64,000 bases of DNA. Origin: Ignavibacteriaceae bacterium. Its GTDB lineage: Bacteria; Bacteroidota; Ignavibacteria; Ignavibacteriales; Ignavibacteriaceae. The notes under the pieces are model-generated. The model saw only the letters and a program-made list of their open reading frames with translations. It was not told where the DNA came from and searched no databases. Where the stretch lies: contig JABDPB010000027.1 in NCBI GenBank assembly GCA_013042995.1, positions 1 through 64,000 on the forward strand, written 5' to 3'. Every line of letters begins with the position of its first letter. Position 1 is the stretch's first letter. Positions 1 to 64,000 of the stretch are shown here, piece after piece. A program made the position numbers and the translations under genes.

Positions 1-2000
1 GTTTGATTTGTTTTTCTGTATATGTTTTTTTCTGTATCAGAAATTGCATTTAGATCATACCTTTCTTTTACTAAAGTATGATTTTTCAAATCTTCATAAT
101 CATTGAACAAATCATAAATCCTGTTTACAAAACGTTCTGTGCCGGTAATTCCTTTATCGCTCCAGTCGCTACCCATATCGTATGGACCCATAAACATCAA
201 ATACAAACGGTAAATATCGGAACCGTATTTTGACGTAAATGAATCGGGATTAACAACATTGCCTTTTGATTTTGACATCTTTGCACCCTGGTTTGTAATT
301 GTTCCCTGGTGAATAAGATGGAGGAAGGGCTCGTCACCTTTTGCTAATCCCAGGTCTCTTAAAAATTTGTGAACAAATCTCGCATAGAGCAAATGCATTG
401 TTGCATGTTCCGCCCCGCCGACGTACATATCAACTGGCACCCAGTTATCCGCGACTGATTTATCAAAAATTCCTTCTTCAAAACTCGGATTCAAAAATCT
501 GAAATAGTACCATGATGAATCAACAAATGTATCCATCGTGTCAGGATCACGTTTGGCATTTCCATTGCACTTCGGGCAATTAACATTAATGAAACTTTCG
601 TTCCTTGCCAGAGGTGATTCACCCCCCAGTTTAAAATCAACATCGTAAGGAAGCTCAACCGGAAGTTCATTATCATCAATGGGAACTTCGCCACATTTTT
701 CACAATGAATGATCGGTATTGGTGTTCCCCAGTACCTTTGTCGCGATATAAGCCAATCTCGTAAACGATAGCTAACTGTTGCTTTGCCTATGCCTTTTTC
801 TTCGAGCCAGCTATTAATCATCTTTATTGCATCTTCAACATTTAATCCATTTAGAAAATAACTGTTGATTGCCGGACCATCTCCTATATATGCTTTGCCT
901 TCAAATCCTTCCGGCGGCTGAACAGTTCTGATTATCGGCAGATCAAACTTTTCTGCAAACTCCCAATCCCGCTCATCCTGCCCGGGCACAGCCATTATTG
1001 CACCGGTTCCGTAAGTAACTAAAACATAATCTGCAATCCAGATGGGAATTTTTTTATTGGTGACAGGATTAATTGAATAAGCACCTGTAAATACACCTGT
1101 TTTTTCTTTTACGGTTGATGTTCTTTCAATTTCAGTTAGTGATTTTATCGAATTTTTGTATTCAAGAACTTCAGTTTTATGTTCTTCGCTTGTGATCTCG
1201 TCAACTAAAGGATGTTCAGGCGCAAGCACCATGTAAGTTGCCCCAAAAAGAGTATCTGGTCTTGTTGTAAATACGTTAATAACTTCATCTCTACCATCAA
1301 TTTTAAAATTTACATCTGCACCAATACTTTTACCAATCCAGTTGCGCTGCATAAGCTTAGTTTTATCTGGCCAATTAATTTTTTCCAAGTCCTGCAATAA
1401 TTCTTCAGAATATTCAGTTATCTTGAAAAACCACTGATGAAGATTTTTTTGAACTACTTCAGTTCCACATCTTTCACAGGCTCCATCGTGCACCTGTTCA
1501 TTTGCAAGCACGGTTTGATCTTTTGGGCACCAATTTACAGGAGCTTTTTTTCTGTACGCTAATCTTTTTTTGTAAAGTTGGAGGAAAAGCCACTGGTTCC
1601 ATTTGTAATATTCCGGCGAGCAGGTCATAAGCTCAGCGTTACAATCGTACATGCACCCTATTTTCTTAATCTGCTTTTTGATATCTTCTATATTTTCTAA
1701 AGTGCTATCGTGAGGATGAACACCTGTTTGTATTGCATAATTTTCGGCAGGCAAACCGAAAGCATCATAACCCATAGGCTCAAAAACGTTATAGCCTTTT
1801 AATTTTTTATAACGAGCCCAAGAATCAGATGGACCGTAGTGATACCAGTGCCCTGTGTGCAATTTTGAACCGGAGGGATAGATAAACATATTCAGATGAT
1901 AAAGTTTTCTCTCTGTCTTTGAAAAGTCTGTTCTATAAACCTGCTTTTCTTCCCAAAACTTCTGCCATTTAGCTTCTATTTCTGCGTGGGGGTATCTCAT
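1..2000 (-). CDS. leuS: Leucine--tRNA ligase, C-terminus outside window
   Basis: This is a class I aminoacyl-tRNA synthetase that charges tRNA-Leu in the cytoplasm. Reading the minus strand from the ATG at 2000 gives MRYPHAEIEAKWQKFWEE, the usual LeuRS start. The HIGH-type motif is HTGH at residues 48-51, after a YPSG lead-in, and the AFGLPAENYAI block follows. A four-cysteine element (CPKDQ...CERCG) and the editing region come next. The KMSKS loop reads KMSKSKGN near 262-284. About 666 residues are visible with no stop in frame, so the anticodon-binding end lies beyond the window edge. The gene is divergent from the T9SS cargo gene at 2418. Confidence 0.97.
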   Translation of the reverse strand, partial: MRYPHAEIEAKWQKFWEEKQVYRTDFSKTERKLYHLNMFIYPSGSKLHTGHWYHYGPSDSWARYKKLKGYNVFEPMGYDAFGLPAENYAIQTGVHPHDSTLENIEDIKKQIKKIGCMYDCNAELMTCSPEYYKWNQWLFLQLYKKRLAYRKKAPVNWCPKDQTVLANEQVHDGACERCGTEVVQKNLHQWFFKITEYSEELLQDLEKINWPDKTKLMQRNWIGKSIGADVNFKIDGRDEVINVFTTRPDTLFGATYMVLAPEHPLVDEITSEEHKTEVLEYKNSIKSLTEIERTSTVKEKTGVFTGAYSINPVTNKKIPIWIADYVLVTYGTGAIMAVPGQDERDWEFAEKFDLPIIRTVQPPEGFEGKAYIGDGPAINSYFLNGLNVEDAIKMINSWLEEKGIGKATVSYRLRDWLISRQRYWGTPIPIIHCEKCGEVPIDDNELPVELPYDVDFKLGGESPLARNESFINVNCPKCNGNAKRDPDTMDTFVDSSWYYFRFLNPSFEEGIFDKSVADNWVPVDMYVGGAEHATMHLLYARFVHKFLRDLGLAKGDEPFLHLIHQGTITNQGAKMSKSKGNVVNPDSFTSKYGSDIYRLYLMFMGPYDMGSDWSDKGITGTERFVNRIYDLFNDYEDLKNHTLVKERYDLNAISDTEKNIYRKTNQ

Positions 2001-2417
2001 TCAAATTATGTTTTACTCAAAAAAATATCCAAAGCAATACTTTGGAAAGGGCAAATTTAGCCAAAAGGGAAGGGAAATCAAACAAGTGAGAAGTTAATGA
2101 AAAGCGGCAAGCAATTAATACTAAGGCTGTTAAACTTACACTGATAGTGCCTGTTCTGGACTGAGCGTGTAAAAGTAGTGAATCAAGATTTAATTGAAGT
2201 GTGAGTTTTTATTTCTTGCCACTTACCAATAATAGCTCATCATCAAGTTTAGTTGCTTCTATTTAATAATATTCGCAAGTTTATAGTAATTGATCTACTC
2301 CTTTGGAGAAACTTTTAAAATAAAGGTTCTCTCATCTTCCTTCCAGAATGTATTGCTTCTCCTGAGTTGTAGAGTGTGTTGAATTAATCTTACATTTCAC
2401 TCTTTAAGGAGACTGCT
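2001..2417. other. Gene-free region with a duplicated leader
   Basis: This 417-base gap separates divergent leuS and the secreted protein at 2418. I find no credible coding frame or RNA gene. Its right half, 2253-2311, is about 83% identical to 3604-3662 upstream of the next gene, and both genes share an AGGAG(A/G)CTGCTATGAAA ribosome-binding and start context. It therefore probably holds the promoter and 5' leader of the 2418 gene. Confidence 0.6.
2253..2311 (+). repeat. Leader repeat, copy A
   Basis: This 59-base stretch aligns without gaps to 3604-3662; I count 10 differences. Each copy lies upstream of a gene for a secreted protein, about 107 bases before the start here and about 124 bases before it in the second copy. 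Both end in a TACTCCTTT(G/A)GAGAAA block. It may be a shared promoter or leader, or the trace of a local duplication. I do not see it upstream of the other T9SS cargo genes in the window. Confidence 0.7.
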
Positions 2418-3506
2418 ATGAAATATTTAATAACCATCTTTCTTCTTTTTTCTCACTGTGCATTTGCACAAATTAGCATTACCAATTCTGATTTGAATGC
2501 AGAATATACACCCGGCACCACAACTACAGTTAAAACTGATGTACTTGCTACTACGGTTGATATTGGGCAACTTGGATCTACATCTTGGGACTTTAGTTTT
2601 CTTTCTTCTGAGCCAGGATTGGAAATAAACTCAACTGCTATTGATCCTGCAACAACGCCTTATGCCGGTGATTTTCCTGGTGCTAATTTAGGAACGCTTA
2701 CAATTACCTCGATTCAAGGAGATTCGTTAATTTTTTACTCATATTTGTCCATCAATGGCACTTTTGATTATCACGGAGATGTAGGCGAAACTAAATTATC
2801 TGCTGATACTAACATTGTCATAACTACAACCAATATACCACCAGAGATCAGTGCAACGTTGCCATATACATTTAATTCAATTGTTGATTATAGTGGAACA
2901 CAGACTATAGTTACCGAGATAAATGATACGGTTGTAAATACTTTAAATAAAACTATTGTTACCTATCGCGAAGTTGATGCATACGGACCAATGACAATGC
3001 CGGGAGGTCAAATCTATGACGCATTACGTGTTAGGATTGATGAAATCACTATTGACAATTTTTTCCCACCCCCTTTCAATTACGACAGGCATATTTCATA
3101 CGATTTTCTCACTAAAGTTGGTGCCTTTGTAAATGTACCATCGGATACAACAAAACCAAATGTTGGAGTAATTGCAAACACTGCATCAATTGCTTGGGCA
3201 GGACCCTATGTAGCAGATGTAAATGAGGAAGAAACTGTTCCTAGCGATTACAAGTTATATCAAAACTATCCAAATCCCTTTAATCCATCAACAAATATTA
3301 AATACCATATTCCAGAATTAAGTTATGCAACAATCAAAGTTTTTGATGTATTGGGAAATGTGATTGTAACTTTGGTTAATGAAGAAAAATCAATTGGAAG
3401 TTATGAAGTAGAATTTGATGCGACAAGTTTGCCAAGCGGCATATACTTTTACCAACTCCGAGCAGGTTCTTTCGTTGAGGCAAAGAATATGATTTTACTA
3501 AAATAA
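2418..3506 (+). CDS. Secreted protein with T9SS type A sorting domain
   Basis: This 362-residue protein starts with a clear signal peptide (MKYLITIFLLFSHCAFAQ) preceded by AAGGAG. I recognise no catalytic domain in residues 19-270, which are rich in Thr, Ile and Asp as in beta-sandwich surface proteins. The last 85 or so residues are a T9SS sorting domain: YQNYPNPFNPST, a KVFDVLGN strand, LPSGIYFYQL and a terminal KNMILLK. Such domains are recognised by the type IX translocon and direct export across the outer membrane. The cargo function is unknown. The next gene has a related leader. Confidence 0.85.
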   Translation: MKYLITIFLLFSHCAFAQISITNSDLNAEYTPGTTTTVKTDVLATTVDIGQLGSTSWDFSFLSSEPGLEINSTAIDPATTPYAGDFPGANLGTLTITSIQGDSLIFYSYLSINGTFDYHGDVGETKLSADTNIVITTTNIPPEISATLPYTFNSIVDYSGTQTIVTEINDTVVNTLNKTIVTYREVDAYGPMTMPGGQIYDALRVRIDEITIDNFFPPPFNYDRHISYDFLTKVGAFVNVPSDTTKPNVGVIANTASIAWAGPYVADVNEEETVPSDYKLYQNYPNPFNPSTNIKYHIPELSYATIKVFDVLGNVIVTLVNEEKSIGSYEVEFDATSLPSGIYFYQLRAGSFVEAKNMILLK

Positions 3507-3527
3507 GTTATGCTCTCCCAATGTAGG

Positions 3528-3570
3528 CCCCTGCTCTGTAACAAAAGTTTTATGCAGTAAAGAGCAGGGG
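3528..3570 (+). terminator. Candidate hairpin after the 2418 gene
   Basis: CCCCTGCTCT at 3528-3537 is perfectly complementary to AGAGCAGGGG at 3561-3570, with a 23-base loop. It lies 22 bases after the stop codon, where a terminator is expected. There is no T-tract after it, so it may instead be an mRNA 3' stabilising structure. Confidence 0.45.
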
Positions 3571-3603
3571 GTATATAATTGCTTGCCAATCGTTCAGTAT
3601 TCA

Positions 3604-3662
3604 TTGCTTCTAACAAATAATATTTGCAAGTTTATAACAATTGTAATACTCCTTTAGAGAAA
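3604..3662 (+). repeat. Leader repeat, copy B
   Basis: This is the second copy of the 59-base leader at 2253-2311, with 49 of 59 positions identical by eye. It lies upstream of the beta-propeller gene at 3787. The sequence between this copy and the start codon is not obviously related to that of copy A, except at the ribosome-binding site. Confidence 0.7.
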
Positions 3663-3786
3663 AAGATAGAATATTGTTACACTTAAACCCTTCTAAAATG
3701 TGCTGTATTATTAAGGACTTTAGTACAATAGAAAATAATTACTATTAAAAGACATACAGAAATTAAAAATTACATAGGAGGCTGCT

Positions 3787-5175
3787 ATGAAATCATTTAC
3801 CTATATTTTAATAATTGCTGTTATAGGTTGGTGCTTAATGTTCAACAGCAATGCTTATGGACAGTACGTTCAAGAGTGGTTGATTCCTTACCAAAAAGCT
3901 GGGGCTATTATGCCCCCTACTGTAGTGAAGATGCAGGCAGTTGGTGAGCATATATATTTATTAGGTACTGTACAGGGTGAGAATATAGCCGAGGAAGATT
4001 TCCTGCTTCTGAAACTTGACCGATCCGGGAATATTGTCTGGGTACAGACTTATGCTGGTCCTGGGGACTATCACGACGTACCGACTGACATGGCATTTGA
4101 CAACTATGGAAACATATATGTTACTGGGCTGAGTTATCAGTCTCCTGTTGGTGTTGATGCTTCCGATTACTGGACAATGAAATATAGCCCGGATGGTTCG
4201 GTGCTGTGGACTGCCACATATACCAGTGAACCTGGACACGGCGATGAACCCTGTGGAATTGAGGTTTGGAACAAAATGGTCTTCGTATCAGGTAAAAGTG
4301 TTCACGTTGCTGGCCCATCAACTGCTGAGGATTATCACTCTGAAGTATATGACGCTAATACAGGAAAACGTATTTGGATGCACTCCTGGAATGGTGCTGG
4401 TGGAGACAGACGTAATAATCCAAACGATATGACACTCGATGCAGGTGGCAACATGATCGTTGTTGGTCGAAGTACACACCCAAATGATGATTATAGTATT
4501 GTACGCTATAAGTGGGACACAGTATATGTAAGCTCTGACTCGATACAGATTGTACTCGTTTTTGATTGGGAGCGATATTTCAATGGAAGCGGTGATGAAC
4601 GCGATTATGCCTACGCTGTCGTGACGAACATCGCTGGCGACATTTACGTCACGGGAGAAGGGTGGTCGAGTGAAGGACGGCAAGATATTACCACAGTGAA
4701 ATATGACAAATTCGGCAACCTTAAATGGTCGCGCAATATGAACGGCACTAACAACAACCGCGATATGCCCATAGGCATAGCACTTGACAGTGAGGAATAT
4801 GTGATCGTGGTAGGATACCTGTGGAATCTCAAGTCAGATAAGGATTTCTGCACTGTGAAGTACACTCCTAATGGGGATTCAGTCTGGACTACAGCTTGGT
4901 GGAACATGGCTGGGCAAACGAACTTTCCAAAGGATTTTGTTTTGGATTCTGAAGATAACATCTACATAACTGGGGACAAGATGAGCCAGATGTATGTCCG
5001 CAAGCTCAACAAGGACGGCAATATCACATGGGAAGGTGTTGTAGTTGACGCCAACGGTCAGCAGATAATGGGGGAAGGTCACGCTATTACGGTTGATTAT
5101 GATGGCAACATATACATTGCAGGTTTAAACATAATAAAGATGAACCAGCTAACAATTACTAAGTTCAAGAAATAG
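3787..5175 (+). CDS. Secreted SBBP-type beta-propeller protein
   Basis: The 462-residue product has a signal peptide (residues 1-26, ending NAYGQ) and a ribosome-binding site AGGAGG. The rest consists of repeats of the SBBP type: an Asp-rich start, then NIYVTG or similar, then a TVKY strand followed by G-(S/N)-x-x-W, seen for example near residues 100-140, 220-275 and 280-330. This is the fold of extracellular beta-propellers. Its base composition is odd: in the 60 bases from 4621 I count 35 G or C, against roughly a third in neighbouring genes. It lacks the C-terminal sorting domain its neighbours carry, but a decayed sorting-domain tail lies just downstream (5247-5306). It may be a recent arrival or a rearranged gene. 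Confidence 0.75.
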   Translation: MKSFTYILIIAVIGWCLMFNSNAYGQYVQEWLIPYQKAGAIMPPTVVKMQAVGEHIYLLGTVQGENIAEEDFLLLKLDRSGNIVWVQTYAGPGDYHDVPTDMAFDNYGNIYVTGLSYQSPVGVDASDYWTMKYSPDGSVLWTATYTSEPGHGDEPCGIEVWNKMVFVSGKSVHVAGPSTAEDYHSEVYDANTGKRIWMHSWNGAGGDRRNNPNDMTLDAGGNMIVVGRSTHPNDDYSIVRYKWDTVYVSSDSIQIVLVFDWERYFNGSGDERDYAYAVVTNIAGDIYVTGEGWSSEGRQDITTVKYDKFGNLKWSRNMNGTNNNRDMPIGIALDSEEYVIVVGYLWNLKSDKDFCTVKYTPNGDSVWTTAWWNMAGQTNFPKDFVLDSEDNIYITGDKMSQMYVRKLNKDGNITWEGVVVDANGQQIMGEGHAITVDYDGNIYIAGLNIIKMNQLTITKFKK

Positions 5176-5246
5176 CAGGATTAGTGATCAAGATTGTATT
5201 ATAGTCAACTAAGTGAGCATCTTCTTTCAAAATATAGAAACATTAA

Positions 5247-5306
5247 AACCGGTATTCGAAAGCAGAAGATTTTAATGAAACTAAGAATATGGTTTTGATG
5301 AAGTAA
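5247..5306 (+). pseudogene. Orphan T9SS sorting-domain tail
   Basis: Translation in the frame starting at 5247 gives NRYSKAEDFNETKNMVLMK followed by TAA (5304-5306). This matches the last residues of a type A sorting domain (compare RAGSFVEAKNMILLK at the end of the 2418 gene). An in-frame stop lies directly upstream at 5244, and there is no start codon or NYPNPFNP block. It is the remnant of a degraded or rearranged cargo gene, possibly the original tail of the propeller gene that ends at 5175. Confidence 0.7.
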
Positions 5307-5321
5307 CAATTAAAAAGTTAG

Positions 5322-5339
5322 GGTGTATTGCAATACGCC
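5322..5339. repeat. Short palindrome
   Basis: GTATTGCAATAC at 5325-5336 is a perfect 12-base palindrome. It extends to 18 bases (5322-5339) if one G-T pair is allowed. It lies in the gap between convergent genes next to the orphan sorting-domain tail. It resembles REP-type intergenic palindromes, but only one copy is seen in the window. Confidence 0.4.
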
Positions 5340-5404
5340 GTTATAATTAATAATTATTTAAATAGATTCTTCGTTGCTGTAATCTTCAGAATGATAACTT
5401 AAAA

Positions 5405-5932
5405 TTAAATCCTTGTGTAATGTATCTTCCAGTTCAACTTCCAGTTTTTAGCATTGTAAGTTGAAGATTCCCAATTCCAAGTGAATGAGTCTTTTTGAAT
5501 ATTATAGAAAACCATTCGCTGTATTAAAGGTCCGTTGGTTGTTTCAACCTTTCGTGCTAAAATCATTTTGTCATCCTGCATTCCCCCGTTAAAAAGCAAG
5601 TAAAATCCTTCTGTATCAACCCATGTCTGCTGCCATACTTTATGATTGTGGTTGAAAACCGAAAAGCTTTTCCCTCTAAAATTCATTCCAGGATTGCCAT
5701 CAAAGTTTTCTTCAATTGCGCATCCATCTAATATTGAATTTACAGTATTTTTTCCTTCACTCATGGTACTGTCCTGGTTTAGCCATTCAACTTTCCATTT
5801 GCCAATCCAAAAATCAAATTGGTGACATTCTTTACAATCACATTTGGATACATTTTGATCATCTGTTTGGGCAAATACCAATTGAGAAAAGAATATTAAT
5901 AAAATTGAAGCCGTTATAAATAAATTTTTCAC
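5405..5932 (-). CDS. Secreted DUF1579-like protein
   Basis: I place the start at the GTG at 5932, giving 175 residues. It follows AAGGAAA by eight bases and begins a good signal peptide (VKNLFITASILLIFFSQLVFAQ). Starting further upstream would add a non-signal-like extension and run into the terminator hairpin at 5964-6031. The mature part opens with a cysteine-rich patch (CDCKECH) and FDFWIGKWKVEW, the WxGxW start typical of DUF1579 and lipocalin-like proteins. WQQTWVDTEG and TWNWESS strands follow. The biochemical role is unknown. The CDCKECH motif might bind metal, but this is inference. Confidence 0.65.
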   Translation of the reverse strand: MKNLFITASILLIFFSQLVFAQTDDQNVSKCDCKECHQFDFWIGKWKVEWLNQDSTMSEGKNTVNSILDGCAIEENFDGNPGMNFRGKSFSVFNHNHKVWQQTWVDTEGFYLLFNGGMQDDKMILARKVETTNGPLIQRMVFYNIQKDSFTWNWESSTYNAKNWKLNWKIHYTRI

Positions 5933-5960
5933 TTTAAAATTTTCCTTTTCAATTAAAATA

Positions 5961-6031
5961 AAAAAGCCCCGACTGCGGAAGAAAGTATCACGGGTGGCAC
6001 AATACAAACTTCCATTTTAGCAGCGAGGCTT
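5961..6031 (-). terminator. Extended hairpin terminator
   Basis: Read on the minus strand, AAGCCTCGCTGC (6031-6020) pairs with GCAGTCGGGGCTT (5976-5964) with one bulge and one G-U. Inside, GGAAG pairs with CTTCC and GTAT with ATAC. A T-run follows directly (5965-5961). It lies just past the stop of the 6042-8060 gene, so it probably terminates that transcript. Confidence 0.65.
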
Positions 6032-6041
6032 AAAAAATGGG

Positions 6042-8060
6042 TTATTTTATAAGCAACATTTTTTTAGAGGAGGTAAAACTACCAGTCTCTATACGATAAA
6101 CATAAACTCCGGAGGGCAGTTTTTCACACCCAAAATTTAGTTCGTAAAATCCAGGTGTTTTTTTCTCATTTACAAGTGTTGCAACTTCTGTCCCAAGTAC
6201 ATTGTAAACTTTTAATGTAACAAATGATTCTGATGGGATGGAATATTTTATTAATGTACTTGGATTAAAAGGATTTGGATAATTCTGATACAGATTAAAC
6301 TCCGTCGGCAGTTGATTTTCGCCTTCAACACTTGCAACTGAACTTACTGAAACATAATCGGTTCTAATAAGTGTATCAGCATCGCTTCCGTTTGAAACAA
6401 TTAAGCTGACGGAATAAATGCCTGTTTGAGTGTATACATAAGATGGGTTTTGATCAGTTGCATCAATTGTGCCGTCGTTATCAAAATCCCATTCCCAGCT
6501 TGCTGTCGGATTGTTTAGATCGGAAATTGAAAGATCACTGAATTGAACGGTTAGCGGTTCTTCACCTGATATAATATCTGCTTTAAAATTTGCTTTTAAA
6601 TATCCTGCAGGAATATCCTCTACAACAGAATGAACAGTATTGATTGCTGGGGTTATAAGAATTTTTGTTTGTCCTGAAGGAAATTCAAATACTACTGAAT
6701 CTATAGATGAAGCGTTACCCAACCCAAAATGCACACGCAAGCTGTTATGTCCATTAAAATTATTATGTGCAGATACTTCACGCATCTGCCAAACAGGATT
6801 TCCTCCAATCGTTGCTTTAACTTTTACTTTAGCTCCTATAGCTGATTTATTTGAAATCATTCCTTTCAAAGAAAACATCACCCAATTATTTCCATTTGAA
6901 GAAACATTCTCATATAGTGCCTTTCCAGTTCCTGTGCCTGTCACAAACATGTCGAGGTCACCATCATTATCGTAGTCGCTTAGCGGATTTCCTCTAGCAG
7001 GTCCAGAAAAAACAGATCCCGCAGCAAAAGTATCGCTTCCATTGTTAAAAAATACGCGAGTACTGTTTTCATTAGTTAGTACTACATCCAAATCTCCATC
7101 GTTATCGATATCCCCCCAGTTATTACCTAAATATGCTCCGCTCAATGTTAATGCATTTGTTAAACTCTCGTAAGTTCCATTGTTATTTTTATAAAACCTG
7201 TTAGGTGCACTCGAGTAATTTGTTAAAAATGCGTCCAGGTCACCATCATTATCGTAGTCAATCCAATTCCAAACCTGACCGTCCTGTAAATCAGTTGCAA
7301 AGGGGGAAGTATTTATTCTTTCAAAATCTGCTGAGCCTGTTTCTACCAAAATATTATTGTACAAATAATCTACTGCTGCAAAATTAACCGGGCCACTTCC
7401 AATAAACAGATCTGCGTCACCATCCAAGTCATAATCAGACCAAGTTGCAACAGTATAGGGTTTTAGTAATGTAGTGAACTCAAATGAATCTATTCGGGTA
7501 AACCTTCCATCCCCGTTGCTTTTCAAAAAGCGTGATGGAATGCTTTGCCCTAGAAATCCGCTTGGATGTGTAATGACTAAATCAACAAAACCATCGTTAT
7601 TGTAATCGGCCCATGCACCGGTCCAGCCACGGTTATTATCATTCGAACCTAATGGTGTTTCATCTATAGCTTCAAAATTTCCAAAACCATCATTTGAATA
7701 CACAAGAGAAGGATTGCCTGACAGAAACAAATCAATGTCACCATCATTATCATAATCAGCCCAGCTTGCACCATTACCTAATTGCGGTGCGCTTAAACTT
7801 TGAAAATCATTTATCCTCTCAAAATTTCCACTGCCAAGATTTCTAAAAAGATAATTTTTGGTTGAATAGAGATCATCATCACCATCACCATCAATATCAA
7901 TCCATGCTGCACCTGAATAATTAGCATCAACCCCTGTTGCAACAATAGGATTACTTGGATCAGTTACCGCCACAAAAGTTTGTGCAATTGTAAACCAATT
8001 AAACAATCCAATTATAAACAGCAACAAAATTGTAATACGAAAGTTTGAAAAATTTCCCAT
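6042..8060 (-). CDS. FG-GAP/PKD protein with T9SS sorting domain
   Basis: The product has 672 residues. After a signal peptide (ending FTIAQ) comes a seven- or eight-blade FG-GAP/VCBS propeller, residues about 40-400, with many calcium-binding-type DxDxDGDxD loops such as DIDGDGDDD and DYDNDGDID. An ASPIC/UnbV-like region (GAKVKVKATIGG) covers about 400-480. A PKD domain (WEWDFDNDGTIDAT) covers about 490-570, and a type A sorting domain (YQNYPNPFNPST to KKMLLIK) ends the protein. It should be exported by T9SS to the cell surface. The function is probably adhesion or polymer binding (inference). AGGAGAAAGG precedes the ATG at 8060. Confidence 0.88.
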   Translation of the reverse strand: MGNFSNFRITILLLFIIGLFNWFTIAQTFVAVTDPSNPIVATGVDANYSGAAWIDIDGDGDDDLYSTKNYLFRNLGSGNFERINDFQSLSAPQLGNGASWADYDNDGDIDLFLSGNPSLVYSNDGFGNFEAIDETPLGSNDNNRGWTGAWADYNNDGFVDLVITHPSGFLGQSIPSRFLKSNGDGRFTRIDSFEFTTLLKPYTVATWSDYDLDGDADLFIGSGPVNFAAVDYLYNNILVETGSADFERINTSPFATDLQDGQVWNWIDYDNDGDLDAFLTNYSSAPNRFYKNNNGTYESLTNALTLSGAYLGNNWGDIDNDGDLDVVLTNENSTRVFFNNGSDTFAAGSVFSGPARGNPLSDYDNDGDLDMFVTGTGTGKALYENVSSNGNNWVMFSLKGMISNKSAIGAKVKVKATIGGNPVWQMREVSAHNNFNGHNSLRVHFGLGNASSIDSVVFEFPSGQTKILITPAINTVHSVVEDIPAGYLKANFKADIISGEEPLTVQFSDLSISDLNNPTASWEWDFDNDGTIDATDQNPSYVYTQTGIYSVSLIVSNGSDADTLIRTDYVSVSSVASVEGENQLPTEFNLYQNYPNPFNPSTLIKYSIPSESFVTLKVYNVLGTEVATLVNEKKTPGFYELNFGCEKLPSGVYVYRIETGSFTSSKKMLLIK

Positions 8061-8237
8061 TGCGTTCCTTTCTCCTGGTTTTAGATTTTGTACTTTTCAG
8101 TTTCAACAATAAAAAAGAAATGCGCTTAAAAGTATCCTGCAAATTGGGGGATTTTTTCAGGGAGTGAGGAATATGGAGTAAGGAGACAATAATAAGCCTA
8201 TCCTGCTCTTCTCAAGTCATAGGGGGAAACTGGACAG

Positions 8238-8870
8238 TTAAATTAATCTATCTTTTGAAGCTTTATCTAAAGCCTCTGCCTTCGAATTCACATTTAATTT
8301 TTGGTATATGTTTTTTATATGCGACCGTACGGTCTCTTTATTAATATGAAGATCATCTGCAATCATTGTGTAGCTTTTTCCACGTGCGAGCTGTTGTAAA
8401 ACTTCTGTTTCACGATTTGTAAGCGGGCTTTCACTACTTATTTGAAATGAACGAATTACCATTTTTGCAATATTTGTGCTCATGGGTGCACCACCTTTTA
8501 AAACTTCAACAAGTGAATTAAGAAGCTTTTCAGGATTGATGTTTTTTGTTAAATACCCGCTTGCTCCCGCACAAAGTGCATCAAAGACTTTTTCATCTTC
8601 ATCATGCACGCTTACAACAAGAATATCAATTTTGGGATAAACTTTTTTTATTCTTCTAATCCCTTCAATTCCGGAAATGCCAGGCAAACCGATATCCATT
8701 AATATAATTTGCGGCGTGTCGTTTGAGAGATTTTTTATCGCAGCTTCACAGGTATCGTAATTTGCTATACATAAAAATGATTCACTGCTGTTGATTAGCG
8801 AAACAAAGCTTTCCCTTATAATTTCATCATCTTCAACAATGAGCACCCTTGTAATATTTTTATTAAGCAT
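8238..8870 (-). CDS. NarL/FixJ-family response regulator
   Basis: This 210-residue cytoplasmic DNA-binding regulator has a receiver domain at residues 7-125, with acidic residues VEDDE, the phosphoacceptor D59 in LMDIGLPG, and the conserved lysine in YLTKN. A LuxR-type helix-turn-helix at about 145-205 reads LTNRETEVLQQLARGKSY...VRSHIKNIYQKL. It lies 45 bases downstream of the sensor kinase gene on the same strand, so the two form a two-component pair. The target genes are unknown; the divergent acyl-CoA synthetase operon is the nearest candidate. Confidence 0.93.
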   Translation of the reverse strand: MLNKNITRVLIVEDDEIIRESFVSLINSSESFLCIANYDTCEAAIKNLSNDTPQIILMDIGLPGISGIEGIRRIKKVYPKIDILVVSVHDEDEKVFDALCAGASGYLTKNINPEKLLNSLVEVLKGGAPMSTNIAKMVIRSFQISSESPLTNRETEVLQQLARGKSYTMIADDLHINKETVRSHIKNIYQKLNVNSKAEALDKASKDRLI

Positions 8871-8915
8871 ACTTTAAATCAGTGTGTTACTTTCAATAAA
8901 CAGAATTGTTTAAAG

Positions 8916-11900
8916 TTAGTTAAAATTTACTGATTTAATCGGAAACTTACCCTTAAATGATAGTTTTGTTCCACTGCCGGGTTTTGAATCAATCTGAATA
9001 TCCGCATTCAAAAAATTTGCACGCTTCTGCATATTTTTCAAGCCATCACCTTTTAAGTTTTCGTCAAGTTTAAATCCTTCACCGTCATCCTCCAATATCA
9101 ATTCAAACTCATCTTCTTTAAATGATGAAGTAAGCGAAACTGTTTTACTATTTGAATGCTTTAGTGAATTGTTCATTCCTTCTTTAAATATCAGCATTAA
9201 ATGCCTTTTCCAATCCATATCGATGGAAGCCTTTTGAAACTCTTCAGAAATTCCTACAACATTAAAGTTTACATTTGTGCTTCCAAAAATCTCATCTCCA
9301 AAATCTTTTAGCCTGATAACTAATTCGTACAAAGAATCCTTCTGTGGGTCAATTGCCCAGATGAAATCTTTTGTTCCGTCGTACAGTCGAGCTGAGTTTT
9401 CAGAAATCCGATCGAGCAAAGGATTTATTTCAGAAAATGAAACCCCGATTTTTCTTTTTACGATTTCTGTTAAAAGCGAAATCCGGGTAAGCCTATGTCC
9501 AAGCTCATCGTGAAAATCAATTGCCGTTTTCTTACGGACGCGCTCGCTTTCTTCTTCTTTTATATTTTGAATTTTAATTGCGCGTCTGACTTTGGTCTTT
9601 AAAACGAGCAAGTATGTTAAGAACAAAATTAATAAGCCAGCAATGATTGCTGCGGGAATAAACCACCAGGTTTGATAGAAATGGGGAGTGATAATAAAAC
9701 TAAATGATGCAAAATTTTCACTCATTATTCCGTCGCTATTGGTTCCCATTAATTGAAATGAATAATTTCCATGCGGCAGTCTGGTAAAAGTAACGGAGTT
9801 ATCATTTTTTAGTGAAACCCAATTTTCGCTGAAGCCAAATAGTTTGTATTGATATTTATTTTTTTCAGAATTAGTGAAATCAAGTGAAGCAAACTCAATT
9901 AATATACTATTTTGATCAGGCTTTAATTCAATTAATTCACTTCCTGGATTTGCTACAATAAAATTTCCATCTGCATCTTTTATTTTAATTGAAGTGATTA
10001 CAACCGGCGGATTATATTCACTGAAACTTAAATTAGCAGGATTGAAATAATTTACTCCATTCATCCCACCTAAGAAAATAGTGCTATCGGAGGATTTTAA
10101 ATATGCCGAAGAATTAAAAACATTGCCCTGCAATCCGTCTTCTTTTTCGAAATTTAAAAATGAATTATCCTGCAAATTGTAACTGCTTATGCCTTTATTT
10201 GTGCTCAGCCACAAATTTCCTGAATTATCTTCAATTAATCCAAAAATTACATCGCTTGGCAAGCCATTATTTTTGTAAAATTGCTGAAAGTTTTTTGTCT
10301 TTGTATCAAATTTATTTAATCCGCTCGCAGTTCCGAACCATATGTTTCTGCGTGAATCTTCCAAAATTGAATAAACATAATTATTGCTTAATCCGGCCAA
10401 ATTATTTTTACTGTGAGTGAATGACTCGAACTTTTCAATTTGTGAATCAAATTTGTATACACCTCCGTAAGTGCCGATCCAAATGTTATTTTTTGAATCG
10501 GAAAAAATTGAGAGAATAAAATTAGCATGCTTAATGTTTTTCAATTCCGAAATCGAAAGTTGCTGCAGAGTATTTTCTTCCTCACTAAAATAATATATAC
10601 CTTGATTGTAAGTTCCGATCCATAGATTTTGCCCTACATCGAAACACAATGCGGTTATACTTTTTCCTTCTACTTCGCTTTTTTGCTCTTTTGTAAACGG
10701 AATATTTACGAAACGTTTTCTGTTTATGTTATATTTTAAAAGTGAATTGCGTGTTCCAATCCATAAGAAATTTTTATCTATCGCAAGCGAATTAACAACT
10801 GTAAATCCTTTCTGTGGGATATTTATAAAAGAAATTTTTCCGGTTTCAGGATTAAAAACATTTATGCTATTTCCATAAGTCCCTATATAGATGTTTCCGT
10901 TTTCATCCTCTGCTATGGATTTTACGTTATTTGCACTTAATGAATTTGGATTGTCTTTTTCACTTTGAAGAAGATTAAATTTTGAAGGGGATAAGAGAAC
11001 TTTTGCTATTCCCACATTGTAGGATGAAGCCCAGACAATTCCCGAATTGTCAACCAATACTTTGTTCACGTAATTTGCAGCAATCGAATTTTCCCTGTCA
11101 TTTCTGAAAATTTCTAACTCATCATCCTTTGTATTTAATTTTATTAATCCATTGTTGCTTCCAAGCCAAAGATTGCCATTTAAATCTTCAGCAATAGAAG
11201 TGATATTAAAATTAATTTTATCGTTTCTAGCAAATTTTTGTTCAAATTGATCGTAAAACATTAGCCCATTGGAAGTCCCAATCCACAAATTTCTTTTAGA
11301 ATCTATAAAAATTGAATTTACAAACGAACTGCCTTTTATATTGCCATTAGCCTCTGCTAAATCAAAATGCTTAATATTAGTTGTTTGGAGATTAAAACTT
11401 GAAATTCCTTCTGAGTGACCAATCCATATGGAATTATCATCTGCAATCACTTCTTGCACGGATGGCTTTATTTCTGTTGTATCATTTAAATTTAAATCTA
11501 TATTTTTAATTTCATCAGTGACAGGATCTAAAATTTGTAACCCACCTGAGCCTGTTCCAATCCAGATCATTCCATCTTTGTCTTCACAAACACTCCAGAC
11601 AATATTATCTGCAATTGAATTTTTATCGGAAGGAATATGGACGTAACGCTTAAATATTTTTCTCTGTGAATCAAACCTATTCAATCCACCGCCCCAAGTT
11701 CCAATCCATAAATTTCGTTTACTGTCCTCAAAAATTGAAATAATGTCGTCGAACGAAATGGAGTTTGGATTAGTGGATTCATATTTATAAGTGGTATAAT
11801 TCTCACCGTCATATTTAACCAAACCGTACATCGTTCCGAACCACAAAAACCCACTGTTATCCTGAACCATATCGTATGTCAGATTAACTGAAACGCCTTT

Positions 11901-12005
11901 ATCAAGCGGAAGCTGGATGAAACTTGGTTCAATTTTTTGTGCAAATGAACCACTGATCAGGATAAGTCCAGTTAATAAACTTATTAGTTTGAAAATTGCT
12001 CTCAT
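8916..12005 (-). CDS. Propeller-type sensor histidine kinase
   Basis: This 1029-residue membrane kinase has a signal peptide (to SFAQ) and then about 14 short two-component-regulator propeller repeats with the signature (N/G)LWIGT, residues 40-690, forming a periplasmic double propeller. A Y_Y_Y immunoglobulin-like domain lies near 700-765 and a transmembrane helix near 776-798. The kinase core is of the HisKA_3/DesK type, with FHDELGHR (H832) and an ATPase domain containing EGMNNSLKHS and DDGEGF. Similar architectures in Bacteroidota are hybrids that sense glycans, but this one has no receiver domain and signals through the separate LuxR-type regulator. The ligand cannot be predicted. Confidence 0.92.
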   Translation of the reverse strand: MRAIFKLISLLTGLILISGSFAQKIEPSFIQLPLDKGVSVNLTYDMVQDNSGFLWFGTMYGLVKYDGENYTTYKYESTNPNSISFDDIISIFEDSKRNLWIGTWGGGLNRFDSQRKIFKRYVHIPSDKNSIADNIVWSVCEDKDGMIWIGTGSGGLQILDPVTDEIKNIDLNLNDTTEIKPSVQEVIADDNSIWIGHSEGISSFNLQTTNIKHFDLAEANGNIKGSSFVNSIFIDSKRNLWIGTSNGLMFYDQFEQKFARNDKINFNITSIAEDLNGNLWLGSNNGLIKLNTKDDELEIFRNDRENSIAANYVNKVLVDNSGIVWASSYNVGIAKVLLSPSKFNLLQSEKDNPNSLSANNVKSIAEDENGNIYIGTYGNSINVFNPETGKISFINIPQKGFTVVNSLAIDKNFLWIGTRNSLLKYNINRKRFVNIPFTKEQKSEVEGKSITALCFDVGQNLWIGTYNQGIYYFSEEENTLQQLSISELKNIKHANFILSIFSDSKNNIWIGTYGGVYKFDSQIEKFESFTHSKNNLAGLSNNYVYSILEDSRRNIWFGTASGLNKFDTKTKNFQQFYKNNGLPSDVIFGLIEDNSGNLWLSTNKGISSYNLQDNSFLNFEKEDGLQGNVFNSSAYLKSSDSTIFLGGMNGVNYFNPANLSFSEYNPPVVITSIKIKDADGNFIVANPGSELIELKPDQNSILIEFASLDFTNSEKNKYQYKLFGFSENWVSLKNDNSVTFTRLPHGNYSFQLMGTNSDGIMSENFASFSFIITPHFYQTWWFIPAAIIAGLLILFLTYLLVLKTKVRRAIKIQNIKEEESERVRKKTAIDFHDELGHRLTRISLLTEIVKRKIGVSFSEINPLLDRISENSARLYDGTKDFIWAIDPQKDSLYELVIRLKDFGDEIFGSTNVNFNVVGISEEFQKASIDMDWKRHLMLIFKEGMNNSLKHSNSKTVSLTSSFKEDEFELILEDDGEGFKLDENLKGDGLKNMQKRANFLNADIQIDSKPGSGTKLSFKGKFPIKSVNFN

Positions 12006-12155
12006 TTGAATTGCCTTTAATTCTTAATTCTTTGTGCTGCAAAATATCTTTATCTGCATTAAAAATAAATCACTCATTTTGGGTGAGAGCAAAAAGAATA
12101 TTTGCTAATTAACCCTTAATTTTGGATATCAAATTCTAAAAATGCGGAAATTAAA

Positions 12156-14210
12156 ATGAATTCAGTTTTTATCGATTATTTTTATCCCAAATCCATTTGT
12201 ATTGTCGGTGCATCTTCAAAACCAAAATCACTCGGTTATGAATTAACCAAATCTGTTAAGCAGTACGGCTACACTGGAAAATTACTTTTAATCAATCCCA
12301 AAGCTGATGAAGTGCTTGGATATAAATGTTATCCTTCAATTGAGACAGTTAAAGACAAAATTGGTCTGGCGATAATTATGGTTCCAAAACAGTTTGTTGA
12401 AGATTCAATTAAGCAGTTAATTGAAAAGGGAACAAAAGCATTAATACTTATTACTGCAGGATTTAAAGAAACTGGAAAAGAAGGTGAAGCTGAAGAAAAG
12501 AGAATTGTGGAACTCGTTCGAAAGTCCAATGCCAAATTGGTCGGACCAAATTGCATGGGAATTATAAATACTTTACCTGAAATAAAAATGAATGCAACCT
12601 TTGTTGCAGAAGAACCACAAAATGGAATGATGGCGTTTTGTTCGCAAAGTGGGGCCATAGGTGCCGCTATTTTAAATTCTTTGAGAGAAACAGATATTCG
12701 ATTTTCACAATTTATTAGCGTTGGCAATAAAGCTGATGTAACCGAAAATGATTTGCTCTGGTTTTGGGAGAAGGATAAAAATGTAAGTGTGATTACTTAC
12801 TATTTAGAGAGTTTTGAAGATGGTGAAAACTTTATAAAATATTTTATTGATGGTAAGGTCTCAAAGCCTGTTATAATTTTAAAAGGAGGAAAAACTTTAA
12901 GCGGAATTAAAGCGGCTTCGTCCCACACAGGAGCATTAGGTAGTAGTGATAAAGTTGTTGATGCCGTGCTTAATCAATTTGGAATTATCCGTGCAAATGA
13001 TTTAAATGATCTATTTAACACTGCAAAGGGATTTGAAGATTTCCCGTTGCCAAATGGAAATCGTATTGCTGTCGTTACAAATGCCGGTGGTCCTGCAATT
13101 TTAACAGTGGATACACTCGAAGGAAATAATCTATCGCTTGCTGAATTAACTTCGGAAACAAAATCAACGTTGCGCGAAATTGTTCATCCGCAGGGAAGTG
13201 TAAACAATCCGGTTGACCTTCTACCGGGCGGAACTGCAGAACAATTTAAGCAGGTGAACGAAATATTAGTAAAAGATAAAAGTGTTGATACAGTAATTTC
13301 AGTTTTTGTTGAACCGATTATGGTTCCAGCACTTCCAGTAATTGAAGGGATAAATGAAATTAAATGTGATAAGCCTATCTTTCAGGTTGTAATGCCGTTA
13401 CCGGAATTTTGGGAACAATATCGTAAACAATCAAAAACAAAACGCTCTTTGTTCAGAAGACCGGAAGATCCTGCTGTGGTTGTTGGAAATATGCTAAAGT
13501 TTAAAAACAGATCAGTGAATAAAAACAGACTTGAAGCTAAAAACGAAACGCCTAACGAAATAAACTTTAAGGAAGGAAAATTTTTCTCGCAAAATGAAGT
13601 GATAAAAATTTCTGATCATTATAAACTACCGATAATCAAAACACAACTGCTTAACTATGAAGAATTGAAAAATATTAAAGTCGAATTTCCTGTTGTTTTA
13701 AAGGCAATTGGTGAAAAAATAATTCACAAATCTGATTTAAAAGGTGTTATATTAAATATCAAATCTAAAGATGAACTTTTAGAGCAAGCAGATAAAATGT
13801 ATGTTAATTTCGGTGAACAAAATATTCAGCTTGATTCTTTTCTTATTCAGCCATTTATTCAAACAAAATTTGAACTGCTGGTAGGCGGATTCCGTGATCC
13901 AAGTTTTGGTCTTATGGTGATGTTTGGAACGGGAGGAAAATACGTTGAATATTTAGATGATACAGTAATACGATCTGCTTACTTAACAGATGATAATATT
14001 GAAGAAATGATAAATGAAACGAAAGTTGGTAAGTTACTAAAGGGTGTAAGAGGTGAAAGACCAGCAGATGTCTTAAAAATTAAAAATGCGATTAAGTCAG
14101 TTGCGCAAATGATGCTGGATAATAAAAAAATAACCGAGTGCGATTTAAATCCACTTGTTGTTACAGAAGATAATAATATCTTTGCTGTTGATGTAAGAGT
14201 GAAGTGTTAG
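12156..14210 (+). CDS. Acyl-CoA synthetase (NDP-forming), fused subunits
   Basis: The 684-residue enzyme probably interconverts acetyl-CoA or another acyl-CoA, ADP and phosphate with the free acid and ATP, yielding ATP by substrate-level phosphorylation. The N-terminus is a CoA-binding domain (SICIVGASSKPKSLGYE). Succinyl-CoA-ligase-like domains follow, with SSHTGALGSS carrying the likely phospho-histidine. The C-terminal ATP-grasp domain, from about residue 465, contains VVLKAIGEKIIHKSD and a CDLNPLVV end. The alpha and beta parts, separate in archaea, are fused here. The gene diverges from the sensor kinase with a 150-base shared promoter region. The acyl specificity cannot be read from the sequence. 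Confidence 0.88.
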   Translation: MNSVFIDYFYPKSICIVGASSKPKSLGYELTKSVKQYGYTGKLLLINPKADEVLGYKCYPSIETVKDKIGLAIIMVPKQFVEDSIKQLIEKGTKALILITAGFKETGKEGEAEEKRIVELVRKSNAKLVGPNCMGIINTLPEIKMNATFVAEEPQNGMMAFCSQSGAIGAAILNSLRETDIRFSQFISVGNKADVTENDLLWFWEKDKNVSVITYYLESFEDGENFIKYFIDGKVSKPVIILKGGKTLSGIKAASSHTGALGSSDKVVDAVLNQFGIIRANDLNDLFNTAKGFEDFPLPNGNRIAVVTNAGGPAILTVDTLEGNNLSLAELTSETKSTLREIVHPQGSVNNPVDLLPGGTAEQFKQVNEILVKDKSVDTVISVFVEPIMVPALPVIEGINEIKCDKPIFQVVMPLPEFWEQYRKQSKTKRSLFRRPEDPAVVVGNMLKFKNRSVNKNRLEAKNETPNEINFKEGKFFSQNEVIKISDHYKLPIIKTQLLNYEELKNIKVEFPVVLKAIGEKIIHKSDLKGVILNIKSKDELLEQADKMYVNFGEQNIQLDSFLIQPFIQTKFELLVGGFRDPSFGLMVMFGTGGKYVEYLDDTVIRSAYLTDDNIEEMINETKVGKLLKGVRGERPADVLKIKNAIKSVAQMMLDNKKITECDLNPLVVTEDNNIFAVDVRVKC

Positions 14211-14220
14211 AAGGAGCTAA

Positions 14221-15270
14221 TTGAAAAGAAGAAATTTTATTAAAGCTATTTCTGCAGCTTCGGTTGCTGCAACAATAACTCCCCATACCGTTTCTAATGG
14301 AATTAAAACTCAGCAACGAAATCTATTTAAACCCAGGCGTTTAAGTAAAGGCGAAACAATTGCGTTAGTAACTCCCGGTAGCTACATTACTGAAAAAGAA
14401 AAAGGACAGTCCATAAATAGCATTCGTAAGCTCGGATTAAATGTTACATATTCAGATCGCTTAATGCAAAAGCACGGCTATTTTTCTGCAACAGATAAAG
14501 AACGTGCTGCAGATTTAAATGAAATGTTCGAAAGGGAAGATGTGCAAGGAATAATGTGTGCACGCGGTGGTTATGGCTCAGCGAGGATTCTCCCATATTT
14601 AGATTACAACTTAATCAGTAATAATCCCAAACCATTTATTGGATTCAGCGATGCAACTGCAGTGCATTATGCCCTTTATAAAAACAGTAATTTAATAACA
14701 TTTCACGGTCCTGTTTCTATTTCTACATTTAGCCGATTTAGTACTAAAAACTTTGAAGATGTTTTGGTGAATCCGACTTTTGAAACGCAGATGCTAAACT
14801 CAAACAATGAGAACAATTATAATCCATATGGTATTACAACAATTGCAGAAGGAATCGCAGAAGGTGAATTGGTCGGTGGCAATTTGTCAATCGTAACTTC
14901 TTTAATCGGAACAGAATATGATATTGATTTTTCCGGAAAGATTATCTTTTTAGAAGAATTTTTAGAAGAGCCATACCGTGTTGATAGAATGCTTACACAA
15001 ATGCAACAAGCTGGAAAATTTGAAAACGCTCTCGGAATTGCTCTCGGAGTATTTAAACTTTGCGAATCCCCTAAAAAAAATCCATCTTTTAGTGGTTCTT
15101 TTAATTTAATGGAAGTATTAATAGATAGATTAGGAAATTTAGAAATTCCTGTTGTTTACGGGTTGTCATTCGGACACGTTGCAGATAAGCTTACTTTACC
15201 ATTTGGAGTAAAAGCAGAATTGAATTCCGAATTGCAGCAGTTAAAATTGCTTGAGCAGGCAGTTATTTAG
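14221..15270 (+). CDS. S66-family LD-carboxypeptidase, Tat-exported
   Basis: This 349-residue serine peptidase should remove the terminal D-Ala from murein tetrapeptides during peptidoglycan recycling. The S66 family blocks are present: RGGYGSARILPYLDY, FIGFSDATAVHYAL, FLEEFLEEPYRVDRML with the catalytic Glu, and FGHVADKLTLPFG with the catalytic His. It starts at TTG, which is supported by AAGGAG six bases upstream and by the lack of a better ATG. The N-terminus KRRNFIKAISAASVAAT is a twin-arginine signal, which is unusual since classical LdcA is cytoplasmic. It lies 10 bases after the acyl-CoA synthetase stop, so the two are probably co-transcribed. Confidence 0.87.
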   Translation: MKRRNFIKAISAASVAATITPHTVSNGIKTQQRNLFKPRRLSKGETIALVTPGSYITEKEKGQSINSIRKLGLNVTYSDRLMQKHGYFSATDKERAADLNEMFEREDVQGIMCARGGYGSARILPYLDYNLISNNPKPFIGFSDATAVHYALYKNSNLITFHGPVSISTFSRFSTKNFEDVLVNPTFETQMLNSNNENNYNPYGITTIAEGIAEGELVGGNLSIVTSLIGTEYDIDFSGKIIFLEEFLEEPYRVDRMLTQMQQAGKFENALGIALGVFKLCESPKKNPSFSGSFNLMEVLIDRLGNLEIPVVYGLSFGHVADKLTLPFGVKAELNSELQQLKLLEQAVI

Positions 15271-15282
15271 TCTAAAATTCTT

Positions 15283-15912
15283 TTAACTTTCCAAATTATT
15301 TCTTTCCCCAATTGCAATTAATTTATTACCCTCATCCACAATCGTATCACCGGTGGGATTGTAAGCAAAAATTCCTTTTTCATCATTCTGAATAGAAACA
15401 ATAATTGTATTAAACTCTGTTCGAATTGGAAGTTGCGCAAGTGATTTCTTATCCATCTTCGATCCTTTTTTAACAACGATTTCTTCTATTTGCAAGTCTA
15501 AATTCCTGTTAGCAGCAACAATCTCAATAAAATCAGCAACGCCGGGGCGAAGAAGAAGAGAGGCCATTCTAACGCCGCCAAGTTCATAAGGCTTAACAAC
15601 TCTGTCTGCGCCGGCTTTTAAAAGTTTAGGTTCAGTCTCAAATTCAACAGCTCTTGCTACAACAAAAATTTTTGGGTTTAAAAACTTAGCCGTTAGAGTA
15701 GTAAAAACATTTTCAGCATCATTAGACAAACCCGCAACCAATCCCTTTGCCCATTTAACACCTACTCTTTCTAAAGTTGTATCGTGCGTTGCATCTCCCT
15801 CATCGTACAAAAAACCCAATTCATCTAACTTGTGGTGATTTGCGTGATTATTTTCAATTGCTACAAAATCAACTCCAGCGTGCGAAAGCTCTTCGCAAAT
15901 GTGTGTTCCCAT
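15283..15912 (-). CDS. Potassium channel TrkA-N/TrkA-C part, downstream fragment
   Basis: The 209-residue fragment contains most of an RCK (TrkA-N) domain (VDFVAIENN, DEGDATHDTTLERVGV, ADRVVKPYELGG) and a TrkA-C domain (LAQLPIRTEFNTIIVSI). The ATG at 15912 is not the true start, because the first beta strand and nucleotide-binding glycine motif (NHYIVCAYGRMG) are encoded just upstream in the same frame, back to the A8 run at 15957-15964. There the frame shifts to that of the pore gene. The two pieces together make a standard 2TM-RCK channel of about 325 residues. They are converging on the LD-carboxypeptidase gene, 12 bases away. Confidence 0.85.
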   Translation of the reverse strand: MGTHICEELSHAGVDFVAIENNHANHHKLDELGFLYDEGDATHDTTLERVGVKWAKGLVAGLSNDAENVFTTLTAKFLNPKIFVVARAVEFETEPKLLKAGADRVVKPYELGGVRMASLLLRPGVADFIEIVAANRNLDLQIEEIVVKKGSKMDKKSLAQLPIRTEFNTIIVSIQNDEKGIFAYNPTGDTIVDEGNKLIAIGERNNLES

Positions 15913-15944
15913 TCTACCGTAAGCGCAAACGATGTAGTGATTTT

Positions 15945-16259
15945 CTAACTTCCCAATTTTTTTTCCATTCTTCTTCTCCTGAAAATTTTACTTTCAATAA
16001 GAATGTGAATACCGATTCCGCCGATACAAAAGATTGTAATAAAACTTACTAAAACAAGAAAGAGTGTAAATATTTCACCGCCACCAGAGAGTGGATGAAC
16101 CTCTTCAAACCCGGTGGTGGTAATTGTAATGATAACCATATACAATGAATCAGTTACATTCCAGCCCTCAATAAACATAAAGCCAATTGTACCCACTGCT
16201 ATTAAAAGCAGCAACAAGACAACCGCATTTCGTAAATGTTTTAGTGCTCCCTGAACCAT
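15945..16259 (-). CDS. Potassium channel pore part, upstream fragment
   Basis: The 104-residue product is an Ion_trans_2 pore module: a first membrane helix (VVLLLLLIAVGTIGF), a pore helix with selectivity-filter-like TITTTGFEEVHPL, and a second helix (FTLFLVLVSFITIFCIGGIGIHIL). An arginine-rich linker follows, RRRRMEKKLGS and then a stop. The stop arises because the A8 run (15957-15964) puts the reading frame one base off. One more A, or a -1 ribosomal shift, would continue into MEKKIGKLENHYIVCAYGRMG of the RCK domain. It is either a sequencing or assembly error, a disrupted gene, or a slippage-regulated gene. Confidence 0.85.
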   Translation of the reverse strand: MVQGALKHLRNAVVLLLLLIAVGTIGFMFIEGWNVTDSLYMVIITITTTGFEEVHPLSGGGEIFTLFLVLVSFITIFCIGGIGIHILIESKIFRRRRMEKKLGS

Positions 16260-16413
16260 TTTATTTTTCTTTTATTAGCTTTAATCGAAAATAAACAAGT
16301 TAGGTGAACCTTTTTTTTATAATTATGAATAAGATATTGTTCTTAACTTTTTTTTTAGCGATTACAAATTTAGCTTTACAATAGTACTTAAATTCAATAA
16401 TCAGGATAGAAAA

Positions 16414-16956
16414 ATGATACGACTAATAAAATTATTTAGCATGTTTTTTCTTACGGTTTCTATGCAGGGCTGTTTGATTTTCCACACTGTTTCTTACGAA
16501 ATTAACCTTGCAGATGCTAAGTCAGGATCTGTTAAAATGGAAGTAACAGATATCAGGTCTGATGCCATGAATTCTTCTGAGCTTGAAGAAGATAAAATTC
16601 AGTTATTCAGCTATATGTATAGAGGTGAGGATTTTCTAGAACAGATGAAAGAGGAAGGTAAAAATATTACAGACAGGCAGTTGTTAGTTGTCGATAAAAA
16701 ACTAAACGGACATGTAGAATATTCATTTGATGATATTTCTAAAGTTGAAGGAATCGTTTACCAGGAACCATTTTATTTTATAACATTAAATATTGAAGAC
16801 AGTGTAATTTTCACGAATGGAGAAATCGTAACTTCAGATGATTATAAAAGGATAATGTGGGATAACTCGATGAAGATACTAAAATTTAAAATGTTCAGCG
16901 CAGACGTTGAAAATTCTAATCTTGTAAAATTATCACAGTATTTTGACGAAGATTAA
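16414..16956 (+). CDS. Putative lipoprotein of unknown function
   Basis: The 180-residue product begins MIRLIKLFSMFFLTVSMQGC, a hydrophobic signal with a weak lipobox (MQGC), so it is probably a lipoprotein cleaved before C20. I recognise no domain. The mature part is acidic, with a mixed alpha/beta look (SSELEEDKIQLFSYM, VYQEPFYFITLNIED). It lies 13 bases before priA on the same strand; the pairing may only reflect shared transcription. The start is preceded by CAGGAT. Confidence 0.55.
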   Translation: MIRLIKLFSMFFLTVSMQGCLIFHTVSYEINLADAKSGSVKMEVTDIRSDAMNSSELEEDKIQLFSYMYRGEDFLEQMKEEGKNITDRQLLVVDKKLNGHVEYSFDDISKVEGIVYQEPFYFITLNIEDSVIFTNGEIVTSDDYKRIMWDNSMKILKFKMFSADVENSNLVKLSQYFDED

Positions 16957-16969
16957 AATTTATAATTAG

Positions 16970-19435
16970 ATGTATGTAGAAGTAGTATTTCCATTACCTT
17001 TCCGCAAGGCATTCACTTATTCAGTCCCCAAAGATCTTTCCGCGCAGGTTAAAGTTGGTGTTAGGGTTATTGCTCCTTTCGGCAGGCGAACGATTACCGG
17101 TTTCGTAACAAATAAAACTAAAATCACAAATTTAAAAGAAGAAATAAAATCCATAGTAGATGCACTGGATGAAAAACCGATTGTTGATAAAAATGGTTTA
17201 AAATTTTACAAATGGCTTGCAGATTATTATTTATGTTCATTTGGTGAAGCTTTAAAGCTTGCTATGCCATACGGTTCGGAAGTTGAATCGAAAAGAAAAA
17301 TCATTCCCGATCAAAAAGCCTGTGCTCATCTTTTATCAAAAGAAAAAAACAAATCATCAACAAAGGGAACAATTCTAAAAGTACTTTCTGAAAAGAAAGA
17401 AATAAGCTTGTCGCGACTTCAAAAATTGGTAAAGAAAAAGAACATTTATTCTTCACTCAGAACACTTCAACAGCAGGGTATAATTACTTTGCTAGATTTT
17501 TTGAATTCTCCCAAAGTAAAAGCCAAAACAGTTAATTATGTTAAACTAAATAAAAAAATAGGTGAAATATACTCGGTATTTCCTGAGCTTGAACGACGAT
17601 CTCCAAAACAGCTTAAACTTCTGTTGGAATTAATAAACGCAAAAGGAGCAGGTCTTCCCGTTGCAGAACTGCTTCACAAAACCTCTTCTTCAAAATCTTC
17701 TATAGATTCGCTGGCAGCAAAAGGATTTGTAAAAATTTATCAGCAAGAAATTGATCGCAGGTATGTTGAGCAATATCGTGAAGAACATAGAAAACTAAAT
17801 CTATCTAAAAGACAAAACAAAGTTTTTGAAGAGGTATTGAATGAGATTAAAATAGAAAAATTTAGAACATTTTTACTACACGGAGTAACTGGAAGCGGCA
17901 AAACACAGGTTTACATCGAACTTACAAAAAAAGTAATCGAACAGGATAAAACTGCTTTAATTCTTGTTCCAGAAATTTCACTCACACCTCAAATTACATC
18001 CCGCTTTTACAATGTTTTTGGAGATGAGGTTACAGTCCTGCACAGCCGTATGTCCCCCGGTGAACGATATGATTCGTGGCGAAGAATATTTAAAAGAAAA
18101 TCTAGTGTAGTGATCGGAGCGCGCTCTGCACTGTTTGCACCACTAAAAAATTTAGGACTAATTGTAGTTGATGAAGAGCACGATGCAAGTTACAAACAGG
18201 GTGATATGATTCCCAAGTATAATGCACGCGATTCTGCAATTGTGCTTGCCAGATTTCAGAATTGTCCTGTTGTTCTTGGTTCTGCTACTCCTTCAATTGA
18301 AAGTATGTACAATGCGCAAAGTGGAAAATATAAATTGTTAGAAATTCCGGATCGGATTGATGAAGCGAAACTTCCCCTGATTACTTTAGTTGATGTAAAC
18401 AAAGAGCGTAAAAAGAAAAAGATGGAAAACATCTTTTCCAAAACTTTATTAAATAAAATAGAAGAAAGATTAAAAAGAAATGAGGGAGTAATAATTCTTC
18501 AAAACAGACGAGGATTTTCAACCCAGATTTACTGCACTGACTGTGGTGAAGTGGAAATATGCGATAACTGTTCCGTACCAATGGTCTATCATATAAATAA
18601 AAATAATATTCAATGCCACTACTGCGGATTGATAAAAACTGTGCCCAATGCCTGCACGAATTGCGGTTCCTTGCAATTAAAATATTTTGGAACAGGCACA
18701 GAAAGAGTTGAGGACGAACTTGAATTTTATTTTCCAAATGTTAAAATGAGCAGAATTGATTCGGATTCTATTTCGAAGAAATCTTCTTTAAGCAAAATTC
18801 TTTTATCTTTTGGAAATGCAGAAGTTGATGTTTTAGTTGGAACACAGATGGTCTCAAAAGGATTGGACTTTTCACGTGTTACTCTTGTTGGGGTTATCTC
18901 TGCAGAAACAACTCTTTGGCTTCCAGACTTTCGCGCAGATGAAAGAACGTTTCAACTATTAACACAAGTTTCCGGAAGAGCGGGAAGAAGTAAAAACCCT
19001 GGAGAGGTAATTATTCAAACTCAAAATGAAAAACATTTTGCGTTGCAGATGGTGTTAAATAAGAACTATAAAGGTTTTTACCAAAAAGAAATTGCAGACA
19101 GGGAAAAAATGGAATTCCCACCATTTGCAAGAATTGCGTTAATTGAAACCAAAGAGCAATCGAATGAGAAAGCTAAGGGCGCAATACTTGGTTTTTACAA
19201 CGAGTTAAAAAAATTTAAAAATTGGATGAAGATATCCTCACCCTCTCCTGCAATAATTTCAAAACTAAAGGGACAATACAGATATCAGATTTTAATTAAA
19301 TCATCCAAAGAAACTGATGCCGGTGGAAAGGTTATGCGTAAGGCAATTTTGGATTCGTTTGTTGAGTTTAATCGAAAATCCAGATACAAAGATGTGCGTT
19401 TATTCTTTGATGTTGATCCACAGAGTCTAATTTAG
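16970..19435 (+). CDS. priA: Primosomal protein N' (replication restart helicase)
   Basis: This 821-residue superfamily 2 DNA helicase recognises stalled forks and reloads the replisome. The N-terminal DNA-binding domain begins YVEVVFPLPFRKAFTYSVP. Walker A is GVTGSGKTQVYIEL and the DEAH-type box is VVDEEHDASYKQGD. The PriA-specific zinc-binding insert follows (CTDCGEVEICDNCSV, CHYCGLI, CTNCGS), giving eight cysteines for two zinc ions. The last helicase motifs include LVGTQMVSKGLDF and QVSGRAGRS. Length and order are typical. It converges with the Yip1-family gene across a hairpin at 19439-19468. Confidence 0.97.
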   Translation: MYVEVVFPLPFRKAFTYSVPKDLSAQVKVGVRVIAPFGRRTITGFVTNKTKITNLKEEIKSIVDALDEKPIVDKNGLKFYKWLADYYLCSFGEALKLAMPYGSEVESKRKIIPDQKACAHLLSKEKNKSSTKGTILKVLSEKKEISLSRLQKLVKKKNIYSSLRTLQQQGIITLLDFLNSPKVKAKTVNYVKLNKKIGEIYSVFPELERRSPKQLKLLLELINAKGAGLPVAELLHKTSSSKSSIDSLAAKGFVKIYQQEIDRRYVEQYREEHRKLNLSKRQNKVFEEVLNEIKIEKFRTFLLHGVTGSGKTQVYIELTKKVIEQDKTALILVPEISLTPQITSRFYNVFGDEVTVLHSRMSPGERYDSWRRIFKRKSSVVIGARSALFAPLKNLGLIVVDEEHDASYKQGDMIPKYNARDSAIVLARFQNCPVVLGSATPSIESMYNAQSGKYKLLEIPDRIDEAKLPLITLVDVNKERKKKKMENIFSKTLLNKIEERLKRNEGVIILQNRRGFSTQIYCTDCGEVEICDNCSVPMVYHINKNNIQCHYCGLIKTVPNACTNCGSLQLKYFGTGTERVEDELEFYFPNVKMSRIDSDSISKKSSLSKILLSFGNAEVDVLVGTQMVSKGLDFSRVTLVGVISAETTLWLPDFRADERTFQLLTQVSGRAGRSKNPGEVIIQTQNEKHFALQMVLNKNYKGFYQKEIADREKMEFPPFARIALIETKEQSNEKAKGAILGFYNELKKFKNWMKISSPSPAIISKLKGQYRYQILIKSSKETDAGGKVMRKAILDSFVEFNRKSRYKDVRLFFDVDPQSLI

Positions 19436-19438
19436 ATT

Positions 19439-19468
19439 GGTGCCATCCACTAGAAAATGAATGGCACC
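19439..19468. terminator. Hairpin between convergent priA and Yip1-family genes
   Basis: GGTGCCAT (19439-19446) pairs perfectly with ATGGCACC (19461-19468), and the stem extends inward by CA/TG after one mismatch. It starts 3 bases after the priA stop and ends 10 bases before the stop of the minus-strand gene. It could serve both directions, although the flanking T-runs are weak. Confidence 0.55.
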
Positions 19469-19478
19469 TAAAACTTAT

Positions 19479-20300
19479 TTATTGCATAAAGTTTTGAAGG
19501 AACGGAACTGCTTGCGAGAGCTGAAATAGAATAAACATTCCTACTAACCATATACCAAAAACCAGTGCATAGTACTTTCCAGTTGATTCGGATTTAAACA
19601 TTTTTGCAAATCCAATTGCAAGAACTATGTATGTCCAAATACTGATAGGATCAAGTCTTGCCAGCATCCAGCCGGTTATGGTATTTTTATCAGCTCCTGT
19701 TAGCGAAGCTACACTAGTATCCATTATCATTTTTCCTAAAAGCATTGTAAGTATTCCTGCAATTACAAGCTGCAAAATGCTTATGTAAGCCGTAAGTCCA
19801 TTTGCAACCAGAGCCGAGGTAAATGTGCCGTCTCCTTTCAGCACGAATTTTATAAACAGGTAATATATTCCAACTATTAAAACAAAAACTATAAAACCGA
19901 AAATCAAAGTTGTTACAATGTTAATTACCCACCCAACCGGGCTGTTCATAAATTCCATTTGTTGATCAACTGCTTCTATTGCTTCGTCGCCCTGTTCTCT
20001 GCTAAGTGTACCATCTTCAACCATTCTTTCGATTCGTTCAATTCCCTGGTTCTTCGCTTCAAAAAATACTTCTTCATTTGTCATAGCTATAATTCTTATC
20101 AGAGCAGCCACAAAGAACAAAATTAAAACAGGTATTACCCAATCTTTATGCCTAGCTGCAAATTTAGACGTGTGATAGAACATACTAGCAGGTTCGGTAA
20201 AAACTCCAATCATTTTATCTGAATGACTTAGTTCCCCGTTTTGCGGTTGAGTTTCTTCTGCAGGAGTGATTGTATCGTTGGAATCCATTATATGCCTCAC
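19479..20300 (-). CDS. Yip1-family membrane protein
   Basis: The 273-residue protein has a hydrophilic N-terminus (residues 1-30) and then KMIGVFTEPASMFYHTSKF, the usual entry to the bacterial Yip1 domain. Five hydrophobic segments follow: WVIPVLILFFVAALIRII, VINIVTTLIFGFIVFVLIVGIYYLF, ALVANGLTAYISILQLVIAGILTMLL, IWTYIVLAIGFA and YALVFGIWLVGMFILF. These families are widespread and mostly uncharacterised. A few are linked to membrane traffic or protein assembly by analogy with eukaryotic Yip1, which is not evidence for a role here. It is transcribed alone. Confidence 0.8.
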   Translation of the reverse strand: MRHIMDSNDTITPAEETQPQNGELSHSDKMIGVFTEPASMFYHTSKFAARHKDWVIPVLILFFVAALIRIIAMTNEEVFFEAKNQGIERIERMVEDGTLSREQGDEAIEAVDQQMEFMNSPVGWVINIVTTLIFGFIVFVLIVGIYYLFIKFVLKGDGTFTSALVANGLTAYISILQLVIAGILTMLLGKMIMDTSVASLTGADKNTITGWMLARLDPISIWTYIVLAIGFAKMFKSESTGKYYALVFGIWLVGMFILFQLSQAVPFLQNFMQ

Positions 20301-20460
20301 TATTATTTAAATGTAAACTAAAATTATCTCTCAATCATACTAAAGGCAATAATAAAATGATTAAAGGCCAAATTTCATTTTAATCACACATTTTTTAAGC
20401 AAAGTCTGCATTCATTTATTAAATTTGAACTTAAGATTACCAACCTTTTAGAGAGAAGAA

Positions 20461-21840
20461 ATGAAACCAAGAACCATAATTGAACCATTCAAAATAAAAT
20501 CTGTCGAACCAATTCGCTTTACAAACCGTGAAGAAAGAGAAAAAATTTTAATGAATGCTGGTTACAATCCGTTTATGATTCATGCAGATGATGTACTGAT
20601 TGATTTACTTACTGACAGCGGAACTTCCGCAATGAGCGCAAAGCAATGGGCGGGCATTATGAACGGTGATGAAGCTTACGCTGGTTCAAAAAGCTATTAC
20701 AGATTTGAAGAAGCAGTAAATAAAATTACACACATGAAATATATAATTCCCACTCACCAGGGTAGAGCTGCTGAGAAAATTCTATTTTCAATCGTTGGTG
20801 GTGAGGGAAAATTTTTTCCGAACAATACACACTTCGATACTACTAGGGCAAACATTGAATTCAGCGGTGCAATTGCTGAAGATTTTTTAACTGAAATAGG
20901 GAAACATCCAGAGCAAAGAGCAGACTTTAAAGGAAATATGGACGTTGAAAAACTGGATACTTTCATTAAAGAAAAAGGTGTTGAAAATATTCCTCTCTGT
21001 ATGATGACAGTTACTAACAATTCAGGCGGCGGTCAGCCGGTTTCCATGCAAAATATTCGTGAGGTAAAAGAAGTCTGCAAAAAATATAATATCCCTCTAT
21101 TTCTGGATGCCTGCAGGTTTGCAGAGAACGCTTACTTCATCAAAAAAAGAGAAAAAGGTTATTCGGAAAAATCGGTTTTAGAAATTTCACAGGAAATGTT
21201 TTCTTATGCAGAAGGAGCAACGATGAGCGCTAAAAAAGATGCACTTGTAAACATTGGAGGATTTCTTGCTATTAACGATGAAGAGCTTGCCGTTAAATGT
21301 AGAAATCTTTTAATAGTGACAGAAGGATTTCCGACTTATGGCGGATTAGCAGGAAGAGACTTAGAAGCAGTTGCACAGGGGTTAGAAGAAGTTGTTGATG
21401 AACATTATTTAGAATACAGAATTCGAAGTGTGGAATATTTAGGAGAAAAACTTGTATCCGCAAGTGTGCCTATAATCGAACCACCCGGCGGACATGCAAT
21501 TTACATTGATGCAAAAAGATTTTTACCAAACATACCTGCGGATCAGTATCCCGGGCAATCTATTGTTTGTGAACTTTATCTTGAAGGCGGCGTTCGAGGT
21601 GTAGAAATAGGAAGTGTAATGTTCGGAAAATATGAAAAAGACGGTAAGTTAATTCCTTCAATGATGGAACTTGTTCGGCTTGCAATCCCTCGTCGCGTTT
21701 ACACACAAAGTCATGTTGATTATTTAATTGAAATCATTATCGAAGTATTTAAAAACAGGGGAAAATTAAAAGGATATAAAATAGTTTTCGAAGCACCGCT
21801 GCTCAGGCATTTTACTGCAAGGTTTGAACCGCTGAAATAA
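20461..21840 (+). CDS. tnaA: Tryptophanase
   Basis: This 459-residue PLP enzyme cleaves L-tryptophan to indole, pyruvate and ammonia. Family blocks include LIDLLTDSGTSAMS, GDEAYAGS, IPTHQGR and TMSAKKDALVNIGG with PLP lysine K259. The alternative, tyrosine phenol-lyase, is similar over much of the length. However, positions that separate the two families here read VEIG (residues 381-384) where the lyase has a substrate-binding arginine, and LRHFTARF (H450) where the lyase has phenylalanine. Both fit tryptophanase. AGAGAGAAG precedes the ATG. The stop codon touches the ATG of the next gene, and three more genes follow closely. I find no TnaC-like leader peptide. Confidence 0.88.
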   Translation: MKPRTIIEPFKIKSVEPIRFTNREEREKILMNAGYNPFMIHADDVLIDLLTDSGTSAMSAKQWAGIMNGDEAYAGSKSYYRFEEAVNKITHMKYIIPTHQGRAAEKILFSIVGGEGKFFPNNTHFDTTRANIEFSGAIAEDFLTEIGKHPEQRADFKGNMDVEKLDTFIKEKGVENIPLCMMTVTNNSGGGQPVSMQNIREVKEVCKKYNIPLFLDACRFAENAYFIKKREKGYSEKSVLEISQEMFSYAEGATMSAKKDALVNIGGFLAINDEELAVKCRNLLIVTEGFPTYGGLAGRDLEAVAQGLEEVVDEHYLEYRIRSVEYLGEKLVSASVPIIEPPGGHAIYIDAKRFLPNIPADQYPGQSIVCELYLEGGVRGVEIGSVMFGKYEKDGKLIPSMMELVRLAIPRRVYTQSHVDYLIEIIIEVFKNRGKLKGYKIVFEAPLLRHFTARFEPLK

Positions 21841-22668
21841 ATGAAAATCAAAAAGAAATATACATTTAGAAGCAAAAGACAAATCTGGCGAATAATTCCG
21901 ACTGAAACTAATAAACTAGTTATTGAAGAGCGTGAACCCGAAAAAAAACAGGCTTACTTCATTTGCCTTCAAACAGAATCCGGGAAAAGGATATTTAAAG
22001 ATTTTCAGCACGAAGAAAAATTTTGGGTGGGAATTGAAGCTGTTTACAACGATTTAATTTTTTTTCACAGCTATTTAAAGCCCGATATGCCTGGACACAA
22101 AGGTATATTAGCATTTGATATTGCTGAGCAAGAAATCAAATGGGAAAATAAAGATTTAACATTCCTCTTTCAGCTAAACAATTTAATATACACTTACGTA
22201 CAGAGGTTCGACAGCAGAAATTACTATGCACTAAAATATGAAACAGGTGAAATTGAAGAAGACCTCGGTGCCGATTCAAACAAAATAAATAAATTAAGAT
22301 ATGAAGCAGTTAAAAATGAAAGTAGTAAAGATTATTTGTTCCCGAGTATTTTTTTCGATGACAGCAGTTCCTCTGAACAACTTATATCATTCTTTGAGAA
22401 ACTAAAAACTGAAGAGCTTATATCAGGCAGAATAGAATTTATTTTAATTGATCCACTGCTTCTTTTTTGCTATCACAGCTCAAATTCAAAGAATTCGATG
22501 GATATTTTTTTAAAGGCTGTTGATTTAAACTCAGGAAATTATATTTTAGAAGAAAAATTAGTTGAAGAAACTAAACTTTTTCTGTCGGATTCATTTTTTG
22601 TTAAAAGTAATTTGCTGTTTGTACTTTTCGGAAAAAGTAAATTGAATGTTTACGAATTAAGAAATTGA
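21841..22668 (+). CDS. DUF4905-like protein
   Basis: The 275-residue product has no signal peptide or membrane segment. Its start (SKRQIWRIIPTETNKLVIEERE) and the alternation of short beta strands, such as AYFICLQTESGKRIFKDF and LAFDIAEQEIKWEN, look like a small beta-propeller and match my memory of the DUF4905 family of Bacteroidota. The molecular function is unknown. It begins on the base after the tnaA stop codon and lies 12 bases before the AMMECR1-type gene, so it is translated from the same message. That is the only hint of its role. Confidence 0.55.
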   Translation: MKIKKKYTFRSKRQIWRIIPTETNKLVIEEREPEKKQAYFICLQTESGKRIFKDFQHEEKFWVGIEAVYNDLIFFHSYLKPDMPGHKGILAFDIAEQEIKWENKDLTFLFQLNNLIYTYVQRFDSRNYYALKYETGEIEEDLGADSNKINKLRYEAVKNESSKDYLFPSIFFDDSSSSEQLISFFEKLKTEELISGRIEFILIDPLLLFCYHSSNSKNSMDIFLKAVDLNSGNYILEEKLVEETKLFLSDSFFVKSNLLFVLFGKSKLNVYELRN

Positions 22669-22680
22669 AAAGAGGGAGAG

Positions 22681-23232
22681 ATGGAACTATCAAGTGATGA
22701 AAAGAAGCTGCTGTTGAAAACTGCACGTGAATCAATCCGCAAAGAATTTGAAGATGTGAAAATTCCAGAATTAGATTATTCTGTTTACCCAAAACTTAAA
22801 ATGGAACTCGGTGCATTTGTTACAATTAAAATAAAAAATGATTTAAAGGGCTGCATCGGTTACATAATTGGACAGAAACCATTATATGAAACTATAATTG
22901 AAGCAGCCAAACAAGCTGCTTTCGGTGATCCGCGATTTATACCCTTGAGTAAAGAAGAATTTGATAAAATTGATATTGAAATATCTGTACTTTCTCTGTT
23001 TGAACCAATCAAGAGCTACGATGAAATTGAAGTTGGCAAGCATGGTCTGCTGCTGGATGAAGGCGGAAGAGCAGTGCTTCTACCACAGGTTGCAACCGAG
23101 CAAAATTACAACCGCTCAGAATTTTTAACAGCACTTTGCCATAAAGCCGGTCTGTACGGCGATTATTGGAAAGAGAGATTATTAAAAATAAAAGTATTCA
23201 CAGCGCATGTTTTTGGAGAAGAGGAGAATTAA
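22681..23232 (+). CDS. amrA: AmmeMemoRadiSam system protein A (AMMECR1 domain)
   Basis: The 183-residue protein is a full AMMECR1 domain: GAFVTIKIKNDLKGCIGYI with the invariant LKGCIG motif, ARESI near the start, DPRFIPLSKEEFDKIDIEISVLS in the middle and PQVATEQNYNRSEFLTALCHKAGL towards the end. In many bacteria this family occurs with a Memo-like protein and a radical SAM enzyme. The family's biochemical role remains poorly known. GAGGGAGAG precedes the ATG, and the Memo gene starts 2 bases after its stop. Confidence 0.93.
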   Translation: MELSSDEKKLLLKTARESIRKEFEDVKIPELDYSVYPKLKMELGAFVTIKIKNDLKGCIGYIIGQKPLYETIIEAAKQAAFGDPRFIPLSKEEFDKIDIEISVLSLFEPIKSYDEIEVGKHGLLLDEGGRAVLLPQVATEQNYNRSEFLTALCHKAGLYGDYWKERLLKIKVFTAHVFGEEEN

Positions 23233-23234
23233 TT

Positions 23235-24056
23235 ATGAAAAATGTACGCCCTGCACAAGTTGCCGGATATTTTTATCCTGCCGATCCCGAAAAATTGAGT
23301 ATGGATATTTCTTTACTGCTGGATAAAAATAAATCTGAACATCATGTTAAAAAAGTTTTTGGAATAGTATCACCGCACGCTGGTTATGTTTATTCCGGGG
23401 GAACGGCATCTCACGCATATAATTTATTGAAAGGAAAAACCTACAAAAGTGTGGTTGTAATTTCTCCAAGCCATTCTGAATACTTTCCCGGCGTTTCTGT
23501 TTTTGAAGGCGATGCTTATGAAACTCCCTTAGGAGTTTTAGAAGTGGATAAAGAATTTACAGAAAAGATGACAAAAAATAGCAGTATTATTTTTTCAGGT
23601 TTCGAAGGGCACAGAAAAGAACATGCACTTGAAGTACAGCTTCCGTTTTTACAATCTGTTTTACAAAATTTTAAAATTGTTCCACTTGTAATGGGAGATC
23701 AGACAAAAGCAATTGTTGATGCACTTTCAACCAAACTCGCAGAAATTTGTGATGACGAAACTTTAATTGTTGCAAGCTCGGATATGTCCCATTTTCATTC
23801 AAAAACAGATGCGGATAAATTAGATTCAATTGTAGAAAGTAGAATTAACAATTTTGATTTTGAAAGTCTTCAAGAGGATTTGGAATTTAATAATTGTGAA
23901 GCCTGCGGCGGCGGACCAATAGTTGTGCTCTTAAAAGCAGCCTCACTTAAAAATATTAAGCATTCGAAAGTACTCCACCGTAGTGATTCGGGTGATGTAA
24001 CCGGAGATAGTGATGGCGTGGTTGGTTACCTTTCCGCAGTAATTTATTCAGACTAA
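23235..24056 (+). CDS. amrB: AmmeMemoRadiSam system protein B (Memo family)
   Basis: I place the start at ATG 23235 (MKNVRPAQVAGYFYPADPEKL), preceded by GAGGAG, giving 273 residues. An earlier start at 23166 would overlap the AMMECR1 gene and add residues the family lacks. Memo proteins share a fold with class III non-heme dioxygenases and bind metal. Conserved histidines appear in VSPHAGYVYSGG, PSHSEYFPGVSV, EGHRKEHALEVQLPFL and SSDMSHFHS. VGYLSAVIYSD closes the protein. The third partner, a radical SAM enzyme, is not next to it; glyS follows instead. Confidence 0.92.
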   Translation: MKNVRPAQVAGYFYPADPEKLSMDISLLLDKNKSEHHVKKVFGIVSPHAGYVYSGGTASHAYNLLKGKTYKSVVVISPSHSEYFPGVSVFEGDAYETPLGVLEVDKEFTEKMTKNSSIIFSGFEGHRKEHALEVQLPFLQSVLQNFKIVPLVMGDQTKAIVDALSTKLAEICDDETLIVASSDMSHFHSKTDADKLDSIVESRINNFDFESLQEDLEFNNCEACGGGPIVVLLKAASLKNIKHSKVLHRSDSGDVTGDSDGVVGYLSAVIYSD

Positions 24057-24121
24057 CATAGATTCAGAATTTCTGTCAACAACAATTCACTACCAACTAC
24101 CAATCTATTTTCACTATATTT

Positions 24122-25501
24122 ATGCCTAAATTTTTGGGAAAAAGGAATTTCATTATCACACAAAAAAATAAAAATGATGTTTTGGATAAAATAGTTTCCC
24201 TTGCCAAGCGGAGGGGATTTGTTTTTCAATCGAGTGAAATTTACGGCGGATTAAACGGCTGCTGGGATTATGGTCCGCTCGGGGTTGAACTGCTCAAAAA
24301 TATTAAAAATGAGTGGTGGAAAACGATGACTTACCGCGAGGATGTGGAAGGAATTGATGCTTCGATTTTAATGCACCCGCGTGTGTGGGAAGCTTCAGGA
24401 CACGTGGAAAACTTCACAGATCCGATGGTGGACTGCAAGGAATGCAAAGCACGTTTTCGAGCAGACCAGCTTGAAGATGCAATGTGTGGAAGCAAAGCTT
24501 ACAAAGGCAGGAAAGCAATTAAATGTAAAGAGGAAGGAAAGTTTACCGAAGCACGCCAGTTTAATCTTATGTTTAAGTCGTTTATCGGTCCAGTTGAAGA
24601 CAGCGGCGCTGTGGTTTATTTGCGTCCTGAAACTGCACAGGGAATTTTCGTTAACTTTTTGAATGTGCAGGGCGCATCGAGGCAAAAAATTCCTTTTGGA
24701 ATTGCACAGCTTGGAAAAGCTTTCAGAAATGAAATCAATACAAAAAACTTCTTATTCAGAACCCGCGAATTCGAACAGATGGAAATGCAGTTTTTTGTTA
24801 AACCCAAAGATGACGAAAAGTGGTTTGAGTACTGGAGAGATGAGCGACTGGAATGGTTTAAATCTCTAGGTATGAACACAGAAAAATTACGTCTGCAACC
24901 GCACGGTGAAACAGAACTTGCACATTATGCAAAAGAAGCTGTTGATATCGAATACGAATTTCCATTTGGCTGGGGAGAAATTGAAGGAATACACAATAGA
25001 ACGGATTTCGATTTAAAAAAACACGAAGAGTTTTCAGGCAAATCTTTAAAGTATTTTGATGAAGCAGCAAAAGAAAAATTTATTCCGTTTATTATAGAAA
25101 CTTCTGCAGGTGCCAGCAGATCGTTTATGGCATTTTTAATTGATGCTTATAATGAAGAGGAAGTTAAAGGTGAAAAGAGAGCAGTGCTTAAATTCCATCC
25201 AAAACTTGCACCTGTTAAAGCTGCAATTTTTCCACTTGTTAATAAAGATGGTATGCCAGAAATTGCCAGAAAGATTGAAACCGACTTACGTAAAAACTTT
25301 AGAGTCTTTTATGATGACAAAGGCGCGGTCGGAAGAAGATACCGAAGGCAGGATGAAGCCGGAACACCATTCTGCATTACAGTTGACACACAAACACTAG
25401 AAGACAAAACTGTAACAGTTCGCGAAAGAGATTCTATGGAGCAGGAAAGAGTGGTGGTTGATAAATTATCATTCTATTTATTGAACAAACTAATTACATA
25501 G
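24122..25501 (+). CDS. glyS: Glycine--tRNA ligase, dimeric class II type
   Basis: This 459-residue enzyme charges tRNA-Gly. It is the single-chain alpha2 form, not the alpha2beta2 form. Motifs include RRGFVFQSSEIYGGLNGCWDYGPLGVELL near residue 35, LRPETAQGIFVNF, the motif 2 region FGIAQLGKAFRNEI, FLFRTREFEQMEMQFF, and motif 3 ETSAGASRSFMAFLIDAY. The anticodon-binding domain closes the protein (FRVFYDDKGAVGRRYRRQDEAGTPFCI). The N-terminus has about 20 more residues than usual, and no in-frame ATG lies nearer the conserved start. The TPR gene begins 6 bases downstream. Confidence 0.96.
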   Translation: MPKFLGKRNFIITQKNKNDVLDKIVSLAKRRGFVFQSSEIYGGLNGCWDYGPLGVELLKNIKNEWWKTMTYREDVEGIDASILMHPRVWEASGHVENFTDPMVDCKECKARFRADQLEDAMCGSKAYKGRKAIKCKEEGKFTEARQFNLMFKSFIGPVEDSGAVVYLRPETAQGIFVNFLNVQGASRQKIPFGIAQLGKAFRNEINTKNFLFRTREFEQMEMQFFVKPKDDEKWFEYWRDERLEWFKSLGMNTEKLRLQPHGETELAHYAKEAVDIEYEFPFGWGEIEGIHNRTDFDLKKHEEFSGKSLKYFDEAAKEKFIPFIIETSAGASRSFMAFLIDAYNEEEVKGEKRAVLKFHPKLAPVKAAIFPLVNKDGMPEIARKIETDLRKNFRVFYDDKGAVGRRYRRQDEAGTPFCITVDTQTLEDKTVTVRERDSMEQERVVVDKLSFYLLNKLIT

Positions 25502-25507
25502 CCTTAA

Positions 25508-26671
25508 ATGAAGAAAATCATTTTTCTCTTTACAATTCTGCAGTTCAGTTTCATATATAATTTATATGCGCAATCCCCCTATTACGATTCACTTGTTACT
25601 GCTGGTATAAGTCAAATTTATGGAATTGAATTTTCCAAAGCAGAAAAAACATTTAATAAAATGAAGGTAGAATTTCCTAACCATCCTGCTGGAAAATTTT
25701 TCCCTGCAATGATCTACTGGTGGAAAATTCTACTCGATACAAGCAGTGAGCAGTACGATGATATCTTTTACGAAAAAGTTGATGAAGTAATTGATTACTG
25801 CGATGAGTTGTTGGAGAAAAATCCAGAAGATGTTGATGCACTCTTCTTTAAAGGAGGTGCAATTGGTTTTCGAGGCAGGCTAAGTGTAATAAGAAAAAGC
25901 TGGCTGCAAGCTGCAAGCGATGGAAAAGATGCTCTGCCCATTGTTGAACAGGCTTCAATACTCGATCCTGATAATGTTGACGTGCAGCTTGGCTTTGGAA
26001 TTTACAATTATTATGCATCAGTAATGCCGGAAAGATATCCGGTTATAAAACCTTTGCTCCTTTTCTTTCCTGAAGGAGATAAACAGTTAGGAATAAAGCA
26101 GTTAAAAAATGCTGCAAATAATGGTAAATATGCCAGAGTAGAGGCAACCTATTTTCTAATGTCGCTTTATAGCAATTATGAAAAGGATAATGAAAAGGCT
26201 CAATATTATTCAGATAAATTGGTAAAAGCTTTTCCGAATAATCCAATTTTTGAAAGATGGCGGGGAAGAATTGCTGTTAAAAGAAGCAACTGGACAGAAG
26301 CAGATTCCATTTTCAGAATTGTGCTGAATAAAGGAGAAAAGAATTTACCTGGCTATACAACAATTAAAGTTAAAAGAGAAGCTGTATACTACATTGCATA
26401 TCAGTATAAAAATAACAACAATTACAAAGAAGCAATAAAATATTTTGAGCAGTGTATCAATTACTCAGAAAAAATAGATGAAGGAGAATCTGGTTTTCTA
26501 GTTAACTCAACTCTTTATATTGGAACCTTGTATGAAGGTATGGCAAAATATGAAAAGGCAGTAGAGTATTTTGAAGATGTGCTGGATATGCGTGAATACG
26601 CAAATTCACACACTCTTGCTGAGTTGCATTTAAATAGAATTAAAAACCGAAAAACACGTCCGCGAAATTAA
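25508..26671 (+). CDS. Secreted TPR-repeat protein
   Basis: The 387-residue protein has a signal peptide (MKKIIFLFTILQFSFIYNLYAQ) followed by repeated helical pairs of the tetratricopeptide type. Clear examples are GIEFSKAEKTFNKMKVEFPNHPAG (residues 38-61), NNYKEAIKYFEQCINYSEK, and KYEKAVEYFEDVLDMREYAN near the end. TPR proteins are scaffolds, and nothing here names a partner. It probably acts in the periplasm. A strong hairpin at 26747-26779 follows. Confidence 0.72.
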   Translation: MKKIIFLFTILQFSFIYNLYAQSPYYDSLVTAGISQIYGIEFSKAEKTFNKMKVEFPNHPAGKFFPAMIYWWKILLDTSSEQYDDIFYEKVDEVIDYCDELLEKNPEDVDALFFKGGAIGFRGRLSVIRKSWLQAASDGKDALPIVEQASILDPDNVDVQLGFGIYNYYASVMPERYPVIKPLLLFFPEGDKQLGIKQLKNAANNGKYARVEATYFLMSLYSNYEKDNEKAQYYSDKLVKAFPNNPIFERWRGRIAVKRSNWTEADSIFRIVLNKGEKNLPGYTTIKVKREAVYYIAYQYKNNNNYKEAIKYFEQCINYSEKIDEGESGFLVNSTLYIGTLYEGMAKYEKAVEYFEDVLDMREYANSHTLAELHLNRIKNRKTRPRN

Positions 26672-26746
26672 AAGACTCGGTAGCCCCTATTAAATTATGC
26701 TATTGATACAGAATGGTCCGTGACAGAACTAAAAGATCAACACATT

Positions 26747-26779
26747 AAAGATGACATTTTTTAATAAGATGTCATCTTT
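26747..26779. terminator. Rho-independent-type terminator
   Basis: AAAGATGACAT (26747-26757) is a perfect inverted repeat of ATGTCATCTTT (26769-26779), and a short T-run follows. It ends the plus-strand glyS/TPR transcript and, being symmetrical with A/T-rich flanks, may also stop the minus-strand PorV-like gene. Confidence 0.65.
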
Positions 26780-26818
26780 TTCAATTAAAGTCTTTGAATA
26801 CAAAAAATGTGTGGAGAA

Positions 26819-27751
26819 TCAAAACGCAGTTGATAAAGTTATCCTATGCAGTGCACCAACCAACCCTAGTGATGAATAACCATAGTTAAATTGATATTCC
26901 GAAACCTTTACACCTAATCCACCGTTAAAGCCTGCAATACCGGAAGTGCTTCCTATTTTTAGATCGGAGCGGCGTTCATTATCATAACCAAATTGTAAAG
27001 TTAATACTTCACTCAAATAAAACTCGGCGCCCACTGTAAAAGCTTTAAGGCGTTGGACAAACTGATCTCGATCTTTATTCAATCTGTGAAAATCGAGTGA
27101 TAAGCGAACAGGGAGGTTTTCCAATCTTTTAGATACACCAACTACAACATCAAGTGGGAGGTCTTCTTTTAGATCAACATAGGATGAAATTTGTGCACCT
27201 AGATTCAATACAGAAGCACCAATGTTTAACATCTGTTCAGGGAATTCGTAGTGAACACCTAAATCCACACCGATTGCACTGGATGAAGCATCTGCAATAC
27301 TGGAATAAACTACTTTTGCATTTGCACCATAATAAAAATTTTCATCAAAAGAACCTGCATAACCAATCACGAACGCAAGCTCGCCTGCACCAAACTCACC
27401 AGTTTTATTTCCGAATTCATCCGCCTGATCGAATGAGCCATAATTAATATATTTCACTGCAGTTCCTAATCTGCCAATACCATCAAGCTCAGTTGAAAAA
27501 GATAAGCTGAAAAGGTTGATATCCATTAGGTGTTTTACAAACGAAACAGAGGCTGGAGAATTTTCAAGAAAATTTATTCCTGCTGGATTGTAAAAAATAA
27601 CCTCAACATCATCATTATTTGTAACGTAGCTACCACCTAGCGCACCAGCTCGGGCGCTCATATCTAGCCTTAAAAACTCATAAGTTGTCTGTGCGAATGA
27701 AGAAACACTTAAAAAAGTGCAGGTTAAAAAAAGAAGTGATATCCTTTTCAA
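26819..27751 (-). CDS. PorV/PorQ-family outer-membrane protein
   Basis: The 310-residue protein has a signal peptide (to SFAQ) and then FLRLDMSARAGALGGSYVTNNDDVEVIFYNPAGI, the typical opening of the PorV/PorQ (UPF0164-like) family. The rest alternates amphipathic beta strands of an outer-membrane barrel and ends in LSTAF with a terminal Phe. In T9SS, PorV shuttles cargo from the translocon to the attachment complex. This fits the five T9SS-type cargo genes in the window, but genomes of this group carry several paralogs, so whether this is the true PorV is uncertain. It diverges from the htpX-like gene. Confidence 0.85.
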   Translation of the reverse strand: MKRISLLFLTCTFLSVSSFAQTTYEFLRLDMSARAGALGGSYVTNNDDVEVIFYNPAGINFLENSPASVSFVKHLMDINLFSLSFSTELDGIGRLGTAVKYINYGSFDQADEFGNKTGEFGAGELAFVIGYAGSFDENFYYGANAKVVYSSIADASSSAIGVDLGVHYEFPEQMLNIGASVLNLGAQISSYVDLKEDLPLDVVVGVSKRLENLPVRLSLDFHRLNKDRDQFVQRLKAFTVGAEFYLSEVLTLQFGYDNERRSDLKIGSTSGIAGFNGGLGVKVSEYQFNYGYSSLGLVGALHRITLSTAF

Positions 27752-27941
27752 CTTAAAACTCCTTTAAATTTGCTGAACCTATTTAATCATATTAAAAAAT
27801 AAAGGCAAGGGGAAGAAGAGGGGATAGTTCGAATCATCTAATTGCTTATTGCATCTAAACTGTAATTAGTCTTTCTAAATTATATTGAAACAAAACTTTT
27901 ACTGAGATAAATTTGTTTACGTTTTAAAAAGGAGTATAAAA

Positions 27942-28781
27942 ATGAACGCTGTAAAAACAGCTTTTTTGATGGCTTTAATGATGGGGTTGTTTCTATTAAT
28001 AGGCTACTTATTAGGCGGCAACACAGGATTAACGATAGCGCTCGTATTTTCAATAATTATGAACTTTGGCTCTTTCTGGTTTTCCGATAAAATTGTCTTA
28101 GCAATCTACAGGGCAAAGCAGGTAAACCGGGAAACAGCACCTAAATTTTACGATATGGTTGAAAGATTGGCAAAACAGGCAAACCTGCCAATGCCAAAAG
28201 TATATTTAATTAATGATCCTACACCAAACGCATTTGCAACTGGAAGAAGCCCTAAAAAAGCAGCAGTTGCTGCAACAACTGGAATTCTACAGGGCTTAAG
28301 CAACGATGAGCTTGCAGGAGTTATGGCACACGAGCTTGCACACGTTAAACATCGCGATACGTTAATTGGAACTATTGCAGCTACACTTGTGGGTTCAATT
28401 TCTTACATTGCGCATATGGCTGGATGGATTTTTATGTTCGGAAGAGGCGATGATGACAGTCCGGGAGCTGGAATTGGAGGATTAGTTTTATTAATTCTCT
28501 CTCCAATTTTGGCAATGCTTTTGCAGATGGCAATCTCCCGTTCGCGTGAGTTTGCGGCAGATAGAGGCGGCGCAGAAATTTCCGGCGGTCCGCTTGCACT
28601 AGCATCTGCACTGCAAAAAATTTCCCGCGGAAATCAATTAAAGCCTGTAAACCATTCCGAACCTGCGAGTGCGCATATGTTTATAGTTAATCCGTTGCGC
28701 GGTGGTGGAATATCAAAACTTTTTTCAACTCATCCGCCTACTGAGGAAAGGATTAAGAGACTAAATGCAATGGCGAGGTAA
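27942..28781 (+). CDS. htpX: HtpX-like M48 zinc metalloprotease
   Basis: This 279-residue inner-membrane protease probably degrades misfolded membrane proteins. Two N-terminal membrane helices ([18 protein letters not shown] and [19 protein letters not shown]) precede the catalytic domain. The zinc site is HELAH (H130 and H134), and the third ligand lies in [14 protein letters not shown]. Two more hydrophobic segments lie between them. [22 protein letters not shown] ends the domain as in E. coli HtpX. AAAAGGAG precedes the ATG. A second, longer M48 paralog lies at 47422. Confidence 0.93.
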
Positions 28782-28845
28782 TCAAGAATAAAGATAAAAG
28801 GGAAAGCATTTCCAAAAGCAGGACAGGTAAAAAAATCGAGATATA

Positions 28846-28887
28846 AAGCCGTCAGATTCGGCTTAATCTGTGATGGCAGCTTTTTTT
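28846..28887 (+). terminator. Terminator of the htpX-like gene
   Basis: AAGCCG (28846-28851) pairs with CGGCTT (28859-28864). Alternatively GCCGTCA (28848-28854) pairs with TGATGGC (28871-28877). Either form is followed by T7 at 28881-28887. The hairpin overlaps a possible GTG/ATG start at 28870-28873, which argues that the next gene starts downstream at 28954. Confidence 0.55.
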
Positions 28888-28953
28888 GTAAAAGAAAACG
28901 AGAATCAAGAGGTGCTTGATATAGATTTACTTTCTGCTCATATTAGCAATGCA

Positions 28954-29571
28954 ATGCTTAGAAAATTTACTCCTATAAAATTTCAACTCCTATTACTGAT
29001 CTTTGTGCTTTTTCAAGTGAACAGTTTTTCACAAACAAAAACCAATCTTGAAGTTTTTTATTCACTCACAGATTCACTCTCAAACACAATAATTAAAGAA
29101 CTACCCTCCGAAGAAAATATAGTTTTACTCACGCTTAATTTAGGTGAAAGCTATTCACTTTTTGCAAATAATATAAAAACTTCTTTCATTAAAACCGGGA
29201 AAGAAATTATCAGCACACCAATTGGTGAATTGAATTATCCGCATGTTGATATTGTAATAGAAACAGCAGGAATTGAGTACGGCGAAATGTTTAGAGATGG
29301 ATGGTTTGGAGCACACTATATTGAAAGAAACGCTTTTATTCAGGGAAATTTTTTGCAGACTTTTTCAACCAAAGGAAAAAGAGAATTTACAATTGAATCT
29401 ATTGATAGTGTAAAAGTTGAAGAAATTAAATATTTAGAAAATGAATCGTTTCCTTTTACAAAAGGAAATGTTCCACCTGAACCTTTTCTTTCGGGTTTAG
29501 CAGAGCCTATAATAGCAATTGTTACAGCAGCAGTTTTAGTCGCTTTGTTTTTTTCAATCCGTAGCAAGTAA
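28954..29571 (+). CDS. Membrane-anchored protein of unknown function
   Basis: I prefer the ATG at 28954 (205 residues), because it begins a good signal peptide (MLRKFTPIKFQLLLLIFVLFQVNSFSQ), while an earlier start at 28870 lies inside the terminator of the preceding gene. Neither start has a clear ribosome-binding site. The mature region contains FYSLTDSLSNTIIKELPSEENIVL and ends with a membrane helix (PIIAIVTAAVLVALFFSI) and the short tail RSK. I recognise no family. It lies 72 bases upstream of bamD and could be co-transcribed, which hints at an envelope role. Confidence 0.6.
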   Translation: MLRKFTPIKFQLLLLIFVLFQVNSFSQTKTNLEVFYSLTDSLSNTIIKELPSEENIVLLTLNLGESYSLFANNIKTSFIKTGKEIISTPIGELNYPHVDIVIETAGIEYGEMFRDGWFGAHYIERNAFIQGNFLQTFSTKGKREFTIESIDSVKVEEIKYLENESFPFTKGNVPPEPFLSGLAEPIIAIVTAAVLVALFFSIRSK

Positions 29572-29643
29572 CCGAATTTTACCTTTGAAGCCAAACCTAT
29601 TTTAGTTAATATTGAAAGCTAAATTTATGATTTTTAAGGACTT

Positions 29644-30414
29644 ATGATTATCAGAACACTAATAATTTCAGTAATCCTATTTGCTTTTTGGGCATGCAGC
29701 TCTTCAATCGATACAATTAATTTAGGACCGGAAGAAAGGTTACAATATGCAATTTCGCTCTTTGAAGATGAAGATTTTCAGGAAGCTGCAACTGAATTTG
29801 AAGCACTGCTTTTACAATATCCTGGAAGCGTAATTGTAGATGATGCACAATACTATCTTGGATTGTGCAGGTTTGAAAGAGATGAATATATTTTAGCTGC
29901 GTACGAATTCAGTAAGCTAATAAAAAACATGCCTGCAAGTGAATTTGTTTCGAAATCTCAGTTTATGTTAGCGGAAACATTTTATGAACTTTCGCCAAAC
30001 TATAATCTTGATCAAAAATACACAAAGAAGGCGATTGAAGAATACCAGGCATTTATTGATTTTTTCCCATTAAATGAGAAAGTAAGCGAAGCAGAACAAA
30101 AAATAGGAGAGCTAAACGATAAACTCGCACAAAAAGAATATGACACAGCAGTAATTTATGAAAAGATGGATTACTACACGGCTGCGATGAAGTACTATGA
30201 TGGTATAGTTGAATTATACCACGATACAAAGTACGCCCCACAGGCAATGTACAGAAAAATTCAACTGCTTATGGAGCGGGAAAGGGAAGATGAAGCACTT
30301 GCTGAAATGAAAAAATTCATTAAGCAGTATCCGGAAGATGAAAATTTTAATAAAGTAGAAGAGTTAAAAAATTCACTCGAATCAAAATTAAGAGGGAGTT
30401 TTTCTTCTAATTAA
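29644..30414 (+). CDS. bamD: BamD-type outer-membrane assembly lipoprotein
   Basis: The 256-residue product is a lipoprotein (FAFWACSSS lipobox, acylated Cys at residue 18) with five TPR-like helix pairs. RLQYAISLFEDEDFQEAATEFEALL..YPGS is the first, and YLGLCRFERDEYILAAYEF and KAIEEYQAFIDFFP follow. This is the usual BamD pattern and length. BamD works with BamA in inserting beta barrels into the outer membrane. TAAGGA lies upstream. The stop codon overlaps the start of the next gene by one base, beginning a very tight run of genes that continues to ccmF. Confidence 0.87.
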   Translation: MIIRTLIISVILFAFWACSSSIDTINLGPEERLQYAISLFEDEDFQEAATEFEALLLQYPGSVIVDDAQYYLGLCRFERDEYILAAYEFSKLIKNMPASEFVSKSQFMLAETFYELSPNYNLDQKYTKKAIEEYQAFIDFFPLNEKVSEAEQKIGELNDKLAQKEYDTAVIYEKMDYYTAAMKYYDGIVELYHDTKYAPQAMYRKIQLLMEREREDEALAEMKKFIKQYPEDENFNKVEELKNSLESKLRGSFSSN

Positions 30415-30887
30415 TGGCTAAGCAAAAAAAGGTAAGCGATTCGCAAGTTACTATGACTGAGTTGGTTCTACCCAATCATACAAACCAGCTTGGTAATTTA
30501 CTGGGGGGGCAGCTTATGCACTGGATAGATATTTGCGCGGCATTGAGTGCAGCAAAACATAACAACCGTATTTGTGTTACAGCAGCGGTTGATAAAATTG
30601 ATTTTCATCATCCGATTAAACTAGGAGATGCTGTTACACTGCTCTCATCTGTAAATAGAGTTTATAGTACTTCAATGGAAGTCGGGGTAAAAGTTTTTGC
30701 TGAATCCTTTAAAAAGGGAATAAAAAAACATACTAATTCGGCTTATCTAACTTTTGTAAGTGTAGATGACAATGGTAAGCCGGTTAAGGCTATAGAGGCA
30801 AAACCAGAAACTAATGAACAAAAGCGAAGATATAAAGAAGCGCTTAAAAGAAGGGAAAGCCGCCTTAAAAAAAGGCAAACGGAATAA
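30414..30887 (+). CDS. Hotdog-fold acyl-CoA thioesterase
   Basis: The 157-residue cytoplasmic enzyme hydrolyses acyl-CoA to the free acid and CoA. The hotdog helix and active-site region is HTNQLGNLLGGQLMHWIDICAALSA, with DFHHPIKLGDAVTLLS after it, the pattern of the YciA/ACOT subgroup. The C-terminal tail is strongly basic (RRYKEALKRRESRLKKRQ). The start overlaps the bamD stop, and the 3' end overlaps the next gene by 74 bases. The preferred acyl chain cannot be told from sequence. Confidence 0.9.
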   Translation: MAKQKKVSDSQVTMTELVLPNHTNQLGNLLGGQLMHWIDICAALSAAKHNNRICVTAAVDKIDFHHPIKLGDAVTLLSSVNRVYSTSMEVGVKVFAESFKKGIKKHTNSAYLTFVSVDDNGKPVKAIEAKPETNEQKRRYKEALKRRESRLKKRQTE

Positions 30888-32982
30888 TATTCTTCTATTT
30901 CTTTTTCTACTCCTAACCCAAACAATAAATTCCCAAATTCCAATTAATGGATTTTGCATCCGTGACTCTTATCAAATTCCTGCCGGTTACGAAAAAATCT
31001 TATCTGTTGATTTGAATAGAGATAAAAATGATGAGTTTATTGTTTATTCACCTTCGCTAAAAAAAATTGGAATTGTTGTTTTAGAAAAAAATAATATAAT
31101 TGATTTAATAGAGTTTAAAGTTGAGTATGAATTTTCCCAAATAAAATATTTAAACGATACTAATAGCAACAGCAACAAATTTATTTGTGTTTCGAGAAAA
31201 AACAGATTGATTGCTGAATATGAATTTAGTTTAAACTCACCTCCTGAATTAAAAAGTAGAATTACATTCGATTCATATCCTGAAAATATTTTTATAGGAA
31301 ATGTTAATAGCGATAATGTTGTTGAGGCTTTGGTTTCAGGAGTTGGATTCGATGGCCTTTCAATTTTAGTGCGAAAAGAAGGACGGCTTGCAGAAAATAA
31401 AATAATTAGTGGAGAAAGTTTTAGCCACGCAGTATTCGCAGATTTAAGTAATGATGGTTTTGCCGATGTAGCCGCATTTAATGTTTTAGATAATTCAGCT
31501 CATTTTTTTTACAATGATACTCAAAGTAAGTTTAATCTTGTTCGCAGTTCTCGCTCGAACGAAAATTTTGAATCCTTAAACGCAGTTGATCTAAACAATG
31601 ATAAGATTCAGGATTTAGTTTATAATTACGGGACAACCTTAAATGTTTCTTTCGGTGATTTCCAGTCGGCTTATGATAAAAAGAAATTATATCAGTTGAA
31701 AAACAAACCACACGCACAGCAATTTGGTGATTATAATAATGATAAATTTTTAGACCTGGCATATATTAGTTCGGAAACAGGAAACATAAATCTATTATTT
31801 GGAAAAAACGGAGGAAATTTTTATCCTGAAATCACGTACACAAATATTCCTAACACATCTTCTATTACTAGCTTCACTCAAAAAGATCAACAAAATCTAA
31901 TTATTTTAAGTAAAGAAGGATTTGTTACTACAATATCTTCATTTAAAGATAATTTTATTTCATCTAGTTTGATTCCCGCAGTAAATGCAGGTACTGTAAA
32001 AAAATTTGATTTGTATAATGATGGAATGTTTGATATTAGTTTTATCGATAATTCTGATTTCTCATTTAGGATTATTACAAGAAATAAAAAAGGGGTACCA
32101 GAAAATTTTTATTTGTACAAGCTGGATGAATCGCATAAGGCAATAGCAGTAGATGATATTTTGAATGAAAGGAAAACTTTTTACTGCTATTCAAAAGAAA
32201 AACAGCTGATTGAGTTTTTGAAGATCAACTTCAAAGACAACTCAATCAATCATAAAGGTCTATATTCACCAGGTAAAATTAAAGACCTGGTTTTGCAACG
32301 AGTGGACAGCAGTCTTGTTAATATTTATCTGCTTTACACAAAAGGGAACAAATTATTTTTAGGAAAATTTGAACACCGTGAATTAAGCTTAACATTTAAA
32401 GAATATCCATTTATTGACCGTGATGTTATTTGCGCAGAATTATTTGTGGATAAAGAAATAAAAGCCTACTACTGGAAACAGAAATTAAAATCTGTTTTCT
32501 TAAATGAAGTTATAATTAAAACCGGTCCGGATATTTACAAAGGAATTGCAGGTTTTAGTATTGGTGACAGCATCAAAATTTCGCTTGCTGCATCAAATCA
32601 ATTATTTAATAAAAAACCCTGGCTTATAAGCTTAATAAAAAATAATAATGAAACTCTTTTAATTTCTTTTACAGAGAACGGTTATAAAGTTTTACAACCG
32701 TTAAAAGAAGAATTCGGCATAAAAGATTTTCCAGATGCACAGGTGGTTTTTAAAAAACTCCCAAACGATGAACTTGAAATTCCAATAATTTATTTACCCG
32801 AATTAAAGACTTTGAACAAGCTCATAATTTCAAAAGATGGAAAAAGTTATAGTCTAAAACTTATTGCTGGGAAATTGGATATAAACAATTATTTTTTTGA
32901 TAAATTTAACGGCAGAAATTATCATCTTGTTTTTTCAGATAGTGAGAAAGGCAGCATATCATTAATTCAGCTAAAAAATTAA
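30814..32982 (+). CDS. Secreted FG-GAP/VCBS repeat protein
   Basis: The 722-residue protein has a hydrophobic signal segment (NILLFLFLLLTQTINSQ) at residues 25-41. FG-GAP-like repeats follow with degenerate calcium loops (DLNRDKNDEF, DLSNDGFADVAAF, DLNNDKIQDLVYNY, DYNNDKFLDLAYI, DLYNDGMFDISFI), forming an extracytoplasmic beta-propeller over about residues 50-430. The second half is a less clear propeller. No T9SS sorting domain is present. The only canonical start, ATG 30814, lies 74 bases inside the thioesterase gene and gives a long lysine-rich N-terminus, so translation is probably coupled. It is adjacent to the putative protease at 33069. Confidence 0.75.
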   Translation: MNKSEDIKKRLKEGKAALKKGKRNNILLFLFLLLTQTINSQIPINGFCIRDSYQIPAGYEKILSVDLNRDKNDEFIVYSPSLKKIGIVVLEKNNIIDLIEFKVEYEFSQIKYLNDTNSNSNKFICVSRKNRLIAEYEFSLNSPPELKSRITFDSYPENIFIGNVNSDNVVEALVSGVGFDGLSILVRKEGRLAENKIISGESFSHAVFADLSNDGFADVAAFNVLDNSAHFFYNDTQSKFNLVRSSRSNENFESLNAVDLNNDKIQDLVYNYGTTLNVSFGDFQSAYDKKKLYQLKNKPHAQQFGDYNNDKFLDLAYISSETGNINLLFGKNGGNFYPEITYTNIPNTSSITSFTQKDQQNLIILSKEGFVTTISSFKDNFISSSLIPAVNAGTVKKFDLYNDGMFDISFIDNSDFSFRIITRNKKGVPENFYLYKLDESHKAIAVDDILNERKTFYCYSKEKQLIEFLKINFKDNSINHKGLYSPGKIKDLVLQRVDSSLVNIYLLYTKGNKLFLGKFEHRELSLTFKEYPFIDRDVICAELFVDKEIKAYYWKQKLKSVFLNEVIIKTGPDIYKGIAGFSIGDSIKISLAASNQLFNKKPWLISLIKNNNETLLISFTENGYKVLQPLKEEFGIKDFPDAQVVFKKLPNDELEIPIIYLPELKTLNKLIISKDGKSYSLKLIAGKLDINNYFFDKFNGRNYHLVFSDSEKGSISLIQLKN

Positions 32983-33068
32983 CCGGTAGCTTAATATTAT
33001 TTTTACTTTTCGTTACAGCGATTGATGCTCAGCAATTATCACGCGAAAAGCTAGATTCGCTATATATA

Positions 33069-34691
33069 ATGTTCCTTCGATTAAAAGCACCGGAGCTTTT
33101 ACCGGAAACTGATCGACAATTAGAATTATCAATTGAGGATAAAAAGTGTGGGTTTCACATTGTTAATAGTCTAAAATCTAACTTCGCATCGCTCACAACA
33201 GATCAGCAAAATTTGATTGAGCCTTGGCTTAGCCGACCTAACTTGCAGAAGAGCATTGTTTCTCCATCTGGTTTTTTTAGAGTTCATTATGATACTACTG
33301 GTGGCAATGTACCGTCTTACAATTCGGGATTAACAATTGATGAAAATGTTTTAGAAGTAATTAATGCATTGGAGTTCACATTCAATTTTGAAGTTGATTC
33401 TTTAGGGTTTCCTTCACCCCCAACAGACAACGGTGTGGGTGGCGATGATAGGTATGATGTTTATATAGAAAATCAAATTGGTGGTTTATACGGATATACT
33501 GAGTGGGAAAATAAAATCAGCACTAATAGATGGACAACTTTTATAGTGCTAGATGATAATTACACCGGTTATTTCAGTTCAGGTGTTAGTGGCTTGAAAG
33601 CAACAGTAGCGCATGAATTCCATCATGCAATACAGCTTGGCAGCTACGGAATTGAAAACAGCAATGGTCCTTTTAGAGATTCTGATGTTTTCTTTTACGA
33701 AATTACTTCCACCGCAATGGAAGAATTTGTGTATGACGATATAAATGATTACTACCAATATATGGATTCTTATTTCCGCAGAACCGAACGTGCATTTTCT
33801 TTACAGAACGGTTATAATTTAGCTATCTGGAATATTTATTTAGTAAAAAGATTTGGTTTTGATTTGCTTAAACAGCAGTGGGAATTGATTCCGAATCAAA
33901 TTGCTATAACAGCCATCAGCAATTCTCTATTTATTTACGGTTCTAGTTTTCCACGCGAGTTGAATGAATTTGGTATATGGACACATTACACAAATTACAG
34001 ATCAGTTCCGGGGTTATATTTTGAAGAGGCAATGAATTATCCACTAGTAAGCACTACAACAACTGTTCAGTTTACACCCCCTTCTCAAATTGCAAATATG
34101 AGCTCAGCACCTGTGGCAAACAATTTTGTTCATTTTAGTGTAATAAATAATAGCGATTCACTCGTTGCAATTGTCACGAACGGAGATGCAGGTGCAGCCG
34201 CGTCCAATTCAAACCAGTTCTTTCCTTTTCAGTATACTTTATTCTCTAACAGCACTGCAGGTAACCGAAAATTAACAGATGATTACTCTTCTGATTTTAG
34301 TGCTGCGAATAATCAGTTTTGGTCGGTTTCAGAAATCTTAAATAATATAGTTGTAAGAAGAGACAGCATAATAAATCCGCCTGCTGGCAGTGTAAGCTAC
34401 GCCTATCCAAATCCGTTTGGGTACAATAAGACCTATTTATCTGGCTCATTTATATCTTTTCCCTTAAATGCAGACCTAGGTGAAACTGTTGATTTTAATA
34501 TTTACTCAAGCGCAATGCAGCTTGTGTACAGCTCAGAAAAAACCATTCAAATACTTCCTGGAGATCAGCGCGGCGTTAGCTGGAATGGACTTGATAATGA
34601 TGGTAAAAAACTTGCTTCCGGAGTTTATGTTTACGTAACTAAAAGTGGAGACGATGTCGAAACAGGAAAAGTTGTGATTTTTAATGAGTAA
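33069..34691 (+). CDS. Putative secreted metalloprotease (MXAN_6640-like)
   Basis: From the ATG at 33069 the product has 540 residues, but the frame is open back to 32946. Just upstream it encodes INSAKKLTGSLILFLLFVTAIDAQ, a clear signal peptide with no ATG, GTG or TTG. The true start is therefore probably a rare codon, ATT 32961 or ATC 32958, behind AGAAAGG, and overlaps the upstream gene. The zinc-protease motif is HEFHH in TVAHEFHHAIQLGS. GVGGDDRYDVYIENQIGGLYGYT before it fits the MXAN_6640 family. The C-terminus (YAYPNPFGYNK to SGVYVYVTKSGDD) resembles a sorting or FlgD-like domain. Its end overlaps ccmA by 8 bases. Confidence 0.75.
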   Translation: MFLRLKAPELLPETDRQLELSIEDKKCGFHIVNSLKSNFASLTTDQQNLIEPWLSRPNLQKSIVSPSGFFRVHYDTTGGNVPSYNSGLTIDENVLEVINALEFTFNFEVDSLGFPSPPTDNGVGGDDRYDVYIENQIGGLYGYTEWENKISTNRWTTFIVLDDNYTGYFSSGVSGLKATVAHEFHHAIQLGSYGIENSNGPFRDSDVFFYEITSTAMEEFVYDDINDYYQYMDSYFRRTERAFSLQNGYNLAIWNIYLVKRFGFDLLKQQWELIPNQIAITAISNSLFIYGSSFPRELNEFGIWTHYTNYRSVPGLYFEEAMNYPLVSTTTTVQFTPPSQIANMSSAPVANNFVHFSVINNSDSLVAIVTNGDAGAAASNSNQFFPFQYTLFSNSTAGNRKLTDDYSSDFSAANNQFWSVSEILNNIVVRRDSIINPPAGSVSYAYPNPFGYNKTYLSGSFISFPLNADLGETVDFNIYSSAMQLVYSSEKTIQILPGDQRGVSWNGLDNDGKKLASGVYVYVTKSGDDVETGKVVIFNE

Positions 34692-35316
34692 TTACTCAAT
34701 CCAATCTCAAAAACTTTCCAAACTGTTTGGAAGAAGATTAATATTTAAAGACATTAATTTTTTATTGGAAGAAAAAGCATTATTTGGAATTTCAGGTCCA
34801 AATGGATCCGGAAAATCTACACTTGTAAAAATTATTGCCGGATTGGTTGCTTCTTCTGATGGTAAAATAATTCATAAAAATTCTGCGGGAGAAATTATCC
34901 CGGAAAAGCTTCATAATCATATAGGTTTTGTTTCACCATATATTGTTCTGTACGAAGAATTTTCTGCTTGGGAGAATCTTAAAATATTTGCAAAGATTCG
35001 TGGTATATCTTTAAATGAGGAAAGAGTAAATAATTATTTGGTGAGGTTTCTATTAGATGAAAGAAAACACGATTTAGTGAAAACCTATTCATCCGGGATG
35101 AAGCAGCGTTTAAAATTTATATTTGCGCTTATGCACTCTCCCGAGGTATTATTATTTGATGAACCTACTTCTAATTTGGATGAAGAAGGAAAAACTGTTG
35201 TTTATGATATTATTGAAGAAGAAGGAAAAATCCGTATTGTAATTATTGCATCAAATGAAGCGAAAGATTTAGAATTGTGTGATGAGGTTTTATTGTTGGA
35301 AAAATTTAAAGGATAA
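34684..35316 (+). CDS. ccmA: Heme exporter ATP-binding protein CcmA
   Basis: This 210-residue ABC ATPase powers heme transfer steps of cytochrome c maturation with CcmB and CcmC at the inner membrane. Walker A is GPNGSGKSTL (about residues 38-47), the signature is YSSGMKQRL, and Walker B is VLLFDEPTSNLD. The sequence alone could be another ABC ATPase, but the position directly before ccmB, ccmC, ccmE and ccmF settles it. It begins inside the last 8 bases of the protease gene, and ccmB starts on the base after its stop. Confidence 0.92.
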   Translation: MSNYSIQSQKLSKLFGRRLIFKDINFLLEEKALFGISGPNGSGKSTLVKIIAGLVASSDGKIIHKNSAGEIIPEKLHNHIGFVSPYIVLYEEFSAWENLKIFAKIRGISLNEERVNNYLVRFLLDERKHDLVKTYSSGMKQRLKFIFALMHSPEVLLFDEPTSNLDEEGKTVVYDIIEEEGKIRIVIIASNEAKDLELCDEVLLLEKFKG

Positions 35317-35982
35317 ATGATAGCAAAATCATACGCATTATTTAAAAAAGATTTTTGCTCTGAATTGAGAACACGTTACGCTATTAACTCCTTAGCAATG
35401 TTCATAATTGTTGCAATCAGTGTTATACTGTTCTCAATCGGAAATGAAACAATTACTGAAAGCTTAACTGGCGGATTGTTTTGGGTTGTTATATTTTTTA
35501 CTGCGATGTCCGGTCTGGCAAGGGCTTTTGTTTCAGAAGAAGAGCGTGGGACAAGTCTAACACTTCAATTAATTGCATCTCCTTCAACCGTATTTACAGG
35601 TAAACTTCTGTTCAATGTAATTCTTGTTTTTTGTATGAATTTGATAATTGCAATTCTGTATTCAGCGCTGTTTGAGCGGTTTGTTGTTCAGAATTTTCCG
35701 CTGTTTATGTTGACGTTTGTTTTGGGCAACATTGGGCTGGCTGTATCTTCAACAATTATAGCTGCAATTATTGCAAAAGCAGGTGCAAAAGGCACTCTTT
35801 ATCCTGTGCTTTCTTTTCCAATTTTATTGCCTTTGATTCTTACATGCGTTCAGTTAACTTTGTTCTCCTTCGATGGTACAAGCTTTGAAGAAGCTAAGTT
35901 TGAATTAGCAATTGTTGTCGGTTATGATGTAATTATGTTAACTGCTTCTTATATGTTGTTCGATTTTATATGGAAAGATTAG
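35317..35982 (+). CDS. ccmB: Heme exporter membrane protein CcmB
   Basis: The 221-residue product has six hydrophobic segments, the CcmB arrangement. The N-terminal FKKDFCSELRTRYAINSLAMFII leads into the first helix. EEERGTSLTLQLIASPSTVFTGKLLFN is the conserved cytoplasmic loop of the family. It forms the channel partner of CcmA. It starts immediately after ccmA and is followed 32 bases later by ccmC. Confidence 0.93.
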   Translation: MIAKSYALFKKDFCSELRTRYAINSLAMFIIVAISVILFSIGNETITESLTGGLFWVVIFFTAMSGLARAFVSEEERGTSLTLQLIASPSTVFTGKLLFNVILVFCMNLIIAILYSALFERFVVQNFPLFMLTFVLGNIGLAVSSTIIAAIIAKAGAKGTLYPVLSFPILLPLILTCVQLTLFSFDGTSFEEAKFELAIVVGYDVIMLTASYMLFDFIWKD

Positions 35983-36014
35983 CATATTTCAAAGGATTTT
36001 AAGCTTAAAACAAA

Positions 36015-36716
36015 ATGATCTGGAAAATATTTTTATTTCTACTTTTAACTTTTGTATCAATTGCTGGAATTACATTTCCGATAGTTGAGAAACCGAGCAC
36101 CTGGTACGAATTTCCGTTTATTCCGGGATTGGCGGAAAATGCTAAGATTATTTTCTTTCACGTGCCCACAGCGTGGCTCACAGTAATTGCATTCTTGATG
36201 TCTACTATATACAGCTTCAAATATTTGCTTAAGAAAAACCTTGATGACGATGCAAAAGCATATTCGGCTGCACAACTTGGATTGATTTTTTGTGTCCTTG
36301 CCACTGTTACGGGAGCTGTTTGGGCTAAATTTGCCTGGGGACAGTTTTGGAGCTGGGATCCACGGCAAACAAGCATTTTTGCAATTCTTTTAATTTATGG
36401 TGCACTGTTTGCTTTGCGCTCTTCAATCGAATCTGAAGATAAACGTGCTACTCTCTCTGCAGTTTATTCTTTAATTGCGTTTATAACTGTTCCATTTTTT
36501 ATCTTTGTTATGCCAAGAATAATGAAAGGATTGCACCCGGGTTCTGCAGAGGATTCTAATACTGGTCCCATCGTAGATTTTCAAATGAACTCAAGTATGC
36601 AATTAATTTTCTTTCTTTCTTTAATCGGATTTACCATTTTATATTTCTGGATGTGGCAGGTTGGTTATAAGTCCATTATCTTCAGAGATAAGTTAAATAA
36701 ACAAGTAATGATTTAA
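36015..36716 (+). CDS. ccmC: Cytochrome c maturation protein CcmC
   Basis: This 233-residue polytopic protein binds heme and hands it to CcmE. The tryptophan-rich WWD motif reads WGQFWSWDPRQTS (about residues 109-121). Heme-ligand histidines are expected in FFHVPTAW and in GLHPGSAED, and both are present. Six membrane helices can be counted. It is 19 bases before the small ccmD-like gene. Confidence 0.95.
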   Translation: MIWKIFLFLLLTFVSIAGITFPIVEKPSTWYEFPFIPGLAENAKIIFFHVPTAWLTVIAFLMSTIYSFKYLLKKNLDDDAKAYSAAQLGLIFCVLATVTGAVWAKFAWGQFWSWDPRQTSIFAILLIYGALFALRSSIESEDKRATLSAVYSLIAFITVPFFIFVMPRIMKGLHPGSAEDSNTGPIVDFQMNSSMQLIFFLSLIGFTILYFWMWQVGYKSIIFRDKLNKQVMI

Positions 36717-36735
36717 TTAGAAAAAAGTATAACCT

Positions 36736-36885
36736 ATGTATGAATTTTTACAAAATAATGCTCTTTATATTGTGATGATAATTGTGCTCATTGTCTGGGC
36801 AGGAATATTTTTTTATATGTTATCATTAGACAAAAGAATTAAAAATGTGGAAAAAGAACTAGTCGGAGAAAAAAATGAAAAATAA
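36736..36885 (+). CDS. ccmD: Small CcmD-like membrane protein
   Basis: This 49-residue reading frame (MYEFLQNNALYIVMIIVLIV...) sits exactly where ccmD lies in other ccm operons, between ccmC and ccmE, and overlaps the ccmE start by 11 bases. It has one membrane helix (about residues 9-30) and a charged C-terminal tail (LDKRIKNVEKELVGEKNEK), the CcmD pattern. CcmD helps release heme-bound CcmE from CcmABC. The sequence is too short and divergent for homology by eye, so the call rests on position, size and topology. Confidence 0.75.
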   Translation: MYEFLQNNALYIVMIIVLIVWAGIFFYMLSLDKRIKNVEKELVGEKNEK

Positions 36886-37264
36886 ATATATATTCGGTGG
36901 ATTTATTATAGTTGTATTTCTAGGTTTAATGATGTACCTATTTACCCAAAGCAACATAGAATATGCTGATGACTTTGCAAAAGTTAAAACAACTACAAAA
37001 ACAGTAAAGGCAACGGGAAGCTGGGTAAAAGAAAAGAATTATAATATTAATAAAAATGAGAAAACATTCTCCTTTTTTATTGCAGATGAAAATGGCAACG
37101 AGATGAAAGTAATTTACGAAGGAACAATTCCAAATAACTTCGAAAGCGCTACAAGCGTTGTTGTAACGGGCAAATATCAGAATGGATATTTTCATGCAAA
37201 AGATATCTTAACTAAATGCCCAAGCAAGTACGAGGAGCAGCAGACAAGCTCTTCATCCTTATAA
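36875..37264 (+). CDS. ccmE: Heme chaperone CcmE, CxxxY variant
   Basis: This 129-residue periplasmic heme chaperone is anchored by an N-terminal helix (YIFGGFIIVVFLGLMMYLF). The OB-fold core is recognisable: VKATGSWVKEKNYNINKNEKTFSFFI, KVIYEGTIPNNF and VVVTGKYQNGYFHAKDIL. The heme-attachment motif, HxxxY in classical CcmE, here reads CPSKY (C115, Y119) after ILTK. Cysteine-containing CcmE is known from archaea and some bacteria, where CcmH is missing. No ccmG or ccmH is in this operon, which agrees. Confidence 0.93.
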   Translation: MKNKYIFGGFIIVVFLGLMMYLFTQSNIEYADDFAKVKTTTKTVKATGSWVKEKNYNINKNEKTFSFFIADENGNEMKVIYEGTIPNNFESATSVVVTGKYQNGYFHAKDILTKCPSKYEEQQTSSSSL

Positions 37265-37296
37265 CTGATCTAAAAAAATATAGACCCGAGGATTAA

Positions 37297-39708
37297 ATGG
37301 TAGGAAGTATAGTACTTACACTAGCACTTGCGTTCAGCGTCATTTCTATGGTAATGTATTTTCTAAATTATAGAGGATACAAAAACACACTTAATTACGG
37401 TAGAATTGCGTATCACGCCATGGCTGTTTTTGTAATTGTTGCATCCGCTATTTTGTGGTATGCAATTTTAACACATCAATATCAATATAAATATGTTTAT
37501 AGTTACAGTAACAATGCACTAAGCGGCTTTCATCTTGCATCATCTTTTTGGGGTGGGCAGGAAGGAAGTTTTATGCTGTGGTTGCTTTTAACTTCAATTG
37601 TGGGAATTATACTGCAATCTTATACTTCAAAACGCGGCGATCTTGAACCAAGAGTGATGGCTGTTTTTACTCTTGCAACTTCGTTCCTGCTTGTAATGGT
37701 TTCGCCGTGGTTCAAAAATCCTTTTGAATTCATCTGGGCTGTTCCTCAGTTTTTAAAAATAGAGCATTTGAATTCTAATTTCTTTGAACTTCCCTTTATG
37801 CAATCATTTTTCTTTACTGATCAAAGCTCGAACCAGGGATTTATTCGGATTGATTCGGAGTTTGTTTCGCTTTTAAAATCATCAGGAGTTTCACTTAATC
37901 AATTTATAATTGATGGAAAAGGACTGAATCCGCAGTTGTTAAATTTCTGGATGCAGATACATCCCCCGATTCTTTTTGTAGGATTTTCGATGGCAACTGT
38001 TCCGTTTGCGTTTGCAATTGCTGCACTGATGAAAAACGATTATAAAGATTGGATCAAACAGGCTTTCCCCTGGGTTCTTGCAGGAATGGGAATTCTTGGA
38101 TTAGGAATTATGCTTGGCGGTTACTGGGCCTACGAAATGCTTGGCTGGGGCGGCTACTGGGCCTGGGATCCAGTTGAAAATTCGAGCTTAATTCCTTGGC
38201 TGGTTGGAGTAGCAGGAATTCATACTTTACTTGTGCAAAGAAAGAGTCAGGCAAAAGGTGGAATCGGTAAATATGCAAAAACAAATTTAATACTATGTAT
38301 TCTTACATACGTTTTAGTTCTCTATAGTACTTTTTTAACAAGAAGCGGTGTATTAGGTGATGCTTCTGTTCATTCATTTGTTGATCCGGGAATGATTATA
38401 TACTTATTTCTTGTTTTATTTATCGGAACGTTTACACTCCTAGGCTTTGGAATGATAGCTTATCGATGGAGGACATTAAGTGAAAAAATTGAAGAATCCG
38501 ATGGTTTGTTATCGCGTGAGCTTGCTCTTTTCACAGCAATGATTGTTCTAAGCGCATCCGCGATAATTGTTTTTGTTGGAACTTCAGCACCAATTTTCGG
38601 GCAATCTGTTGATACATTCTTTTATAACGAAATGCACCTTCCGCTTGCAATTATAATCATGTTTTTGAATGGCTTAAGTCTTTTAATCAAGTGGAAAAAG
38701 TCAAACACTAGCGAGGTTATAAAAAAAGCAACTTATTCAGCTGTTGGAGCAATTCTATTTACATTAGGATTAATAATTTTCGGAAATGTAAGCGACATAA
38801 TGATAATGCTTCTTTCGATTGCAACTGCATTTGCATTGTTTGTGAACATTGATATTGCAGTAAAAATTGTAAAAGGCAATATGAAAATGCTTGGTGCTTA
38901 TGTTTCACATATCGGTATTGCCTTGTTCATACTTGGCGTTATTGGCTCTGCAGTATACAGTGAAGAAGTGGATATTGATTTAGTAAAAAATAATCCGAAT
39001 GAAGCCTTTGGCTACGAAATGACCTTTACAGAGATATTTCCGATTGAAAATAATACAAAATGGGCTTTTAACGTTGATGTTACAAAAGGAAACTCTGAGC
39101 ACAAAATGACACCTGTAATGTATATGAGTGATTTTAACAACAGTCTTGTAAGAGAACCGGCTATTCTTAGCTTGTTAACGACAGATATTTATCTTTCTCC
39201 TTTGAGTTATGAAGAAGGAAAACAAACTCAGCAAACCGGACACAACCATATTTCATTGCAAAAAGGAAACAGCACTGAGTTCGAAGGAGCAAAAATTACA
39301 TTTACAAGGTTCAACCTTGGTGAAAAAACAATGCAGGCAATGAGTGAAGGTAATGATTTTCAGATGGGTGCTGTATTAACTATTGAAAATGATGGCCAAA
39401 CAGAAGAGGTAGAACTAGTTAGAAAAGTTACCGGCGGCGAAGTCTCTTTCTCATCGTTCGAATCTGAAAAAATGAATTTAAAAATTGAGCTGGAAAATTT
39501 AACAGCGGGTAATGTTGAAATTGCTTTGTCTCCTTTAAATGGAACAGAAACTGAACAAGTTCATACTGCAGAATCGAATGAAGTTTTAACTGTAACTGCT
39601 AGCATAAAACCATTCATCAATCTTGTATGGATTGGTGTTGCAGTTATGGTCATTGGATTTATTGTAGCCACAAGCAGAAGATTAAAAGAATCGCTTATTA
39701 AATCTTAG
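37297..39708 (+). CDS. ccmF: Cytochrome c heme lyase subunit CcmF
   Basis: The 803-residue polytopic protein receives heme from CcmE and attaches it to the CXXCH motifs of apocytochromes. The WWD domain reads YWAYEMLGWGGYWAWDPVENSS (20 of its residues run from about 277), with FWGGQEGSFMLWLL near residue 85 and HPPILFVGFSMATVPFAFA before it. FLTRSGVLGDASVHSF follows. It has a longer-than-average periplasmic C-terminal domain (about residues 560-770). It ends the operon at a strong terminator. Substrates in this window are the 13-heme cytochrome and the heme-type sensor kinase. Confidence 0.96.
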   Translation: MVGSIVLTLALAFSVISMVMYFLNYRGYKNTLNYGRIAYHAMAVFVIVASAILWYAILTHQYQYKYVYSYSNNALSGFHLASSFWGGQEGSFMLWLLLTSIVGIILQSYTSKRGDLEPRVMAVFTLATSFLLVMVSPWFKNPFEFIWAVPQFLKIEHLNSNFFELPFMQSFFFTDQSSNQGFIRIDSEFVSLLKSSGVSLNQFIIDGKGLNPQLLNFWMQIHPPILFVGFSMATVPFAFAIAALMKNDYKDWIKQAFPWVLAGMGILGLGIMLGGYWAYEMLGWGGYWAWDPVENSSLIPWLVGVAGIHTLLVQRKSQAKGGIGKYAKTNLILCILTYVLVLYSTFLTRSGVLGDASVHSFVDPGMIIYLFLVLFIGTFTLLGFGMIAYRWRTLSEKIEESDGLLSRELALFTAMIVLSASAIIVFVGTSAPIFGQSVDTFFYNEMHLPLAIIIMFLNGLSLLIKWKKSNTSEVIKKATYSAVGAILFTLGLIIFGNVSDIMIMLLSIATAFALFVNIDIAVKIVKGNMKMLGAYVSHIGIALFILGVIGSAVYSEEVDIDLVKNNPNEAFGYEMTFTEIFPIENNTKWAFNVDVTKGNSEHKMTPVMYMSDFNNSLVREPAILSLLTTDIYLSPLSYEEGKQTQQTGHNHISLQKGNSTEFEGAKITFTRFNLGEKTMQAMSEGNDFQMGAVLTIENDGQTEEVELVRKVTGGEVSFSSFESEKMNLKIELENLTAGNVEIALSPLNGTETEQVHTAESNEVLTVTASIKPFINLVWIGVAVMVIGFIVATSRRLKESLIKS

Positions 39709-39733
39709 TAAATTGTAAAAAATTTTTGAAAAG

Positions 39734-39755
39734 CCCTTCGCCCGAAGGGTTTTTT
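39734..39755 (+). terminator. Rho-independent terminator of the ccm operon
   Basis: CCCTTCG (39734-39740), a two-base loop and CGAAGGG (39743-39749) are followed by T6. It starts 26 bases after the ccmF stop and slightly overlaps the end of the converging minus-strand gene at 39754. Confidence 0.88.
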
Positions 39756-40782
39756 ATTGTCCACCTACGAATGGATAGCCTTTTATGATAGACGGGGTGA
39801 ATGCGAACCCAGAGAGTTCAGGATCAGCCAATAACCTACTGTAAAACAACCTGTTTGCTCCAAACTTTAAAAATTTCACATCATAGCCTAGCACCCTCAA
39901 ATAAGCTGTCATACATGCTCCAAGCTGTCCGTTATAATCATAAATTAATATCTTCTCAGAGTTTGGTAAAGTTTGTAGATACTTATTACTTCTAAGCTCG
40001 AAAAGCGGCGAGTCATGATAGGAGGCTGTATTAAAAGGATGTCCTTTTTCACCAAATACGCCATTTTTTGCTGCGTTGTACAGCCGTCGTTTACCATAAC
40101 ATACCATATATAAATTTGTATTTATACCATTTGTAAAAATTATATTTTGAGTAAATCCAACAATTAAAATTTCTTTTATTCTTTTTCTAACTCTTGCAAC
40201 AATTGATTCATCAGTGCTGGAAACGGAAAATTGGGGAAGGGAATTGAATTCATTTTTTTCAAAGTTATAATTTGTATAGAAATTAACACCCTCGTCATCT
40301 CCAATATTTCCAAGCCATTCATCTGCAAATACCTCATTCCAAGCTGCCATTCCAAAATTCATTGAGTAAACATTATTAAATCCGGCAAGCCTGAGCAGAC
40401 ATGTGTAATAAGCTGAACTTTGCCCGTTTTTGCTAACAATTGCAATCTTTGGATAGCCCGAATTATAATTTTTTTCAACATAATCAAACAATGAATCCGA
40501 AATTACATTTACTGCATTTTCAATATGCCCTACTAAAAATTCATCGCTCGGTCGAATGTCTATAATTAGAAAAGAATTAAGGTTTATAAAGATTTCTTCT
40601 GCTTCAACAAGTGCTGGTGCAAAATCACTATTAGGAAAATCACCTTGAGATTCAAAATAAATTAGCATTTCCGCAACGGAATCCAGTTTTCCTGTTAGCG
40701 GAGGAGAAATATTATCTTCAATGCAGCCACTTAGTAAAATAATCCACACTAAATGTTCTATTAGATATATTTTTATTTTCAT
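39754..40782 (-). CDS. Double rhodanese-like lipoprotein lacking catalytic Cys
   Basis: The 342-residue protein has a lipobox (IILLSGC, Cys 20). It has two rhodanese-like modules. The first, about residues 60-155, contains FLIIDIRPSDEFLVGHIENAVNV and then AIVSKNGQSSAYYTCLLRLAGF. The second, about 190-335, contains ILIYDYNGQLGACMTAYLRVLGYDVKFL. In active sulfurtransferases the loop starts with Cys (CxxGxRS). Here it reads SKNGQSS and YNGQLGA, so both active sites lack the cysteine. It may bind a ligand or act structurally. It is 2 bases downstream of the DUF4249-like gene, in the TonB-receptor operon. Confidence 0.75.
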   Translation of the reverse strand: MKIKIYLIEHLVWIILLSGCIEDNISPPLTGKLDSVAEMLIYFESQGDFPNSDFAPALVEAEEIFINLNSFLIIDIRPSDEFLVGHIENAVNVISDSLFDYVEKNYNSGYPKIAIVSKNGQSSAYYTCLLRLAGFNNVYSMNFGMAAWNEVFADEWLGNIGDDEGVNFYTNYNFEKNEFNSLPQFSVSSTDESIVARVRKRIKEILIVGFTQNIIFTNGINTNLYMVCYGKRRLYNAAKNGVFGEKGHPFNTASYHDSPLFELRSNKYLQTLPNSEKILIYDYNGQLGACMTAYLRVLGYDVKFLKFGANRLFYSRLLADPELSGFAFTPSIIKGYPFVGGQ

Positions 40783-40784
40783 AG

Positions 40785-41585
40785 TTAGTCTATTTTAATT
40801 ATATCACCAGCAGTTATACCGATAAACATTCCTATTACTTTATCCCCCTGAACATTCCATTCAACAGCACCTCCACCCTGAATGAATGGGTCATTTATTT
40901 CTTGACCGCTTTTTCTACTGTAAAAATATTTTCTGAACGAAACATCAAAAGCATAGACCTGTATGTACCTGCTGTCTGAATAAACAGGTCCTCTATATTT
41001 TTCCGGTAATGAAGAGGTACGTATACCCACACTAGTATTGACAATACTAGCAGGTTGGGTAATAGAGAAAAAGTCGATTGCTCTGGCAGGTGGAATTCTG
41101 CTAATTATCCATAATGCCCCATAAACTTCGTTAAGTTTACTGCTGACATCAGCATCAAAATAAAAACTGCCTGCATTGTAGTTTGTATTAGTAACAGAAG
41201 GTTTGTACGGAATAACCGTCTTACTGTATATATATATATTATCTCTTTCTGCAATCAGCTCGTATGTTTCGCCTTCTTCGACGTAAAATTCGTACCGTGG
41301 TTTGTAAATACCTTCAGTTGTGTAGTGTAAGGGTATAATCTGCACTTCATTTTTTACAAGATAAGCCGTTACGAGCTTAAGTTCAGCATGTTGAATGTTG
41401 TATGGTACACCTAATGGCAATGTCTTTGTAAATCGCACTCCCGGAAATAATTTATCTGGATGGATTTCTGCCTGTACAACGGTATACTCTGTGTGTACTG
41501 CCTCAGGACTTAGTAGCTCTTCACTCTCACAGCCCAAGGACAAAAATGTAGTGGAAATAATAAATATGTGAAAAACGGTTCGCAT
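40785..41585 (-). CDS. DUF4249-like lipoprotein
   Basis: The 266-residue product begins with a lipoprotein signal (FLSLGC, Cys 19). TVVQAEIHPDKLFPGVRFTKTLPLG is the usual strand pattern of DUF4249, a family that in Bacteroidota follows TonB-dependent receptors and is thought to help with uptake. The length is at the short end for the family. The gene starts 10 bases after the receptor stop, which supports the assignment. The substrate is unknown. Confidence 0.6.
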   Translation of the reverse strand: MRTVFHIFIISTTFLSLGCESEELLSPEAVHTEYTVVQAEIHPDKLFPGVRFTKTLPLGVPYNIQHAELKLVTAYLVKNEVQIIPLHYTTEGIYKPRYEFYVEEGETYELIAERDNIYIYSKTVIPYKPSVTNTNYNAGSFYFDADVSSKLNEVYGALWIISRIPPARAIDFFSITQPASIVNTSVGIRTSSLPEKYRGPVYSDSRYIQVYAFDVSFRKYFYSRKSGQEINDPFIQGGGAVEWNVQGDKVIGMFIGITAGDIIKID

Positions 41586-41595
41586 TAATTTGTCA

Positions 41596-43920
41596 TCAAA
41601 ATTTAATTGAAACTCCTGCAGATGGAATAAAAGGAAAAAGTGTTATTCTTTTTAAAACGGGTACTTGTTCTCCATTTTGATTTTCCTGAAGCACAACATA
41701 TTGTGCAAAGGCATTGAACCTGTTGTAAATATTATAAAGGTTTATGTAAGCTTCGAAATCTGAGTTAAACAATCTAAAACTATAGTTAAAATTTAAGTCG
41801 AATTTGTGATAGTCAGGAAACTGTGCAGTATTAAGTCCTGTATAATTGAATTGAACGTGCGAATTTCCTCCGGTACCAACAGGATCAAATATGAATTGTC
41901 CAGGCGGCAATGTGTACCTTTGTCCCGAAGCATATATCCAGGTTAGACCAATGTTTAAATATTCTAATAGTCTGTATGTAACTACCAGTGAAAGATCGTG
42001 TCTTCTATCGTATTTAGAATAAAATTTTCGTCCTCCGTTAAGCTCATCGAACTGTCTTACAGACCATGATAGTGTGTAACCAATCCAACCTGAAAATTTG
42101 CCTTTTCGTTTATGAAGAAAAAGTTCAACGCCATAAGCTTCTCCCTGTCCTGATGTAAACTGTTCTTCAATTGAATTATCCAGCGGATTAAGCTGTGGTG
42201 CATTTTTAAACTCGTAAATATTTATCATGTCTTTGTAAAAACTTTCAATAGAAAAAAGATAATTTTGATTGTACCAGTAGGAATCAAATCCAAAAACGTA
42301 CTGCGTTGATTTGCTAGGCTGGATATTGCCTGTTGATGGATACCAAAGATCAGTTGGAAGTGTAATATCATTTCTTACAATTAAATGAAGAAACTGGTGA
42401 GCAATTGCGAAAGCACCTTTGAGTGTTAAATCACTAGTAATGTTGTAGGCTGCCGAGAGCCGAGGTTCAAATCTGAAGAACTTTTTACTACCGAAATAAT
42501 AAAACCTGCCGCCTAAATTTGCTGAAAGTTCATTTGTAAATTTAGATTCGTTTTGAAAATAAAGAGATGCTTCGGCCGATGTAATATCTTTACCTGCATA
42601 CAGATTTTTATCTAAAGCTTCATTATAAATATCACTGTAGAGAATATCATAGTTATGAAGTGCGACATCGAAGCCGGTTTTAAATTTGTGATCCTGGTGC
42701 CATTTAAATTCGGCATTTTGTCTAATGTAAAAATCTGTAATATTTGGATTTGAAAAATATGTGTAGGAACTAACAGTATTCGGATTAACACCTATCTTTG
42801 ATGAAAACTTATAATTTATAAAACTTACTATAGAGTTTAATAAAAGAGATTTTTTATTTACCTGTAGCCAGTTTATACTAAGGTTTACATTTTGCCACTC
42901 AATATCGTAATCGGTATCAGAAACTGCTGGCGGACTATAAGCGTGATCTTTACTGAACAATCCGCTTATTGAAACTATGTTACTCTCCGATAAGCTGTAA
43001 TTTACCTTTGCGTTCAAGTCATAGAAGTTATAACGAGGAATAGTAGAGTTTTTATTAAAATTTTTTTGAAGTACATCATAATACATTACTCTGCCTGAAA
43101 CCAAATAGGTTGAACTTTCACCAATCGGACCTTCAAAAGCAGCAAATGAATTAATCAATCCCAAACCGACTGTCCCTTTCTCCCGTTCTTTTGTACCAGA
43201 ACGAAGTTTAATATCGAGCACGCTGGAAAGACGTCCGCCATATTCAGCAGGATATGCACCCTTAATTAATCTCACATCGCTAACTGCACCTGTATTAAAT
43301 GTGCTTGCAATATTTCCGAGATGAGCAGGATTGTAAACAATAACACCATCTACTAAAGTCAATGTTTGATCAGGTGAACCTCCGCGTACATATATTCCGC
43401 TGGAAATTTCAGATGACTTATTTACTCCGGGTAAAAGTTCGAGGGATTTAAATAGATCTATCTCACCGCTTAATGTTGGAAGTTTAGACAAAAGTTCTGT
43501 TGAAACATCTACAGTGCTTGTAATAGTTTCTTTTTGCCGTTCCCCTTCAATAATAACTTCCTCTAATTCAATATCTTTCGGATTTAACTGGATTGAAACA
43601 GTCTCACTTTGCCTTCTACCGATAATGTATATTTCAGTAAGATTTGTTCTATAACCTATATGGCGAGTAATAAGAACGTAGTTTCCTGTACTAAGTAATG
43701 GAATAACATAGTAACCAAATTTATTTGCTGCAGTTCCCCTTAATGGCGTTTTATCGAGATCTAAGGAGTCTTTATAAAGAAGAAGGTTTGTACCCACAAG
43801 TGCTTCCCCTGTAACAGCATCGGTTACAAAACCGGAAATGTAGTAGTCATTATTTTGTGCGGAAATATTGCAAAAACAATAAAACAATATCCCCAACAAT
43901 CCCGCTAAAAAATATTTCAC
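41596..43920 (-). CDS. TonB-dependent receptor
   Basis: The 774-residue outer-membrane transporter has a signal peptide (to ISAQ) and an N-terminal carboxypeptidase-like regulatory domain (YISGFVTDAVTGEALVGTNLLL, residues 27-115). The plug domain carries LPGVNKSSEISSGIYVRGGSPDQTL and PAEYGGRLSSVLDIKLRSG. A 22-strand-type barrel makes up the rest, ending in SAGVSIKF with a terminal Phe. No SusD partner is present; the DUF4249-like lipoprotein is downstream instead. The substrate, perhaps a metal chelate or small polymer, cannot be predicted. Confidence 0.92.
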   Translation of the reverse strand: MKYFLAGLLGILFYCFCNISAQNNDYYISGFVTDAVTGEALVGTNLLLYKDSLDLDKTPLRGTAANKFGYYVIPLLSTGNYVLITRHIGYRTNLTEIYIIGRRQSETVSIQLNPKDIELEEVIIEGERQKETITSTVDVSTELLSKLPTLSGEIDLFKSLELLPGVNKSSEISSGIYVRGGSPDQTLTLVDGVIVYNPAHLGNIASTFNTGAVSDVRLIKGAYPAEYGGRLSSVLDIKLRSGTKEREKGTVGLGLINSFAAFEGPIGESSTYLVSGRVMYYDVLQKNFNKNSTIPRYNFYDLNAKVNYSLSESNIVSISGLFSKDHAYSPPAVSDTDYDIEWQNVNLSINWLQVNKKSLLLNSIVSFINYKFSSKIGVNPNTVSSYTYFSNPNITDFYIRQNAEFKWHQDHKFKTGFDVALHNYDILYSDIYNEALDKNLYAGKDITSAEASLYFQNESKFTNELSANLGGRFYYFGSKKFFRFEPRLSAAYNITSDLTLKGAFAIAHQFLHLIVRNDITLPTDLWYPSTGNIQPSKSTQYVFGFDSYWYNQNYLFSIESFYKDMINIYEFKNAPQLNPLDNSIEEQFTSGQGEAYGVELFLHKRKGKFSGWIGYTLSWSVRQFDELNGGRKFYSKYDRRHDLSLVVTYRLLEYLNIGLTWIYASGQRYTLPPGQFIFDPVGTGGNSHVQFNYTGLNTAQFPDYHKFDLNFNYSFRLFNSDFEAYINLYNIYNRFNAFAQYVVLQENQNGEQVPVLKRITLFPFIPSAGVSIKF

Positions 43921-44006
43921 CTTAGAAGTGAAAATGTTAATAAATATTTACTTCAGCGAATTAAATAAAATTTTGATAAGATTCAACAATAAGAAACTAC
44001 CAAAAA

Positions 44007-44032
44007 AAACCGGCTCCTTTCAGAGCCGGTTT
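44007..44032 (-). terminator. Terminator of the 44068 gene
   Basis: On the minus strand AAACCGGCTC (44032-44023) pairs with GAGCCGGTTT (44016-44007) across a six-base loop, followed by a run of T (A run at 44002-44009 on the plus strand). It lies 36 bases past the stop of the lipoprotein gene. Confidence 0.88.
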
Positions 44033-44067
44033 ATGGTGGTTGTGGTTGAGTCGAGATAGGAAGAAAC

Positions 44068-44736
44068 TTATTCGAATAGTGCGTATATATTAACCCCTGT
44101 TATATCTAGGTCCCCAAATTTTGGAATTATAATCTCAGTTCCATCCGGCTTTTCAACAAATGTTAAAAATCTTCCGTCTTTAATTTGTATCTCTACAAAA
44201 GTATCACCTAATCCTGATTTCAAATTATCAAGTTCAATCGTAATTTCACCCTGCTTTGCCTGCCAGTTTGCAACATCGAGTTCTTCAAAACAAGTTTTGT
44301 ATGTGTAAGGAGGTTCTACAAGCATGTCATCACTAAGGCAAAATGCAAAAAGTTTTACATCTTCAAGATTATTTAGTTCAACATCAGGAATTGTAAAATT
44401 ATATGTTGTTGGTTTATTAATAAACAGCATTTGTGTTTCACAAAAGCCTGCATCTTCTCTGTATTCCAGAACCGCATAAAGGTGTCCAAAATTGCTTGGC
44501 CAATGCGCTTGAGCTACTCTAATTTCCAGTACTCCATCTTGATCAGGAACTTCTCCGAAGTAGTCTACCATTACATTGGAGAAGCATTGCAGGTACTCAT
44601 AGTTGAATGATATATCATTTGGATTAAGTAGAGGTTTGCTCAATTCTGGCGCTATAGGAGAACTGTCATCCAAATTTGAACAACCAAAAAATGAAATTGA
44701 AAAAAGAAGTGCGAGTGCAGATAGGAAGAACTTCAT
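44068..44736 (-). CDS. Putative lipoprotein of unknown function
   Basis: I choose ATG 44736 over an earlier in-frame ATG at 44826, because it follows AAAGGGG and opens a lipoprotein signal (MKFFLSALALLFSISFFGC, Cys 19). The 222-residue product has strand-rich segments such as DGVLEIRVAQAHWPS, AVLEYREDAGFC, PTTYNFTIPDVELNN and GEITIELDNLKSGLGD. I recognise no family. It is a single-gene transcript with its own terminator, upstream of the TonB-receptor operon on the same strand. Confidence 0.6.
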   Translation of the reverse strand: MKFFLSALALLFSISFFGCSNLDDSSPIAPELSKPLLNPNDISFNYEYLQCFSNVMVDYFGEVPDQDGVLEIRVAQAHWPSNFGHLYAVLEYREDAGFCETQMLFINKPTTYNFTIPDVELNNLEDVKLFAFCLSDDMLVEPPYTYKTCFEELDVANWQAKQGEITIELDNLKSGLGDTFVEIQIKDGRFLTFVEKPDGTEIIIPKFGDLDITGVNIYALFE

Positions 44737-45217
44737 TATAACCCCTTTGTTTGTTTGGTGTGTGGGATATTTTACCATTTGTTCAATAAATTTTTGTGCT
44801 GAAGATATTTTCAATAAAAGTACCATAAATTATTTTTGCGATATCTGTGTCGTTTAGTAATTATCAAACAGACACAATCGTCGTTTTCAATTTCAATTTA
44901 CTTTAAATTTTCAATTAGGAGTTGTAAAGAAATCACTGATTTACAAAGTGATATATTAATTAACGTTGTAATTTTTACCTTATGAAAGGAAATTTGAAAG
45001 GGAAAATTTTCAAACTAGCAATTGGGGCAAAATGACGCGACGTTTATGTCGCACTACCTCAGGTGTATAACTTAGACATTACCGATTCTTTTTTGAATCT
45101 AGGATTAGTTTCCAAAATCAGCAATGAGGCAGGCTTTTTAATTAGCTTATTTAAAGCATTTGCAAGAGCCTCGAAATGCAACTGAAAATAATTGTTGGAT
45201 TAACCGAGAATAAATTC
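44737..45217. other. Gene-free region before tRNA-Asn
   Basis: About 480 bases hold no frame I would defend. A small hairpin pairs TGTGTC (44846-44851) with GACACA (44871-44876), upstream of the minus-strand lipoprotein gene. GCGAC and GTCGC flank a short loop near 45040. I cannot assign either to an RNA family. A small RNA gene is possible but not shown. Confidence 0.4.
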
Positions 45218-45246
45218 TTGACTGGAAATTGAGTAGTAATTAAATT
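45218..45246 (+). promoter_or_regulatory. Promoter of tRNA-Asn
   Basis: TTGACT (45218-45223) and TAAATT (45241-45246) are separated by exactly 17 bases, matching a sigma-70-type -35/-10 pair. Transcription would start near 45253, about 15 bases before the mature tRNA. Confidence 0.65.
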
Positions 45247-45267
45247 ACTATTTTGTTTTTTTCACAT

Positions 45268-45344
45268 TCCGCAGTAGCTCAGTTGGTTAGAGCACCTGAC
45301 TGTTAATCAGGGTGTCGTAGGTTCAAGTCCTACCTGCGGAGCCA
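45268..45344 (+). tRNA. tRNA-Asn (GTT anticodon)
   Basis: The cloverleaf is complete. The acceptor stem is TCCGCAG (45268-45274) with CTGCGGA (45334-45340). The D-stem is GCTC/GAGC, the anticodon stem CCTGA/TCAGG, and the T-stem GTAGG/CCTAC with loop TTCAAGT. The anticodon loop CTGTTAA gives anticodon GTT at 45302-45304, for asparagine codons. The discriminator is G45341, and CCA is encoded at 45342-45344. Confidence 0.97.
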
Positions 45345-45348
45345 AACA

Positions 45349-45373
45349 AACCCCGATCTGATCGGGGTTTTTT
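45349..45373 (+). terminator. Terminator of tRNA-Asn
   Basis: ACCCCGATC and GATCGGGGT are separated by a single base, forming a stem of at least six pairs with a small loop, followed directly by T6. It starts 5 bases after the encoded CCA. Confidence 0.88.
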
Positions 45374-45472
45374 AATTCATTACAGATTACGATTGAAGAA
45401 ATAATCCAGATGCTTATCTTTATTATCCTTCTATACTTATTTAACCAAAATTCATAAAAAAACTTAAATGCT

Positions 45473-46285
45473 ATGGCTGTAATAAAATCTATAATATTTG
45501 TTTTGGTCCTATATTCAATATCAGCCTGTGGCTCAGTACAGCAAGCTGATGAAGATAAGGTAATTGTTCATCTGAAAAATTACGATGACAGCACAGGTAA
45601 TTGCGATAGCACATATTCAAATAACTGTGCGCAGATTCAAATTGAATTCCCGCAAATAGAGTATTCTCAAAACCATTTAGTTGAAAAGAAAATTAATAAC
45701 TCAATTAAGAACTATGTTTTGCAGCCTGTCTTTGGTGAAAATCAGCCTGCCACGGCTGAAAAATTAATTGAAAATTTTTTGAAGGAATATGAAACGTTCA
45801 AAGATGATTTCCCTGAAGCATTTCAGCATTGGAGCTTGGAAAGAATTGGAGAGGTCAGATACAATAGTAGCTATGTTTTTTCAGTGGAGTTCTCAGAATA
45901 TTCTTATTTAGGTGGTGCGCATCCAAACACTTATGTAACATTTACAAATTTTGATATTAAATCCGGTGAAAAAATAAGAATGGATGATTTATTTAAACAG
46001 AATTTCAATAATGAATTAAATCGTATTGCAGAATTGAAGTTTAGAAAATTAAAAGAACTGAATGAAACCGAAGATTTAGGGCAAGCAGGATTTTGGTTTG
46101 ATGACAATCGATTTTATTTAAATGATAACTTCATAATTACAAATTCAAGCCTGATATTCTACTATAATAATTATGAAATTACTGCTTATGCATTCGGACC
46201 GACTGAACTTGAAATTCCTTACTCTAGAATTAAACATCTAGTAAAACCTGATGGACTGCTAGCACCTTTAATAGATGAAAAATAG
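45473..46285 (+). CDS. RsiV-like lipoprotein (DUF4163/DUF3298)
   Basis: The 270-residue lipoprotein (lipobox ISAC, Cys 19) has the DUF4163 pattern in its first half (IQIEFPQIEYSQNHLVEKKINNSIKNYV) and the DUF3298 pattern in the second (YSYLGGAHPNTYVTFTNFDIKSGEKIRMDDLF, ITNSSLIFYYNNYEITAYAFGPTELEIPYSRIKHLV). This is the extracytoplasmic architecture of the lysozyme-binding anti-sigma factor RsiV, but here no sigma-binding part or membrane helix precedes it. It may bind a cell-wall ligand (inference). It stands alone between the tRNA and the LemA operon. Confidence 0.82.
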   Translation: MAVIKSIIFVLVLYSISACGSVQQADEDKVIVHLKNYDDSTGNCDSTYSNNCAQIQIEFPQIEYSQNHLVEKKINNSIKNYVLQPVFGENQPATAEKLIENFLKEYETFKDDFPEAFQHWSLERIGEVRYNSSYVFSVEFSEYSYLGGAHPNTYVTFTNFDIKSGEKIRMDDLFKQNFNNELNRIAELKFRKLKELNETEDLGQAGFWFDDNRFYLNDNFIITNSSLIFYYNNYEITAYAFGPTELEIPYSRIKHLVKPDGLLAPLIDEK

Positions 46286-46423
46286 ACTTCTGTTGATATT
46301 TTAAAACTATAAATCTATTTACATTCTTATATTTTTTTGTTTAGATTACAGGCCTGATTGGAGGCAATGTTGCTTATCAGTTAAACTCACAAATGCTTAA
46401 ACAATTATTTAATTAAGGTAAAA

Positions 46424-46840
46424 ATGATTTGCCCGATTTGTAAAGATGCTATGATAATCCTCGAACTCGATCAAGTTGAAATAGATTATTGTACAACTTG
46501 TGAAGGAATTTGGCTCGATTCAGGCGAATTAGAAATGCTGCTTGAAAATGAAGCTGAGCGAAAGAAAGTTTTAGATACACTTCACGAAGATCATGATCAT
46601 CCTGAAAAACTGAATAAATGCCCAATTTGCGGTAAGAAAATGATAAAGGTTCACGCTGGTGAGAATAAAGAAGTGTTGATTGATAAATGTAAAAAAGATC
46701 ATGGTCTTTGGTTCGATAAAGGCGAACTAAACACTGTGGTTGAACTTGGTGCAAAGGAGGAGGAAAATAAAATTGCCCATCTTTTAAAGGAAATGTTTGA
46801 AAATAAAATATCAACAAATGACAAAGGAGAAACTAAATGA
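46424..46840 (+). CDS. Double zinc-ribbon (zf-TFIIB) protein
   Basis: The 138-residue cytoplasmic protein has two zinc ribbons: [33 protein letters not shown] (residues 3-37) and [22 protein letters not shown]...[11 protein letters not shown] (about 65-105). The (I/L)W(L/F)D(S/K)GEL ends are diagnostic of the zf-TFIIB family. The function is unknown. Its stop overlaps the lemA start in ATGA, so the two are translationally coupled, and an M48 protease follows. Confidence 0.88.
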
Positions 46841-47409
46841 CAGCGGTAATCATACTACTTGTCGTAGTTGCTGTTGTTGTGCTCTTCGTAATTTCAATTT
46901 ATAACTCATTAATCAAATTGAGAAACCAGGTAAAGAACGCCTGGTCTCAAATTGATGTTCAATTGAAAAGAAGACACGATCTTATTCCAAATTTACTGGA
47001 AACGGTAAAAGGATATATGAAGCACGAGCGCGACATAATGGAAAACATTACTAAATACCGCAGCCAGGCCATGGATGCAGGTACAGTTGGTGAAAAAGCT
47101 CAGGCTGAAGGATTGTTAAGCGGGGCTCTTGGACAGTTACGGATTCAAGTAGAGAATTATCCCGATCTAAAAGCAAACCAAAATTTTCTTGCGTTGCAGG
47201 AAGAATTGACTTCTACAGAAAATAAAATATCTTTTGCAAGGCAGGGTTACAATGATCAGGTGCTTTTCTATAACAATAAAATTCAAATGTTCCCTTCGAA
47301 CATTATAGCTGGAATGTTCAACTTTAAAGAAGAAGAATTTTTTGAAGTGGAAGACGAAAAAGAAAGAGAAGTACCAAAAGTTGATTTTACTGGTGAATCA
47401 CAAAAATAA
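46837..47409 (+). CDS. lemA: LemA-family membrane protein
   Basis: The 190-residue protein has one N-terminal membrane helix ([23 protein letters not shown]). The LemA core follows: [34 protein letters not shown], then [40 protein letters not shown], which matches the family very well. LemA proteins are often encoded next to M48 proteases, as here. Their molecular role is not known, with envelope quality control being one suggestion. The next gene begins 12 bases after its stop. Confidence 0.95.
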
Positions 47410-47421
47410 TTTTATCGTATT

Positions 47422-48636
47422 ATGTGGGAACTGATTCAAGCAAATAAGCGTAGATCAATTTTTCTGTTTTTCTCACTTGGAATTACATTGCTACTGCTCG
47501 GTTATTTACTGGGCAGTGCATATTTTCCAGATGGAGGTGGCTTTCTAGGTTTATTCTTCGCATTAATTATTTGGGGGATATTATCCCTGGTAGGCTACTT
47601 TAAAGGCAGTAAAATAATGCTTGCAGTTAGTGGTGCAAAAGAAGTTACAAAAGAAGTTCATCCACAACTGTTTAATATAGTTGAAGAAATGAAAATTTCT
47701 GCAAGTCTGCCTAAAATGCCAAAGGTTTATATTATTAACAGTCCAGCACCGAATGCTTTTGCGACGGGAATTAAACCTGAAGAAAGCGCAGTTGCGGTTA
47801 CTGCTGGTTTGCTTGCAAGATTAAACCGTGACGAATTGCAGGGAGTAATCGCTCACGAAGTTTCCCACATTGTTAATCGTGATGTACTTTTTATGACCTT
47901 TGCAGGCATTATGCTTGGAAGTATCGTATTAATTGCAAACGTATTTCTTCGGGGTCTTTGGTTTACTGGTGGGGGACGATATAGTTCTAGATCTTCCGGC
48001 AGTGGTGGCGGGCAAGCACAATTAATAATTATGATAGTTGCGATTGCTTTCGCTATTCTATCACCGCTACTTGCACAGCTACTTTATTTTGCAATCTCCC
48101 GCAAACGGGAATATCTTGCAGACGCATCGGCTGTTCGTTATACCAGATATCCGGAAGGATTAGCCTCCGCTCTGGAAAAAATTTCGGATTCTTCCGTTGA
48201 TTTGAAAACTGCAAACAAAGTTACTGCACCGATGTATATTATTAACCCTTTAAAACCTAAAGGAAGAAAACTTTCTAATCTAACAAGCACGCATCCTCCA
48301 ATTACTGAAAGAGTAAGAATTTTAAGAGGTATTTCAGGCGGTGCAAATTTTGTCGATTATCAAAATGCATTTAATAAAATAAAAAGAAGTAAGTCCCCTA
48401 TTATTCCAGCATCCGGACTTACTGATAAAACCCCCATTGGATTAAAAGATATTCTTATCGCTCCAACAGCTTTAGGCCTTGATAAAAAAACCAAACGCAA
48501 AATGGGTGATATAATGATGAAAGTTAATGAGTACTCATTCATTAATTGTAAATGTGGATTAAAAATCAAAGTTCCACCGGACTATAAAAAGGAATCACTC
48601 TTCTGCCCGCGCTGCGGGAGGCAGCATAGAATCTAA
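47422..48636 (+). CDS. M48 metallopeptidase with C-terminal zinc ribbon
   Basis: The 404-residue protein has two N-terminal helices, a zinc site HEVSH (H145, H149), a membrane hairpin, the third-ligand segment SRKREYLADASAVRYT, and the family end NPLKPKGRKLSNLTSTHPPITERV. It goes on for about 100 residues beyond a normal HtpX. The tail ends in CKCGLKIKVPPDYKKESLFCPRCG (four cysteines near residues 375-400), a zinc ribbon facing the cytoplasm. Its partner genes encode another zinc-ribbon protein and LemA. The tail may select substrates or sense zinc (inference). Confidence 0.9.
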   Translation: MWELIQANKRRSIFLFFSLGITLLLLGYLLGSAYFPDGGGFLGLFFALIIWGILSLVGYFKGSKIMLAVSGAKEVTKEVHPQLFNIVEEMKISASLPKMPKVYIINSPAPNAFATGIKPEESAVAVTAGLLARLNRDELQGVIAHEVSHIVNRDVLFMTFAGIMLGSIVLIANVFLRGLWFTGGGRYSSRSSGSGGGQAQLIIMIVAIAFAILSPLLAQLLYFAISRKREYLADASAVRYTRYPEGLASALEKISDSSVDLKTANKVTAPMYIINPLKPKGRKLSNLTSTHPPITERVRILRGISGGANFVDYQNAFNKIKRSKSPIIPASGLTDKTPIGLKDILIAPTALGLDKKTKRKMGDIMMKVNEYSFINCKCGLKIKVPPDYKKESLFCPRCGRQHRI

Positions 48637-48950
48637 TAATACTCTAGTATTTCAAAAACTAAAACCACTTTGTAGAAGTTATTTCCATTCCGAAATTCAA
48701 GAAAATTTATATTTTTTATAGTTAATAGTTGTCTCCCATAATTCTCAATATTGACAATCAATTCTTGCTGTATTTCCAGAAATAAGAGAAACTTTGCTTC
48801 CCTTAATTATTTCTAATTCTAAAAAACCTCAAAAATAGGTTTTTTTAAAGAAATGTAGAGATTTTACAATTATGAGATTAAACGACTGATTGGTATGGTT
48901 TTCCCGTAAATAAATAATATAATCTATAATTCATTCTATATGAGATTGAT
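48637..48950. other. Gene-free region upstream of the respiratory cluster
   Basis: These 314 AT-rich bases contain no credible gene. AAAAAACCT (48821-48829) and AGGTTTTTT (48837-48845) form a terminator-like hairpin for the upstream operon. Two TATAAT hexamers lie at 48918-48923 and 48925-48930, but I see no well-placed -35 box. The promoter of the 48951-56160 cluster should be here. Confidence 0.5.
48821..48846 (+). terminator. Candidate terminator of the lemA/M48 operon
   Basis: AAAAAACCT and AGGTTTTTT form a stem around a seven-base loop, ending in a run of seven T. The stem is mostly A-T and the distance from the stop codon is 184 bases, so confidence is modest. Confidence 0.45.
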
Positions 48951-49856
48951 ATGGGAGAAAAAAGTCGTCGCAATTTTCTTAAAACACTTGGGATAGCCGG
49001 AGCAGCTTGTACAGGCATACCTTCACAAAAACTTATTTCTAAAACTCAGCCTCAACTTTCTGAAGACCGTATGGGAGTGCTGGTTGATACAACTGTCTGT
49101 ATTGGATGTAGAAGGTGCGAGTGGGTTTGTAAAAAAACACATGATATTCCAGCAGGTGAAATTGAAAGCTACAGTGAAGAATCGGTTTTTTCGAAGATGA
49201 GAAGACCTGGAAATGAAGGTTATACTAAGGTAAACAGATATGATAATTATCAAAACCCAAGCAGACCTATAAATGTTAAAGTGCAGTGTATGCATTGCGA
49301 TCAACCTGCCTGTGTTTCAGCTTGTATCGTGGGTGCGTTTTCTAAGAAAGAAGATGGTTCAGTTGTTTGGGATAGCAATAAATGCATTGGATGTAGGTAT
49401 TGTATGGTTGCCTGTCCCTTCCAAATTCCAACGTTCGAATATGAAAATGCCCTAAATCCTGACATACACAAATGTGACTTTTGTGCGGAGAGAACAGAAG
49501 AAGGTTTACTGCCAGCATGTGTAGATATCTGTCCTGTAGAAGCACTAACATATGGTAAACGAAGAGATTTAATTGAAGTTGCAGAAAAGAGAATTAAACT
49601 TTATCCTGATCGCTATATTGATAAGATATACGGTTTTACTGAAGTCGGTGGAACTTCGTGGATGTATCTCGCAAATACTGAATTTGAAAAACTCGATTTT
49701 CCAAATTTAAGAGATAACCCTGCCCCCGGAGTTTCGGAATCAATACAACACGGAATATTTGCGTACTTCGTTCCTCCCATTTCACTTTATGCACTGCTTG
49801 GCGGAATCATGTGGGTTACAAAGAAAAAGAACAACAACAACGGGTGGAACAAATGA
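48951..49856 (+). CDS. Tat-exported 4Fe-4S ferredoxin subunit (HybA/HmcB-like)
   Basis: This 301-residue electron-transfer protein has a twin-arginine signal (SRRNFLKTLGIAGAA). It has four cysteine clusters: CIGCRRCEWVC (50-60), CMHCDQPACVSAC (113-125), CIGCRYCMVAC (145-155) and CDFC...CVDIC (175-194), which together hold four 4Fe-4S clusters. A C-terminal helix (FVPPISLYALLGGIMWV) anchors it to the outer face of the inner membrane. This is the HybA/HmcB/DsrO type. It should pass electrons between the NrfD-type subunit and a periplasmic partner, here the 13-heme cytochrome. The next gene overlaps its stop in ATGA. Confidence 0.92.
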   Translation: MGEKSRRNFLKTLGIAGAACTGIPSQKLISKTQPQLSEDRMGVLVDTTVCIGCRRCEWVCKKTHDIPAGEIESYSEESVFSKMRRPGNEGYTKVNRYDNYQNPSRPINVKVQCMHCDQPACVSACIVGAFSKKEDGSVVWDSNKCIGCRYCMVACPFQIPTFEYENALNPDIHKCDFCAERTEEGLLPACVDICPVEALTYGKRRDLIEVAEKRIKLYPDRYIDKIYGFTEVGGTSWMYLANTEFEKLDFPNLRDNPAPGVSESIQHGIFAYFVPPISLYALLGGIMWVTKKKNNNNGWNK

Positions 49857-51097
49857 TTGAATACGGATTCCAGCCTAAACCTATTAAAAGAAAATTTTTT
49901 ACACCATGGGTAATTGTTATTTCAATTATTGCTTTTACAGGATTAATATTTCTTGCATCAAGGTTCATCTTCGGTCTTGGTTCAGTCACAAATTTAAATC
50001 AGTTTTTTCCCTGGGGAATTTGGATAGGATTAGACGTAGCTGCAGGTGTTGCATTAGCGGCAGGTGGTTTTACTGCTGCGGCACTGGGGCATATATGGCA
50101 CAGAGACAAATACGAAATTTTTATAAGACCTGCTCTTCTCACAGCACTGCTTGGATATACTTTTGTAGCATTAAGTGTTGTTACCGATATCGGCAGGTGG
50201 AATTATGTTTGGCATCCCTTAGTCATGTGGAATGGTAATTCAGCTTTGTTTGAAGTAGGTATTTGTGTTATGGTTTATTTGAGTGTTCTTTATATTGAAT
50301 TTTTACCAATTGTAACAGAAAGATTTATTGGGAAAGTAAATTTACCGGGTTTTTTATCTGTATTAAATAAAGCAATAGACAGTCTGCTGAGAATATTAGA
50401 CCGAACACTTAATAAATTTATGTTTGTTTTTATAATAGCCGGTGTTGTTCTTTCCTGCTTGCATCAATCATCGCTGGGAACTTTGATGATAATTGCCGGA
50501 CAAAAGATGCATCCGCTTTGGCAAACGCCTGTATTACCACTTTTGTTTCTCCTCTCTGCTTTTTCCGTTGGTTTCCCGATGGTAATTATGGAATCACTTT
50601 CCGCATCAAAATCATTTGGAATGAAACCAGAAAAAGATATACTCTCAAGTCTGGCTAAATTTGTAGGACCATTACTCAGTTTTTATTTAGCATTTAAAAT
50701 TGGTGATATGGTTATAAGAGAATCGTTTGTTTATTTAACTGAGTTTAATGCGGCCAGCATAATGTTTACAATTGAAGTGGTAATTGGTGTTGCACTTCCT
50801 TTAAGATTGTTCTTATCTCCATCGGTTCGTGAATCTTCAACAGGACTATTTATTGCATCTATGCTAGTGATATTTGGAGTTTTAATTAATCGGTTCAATA
50901 ATTTTGTAATTGCTTACGATCCACCTTATACAGAAACATCTTACTTCCCATCAGTAGGTGAAATTGCTGTTACGCTGGGATTTGTTGCTCTCGAAATTTT
51001 ACTCTATCGCGCATTTGTTATGATATTCCCGATTATAAGCCAACCAATAAAAGGAGCAATACTAAAAACTAAATATGCTATTAAAGGTGCACGATGA
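49853..51097 (+). CDS. NrfD/HybB-family quinone-interacting membrane subunit
   Basis: I start this at ATG 49853, which overlaps the ferredoxin stop in ATGA and follows GGGTGG. The earlier ATG at 49811 would overlap by 46 bases and add a non-conserved tail. The 414-residue protein has about ten membrane helices. Family marks include FFPWGIWIGLDVAAGVALAAGGF, CLHQSSLGTLMIIAGQKMHPLWQTP and LPLLFLLSAFSVGFPMVIMES. NrfD-type proteins oxidise or reduce menaquinol at the membrane and exchange electrons with the ferredoxin subunit. The following cytochrome gene also overlaps in ATGA. Confidence 0.92.
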   Translation: MIEYGFQPKPIKRKFFTPWVIVISIIAFTGLIFLASRFIFGLGSVTNLNQFFPWGIWIGLDVAAGVALAAGGFTAAALGHIWHRDKYEIFIRPALLTALLGYTFVALSVVTDIGRWNYVWHPLVMWNGNSALFEVGICVMVYLSVLYIEFLPIVTERFIGKVNLPGFLSVLNKAIDSLLRILDRTLNKFMFVFIIAGVVLSCLHQSSLGTLMIIAGQKMHPLWQTPVLPLLFLLSAFSVGFPMVIMESLSASKSFGMKPEKDILSSLAKFVGPLLSFYLAFKIGDMVIRESFVYLTEFNAASIMFTIEVVIGVALPLRLFLSPSVRESSTGLFIASMLVIFGVLINRFNNFVIAYDPPYTETSYFPSVGEIAVTLGFVALEILLYRAFVMIFPIISQPIKGAILKTKYAIKGAR

Positions 51098-52221
51098 AAG
51101 CTCATCTAAAAATATTTATTTTCTTTTTAATTCTTAGTCAGTTTTTAATTACAAGTTTTGCACAGAATCATTCGCAAATGAAATTTGATTGCAGTTTATG
51201 CCATGCTTGTGAAACTCCAACGAAATCAGATCCCTGTTTAATCACTTGCCCTTGTGATGAAATGATGACAGTTCACATTCCGCCGGTTAGATCACCTAAA
51301 ATAATTACAATGCATAAATTGAATGTTAATCAAAATTTATATGAGCCTGTATTATTTTCACACAGAGTCCATGCAGAGATGTCGGAAATGTCTGGTGGAT
51401 GCGGAATGTGTCATCATTACAACCCGTCTGGAAATGTAGTACCCTGTAGCAATTGCCACCAAATAAATAGAAACAGAACAGATATTTCAAAGCCAGACTT
51501 AAAGGCTGCATATCACAGGCAGTGCATTGATTGCCACATGCAATGGAGTGATGATTTTTCTTGCACAAGTTGTCATGAATTAAACGAAAGCGGCAGAACG
51601 GCATTTGAAGAAAAGGAAATTAAAGAAGAAAGAGTACATCCGGAGATAGAAGTTCCTGAAAAACTTATTTACCAAACACCTGATCAAAAAAAATCGCTTG
51701 TTACGTTCTATCATAGTGATCATACGAATTACTTTGACTTTGAGTGTATAGATTGTCATCAGGAAGAAAGTTGCACAAGCTGCCATTTGAAAAATGAATT
51801 AAAATCAGAACAAAAGATTTCAATGAGGCTTAAACATAAATCTTGCAGCCAATGCCACTACACGGATGAAAAATCGGATTGTACCAAATGCCATATAAAA
51901 GAAATTGCAAAACCGTTTAATCACAAACGCCGCACAAGTTTTGAGCTTAAATCCTATCACATGGAATTAAGTTGCATTCGGTGCCACGAATCAAAATCAG
52001 TTTTTACGGGATTATCAAGTAATTGCGCAAATTGTCACAGCGGCTGGAATTTGGAAACATTTGATCATAAAGTAACAGGTCTTATGCTGGATGAAATGCA
52101 CGCTGATGTAGAATGTATAGATTGTCATCCAGGAGAAGATTTTTCTACTGTGCCATCTTGTGAAGATTGTCATGATGAAAAGACATATCCTGATGATAAA
52201 CCAGGTATACTTAAAAATTAA
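51094..52221 (+). CDS. Thirteen-heme periplasmic cytochrome c
   Basis: The 375-residue protein has a signal peptide (to SFAQ) and 13 CXXCH motifs by my count, from CSLCH (C33) to CEDCH near residue 355. This places it with the large class III (cytochrome c3-like) family, such as HmcA. The N-terminus has four further cysteines in CHACETPTKSDPCLITCPCD (C39, C48, C52, C54) that do not fit heme motifs and may bind another metal. It is translationally coupled to the NrfD gene, so the three form one complex linking the quinone pool to a periplasmic wire. The donor or acceptor at the far end is unknown. Confidence 0.93.
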   Translation: MKAHLKIFIFFLILSQFLITSFAQNHSQMKFDCSLCHACETPTKSDPCLITCPCDEMMTVHIPPVRSPKIITMHKLNVNQNLYEPVLFSHRVHAEMSEMSGGCGMCHHYNPSGNVVPCSNCHQINRNRTDISKPDLKAAYHRQCIDCHMQWSDDFSCTSCHELNESGRTAFEEKEIKEERVHPEIEVPEKLIYQTPDQKKSLVTFYHSDHTNYFDFECIDCHQEESCTSCHLKNELKSEQKISMRLKHKSCSQCHYTDEKSDCTKCHIKEIAKPFNHKRRTSFELKSYHMELSCIRCHESKSVFTGLSSNCANCHSGWNLETFDHKVTGLMLDEMHADVECIDCHPGEDFSTVPSCEDCHDEKTYPDDKPGILKN

Positions 52222-52250
52222 GTTTTGTATTTTTAGATGGTGATTATAAA

Positions 52251-54134
52251 ATGAAATTCAGACAAGCAAAAACAAAAATTAGTCTGAAACTGATAATTAC
52301 AGTTGGTATTGTAACTGCAGCGATAATTAGTGTCTATTCATATCTCAGTATTCAAGCTCAGCGGAATGAACTTCTCTCTCAAGCTGAACTTTCTGCTAAT
52401 AAATTAAGTGAAACTCTTAAAAAAAGCATGCATTCTAGTATGCTCCTCAACAAACAAGATCAAACGCATGCTATTATTAATGCCTCTTCTGAAGAAGCTT
52501 GCATACTTGAGATAAGAATCTTCAATAAAGAAGGAAGAATAATGTATTCGTCGCAGAAAGATGCTATTGGAGAAATGGTGGATAAAAAAACAGAAAGTTG
52601 TTATGCTTGCCACACTGCAGACGAACCGATACAAAGACTTTCATTTGATGAAAGAACCAGAATTTATAAAATACATCCAGATTCTGCTAGAATACTTGCG
52701 ATTATTAATCCCATTTACAATGAAAATTCCTGCTGGCAATCCAACTGCCATGTGCATAACGAATCCCAAACTGTATTAGGCGTTTTAGATGTAAAAATGT
52801 GTTTAAAGGATGTTGATGCTCAAATTGTTCACAGTGAAAACCGTTCGATAATTTTTGCTCTTATTGCAATTGCCCTTCTAAGTTTGATCATCGGAATTTT
52901 TGTACGCAAATGGGTAGAAAAACCCGTTAATGAACTTGTTACTGCAACAAATCAGGTTGGAACAGGAAATTTAAATTACATAATTAATGATTTAGGTTCA
53001 GATGAATTGGGTCTATTAGCAAAGTCATTTAATAATATGACTAATAAATTGGCTGAAGCAAGAATGCAGATTTTCCAATCGGATAAAATGGCCTCACTTG
53101 GTAGACTGGCGGCAGGAGTAGCGCACGAAATAAACAACCCACTTACAGCAGTTTTAACCTATAGCAGTTTTCTATTGAAAAGAGTAAAAAATAATCCGGA
53201 ATTAGAAGAAGATCTTAAGGTAATAGTAAAAGAAACAAAACGAAGTCGAGAAATAGTTAAAAGTCTGCTTGATTTTGCAAGACAATCAGTTCCTAAAAAA
53301 AATAATGCTGATGTAAATGAAATAATTAATAGCTCAATTTCTGTTGTAGAAAATCAAATCTCGCTCAAGCAAATTAAGCTTGAAATGAATTTAGATAAGA
53401 ATCTCCCTCAGGTAAAGGTAGATTCAAACCAGATACAGCAGGTGTTTATTAATCTTTTAGTAAATGCATCTGATGCAGTGATAGAAAAGAAGGGTAAAAT
53501 ATCTGTTACCTCAAAACTAGCCAATCTATCTCCATTCGGCACATTACAAATAAAAAATGCAGTTTGTTCAAAGCGTCATTCATTAATTGATGAGGAAGTA
53601 AAAATTGATGGAATGCCCACAATAAAAATTAAAGTGAAGGACAACAGTAACGAAGGATGTATCAATATTGATCCTATTTACGGAAAAAACAAGAGTAAGT
53701 ATTCATTAGAAATTAAGGATTTGGATAAAGTTCAACTATCTTGTCCGAAGTGCAATGTTTCGCTTACAGAAAAAGATGCGAACTGTCCAAAGTGTAAATC
53801 AAACATTTATTCATTTGAAGCACCTCCATACGGAATGTTTGAAGGCTGTGTAAATTCTGATTGCAATTGGCAGCAGTGGTCTTCAATTGATGAGGCAGGT
53901 GTACGGGACTACATTGAAATTAAAGTTTCTGATAACGGATGCGGAATTTCCAAAGACGATTTACAAAAGATTTTTGATCCTTTCTACAGTACTAAGGGGC
54001 AAAAGGGAACCGGACTTGGGCTGGCTGTAGTTTGGGGAATACTGGATAATCACGATGGTTCTATTAATGTTGAAAGTGAAGCTGAACGAGGAACTACATT
54101 CACTATTCTGCTGCCAGTAAAACAAAATGTGTAA
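52251..54134 (+). CDS. Heme-type sensor kinase with zinc-ribbon insertion
   Basis: The 627-residue kinase has two membrane helices (about 12-35 and 200-218). Its periplasmic domain contains CYACH (C117-H121) and CWQSNCH (C161-H167), a CX2CH and a CX4CH heme-attachment pattern, suggesting covalent heme. A HAMP linker and the HisKA box AHEINNPL (H292) follow. The ATPase domain has the N-box NLLVNASDAV (401-410), then an insertion of about 135 residues, then DNGCGIS (561), FDPFYSTK and GTGLGLAVVWG. The insert carries CPKC (498-501), CPKC (512-515), C533 and C538, a zinc-ribbon pattern. It follows the cytochrome by 29 bases and is presumably its regulator. Confidence 0.9.
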   Translation: MKFRQAKTKISLKLIITVGIVTAAIISVYSYLSIQAQRNELLSQAELSANKLSETLKKSMHSSMLLNKQDQTHAIINASSEEACILEIRIFNKEGRIMYSSQKDAIGEMVDKKTESCYACHTADEPIQRLSFDERTRIYKIHPDSARILAIINPIYNENSCWQSNCHVHNESQTVLGVLDVKMCLKDVDAQIVHSENRSIIFALIAIALLSLIIGIFVRKWVEKPVNELVTATNQVGTGNLNYIINDLGSDELGLLAKSFNNMTNKLAEARMQIFQSDKMASLGRLAAGVAHEINNPLTAVLTYSSFLLKRVKNNPELEEDLKVIVKETKRSREIVKSLLDFARQSVPKKNNADVNEIINSSISVVENQISLKQIKLEMNLDKNLPQVKVDSNQIQQVFINLLVNASDAVIEKKGKISVTSKLANLSPFGTLQIKNAVCSKRHSLIDEEVKIDGMPTIKIKVKDNSNEGCINIDPIYGKNKSKYSLEIKDLDKVQLSCPKCNVSLTEKDANCPKCKSNIYSFEAPPYGMFEGCVNSDCNWQQWSSIDEAGVRDYIEIKVSDNGCGISKDDLQKIFDPFYSTKGQKGTGLGLAVVWGILDNHDGSINVESEAERGTTFTILLPVKQNV

Positions 54135-54142
54135 ATATTTAT

Positions 54143-54949
54143 ATGGTTGAAGAAAAAGAAATACTTGTGGTAGATGATGAACAGGTTATACTGGATGCAA
54201 TAAACAGAATTGCCTCGGCTGAGGGAATTAATGTGGATACTGAAACTAACGGCAAAGCTGCTTTGAAGAAAGTCTCACAAAAAAGCTATTCATTGCTACT
54301 ATGTGATATACTCATGCCTGAGATGGATGGTTTTATGATTTTAGATGAATTACACAAAATGAAGAAACAAATTCCTATTATAATGATTACTGGGTTTTCT
54401 ACCGTTGAAAATGCAGTTAAATCTATTTCTAAAGGCGCTATTGATTTTGTATCAAAACCTTTTACATTCGAAGAATTGGAAAGTGCTATTAGCCGCGGGC
54501 TAGCTTATAATAAATTATTAATAAAATTAGAAGGAATAAAATCAAAAAAGAACAACTCTGATATTGGATTTGTTCCGTGTCCACCAAAATATCATAGGTT
54601 AGGCAACCACAGTTGGGTAAATCAGGAATCGGAGGGGATAATAATTTTAGGTGCTACTAATTTGTATCTTGAGATAATTAAAGATTTAAAAAGTATTAAT
54701 ATGATAGAATCTGATCAGCGATTAATACAAGGTGAATCCTGTGCAGAATTTATCACTAAAGATGATTTAGCGCATCATTTTCTTTCACCTGTCAGCGGAA
54801 GAATATTTGAAAGAAACGAAAAGTTGTTAACCGAAATAAATCTACTACAGAAGGACCCTTATTTTGGCGGGTGGATTTATAAAGTAATTCCTGAAGATAT
54901 TGAATATGACATGAAATACCTAACACCATGTGCATCTGACAGAATGTAA
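54143..54949 (+). CDS. Response regulator with GcvH-like output domain
   Basis: The 268-residue protein has a receiver domain at residues 5-120 (DDE at 11-13, phosphoacceptor D55 in CDILMPEMDG, K105). Its output domain, about 150-250, is not a DNA-binding domain. It aligns by eye with the glycine-cleavage H-protein: HSWVNQESEGIIILGATNLYLEII, GESCAEFITKDDLAHHFLSPVSGRIFERNE, and LLQKDPYFGGWIYKV. K206 sits about where H-protein carries lipoate, though the hairpin is two residues longer. It lies 8 bases after the kinase gene. The output could be a lipoyl-dependent redox switch or a protein-interaction module (inference). Confidence 0.85.
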   Translation: MVEEKEILVVDDEQVILDAINRIASAEGINVDTETNGKAALKKVSQKSYSLLLCDILMPEMDGFMILDELHKMKKQIPIIMITGFSTVENAVKSISKGAIDFVSKPFTFEELESAISRGLAYNKLLIKLEGIKSKKNNSDIGFVPCPPKYHRLGNHSWVNQESEGIIILGATNLYLEIIKDLKSINMIESDQRLIQGESCAEFITKDDLAHHFLSPVSGRIFERNEKLLTEINLLQKDPYFGGWIYKVIPEDIEYDMKYLTPCASDRM

Positions 54950-55011
54950 AAAATAATTTTTAGTTAAACATAGTTAGTTTGAAAGTAGAAAATATATAAC
55001 AGGGAGATACA

Positions 55012-56160
55012 ATGGCACTCTTTATATTAGCTGTAATCGTATTTATAATTTCTGATTTATTAATCCGATACATTGCAAAAAGAGTTAAGGAAAATAAACT
55101 AAGGCAGGAAAGGGAAGATGGATTAAAAGAAAGTTTGAAACTTGATTTTACGAGTGAAGCAAAAACCTTAAAACGTGCAGAAGTTGAGAAACCAAAAGCC
55201 AGGATTTTATGTGTTGATGATGAGGCAGTAATTCTGGATAGTTTTAGAAAAATTCTTGTACTTGACGGATATTTTATTGATACCGTTGAAACGGGCAAAG
55301 AAGCATTGGGGCTTGTTCAATCTCATTCTTACGATTTTGTATTTACTGATCTTAAGATGCCAGAAATGAATGGAGTTGAAGTTACTAAGGCAGTTAAACA
55401 TATTCGCCCTGACATAGATGTAGTTATTATTACTGGCTATGCAACTGTTGAATCTGCAGTTGAATGTATGAAATATGGTGCGATGGATTATGTGCAGAAA
55501 CCATTTACAGAAGATGAACTTTTAGATTTTACCAAGAAACTTCTTATCAAAAGAGAAAATAGAATAAGTAAATTGATAAAACCAAAGGTTCATATTACAC
55601 ACCTTGATGAAAGCGGTAGTGTTTCCAATACCGAATTCCAGATACCTGGAGGTGTGTTTATTTCCAACGAACATTGCTGGACTAAGGTGAAAGAATACGG
55701 AACTGTTAGAATCGGCATTGATGATTTCGCAAAAAAAATAATAGGAAAAATTGATTCAATTGAATTGCCGAATCTCGGAATGGTTGTAACAAATGGTCAG
55801 CATTTATTTTCAGTCAAACAAGGACATAGAATTATTTCATTCAAATCTCCGGTTAGCGGTAAAGTTGGCAAGATAAATAAATTCATTAATGATGAAATTG
55901 AGTCTTTAAATAATACCACTTATGAAAAAAACTGGGTTTGTGAAGTAGAGGCTGAAGAACTCGATACAGAATTATCATCTTTAAAAATTGGGAAATCTGC
56001 TGTATCATTTTATCAGGATGAAATTGAAAAGTGCAAAGAGATGAAGAAAAAGTTTAGAAAAGGGAAAGAATTAGAGTCAGGAGAATTAATATACTGTGGA
56101 GAAATGGAGGAAATGGATGATGCTGAATGGATAAGTTTTGTAAAAGAGTTTTTTGAATGA
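55012..56160 (+). CDS. Membrane-anchored receiver protein with GcvH-like domain
   Basis: The 382-residue protein begins with one membrane helix (MALFILAVIVFIISDLLI) and a charged linker. A receiver domain spans residues 63-180 (DDE at 69-71, D113 in FTDLKMPEMNG, K163). A second GcvH-like domain covers about 216-313: HCWTKVKEYGTVRIGIDDFAKKII, LFSVKQGHRIISFKSPVSGKVGKIN, and YEKNWVCEVEAEE. K269 in the SVK motif is the candidate lipoyl lysine. A coiled, lysine/glutamate-rich tail follows. AGGGAG lies before the ATG. With the gene at 54143 it gives two receiver-GcvH proteins, one soluble and one membrane-bound. Confidence 0.85.
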   Translation: MALFILAVIVFIISDLLIRYIAKRVKENKLRQEREDGLKESLKLDFTSEAKTLKRAEVEKPKARILCVDDEAVILDSFRKILVLDGYFIDTVETGKEALGLVQSHSYDFVFTDLKMPEMNGVEVTKAVKHIRPDIDVVIITGYATVESAVECMKYGAMDYVQKPFTEDELLDFTKKLLIKRENRISKLIKPKVHITHLDESGSVSNTEFQIPGGVFISNEHCWTKVKEYGTVRIGIDDFAKKIIGKIDSIELPNLGMVVTNGQHLFSVKQGHRIISFKSPVSGKVGKINKFINDEIESLNNTTYEKNWVCEVEAEELDTELSSLKIGKSAVSFYQDEIEKCKEMKKKFRKGKELESGELIYCGEMEEMDDAEWISFVKEFFE

Positions 56161-56443
56161 AGTTTCAATAGTAAAGTAAAATATTTAAATAATTATTCCT
56201 TTATAAGCACTTCGAGCATCTTTGCCAATTAACAACTTTCGTCATAAAAATTGAAAATTGTATTAAATTACCATTAGTACTTGATGCTACTATAAAAAAG
56301 CAGTAATTTGAAAAGCACTTTATACAATTGAGGGCTCTAAACAGTCAATCCCAATATGACTGAAGAAAAAACTGCAAATAATCAATTCTATTATGAAGAT
56401 AACATCTTCACTTATCAATTAACATTTAAAATCGGAGGTCAAA

Positions 56444-59400
56444 ATGAGTAAAAAATTACTTTTACTTACTCTATCTTTTTTGCTTCTCTGTTTTTCTTCC
56501 ATCCTTGCACAAGAAGATGAAGAACAATTTGAAGAAGTATTTTATAATCCCTACTTTCAGTCGGGTTCATCTGGATTTGAACTTGATGGACAAGTTATTG
56601 AAGGTTCGGACTGGGAATGGCTTCATCCAACTCCTAATGGTAGCACTTTGAATTGGGTGCAAGTTATTGATGCCAATACCTGGCTTATGGCGGGTTTTGG
56701 CGGAACATTTATGAAAACAACAGATGCCGGTGCCACGTTTACCGTATACAAGACTGTTGGTAATTTAAGTGCTTCTGGAATTTACCGCACTATCTATGAT
56801 GGTCACTTTTTTGATGCAAACACTGGTCTAATTTGTGGTTCAAGTGGTACTCTTCTAAGAACTACTGATGGCGGTGCAACCTGGGATTCTGTTGGTGTAG
56901 GATCCTCATCCACCATATACTCAATGTGTTTTCTTGATGCAAATGTTGGGTTCATTATAGGAACAACCACTATTGACGTCTGGAAAACAACCGATGCCGG
57001 ATTAACCTGGACAAAACTCTCAGGTGGGATTCTAGGAACAGCGTACGAGATTTTTGCCACCGATGAAGATACATTGTTCTACGGCTCTACATCCGGTGAC
57101 CTTGGCAGAAGTAATGATGGCGGTGCAACTTGGATTGAAGTAGATATAGGTATTTCCGAAACAATAAGAGAAATTGAATTTTCTACACCAACTGATGGAT
57201 GGGCAGTAGGAGATGATGGCGCTGCATCGTACACTACCGATGCTGGTTTAACATGGACTTTAGCTAATACCGGATTACCGATTACATCCGATTTTAATGA
57301 CGTTGAAATCATGTCCACAATGTCTCAAACTTTAAATGAAGGTTTTGAGGATGTTACCTTCCCACCAACAGGGTGGCATGCTAAAAATATTCTTGGTCCA
57401 ATTGAATGGTTCAGAGCCACAGGTACTGCGCATACAGGAGATGCCAGTGCAAGAGTCTCATGGGATGGTTCAGGTGGGGAAGATTGGTTGGTCACACCAC
57501 AAGTACCCATTGTAACAGGTGATTCATTAAAATTCTGGGCACGCAAAATATTCTCCACAGTTTATGAACCAGATACTATTGAAATCAGGATCTCTATGAC
57601 CGATACATCAGTAGCAAGCTTTACAGATGTTATTTATAAAAATAGTGTTAATGTAGCGTTTAATACTGTATTTGAGCAATTTGCTTTCGATTTAAGCGCA
57701 TACAATGGAATGAACGTATATATTGCATTCCGCCATTATGATGTGGATGGAAATGGAATGTATCTTGATGATGTTACCGTTGGAGAACCTATGGTTTCTG
57801 AAGTAGCTTTAATAACCGGCGATCCATTCGATATATACTTTACAACAGATATGGGAACAACATGGACTCCATATTTTATTTTAGATCCTACTCAGCTATG
57901 GACGGGTGAGTTTTTTACTACCAGTTTTTATGGTGGTGGTATTGAAGCTATTACTGTTGGAACAAGGGGTATGATAAACGGTTGGTCCACTCCATTCAGC
58001 AATGCTGGTGGAAACATTGCTTATAATACCTGGTTAAAATCAGGAACACTCTACGATATTTCAGTTCAATCTGCAGAAAGAGTAGTAGTAGGTGGGCAAC
58101 CTGGAATTTCAGGAAGCACTTTCGATCAAGTAGTTTACTCAACAGATTTTGGAGAAACCTGGGGAATTGCAACTTTTAGCGATTCAATGACGCAGGACGT
58201 AAATGACATGAATTTTTTTGGAAGTATTTTTACAGGTTATCTTTGTGGAGATGAAGGAAGAATATACAAAACAACCGATGGTGGTGAAACCTGGACATTT
58301 GTTTCAGAACCAACCACACTTGAATTAGAAGTAATATTCTTTTTTGATGAAAATAATGGGTTTACTTTTGGTGATGATGGTGCAGCTTTCAAGACCACAG
58401 ATGGTGGAGCTACCTGGGCTACTTTAACCACAGGATTTGGAACCGCAGATATTTGGACTGCATCTTTTCTAGATATTAGCAATTTTTATATTGCCGGTAG
58501 CAGTGGAACCCTAGAATATACTACAGATGGTGGGACTACATTTACTCCGCTAAATCCTGATTTTGGAACCTCGACTATATACAAAATTGAAATGCTTGAT
58601 GCTAATGATGGTTACCTGTGTGGTAGTTCTGGAAAAGTAAGAAAAACCACTGACGGTGGAACAACCTGGACCACTATTGACCCAGGTTTGAGTACCGGTA
58701 GTATTTATGATCTTGATTTTTATGATTCAATATATGGAGTATTAACACAAAGCAGCGGAAGAACATATTATACTAACGATGGTGGTACCACCTGGTTCTT
58801 TGAAAATACTGGGGCGAGTTCACTTTATGCTGTTGATATTTACGATACTAGCCCTGATACTGCAGCAGTTTTTGTTTGTGGTTCCCTTGCTTTCATCCAA
58901 AGAAATATGGATGTTATTGTTCCTGTTGAACTTTCCAGCTTCACAGCTTCAGTTGCAGAAAATAATGTTACACTGGAATGGATGACAGCAACAGAGCTGA
59001 ACAACCTTGGGTTCTATGTAGAAAGACAAGAATCTGAACAGTGGAGTGAAGTTGGATTTATCGAAGGAAGTGGTACAACAACTGAAACACAGGAATACAG
59101 ATTTGTGGATAGAAATGTACCTGCAGGGACATACTATTATAGAATTAAGCAGGTAGATTTTGATGGAACTGCAAAATATTATGAGCATCAGCAGGAAGTT
59201 GAAGTAGGAGCTCCAGCTTCATATGAGCTTTCGCAGAACTATCCAAATCCATTTAATCCAACAACTAAGATCAAATATTCTGTTCCTGCAGATGGCTTTG
59301 TTAACATTGCTGTTTATAACATACTTGGAGAAAAAGTTGTAGACATAGTAAATAGCATTCAGAAAGCCGGACGCTATGAAGTTAATTTCGATGCAACAAA

Positions 59401-59479
59401 CATTGCAAGCGGAATGTATCTTTATAGAATGGAATCAGGAGATTTTGTATCTATTAAGAAGATGATGATCCTGAAATAA
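56444..59479 (+). CDS. Large BNR/Ycf48-like propeller with T9SS sorting domain
   Basis: The 1011-residue protein has a signal peptide (to ILAQ) and many copies of the repeat TTDGG(A/T)TW preceded by a GxxGTL(L/R) strand. This is the sortilin/Ycf48-like BNR propeller pattern, in two blocks at about residues 50-290 and 530-820. Between them a jelly-roll of the cleaved-adhesin/MAM type reads GFEDVTFPPTGWHAKNI...ARVSWDGSGGEDWLVTPQ. A fibronectin-like segment (PVELSSFTASVAENNVTLEWMTATE) precedes the sorting domain (LSQNYPNPFNPTT to KKMMILK). It should be a surface or secreted protein. CGGAGG precedes the ATG, and a strong terminator follows. Confidence 0.9.
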   Translation: MSKKLLLLTLSFLLLCFSSILAQEDEEQFEEVFYNPYFQSGSSGFELDGQVIEGSDWEWLHPTPNGSTLNWVQVIDANTWLMAGFGGTFMKTTDAGATFTVYKTVGNLSASGIYRTIYDGHFFDANTGLICGSSGTLLRTTDGGATWDSVGVGSSSTIYSMCFLDANVGFIIGTTTIDVWKTTDAGLTWTKLSGGILGTAYEIFATDEDTLFYGSTSGDLGRSNDGGATWIEVDIGISETIREIEFSTPTDGWAVGDDGAASYTTDAGLTWTLANTGLPITSDFNDVEIMSTMSQTLNEGFEDVTFPPTGWHAKNILGPIEWFRATGTAHTGDASARVSWDGSGGEDWLVTPQVPIVTGDSLKFWARKIFSTVYEPDTIEIRISMTDTSVASFTDVIYKNSVNVAFNTVFEQFAFDLSAYNGMNVYIAFRHYDVDGNGMYLDDVTVGEPMVSEVALITGDPFDIYFTTDMGTTWTPYFILDPTQLWTGEFFTTSFYGGGIEAITVGTRGMINGWSTPFSNAGGNIAYNTWLKSGTLYDISVQSAERVVVGGQPGISGSTFDQVVYSTDFGETWGIATFSDSMTQDVNDMNFFGSIFTGYLCGDEGRIYKTTDGGETWTFVSEPTTLELEVIFFFDENNGFTFGDDGAAFKTTDGGATWATLTTGFGTADIWTASFLDISNFYIAGSSGTLEYTTDGGTTFTPLNPDFGTSTIYKIEMLDANDGYLCGSSGKVRKTTDGGTTWTTIDPGLSTGSIYDLDFYDSIYGVLTQSSGRTYYTNDGGTTWFFENTGASSLYAVDIYDTSPDTAAVFVCGSLAFIQRNMDVIVPVELSSFTASVAENNVTLEWMTATELNNLGFYVERQESEQWSEVGFIEGSGTTTETQEYRFVDRNVPAGTYYYRIKQVDFDGTAKYYEHQQEVEVGAPASYELSQNYPNPFNPTTKIKYSVPADGFVNIAVYNILGEKVVDIVNSIQKAGRYEVNFDATNIASGMYLYRMESGDFVSIKKMMILK

Positions 59480-59502
59480 GTTTCATATCTTTAAAAAATT
59501 AA

Positions 59503-59527
59503 ACCCCCGTATTAACGGGGGTTTTTT
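59503..59527 (+). terminator. Terminator of the 56444 gene
   Basis: ACCCCCGT (59503-59510) pairs with ACGGGGG(T) (59515-59522) across a four-base loop and continues into T6. It is a textbook hairpin 24 bases after the stop codon. Confidence 0.9.
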
Positions 59528-59607
59528 ATTTTATACAGTTGAGAAGTGATCTAATCTCTTTCAGCAAAATGAGTTAAGTTATTGAATGTAACATAGTAGC
59601 AACAAAA

Positions 59608-61119
59608 CTACTTTATTAAAATCATCTTCTTCATCTCAACAAAGCTATCAGTTTGTAACCTATAGAAAAAGATTCCACTTGGTAATCCAGTACCTGTAAA
59701 TTCAACTTCGTAGTTGCCGGTGGGTTTTTCTTTATTAACAAGCATTTCAATTTCATTACCAAGCACATCATAAACTGTTAATGTAACAATACTCTCTTCT
59801 GCTAATTCATACCTTATTGTTGTAACTGGGTTGAAAGGATTTGGGTAATTTTGATTAAGCATAAAATTATAAATTACCAAAACCTCTACTTCAATAGTTT
59901 TTGAGAATTCAAAAGTTCCATCGAAATCAATCTGTTTTAAACGGTATTGATGTTTTCCATTTAAAAGATTTTTATCAATAAAAGAATAATCTTGTTCTTC
60001 GGTTGTTGTGCCATTTCCTTCTTTAAATCCTATGGTTCGCCAATCACTGTTTTCAGTTTTTCTTTCAATTTCAAAACCGTGATTATTTAATTCTGTTGCT
60101 GTTTGCCAATTGAGATGGATATTATTATCTATTTGTATTGCTGAAAAGGAAATCAATTCCACCGGTATTGTTGATTGTACCGTTATATATAGCATTTGTG
60201 GCACACCTGTACCAGCATATACATATCCTAAAGAATCAACTGCAAGCTTCCAGGGTGGAATATGAAGTAATCCTGAAGTAAATTGATGCCACGAATCTCC
60301 ATTATCAGTTGACCTATAAACCCCAGATCCCGCTGCAATTAGTATGTGCCCTAATCGATTTTCCTCAATATCAATTACCGATATTGTATTAAACTCATCA
60401 ACTATCTCCCACGTAATTCCGTTATCAGCTGATTTGAATAAATGACCTGCAGGAACACCGCCCCATGGTGTTCCACAATATAGAATTCCATTTTTTGCTG
60501 CAAATAAAGTATAAATTTCATCCGGCGCAGAAGAAATTAGCTCCCAATCATCTCCTTTATTTGAAGACTTATACAGCAGACCTTCAATCCCAGGTCCCCA
60601 AAAACTAGCAAAGCATAAATTTTTATTAAAGATTATATCAACCATAATGCTTGAATCTATTCCAATTTCCGCCCAGGAATTTCCTTCATCAGTTGATCGA
60701 TAGGTATACTTATGTGGATTATTATCAAATTGAATGAAAATATCTCCTGCACTATTTGTCATTATTGGATTTGGTTCACGAATAATTAGGTAAGGATTGA
60801 ATGGACTATTTAATGTAATCCAAGTATTTCCTTCATCAGTTGATTTCCTTAATAAATCTGATATGAAGTATATAACACCAGTTGGTGAAGTTCCAACATA
60901 ACTGAAGCTCGGTGCTCCTGGATTTATGTTTTCCCAAGACTGTCCGTTATCAGTTGATCGGTGTAAGTCTGCTTCATAGTTGATAAAGACATTACCATTG
61001 CTACTCACAGCAATACAAGATGGATCCACAGTTGGTGGCTTCAATTCTTGCCATAAATTTTGTGCAAATGCTTGAATCGAGATAAGAACAACTAATATTG
61101 TAATTATTAATGTTTTCAT
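59608..61119 (-). CDS. BNR-repeat protein with T9SS sorting domain
   Basis: The 503-residue protein has a signal peptide (to AFAQ) and about six BNR-type repeats (RSTDNGQSWENI, KSTDEGNTWITL, YRSTDEGNSWAEI, YKSSNKGDDWELI, KSADNGITWEIV, YRSTDNGDSWHQF). The linker is PVELISFSAIQIDNNIHLNWQTATELNNHGFEIERK. The type A sorting domain reads NQNYPNPFNPVT to KKMILIK. The linker is closely similar to the one in the 56444 protein, so the two share a common C-terminal half. It is likely a surface-attached propeller. The two genes converge. Confidence 0.88.
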   Translation of the reverse strand: MKTLIITILVVLISIQAFAQNLWQELKPPTVDPSCIAVSSNGNVFINYEADLHRSTDNGQSWENINPGAPSFSYVGTSPTGVIYFISDLLRKSTDEGNTWITLNSPFNPYLIIREPNPIMTNSAGDIFIQFDNNPHKYTYRSTDEGNSWAEIGIDSSIMVDIIFNKNLCFASFWGPGIEGLLYKSSNKGDDWELISSAPDEIYTLFAAKNGILYCGTPWGGVPAGHLFKSADNGITWEIVDEFNTISVIDIEENRLGHILIAAGSGVYRSTDNGDSWHQFTSGLLHIPPWKLAVDSLGYVYAGTGVPQMLYITVQSTIPVELISFSAIQIDNNIHLNWQTATELNNHGFEIERKTENSDWRTIGFKEGNGTTTEEQDYSFIDKNLLNGKHQYRLKQIDFDGTFEFSKTIEVEVLVIYNFMLNQNYPNPFNPVTTIRYELAEESIVTLTVYDVLGNEIEMLVNKEKPTGNYEVEFTGTGLPSGIFFYRLQTDSFVEMKKMILIK

Positions 61120-61242
61120 TTTTCTAAAACCATTGATTTGTTTTGCTAATCCATTCTAATATGTGATAAAAACCAATTGTTCCTTAATGAAATTGATCAT
61201 TTTTAGTGCCAATATTGGAATAAAATTCGGGAGAGATTCTGC

Positions 61243-61371
61243 CTATTTAAGCAAATTCGTTTTATGGGACGAGTAATTTATGCCCGCTTTAAGTGTATAA
61301 ACATAAATTCCGGATGACAAATCTGCTGCATTTAACTCCACTTCATAATTGCTTGCGGGTAGCTCTTTATT
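61243..61371 (-). pseudogene. Orphan T9SS sorting-domain tail
   Basis: On the minus strand from 61371 the frame reads NKELPASNYEVELNAADLSS, then GIYVYTLKAGINYSSHKTNLLK and a stop at 61245-61243. This is the second half of a type A sorting domain, with the LSSGIYVY core and terminal LLK intact. A TAA lies directly upstream (61374-61372) and no NYPNPFNP block or cargo region precedes it. It is the leftover end of a lost cargo gene. It follows the PCuAC gene on the same strand but in a different context. Confidence 0.8.
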
Positions 61372-61384
61372 TTAAATTTCAGAG

Positions 61385-61789
61385 TTATTTTGATCTTACT
61401 ACTGAGGTAATTTTTATTTCCCCTGCATTTTTAAAGTGAAGAGTAAAATCTCCATTATCACCCTTCTTTAAATCCTGTTTTAGTTTCATCAGCATTATGT
61501 GATGAGCGCCTGGTTTTAGTTCAAATGATGAATTAGCCTCTACTACTATCATCCCAACTTCGCGCATACCCATCACATCACCGTTTGAATAGGTTTCATG
61601 TATTTCAATTCTTTCTGCTAATTCAGATTTTACTTTATATAGTGTATCTGCCGCTTCGCTATTGCTTTCTATTGTTAAGTATAATGCAGATGCCATACCA
61701 TTGGCGTTTGGACGCATCCAGGGATCAACAATTTTTATGTTATCATCAATTGGGAAAAATAAAGTTAAAAGTGCAAATAGAGTTATCAT
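61385..61789 (-). CDS. Periplasmic copper chaperone PCu(A)C
   Basis: The 134-residue secreted protein carries the exact copper-binding spacing HX10MX21HXM: H64, M75, H97, M99. Its other family marks are DPWMRPNANGMASALYLTIES near the start and FELKPGAHHIMLMKL. PCu(A)C delivers Cu(I) to the CuA or CuB site of cytochrome oxidase, often with SCO. It overlaps the SCO gene by one base, so the two form a copper-delivery operon. The signal peptide is short (MITLFALLTLFFP). Confidence 0.92.
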   Translation of the reverse strand: MITLFALLTLFFPIDDNIKIVDPWMRPNANGMASALYLTIESNSEAADTLYKVKSELAERIEIHETYSNGDVMGMREVGMIVVEANSSFELKPGAHHIMLMKLKQDLKKGDNGDFTLHFKNAGEIKITSVVRSK

Positions 61790-62388
61790 TAATATTCTCC
61801 TAAATATTTTATGTCTTTAATTAATTCCTCAATATTTATTTTGCTGCCCACATAATTTTTTCTCAGCCTCCCATCTTTATCAATTAAAGAAATTCTATCG
61901 GTGTGCATCATAGAATAGCTCATCTCACCATCATCATAAAAAACGGAATCGGTGGCCACAGCTCTTACATCAAATCTTCTAAGAAGATCATAAGTTACTT
62001 TTCTTTCTCCTGTTATTAGAGTCCACTTTTTAAAATCGATATCTCGCATTACAGCAAACCTTTTTAGAACAGAAGGTTTATCCCTTTCTGGATCAAAGCT
62101 TAGTGCAACAAATTTAATATCCTCAATTTCTTCTTTTTTTAACTTCATTTCAGTTAAATACATGTTATGTGTTGTCATAGGACAAATATCTGGGCAGTGC
62201 GTATATATGAAACCCATTACTGTTATGTTACCTTTAATCACTTCAGGAAAAATAACGCGCATACTATCCTGATTGACTAATTCGTAACTTTTTTTTGTTA
62301 GATCTTTATACAATGGTAAATCCTGTGTGCAGGAAACTATAAACATTGCTAATGATATTGTAACGAATATTTTAATGATCTTTTTCAT
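61789..62388 (-). CDS. SCO1/SenC-family copper chaperone lipoprotein
   Basis: The 199-residue thioredoxin-fold protein has a lipoprotein signal (MFIVSC, Cys 20), the copper motif CPDIC (C65, C69) and the conserved histidine in SMMHTDR (H162). VMGFIYTHCPDICPMTTHNM and FVALSFDPERDKPSVLKRF are typical. It helps assemble the CuA centre of cytochrome c oxidase. No oxidase genes are in the window. The downstream gene encodes the partner chaperone PCu(A)C. Confidence 0.93.
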   Translation of the reverse strand: MKKIIKIFVTISLAMFIVSCTQDLPLYKDLTKKSYELVNQDSMRVIFPEVIKGNITVMGFIYTHCPDICPMTTHNMYLTEMKLKKEEIEDIKFVALSFDPERDKPSVLKRFAVMRDIDFKKWTLITGERKVTYDLLRRFDVRAVATDSVFYDDGEMSYSMMHTDRISLIDKDGRLRKNYVGSKINIEELIKDIKYLGEY

Positions 62389-62486
62389 CCTATCAGTTAT
62401 TATTAATTAAAAATTCTGTGACTAACTTATTAAATTTTGATACAGTATTAAACAGAATAGTATTTCACTTTACTTAAAGGCTTTCA

Positions 62487-63944
62487 ATGAAAGAAGATAA
62501 AATTTTTCCTTTAGGCGATATGCCGATTGAAGAATTCAGAGAAAACGGATACAAAATGATTGACTGGATTACAGACTATCTTCAAAACATAGAGCAGCAT
62601 CCGGTTTTACCGAAAATAAAATATGGTGATGTAAAAAAAGGAATTGATAATTCTCCACCTGTAAATAGTGAAGCCTTACAAAATGTATTTAATGATTTAG
62701 ATAAAATTCTAATGAAAGGAATTACTCACTGGAACCACCCTAATTTTATGGCATATTTTAATTCTACTTCCAGTGGACCTGGAATTTTAGCAGAACTTTT
62801 AAGTGCTGGTTTGAACGTAAATGGAATGGCTTGGCACACCTGTCCTTCTGCAACTGAACTTGAAGAAATGATGATAGAATGGTTTAAGAAGATTTTTAAG
62901 CTGCCAGAAAATTTTGGGGGAATTGTTTACGACACTGCCTCAACAAGTTCTATGCATGCTATTGCTGCTGCACGTGAGCAACTTGCGCATCTTAAAATTA
63001 GAGAAAAAGGAATGGCTGGCAGAAATGATATTCCGCGATTACGCATATATGCTTCTGAACAGGCACATTTTTCAATTGATAAATCTGTAGTAACACTTGG
63101 TTTTGGACTTGAAGGGATTAGAAAAATTACTGTCGATAGCAAATTTAGAATGATTCCTGATAAGTTAAATGAAGCGATAACAGAAGATAAAAAAAACGGG
63201 TGGCTTCCGTGCTGTGTAGTTGCAACAGTTGGTACAACTTCGACTACGAGTGTTGATGACGTTGATGAAATTGGTACTATTTGCAATGCAGAGAAAATAT
63301 GGTTCCACGTTGATGCAGCTTATGCTGGAACTGCTACAATTCTTCCGGAAATGCAGTGGATATTTAAAGGAATTGAAAAAGCCGATTCGCTTGTGATTAA
63401 TCCGCATAAGTGGATGTTCACACCAATAGACTATAGTTTATTCTTTACTAAAAAGTTGGATGTGTTAAAGCGAGCTTTTAGTGTAAGTGCTGAATACCTG
63501 AAAAGTGCAGGAGATGAAGTAATAAATTATATGGATTATGGAATTCAACTAGGTAGAAGGTTTCGTTCACTCAAACCGTGGTTTATTATTCGCTATTTTG
63601 GAGCTGAAGGTTTACGGAGTAGGATTCGAGAGCATATACGCCTTGCAAAAATGTTTGTTCAATTGATGGAAAAAAGTAATGATTTTGAATTAATTGCTCC
63701 TGCACATTTGGGAGTAGTTTGCTTCCGAGCAATTCCTAGCAATATTAAAAGTGAAGATGAATTGAATAACTTTAATGAAAATCTTCTTAGAAAAATAAAC
63801 AAAAGCGGAAAGCTCTTTTTATCTCACACAAAACTAAATGGCAAATATATTTTAAGAATTTCAATTTCGGGATTGAGAACAAAGGAGGAGCATGTAATAA
63901 AAGCATGGAAGTTGATAATTAATACTCTGAAAGAAATAAAATAA
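62487..63944 (+). CDS. Group II PLP decarboxylase (aromatic amino acid type)
   Basis: The 485-residue PLP enzyme matches aromatic-L-amino-acid decarboxylases (tryptophan, tyrosine or DOPA to the amine and CO2). The blocks are GYKMIDWITDYL, HPNFMAYFNSTSSGPGILAELL, HFSIDKS with the PLP-stacking H193, VATVGTTSTTSVDD, WFHVDAAYAGTA with D276, and VINPHKWMFTPIDYS with PLP lysine K308. Length is typical. Substrate preference cannot be read safely, and glutamate-type decarboxylases are less likely from the motif set. It is transcribed alone, diverging from the SCO gene. Confidence 0.88.
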   Translation: MKEDKIFPLGDMPIEEFRENGYKMIDWITDYLQNIEQHPVLPKIKYGDVKKGIDNSPPVNSEALQNVFNDLDKILMKGITHWNHPNFMAYFNSTSSGPGILAELLSAGLNVNGMAWHTCPSATELEEMMIEWFKKIFKLPENFGGIVYDTASTSSMHAIAAAREQLAHLKIREKGMAGRNDIPRLRIYASEQAHFSIDKSVVTLGFGLEGIRKITVDSKFRMIPDKLNEAITEDKKNGWLPCCVVATVGTTSTTSVDDVDEIGTICNAEKIWFHVDAAYAGTATILPEMQWIFKGIEKADSLVINPHKWMFTPIDYSLFFTKKLDVLKRAFSVSAEYLKSAGDEVINYMDYGIQLGRRFRSLKPWFIIRYFGAEGLRSRIREHIRLAKMFVQLMEKSNDFELIAPAHLGVVCFRAIPSNIKSEDELNNFNENLLRKINKSGKLFLSHTKLNGKYILRISISGLRTKEEHVIKAWKLIINTLKEIK

Positions 63945-63975
63945 AACCCCTACCTGCATTTATTGATAGGGGTTT
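63944..63975 (+). terminator. Terminator of the decarboxylase gene
   Basis: AAACCCCTA (63944-63952) pairs with TAGGGGTTT (63967-63975) across a 14-base loop immediately at the stop codon. The downstream T-tract is short, so termination efficiency is uncertain. Confidence 0.6.
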
Positions 63976-64000
63976 GGGTAAATAAAATAGTTTAATTACT

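Follow-up and report, generated by a model that had tools for sequence, protein, structure and literature searches.

Why should the genes of a membrane electron-transfer complex be followed by a sensor kinase with heme-type motifs in its sensor, and by two receiver proteins whose output domains resemble the glycine cleavage H protein (GcvH)? The question is raised by six genes, HybA-NrfD-13-heme cytochrome-kinase-RR1-RR2, all on the + strand at 48951-56160 of the window (the whole 64,000-nucleotide stretch of DNA analysed here), and it bears on a wider one, since to our knowledge it is an open question how bacteria make a fast choice among parallel quinol-oxidising complexes. The features are as follows.

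48951..49856, + strand: HybA/HmcB-like ferredoxin with a Tat-type N-terminus, 4Fe-4S domains and a hydrophobic C-terminal tail
49853..51097, + strand: NrfD/HybB/HmcC-like membrane subunit, its ATG (49853) in an ATGA overlap with the ferredoxin stop
51094..52221, + strand: 13-heme cytochrome of class III / c7 type with 13 CXXCH motifs, its ATG (51094) in an ATGA overlap with the NrfD stop
52251..54134, + strand: sensor histidine kinase, arranged TM - Cache - TM - HAMP - HisKA - HATPase, with a Zn-ribbon-like insert
52599..52613, + strand: CXXCH motif in the sensor domain of the kinase (residues 117-121), invariant in 38/38 aligned rows
52731..52751, + strand: CX4CH motif in the sensor domain of the kinase (residues 161-167), invariant like the H169 after it (38/38 aligned rows)
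53538..53894, + strand: kinase insert, CX3H plus a four-Cys Zn-ribbon-like domain, placed ahead of the G1 box in the ATPase domain
54143..54949, + strand: RR1, a receiver (residues 7-116) and a GcvH-like domain (154-258) without the lipoyl lysine
55012..56160, + strand: RR2, an N-terminal hydrophobic helix, a receiver (65-172), a GcvH-like domain (218-335) in which the lipoyl lysine is not conserved, and a C-terminal tail
55204..55527, + strand: receiver domain of RR2, PDB match 3crn (Z 21.6, 1.4 A over 129 residues)
55663..56016, + strand: GcvH-like domain of RR2, alignment profile against PDB 3ift (E 8.5e-17)

A first-pass annotation had described six same-strand genes with ATGA overlaps joining the first three, and the coordinates and starts confirm this; the NrfD reading frame is listed from a GTG at 49811, and it is the ATG at 49853 that instead gives the overlap. 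The remaining gaps are short (29 bases from the cytochrome stop to the kinase, 8 from the kinase to RR1 and 62 from RR1 to RR2). Gene spacing, the sole basis used, suggests that the six genes form an operon. Pattern scans for promoter- and terminator-like sites at the operon gave no excess over shuffled sequence. In some loci with Melioribacter or Stygiobacter in their titles, genes for 16- and 19-heme cytochromes follow the operon. Among the records that contain the operon is one of the culturable Stygiobacter electus (L082).

The first three genes supply the parts of a HybA/NrfD electron-transfer module, namely a Tat-type ferredoxin, an NrfD protein and a multiheme cytochrome. Fer4 domains were matched in the HybA-like protein, while its RRNFLK N-terminus and hydrophobic C-terminal tail were judged by eye, the Pfam TAT_signal profile giving 19.3 bits, below its cut-off of 22.7. 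The 13 CXXCH motifs of the cytochrome are kept in almost all of its complete relatives. The Hmc-type core proposed by the first-pass annotation is supported as a resemblance to Hmc and Hyb through sub-cut-off matches to the HmcB (317.6 bits, NCBIfam cut-off 420), HybA (248.9 against 263) and HmcC (264.2 against 550) profiles; with HmcA at 44.4 bits against 400, all three of HmcA, HmcB and HmcC in the window fall under their NCBIfam equivalog cut-offs, and a domain search of the six operon genes showed no hmcD, hmcE or hmcF among them, the neighbours having been looked over by eye. As described in passages of PMC10924467 and PMC4215793, the Hmc and Nhc complexes of Desulfovibrio (HmcA-F; rrf1, rrf2) likewise pair HmcB- and HmcC-like proteins with a periplasmic multiheme cytochrome, and there too regulators adjoin the complex genes. 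The cytochromes differ, with 13 CXXCH here against 16 or 9 hemes in Hmc or Nhc, and, unlike those systems, this operon includes receivers with a GcvH-like output and a heme-motif kinase. The HybA-like/HybB-like/multiheme modules without hydrogenase that are treated in part of PMC10924467 share with ours a tail-anchored Tat ferredoxin encoded just upstream of the HybB/NrfD-like protein and a periplasmic cytochrome, frequently octaheme in their case; that part gives no flanking-gene pattern for them, whereas the signalling trio that flanks our module is conserved. In Melioribacter roseus, the NrfCD cluster Mros1572/Mros1571 was interpreted in a section of PMC3534657 as a quinol:acceptor reductase that lacks a molybdopterin subunit and may supply multiheme cytochromes. 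Going by its description, it is perhaps the same module as this core, although that section mentions no kinase or receiver, unlike the operon described here.

How tightly the signalling genes are bound to this core was examined in 80 loci gathered by RR2, so that the counts are conditional on that gene. Among the 58 evaluable loci, i.e. those in which RR2 is preceded by 6 kb or more (the other 22 had less), 51 carry all six genes in order, in records titled as Ignavibacteria, Calditrichota and Elusimicrobia, and most gene junctions in the relatives' loci are below 100 bases, these gaps being approximate as first start codons were used. Three order exceptions (L076, L119, which is the same as L054, and L131) have another module, HybA-NrfD-5-heme, and here too it is followed by kinase-RR1-RR2; a search for the 13-heme gene gave matches in 0/4 records with this module and in 7/7 control genomes, the window's own included. 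Two others have a gene split into two ORFs (the kinase in L071, NrfD in L088), in L077 the cytochrome and the kinase are separated by two extra ORFs, which push HybA outside the counted span, and the elusimicrobial L126 lacks RR1 in the operon, a 36%-identical RR1 lying in that genome on a separate contig without an NrfD match. Kinase and RR1 stand immediately before RR2 in 62 of the 65 loci with at least 2.9 kb (the misses are L124, L126 and L139). The kinase insert, searched at 154 bits or more, occurs 26 times in 58 genomes, 25 of them at loci with HybA/NrfD and the last (G003) on a contig that also carries an NrfD match; one further insert, at a contig end (L166), adjoins HybA-NrfD-13-heme. 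Pairwise distances of the six genes correlate at 0.72-0.87 over the 51 loci, a figure that includes shared vertical descent. A tblastn search with RR2 against plasmid records gave none covering 80% of the query among the at least 5000 matches listed. The link between respiratory module and signalling trio put forward in the first-pass annotation, together with the co-occurrence of kinase and module that it had advised checking, is thus real and conserved, random genomic association being at odds with 51/58 loci, and the six genes are kept together across several bacterial phyla.

The kinase is a two-component histidine kinase with its HisKA histidine and HATPase boxes intact: H292, N405, D561, G563 and G565 are invariant in 21/21 rows, and the HE[IL]NNP motif is present in 90/90 (the motif count totals of 90, 93 and 104 include contigs fetched twice). 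A PDB search with the insert gave a best E of 0.047. The CXXCH and CX4CH motifs, reported earlier from the letters of the sequence, do lie between the first TM helix and HAMP, and both are invariant in the 38 aligned rows. This region has a Cache fold, matching the Cache domain of WalK with Z 13.1 and 2.5 A over 137 residues, and fold and CXXCH together are those of the sCache_heme type. The Pfam profile for that type falls short in the window's kinase (PF21563 19.3 bits, cut-off 27; PF11845 not listed), and among 38 relatives PF21563 appears at E <= 0.1 in 27 and PF11845 in 1.

What the sensor detects has two live readings, one of which is that it monitors redox in the periplasmic heme pool of the complex. 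It is only one of two on account of a 2026 preprint (PMC12889525) that, in a portion of its text, places GSU0935 and GSU0582 in the heme-c Cache family and describes NO-sensor-like properties, with slow NO dissociation, for a signalling-type heme-c Cache domain. The sensor might then detect NO, or another gas, and not its own heme pool, with the operon protecting or re-routing respiration under NO; we hold this for possible, at somewhat less than even odds. GSU0935 and GSU0582, which share with our kinase a single Cache fold with CXXCH, are indeed the nearest heme-c proteins in the PDB searches, but they match weakly, with a sequence E of 0.0032 and rmsd values of 13.9 and 15.5 across the full alignment. 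The conserved CX4CH-x-H is moreover an extra in this kinase relative to sCache_heme, itself matched below the Pfam cut-off, and goes without mention in that portion of the preprint; a second heme or ligand would better fit an electron-accepting site. The NO reading concerns the input of the pathway and is compatible with the explanation of its output that we favour below.

Both RR1 and RR2 retain what a response regulator receiver needs, an acidic pair and the phospho-Asp, Thr and Lys: D69, D70, D113, T141 and K163 of RR2 are invariant in 40/40 rows, and the RR1 receiver motifs are kept in 86-93 of 93. They belong to the GcvH-fold superfamily with GCV_H scores of 57.1 and 67.9 bits (Pfam cut-off 22.2), the GcvH-like profile matching H proteins in the PDB down to E 8.5e-17, and the RR2 N-terminal helix reads as a TM anchor; this bears out the two receiver proteins with GcvH-like domains, one membrane-anchored, of the first-pass annotation. 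The GcvH relation rests on profiles, as the PDB match list for RR2 is filled by receivers and therefore uninformative on its other parts; PHROGs matches also fall on the receiver part, and the RR2 model has a pTM of 0.47, which makes its domain arrangement unreliable. The same annotation had supposed that the receivers act by protein contact or lipoyl chemistry instead of DNA binding. A profile search found no DNA-binding domain in either protein, which supports the second half of that idea; the lipoyl part is not supported, as the lysine is not conserved.

Carriage of lipoate, with RR1 and RR2 working as redox shuttles, would explain the family profile that they share with GcvH, and a lysine does occupy the aligned site in 15/88 RR2 and in 4/9 receiver-less relatives (see below), in the latter not within E-x-V-K. 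In RR1 it is found in 0/71, these counts leaving out rows without the anchor (3/91 RR2, 10/81 RR1) and covering only RR1, RR2 and the nine receiver-less proteins, whereas the canonical GcvH loci examined (12 out of 42 canonical matches) hold E-x-V-K in 12/12. Neither RR1 nor RR2 conserves the lysine in this motif, the mark of a functional H protein, and they differ from GcvH also in the fused receiver and, in one of them, the N-terminal hydrophobic helix. We have rejected the lipoyl-carrier function on these counts and regard it as very improbable.

A different role is suggested by where such genes are found. In 27 genomes, 29 of 32 non-canonical GcvH-like genes lie within 5 kb of a same-strand NrfD gene, compared with 0/27 canonical ones within 7 kb; in 15 further genomes, chosen because they hold RR2 and thus giving counts conditional on it, the figures within 7 kb on either strand are 38/44 and 0/15. 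The canonical class was set by eye (>90 and >102 bits in the two surveys), and we dropped incomplete GCV_H matches (about 15-82 of the 122 profile positions) from carrier-type frames, a sub-cut-off NrfD row (G037) and a short fragment row of G071. The misses of the first survey are two on a 3650-base contig (G003) and one in G016, where no NrfD was found even though both GcvH-like genes of a sister operon are retained. Those of the second are two each on contigs of about 4 kb (G062) and about 9 kb (G063), an unlinked RR1 (G059:C4), and G068:C3, which carries an E-T-I-K lipoyl-like motif and probably stands outside this GcvH-like family. Non-canonical GcvH-like genes, then, accompany NrfD genes generally. 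Seen from the other side, only 20/56 NrfD genes in the 27 genomes have a GcvH-like gene nearby, which makes it no general requirement of NrfD proteins.

In sister HybA/NrfD operons the GcvH-like product lacks a receiver and has a hydrophobic N-terminus, and all 12 aligned receiver-less relatives start with a hydrophobic stretch (by eye). The RR2 output region can be aligned with these proteins along 191 columns that reach the C-terminus (hhalign 99.9%, E 3.4e-35), which marks it as homologous to them at the level of profiles. In a tree of 66 GcvH domains, built on a short domain and midpoint-rooted because the canonical rows do not form one clade, RR2 falls among the receiver-less proteins (support 0.957 and 0.975). 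The reading that fits RR2 best is that of a complex-associated protein equipped with a receiver.

Taken in this way, the locus would be a conserved operon whose respiratory complex is self-regulated, a reading to which we assign a probability of about 0.55. HybA (Fe-S), NrfD (the membrane quinol/quinone subunit) and the 13-heme cytochrome would connect the quinone pool with periplasmic hemes by electron transfer, while the kinase would sense an extracytoplasmic signal through a putative heme-c Cache sensor and phosphorylate soluble RR1 and membrane-anchored RR2. The GcvH-like domains of both would be versions of proteins found more widely in company with HybA/NrfD complexes. RR2 would be a membrane protein of this sort in which a receiver separates the N-terminal helix from the GcvH-like domain, and we propose from that placement that phosphorylation alters its docking to the NrfD complex at the cytoplasmic face, which may in turn change flux or assembly. 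In the most likely case the kinase switches either the activity or the assembly of the complex through phosphorylation on the cytoplasmic face of the membrane; what we infer here is the contact and the phosphotransfer, the heme and the signal (redox or NO). Held more tentatively, a little short of an even chance, is the fuller proposal that one large HybA/NrfD group includes among its subunits a GcvH-like protein, anchored in the membrane and devoid of lipoyl function, and that in this operon the subunit gained a receiver; a heme-c sensor kinase could then gate quinone-to-heme flow through phosphorylated accessory subunits without transcription.

The same genomic data (29/32 and 38/44 near NrfD, 51/58 in order) would also be expected if the GcvH-like domains were assembly or stability factors of HybA-NrfD, phosphorylation setting the amount of complex and not its turnover, and the hydrophobic starts of the 12 receiver-less relatives could be those of a membrane scaffold. 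Fast control is somewhat easier to reconcile with an extracytoplasmic heme-motif sensor, and we consider the scaffold alternative rather unlikely. The data presented here fit assembly control and activity control alike.

Intact receivers would allow RR1 and RR2 to pass on or drain phosphoryl groups and thereby control a transcription factor, e.g. a sigma-54-type regulator near the operon in some relatives. A related one-CXXCH kinase and a receiver protein of ~450 aa lie near the operon in L036, L042, L043 and L071, and the long receiver protein of L071, the one analysed for domains, has sigma-54 and Fis-type HTH domains. Many six-gene loci, however, have no such regulator adjoining, no transcription factor is among the six operon genes, and a phosphorelay leaves the conserved GcvH-like domains and N-terminal helix unexplained, so that it appears decidedly unlikely.

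Our literature searches returned no description of this gene combination and none of receiver-GcvH or GcvH-NrfD links; the general companionship of non-canonical GcvH-like and NrfD genes is new, as is the apparent homology of the RR2 output to receiver-less proteins from the neighbourhood of other HybA/NrfD pairs. Read as a self-regulated complex, the locus suggests that the cell tunes respiration by direct switching of the complex and not via its genes. If the kinase does act directly via receiver-bearing subunits, this would be a fast post-translational control of anaerobic and perhaps of extracellular respiration. A role is suggested, too, for those GcvH-like proteins that lack a conserved lipoyl lysine and that family searches name glycine cleavage H-protein.

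The six genes on the plus strand at 48951–56160 of the window, which belongs to a 3.44-Mb draft genome, are all as the first-pass annotation had described them: a HybA-like ferredoxin, an NrfD-type subunit, a 13-heme cytochrome, a histidine kinase and two receiver proteins with GcvH-like domains (RR1 and RR2, the latter with an N-terminal hydrophobic helix). Pfam returned Fer4, NrfD, class III cytochrome, HAMP-HisKA-HATPase and, twice, receiver plus GCV_H. The closest NCBIfam families for the first three genes were HmcB/HybA, HybB/HmcC and HmcA, all below curated cut-offs. By eye, the upstream genes (46424–48636) resemble a Zn-ribbon protein, LemA and an M48 peptidase, and two further proteins (56444–59479 and 59608–61119) carry a C-terminal NYPNPFNP-type tail like that of type IX secretion cargo.

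We compared gene order at 25 fetched places and at 80 loci from one contig scan, the best 80 of 131 confirmed relatives. The block recurs across both sets with variable flanks, and nearly all complete cytochromes there have 13 CXXCH motifs. Deposited titles among the best 80 of 131 include Ignavibacteria, Melioribacter, Stygiobacter, Calditrichaceae/Caldithrix, Elusimicrobia and one Kiritimatiellaeota. Strict six-gene order was kept in 51 of the 58 loci of this set with at least 6 kb upstream (two Elusimicrobia-titled and two Calditrichota-titled among the 51), with median gaps of 0, −4, 13, 2 and 37 bases. A search with RR2 gave long matches, of at least 474 bits, in 26/59 genomes (the window's own and relatives), and RR2 was present in 28/395 genomes drawn from the phylum (E ≤ 1e-60) and in 4/198 from the phylum of the Elusimicrobia locus L126, which has no RR1 in place (E ≤ 1e-40); its distribution is patchy. 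One Elusimicrobia-titled genome (G059), whose operon has no RR1, carries an RR1 homologue (36%) elsewhere (L153:5571–6359). In four Melioribacter-/Stygiobacter-type loci (L067:10842–20437, L081, L082, L102) cytochromes with 16, 14 and 7–8 CXXCH lie downstream of the six genes, joined in L067, L081 and L102 by one with 19, and the L067 cluster includes a b561-like protein; this stretch is possibly an extracellular electron-transfer cluster.

The kinase carries an ATPase-domain insert for which no clear Pfam family was found and in which C439, H443, C498, C501, C512, C515 and C533 are invariant (21/21 rows). Across 58 genomes, 25 of the 26 matches of at least 154 bits to this CX3H/zinc-ribbon-like insert were at loci with HybA/NrfD, and the contig of the 26th (G003:C353) has an NrfD match. 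In these genomes, then, no complete kinase turned up apart from the complex. Four weaker matches exceeded 58 bits: one comes from this operon, truncated where its contig stops (L166), and the others are two NuoE-like proteins (by eye; L167:5662–6510, L168:4677–5606) and a 155-aa ORF, a small protein of its own (L169:5522–5989); a fifth, G043:C21, was marginal (E 7e-4). A NuoE-like protein with the insert adjoins hydrogenase-like genes (both by eye).

The sensor of the kinase, modelled at a mean pLDDT of 85.0, is predicted to be a single Cache domain, superposing on WalK with Z 13.1 and 2.5 Å over 137 residues. C117, C120, H121, C161, C166, H167 and H169 are invariant (38/38 rows); CX4CH also serves as a heme motif in cytochrome c3. 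The heme-c sensors GSU0935 and GSU0582 were recovered by Foldseek (9.8e-6 and 1.7e-4), yet with rmsd of 13.9 and 15.5, and 3b42 matches by sequence (E 0.0032).

At three loci (L076, L131 and L119, the last on a contig as long as that of L054) kinase, RR1 and RR2 stand behind another HybA (42–43% to that of the window) and NrfD (31–33%); a 5-heme cytochrome gene and an additional RR2-like gene also lie upstream. The 13-heme cytochrome was found in none of four searched genomes (G058, listed as 98% complete, and those of the three loci, which have no completeness figure) and in all seven control genomes, the window's own among them. G058 and the genome of L119 look like one organism, which leaves no more than three independent cases. 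Because of this module swap, the trio can be said to go with a HybA-NrfD pair even where the pair differs.

Across 27 genomes of the order, none of 27 canonical (high-scoring) GcvH genes was within 7 kb of NrfD, whereas 29 of 32 other full-length GCV_H matches had an NrfD gene on the same strand at a distance of 5 kb or less. In 15 further genomes the counts were 0/15 and 38/44 (within 7 kb), although these were picked for holding RR2, so that just the additional genes in them count as independent evidence. Conversely, 20 of 56 NrfD genes in the 27 genomes had a non-canonical GcvH-like gene nearby. Most of those without have frames near 460–480 or 310–340 aa, by length like the alternative complex III and Psr types; a few others also lack one (e.g. 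G009:C40, G000:C97, G045:C105).

Twelve of the 32 non-canonical proteins have no receiver (frames of 201–249 aa). In those fetched, a GcvH-like domain lies between a hydrophobic N-terminus and a conserved tail, and, except in G016, their genes directly precede another HybA-NrfD pair (HybA', NrfD'). A second, Cys-motif GcvH-like protein follows, and after it there is often a one-CXXCH kinase together with a long receiver protein, the latter of sigma-54 type where tested (L071).

Sister operons (receiver-less GcvH-like, HybA', NrfD', Cys-motif GcvH-like)
L035:1705–5077, sister operon
L142:5685–8986, sister operon
L145:6819–10235, sister operon
L146:6985–10413, sister operon
L151:3685–7054, sister operon

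In G016 (L140:2479–3908) both sister-operon GcvH-like genes are kept and NrfD was not found in the genome.

RR2 matches the receiver-less family (hhalign 99.9%) over 191 aligned columns that reach the last residues. RR1 shows a relation to RR2 (99.0%) and a weaker one to the Cys-motif family (95.6%), and there is also a match between the two receiver-less families (98.3%). A tree of 66 domains, rooted at its midpoint, places RR2 (0.957 and 0.975; whole group 0.361) and the only Cys-motif row among the receiver-less proteins, and RR1 in a separate clade (0.998).

Receiver residues are kept in RR1 and RR2. The lipoyl-lysine site, taken eight residues ahead of the P in P-V-S-G, is K in 15/88 RR2 and 0/71 RR1 (3/91 and 10/81 sequences without this anchor were excluded), while E-A/S-V-K was found in all 12 canonical loci examined, out of 42 canonical matches. 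A GcvH-like protein of G068 (L154:4976–5494) has a lysine motif that resembles the lipoyl one, and an OsmC-like gene (by eye) lies close to it.

In earlier work, sections of PMC10924467 describe HybA-HybB-cytochrome modules without hydrogenase and report no pattern in what flanks them, excerpts of PMC3534657 describe an NrfCD cluster of M. roseus and mention no kinase, portions of PMC12889525 describe heme-c Cache sensors, and passages of PMC4215793 and PMC6295460 cover Hmc and EET quinol oxidases. Receiver-GcvH proteins together with NrfD were not found described in the open-licence papers searched.

Basic residues follow the N-terminal helix of RR2, and by the positive-inside rule its receiver and GcvH-like domain are therefore predicted to lie on the cytoplasmic side. 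Of the complex, NrfD is the component expected to extend to that face. On this ground we propose that RR2 would be a phospho-controlled version of an accessory subunit of the HybA-NrfD complex, and RR1 probably likewise; genomic company suggests that both may physically contact the complex, and phospho-control would act on its activity or assembly.

Follow-up and report, generated by a model that had tools for sequence, protein, structure and literature searches.

RESULTS

Genetic organization of the locus

The window, by which we mean the whole 64,000 nucleotide stretch of Ignavibacteriaceae DNA that was analysed, contains a run of six same-strand genes, closely spaced or overlapping, which begins at position 48951 and is closed by the two genes RR1 and RR2 (Table 1). 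The first three encode a HybA/HmcB-like protein, an NrfD/HybB-like protein and a multiheme cytochrome, in close relatives of which 13 CxxCH motifs were counted. The fourth encodes a sensor histidine kinase and ends 9 bases before RR1. In its predicted periplasmic part this kinase has a CxxCH motif, which reads CYACH in the translation and on which the putative heme binding rests. A sequence search of the PDB gave no match to the sensor region. At approximately residues 426-560, between HisKA and the end of HATPase_c, the kinase also has a Cys-rich, Zn-ribbon-like insertion (CPKC...CPKC), and sequences related to this insertion are found in the kinases of the relatives that were read. A scan for promoters and terminators returned sites no more numerous than in shuffled sequences.

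Table 1. Features of the six-gene operon, with positions in the window
Feature	Position	Strand	Basis
HybA/HmcB-like periplasmic 4Fe-4S protein, first operon gene	48951..49856	+	Fer4_11 77 bits; HmcB 318 vs 420, HybA 249 vs 263
NrfD/HybB-like quinone-interacting membrane protein	49811..51097	+	NrfD 70 bits; HybB-type 352 vs 450, HmcC 264 vs 550
Multiheme c-type cytochrome	51094..52221	+	Cytochrom_CIII 63 bits, Cytochrome_C7 47 bits
Membrane sensor histidine kinase, CxxCH in predicted periplasmic part	52251..54134	+	HATPase_c 85, HisKA 58, HAMP 43 bits
RR1: soluble receiver and H-protein-like domain	54143..54949	+	268 aa ORF; Pfam, AlphaFold model
RR1 receiver, residues 7-116, acceptor Asp55	54161..54490	+	Response_reg 104 bits
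RR1 GCV_H domain, residues 154-258	54602..54916	+	GCV_H 57 bits; TMt 0.86-0.88 vs E. coli H-protein
RR1 hairpin tip, K206-D207	54758..54763	+	Orthologue columns without conserved lysine
RR2: membrane helix, receiver, H-protein-like domain, C-terminal tail	55012..56160	+	382 aa ORF; Pfam, model
RR2 predicted N-terminal transmembrane helix, ~residues 2-24	55015..55083	+	Hydrophobic stretch, all orthologues read
RR2 receiver, residues 65-172, acceptor Asp113	55204..55527	+	Response_reg 103 bits
RR2 GCV_H domain, residues 218-335	55663..56016	+	GCV_H 68 bits; gap-free phmmer alignment to 3ift; TMt up to 0.91
RR2 hairpin, K269 (lysine of the sequence-only reading) to His272 (lipoyl position by alignment)	55816..55827	+	phmmer register, column frequencies
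RR2 C-terminal tail, ~residues 359-382	56086..56157	+	Aligns with tail of membrane H-like proteins

The comparison set comprised 27 relatives in genome contigs, mostly of the Ignavibacteria type together with one Elusimicrobiales MAG. All six genes are kept in every relative with at least 7 kb of upstream sequence (18/18), and the same six are present at a KSB1 locus (L206); the gene order is rearranged in one relative (L023), and in another two extra genes lie between those for the cytochrome and the kinase in an otherwise conserved operon (L018:4562-7147). Membership of the Hmc complex was rejected, with scores below the NCBIfam equivalog cut-offs for HmcA (44 versus 400) as well as for HmcB and HmcC (Table 1). 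A defence-system reading of RR1 was discarded, there being a single weak match (4e-5) and no stretch that passed alone.

Domain structure of RR1 and RR2

In both proteins a Response_reg domain is followed by a GCV_H domain, each scoring above the Pfam gathering cut-off (30.2 and 22.2 bits respectively; 2e-15, 1e-18). These matches are far above chance and the fusions are real, and the profile search thus bears out the sequence-only reading of this DNA, which had described a canonical receiver followed by an H-protein-like segment in each protein. The Pfam scan found no DNA-binding domain in either. The predicted N-terminal helix of RR2, which spans residues 2-41 in the AlphaFold model, sits where receiver-less membrane H-like proteins have theirs; neither this helix nor the six-gene operon had figured in the earlier reading.

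AlphaFold models of RR1 and RR2, each built from a 26-sequence alignment, have mean pLDDT values of 90.5 and 80.0, and for RR2 the pTM is 0.51 and the placement of the parts relative to each other is uncertain. A structural match to GcvH, which the sequence-only reading had proposed to look for, was found in comparisons of these models with the PDB: Foldseek returned the E. coli H-protein as the top match of RR1 (TMt 0.86-0.88, rmsd 1.3-1.7) and solved H-proteins as the top matches of RR2 (TMt up to 0.91, rmsd 1.7).

The residues of the receiver switch are retained among 26 orthologues of each protein. In RR1, D11, D12, D55 and K105 are invariant and T83 is Thr in 25 and Ser in one, and in RR2 each of D69, D70, D113, T141 and K163 is present in 26/26.

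The lipoyl-lysine position

The phmmer alignment of the RR2 H domain with M. tuberculosis GcvH (3ift) places GQHLFSVKQGHRIISFKSP over GETFGEVESTKSVSDLYAP, and RR2 aligns without gaps to both 3ift and 3hgb, with a hairpin of GcvH length. The lipoyl lysine of GcvH therefore faces His272 of RR2, with K269 three residues before it. The hairpin of RR1 is longer than that of GcvH by one residue (19 steps from G197 to P216, as opposed to 18), and the residue nearest the lipoyl tip position is D207. The sequence-only reading had put K206 and K269 at about the place of the lipoyl lysine and had made the hairpin two to three residues longer than in GcvH; neither claim survives the alignment, and the extra length came from taking an out-of-register lysine as the lipoyl site.

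Column frequencies among the 26 orthologues speak against a lipoyl site at any of these positions. Lysine occupies RR1 column 206 in 6/26 (K6, E5, D4, A3 and others) and the K269 column of RR2 in 18/26 (K18, R3, T2 and one each of S, N and Y), as compared with the lipoyl lysine in 19/19 GcvH controls; the D207 column is D18, E4, N2, and that of His272 is N7, T6, K5, G2 and six single others. RR2 also falls short of the NCBIfam GcvH cut-offs (68.4 versus 117 for PRK01202 and 62.0 versus 115.85 for TIGR00527), and the 25 best NCBIfam families listed for RR1 include no GcvH model. Judged by alignment register and conservation, the H domains of RR1 and RR2 lack the lipoyl lysine, and the receiver switch is kept in both while the lipoyl site is free to vary.

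As the sequence-only reading had noted, no other glycine-cleavage gene was seen at the locus. Other contigs of the genome carry its real GcvH (148 bits) and a GcvT-family gene, and a protein read as an acyltransferase E2 is also encoded elsewhere in the genome. Lipoylation and glycine cleavage are thus covered without RR1 and RR2, and we rejected the operon as part of glycine cleavage.

Related H-like proteins and the origin of the fusions

H-like domains without the lysine, with or without receivers, are found in electron-transfer loci of several phyla, and only two of the 30 rows in an alignment of these proteins hold Lys in the lipoyl column, one of the two being GcvH itself. In other families of the class, Fe-S/NrfD genes are flanked by genes for GCV_H proteins of approximately 220-290 aa that have a membrane helix at the N-terminus and, at the C-terminus, a tail of the DGG...W..F..EFL type. 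The same loci encode soluble GCV_H proteins whose N-terminal part has a C.W...C...C..C motif, and the GCV_H genes are followed by those of a related kinase, also of the CxxCH type, and of an NtrC-type regulator. In three Fe-S/NrfD operons (L093:4219-5034, L095:3560-4294 and L106:4098-4928) the four-Cys motif of the soluble protein reads CIW..AG...Y.LCDR.F.C..CPFD, and is possibly a metal site.

RR2 has the helix, H domain and tail of the membrane H-like proteins with a receiver in between, and looks like a protein of that type into which a receiver has been inserted. Phylogenetically, RR2 and its KSB1 relatives (99/86) are nested in the group of membrane H-like proteins (99/89). The position of RR1 is less than fully supported (95/77): it lies with soluble proteins from Zixibacteria, KSB1 and Desulfobacterota that likewise combine a receiver and an H domain. 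The fusion of receiver and H domain was probably reached by two routes. A single origin is disfavoured (p-AU 0.036 when the main receiver-bearing rows are forced together), albeit by a test that is weak because the group was chosen after the tree had been seen and the divergent Nitrospirota rows were left out.

An NtrC-length regulator adjoins the kinase in 12 of 15 receiver-less comparison loci, and 11 of the 12 match the sigma-54 motif, whereas a receiver protein with this motif is present in only 1/27 window-type loci (L022) within the stretch read, the flank lengths differing between the two sets. The receiver-H proteins thus look like replacement outputs of the kinase.

Receiver-H proteins occur in several other settings. 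One adjoins a PAS kinase in Zixibacteria (L141), and in Nitrospirota they lie beside NuoF/NuoG-like, formate-dehydrogenase-type genes (L142 and L222), with similar layouts at L217-L221 as read without a domain scan. The H-like domain of the Nitrospirota receiver proteins (L142:7351-8115, L143:7669-8433, L145:7842-8654 and L217-L222) is strongly diverged, and that of L142 scores below the Pfam cut-off. A Desulfobacterota locus (L214:551-10717) encodes three receiver-GCV_H proteins, one of which continues into an HdrC-like 4Fe-4S (Fer4) domain, and close to them lie the gene for a CCG protein similar to HdrB and a large ORF for an HdrA/GltD-like flavoprotein. ORFs of 972-988 aa with a GCV_H-like domain were seen at L208:9604-12522 and L209:5136-8102, the former fusing FlpD, a molybdopterin-dinucleotide-binding domain and GCV_H.

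DISCUSSION

The reading that we favour, with a probability of roughly 55 %, is that the operon encodes a redox phosphorelay in which H-fold adaptors devoid of lipoyl groups are the outputs and act post-translationally on the electron-transfer module. RR1 and RR2 would be the response regulators that answer to the neighbouring CxxCH sensor kinase. This kinase probably reads the redox state of the periplasmic cytochrome or of the quinol pool and would phosphorylate both receivers, that of RR1 in the cytoplasm and that of RR2 at the membrane, to which the helix would anchor it. The H-fold output domains, without lipoate, would serve as protein-docking adaptors, and phosphorylation probably alters their docking on the Fe-S/NrfD/multiheme-cytochrome module at its cytoplasmic face and would thereby adjust quinol-to-cytochrome electron flow with no change in transcription. 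The Pfam and fold matches, the kept receiver residues and the variable lipoyl position are all consistent with this, as are the linkage of the six genes in 18/18 loci and the KSB1 locus, the lack of a DNA-binding domain, and the nesting of RR2 in a group of membrane H-like proteins whose genes adjoin those for Fe-S/NrfD proteins. Operon linkage to a heme-motif kinase and to a quinone/cytochrome module points to possible direct tuning of a respiratory complex by phosphorylation, in place of control over a gene; that the kinase is cognate, what signal it receives, that the electron-transfer module is its target and in which direction the effect runs are points that we infer. Reuse of the H-protein fold as an adaptor was one of two options offered by the sequence-only reading, and it fits all of the findings, with reuse of the fold extending across several phyla, although the docking itself is likewise something that we infer.

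The other option in that reading was a phosphorylation-controlled lipoyl carrier, with K206 and K269 lipoylated and shuttling electrons or acyl groups. The GCV_H homology and fold, the lysine near each hairpin tip in RR1 and RR2 of the window, and the presence of lipoylated-type proteins elsewhere in the cell would all suit such a role, but the alignment register puts a residue other than lysine at or nearest to the lipoyl position in both proteins, this position varies among orthologues, neither K206 nor K269 is conserved as the lysine of the GcvH controls is, and the NCBIfam GcvH models likewise speak against it; we have rejected this explanation, and it is very improbable. A role in transcription by proxy, in which phosphorylated RR1 and RR2 use the H fold to bind a partner encoded elsewhere, either a separate transcription factor or some other protein in the cytoplasm, and the output is gene expression rather than the electron-transfer module, is a better candidate, albeit an unlikely one. 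In related operons a kinase like that of the window comes with an NtrC-type regulator, and the ancestral output was thus probably transcriptional; however, RR1 and RR2 have no DNA-binding domain, and RR2, with its predicted membrane anchor, appears to derive from receiver-less membrane H-like proteins whose genes lie next to Fe-S/NrfD genes.

It is less probable still that a thiol or metal redox switch, formed by C146, C200 and C263 of RR1 and C310 of RR2, carries the main signal in place of H-fold docking alone and that the receiver is a second input. These cysteines are well represented among the orthologues (24/26, 21/26 and 22/26 in RR1, and 26/26 for C310), and a four-Cys motif precedes the H domain in soluble relatives, but those of RR1 are lost in some orthologues with the whole operon, for example in L017, and C263 is lost in L013 and L023 also.

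If the phosphorelay through H-fold adaptors is correct, a two-component pathway would have a respiratory complex and not a promoter as its output, and the H-protein fold would serve something besides the carrying of lipoate. Such direct phospho-control of an electron-transfer module would be testable with a few purified proteins. On this reading, genes of anaerobes that are called GcvH on Pfam alone may also encode non-lipoylated proteins. A broader and more tentative proposal, to which we give somewhat less than even odds, is that there are widespread and undescribed respiratory or redox complexes with lipoyl-less H-fold docking subunits, to which receivers have been fused on more than one occasion in several phyla, and in which a redox-sensing kinase controls electron flow by phosphorylating these subunits. 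We found no description of a receiver-GcvH class of proteins in the open-licence literature, and none by a term search of census papers; this absence is weak evidence, since subscription papers lay outside the search.

RR1 and RR2 share with GcvH (PF01597) the fold of the whole domain (TMt up to 0.91), the H-x-W, SPVSG and GW/NW landmarks and, in RR2, the hairpin length, but they lack a conserved lipoyl lysine, have the H domain fused to a receiver, and are encoded with electron-transfer genes rather than with gcvT or gcvP, in a genome that has a separate GcvH. They resemble stand-alone or non-DNA-binding response regulators in having a receiver with all catalytic residues, an adjacent histidine kinase and no DNA-binding domain, and differ in that the output is an H-protein fold. 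The operon is similar to the Hmc complex of sulfate reducers in its HmcB- and HmcC-like subunits and multiheme cytochrome, but its locus has H-fold response regulators, and a general scan and reading of the six genes showed no HmcD, HmcE or HmcF. By description only, it can also be likened to the NrfCD-type cluster of Melioribacter roseus (Mros1571-1572), which has Fe-S and NrfD proteins without a molybdopterin subunit and for which transfer of quinol electrons to multiheme cytochromes of the periplasm has been proposed (PMC3534657), in a paper that mentions neither response regulators nor glycine cleavage. LbpA, the lipoate-binding protein of sulfur-oxidizing Hdr-like clusters, has a strictly conserved lipoyl lysine (PMC6067878) where RR1 and RR2 have none, is not described with a receiver in that paper, and belongs to an hdr-like sulfur-oxidation cluster rather than having Fe-S, NrfD, multiheme cytochrome and kinase genes as neighbours. 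In LbpA, as in RR1 and RR2, the H-protein fold is redeployed outside glycine cleavage together with electron-transfer proteins (PMC6067878), and it is the nearest described redeployment of this fold.
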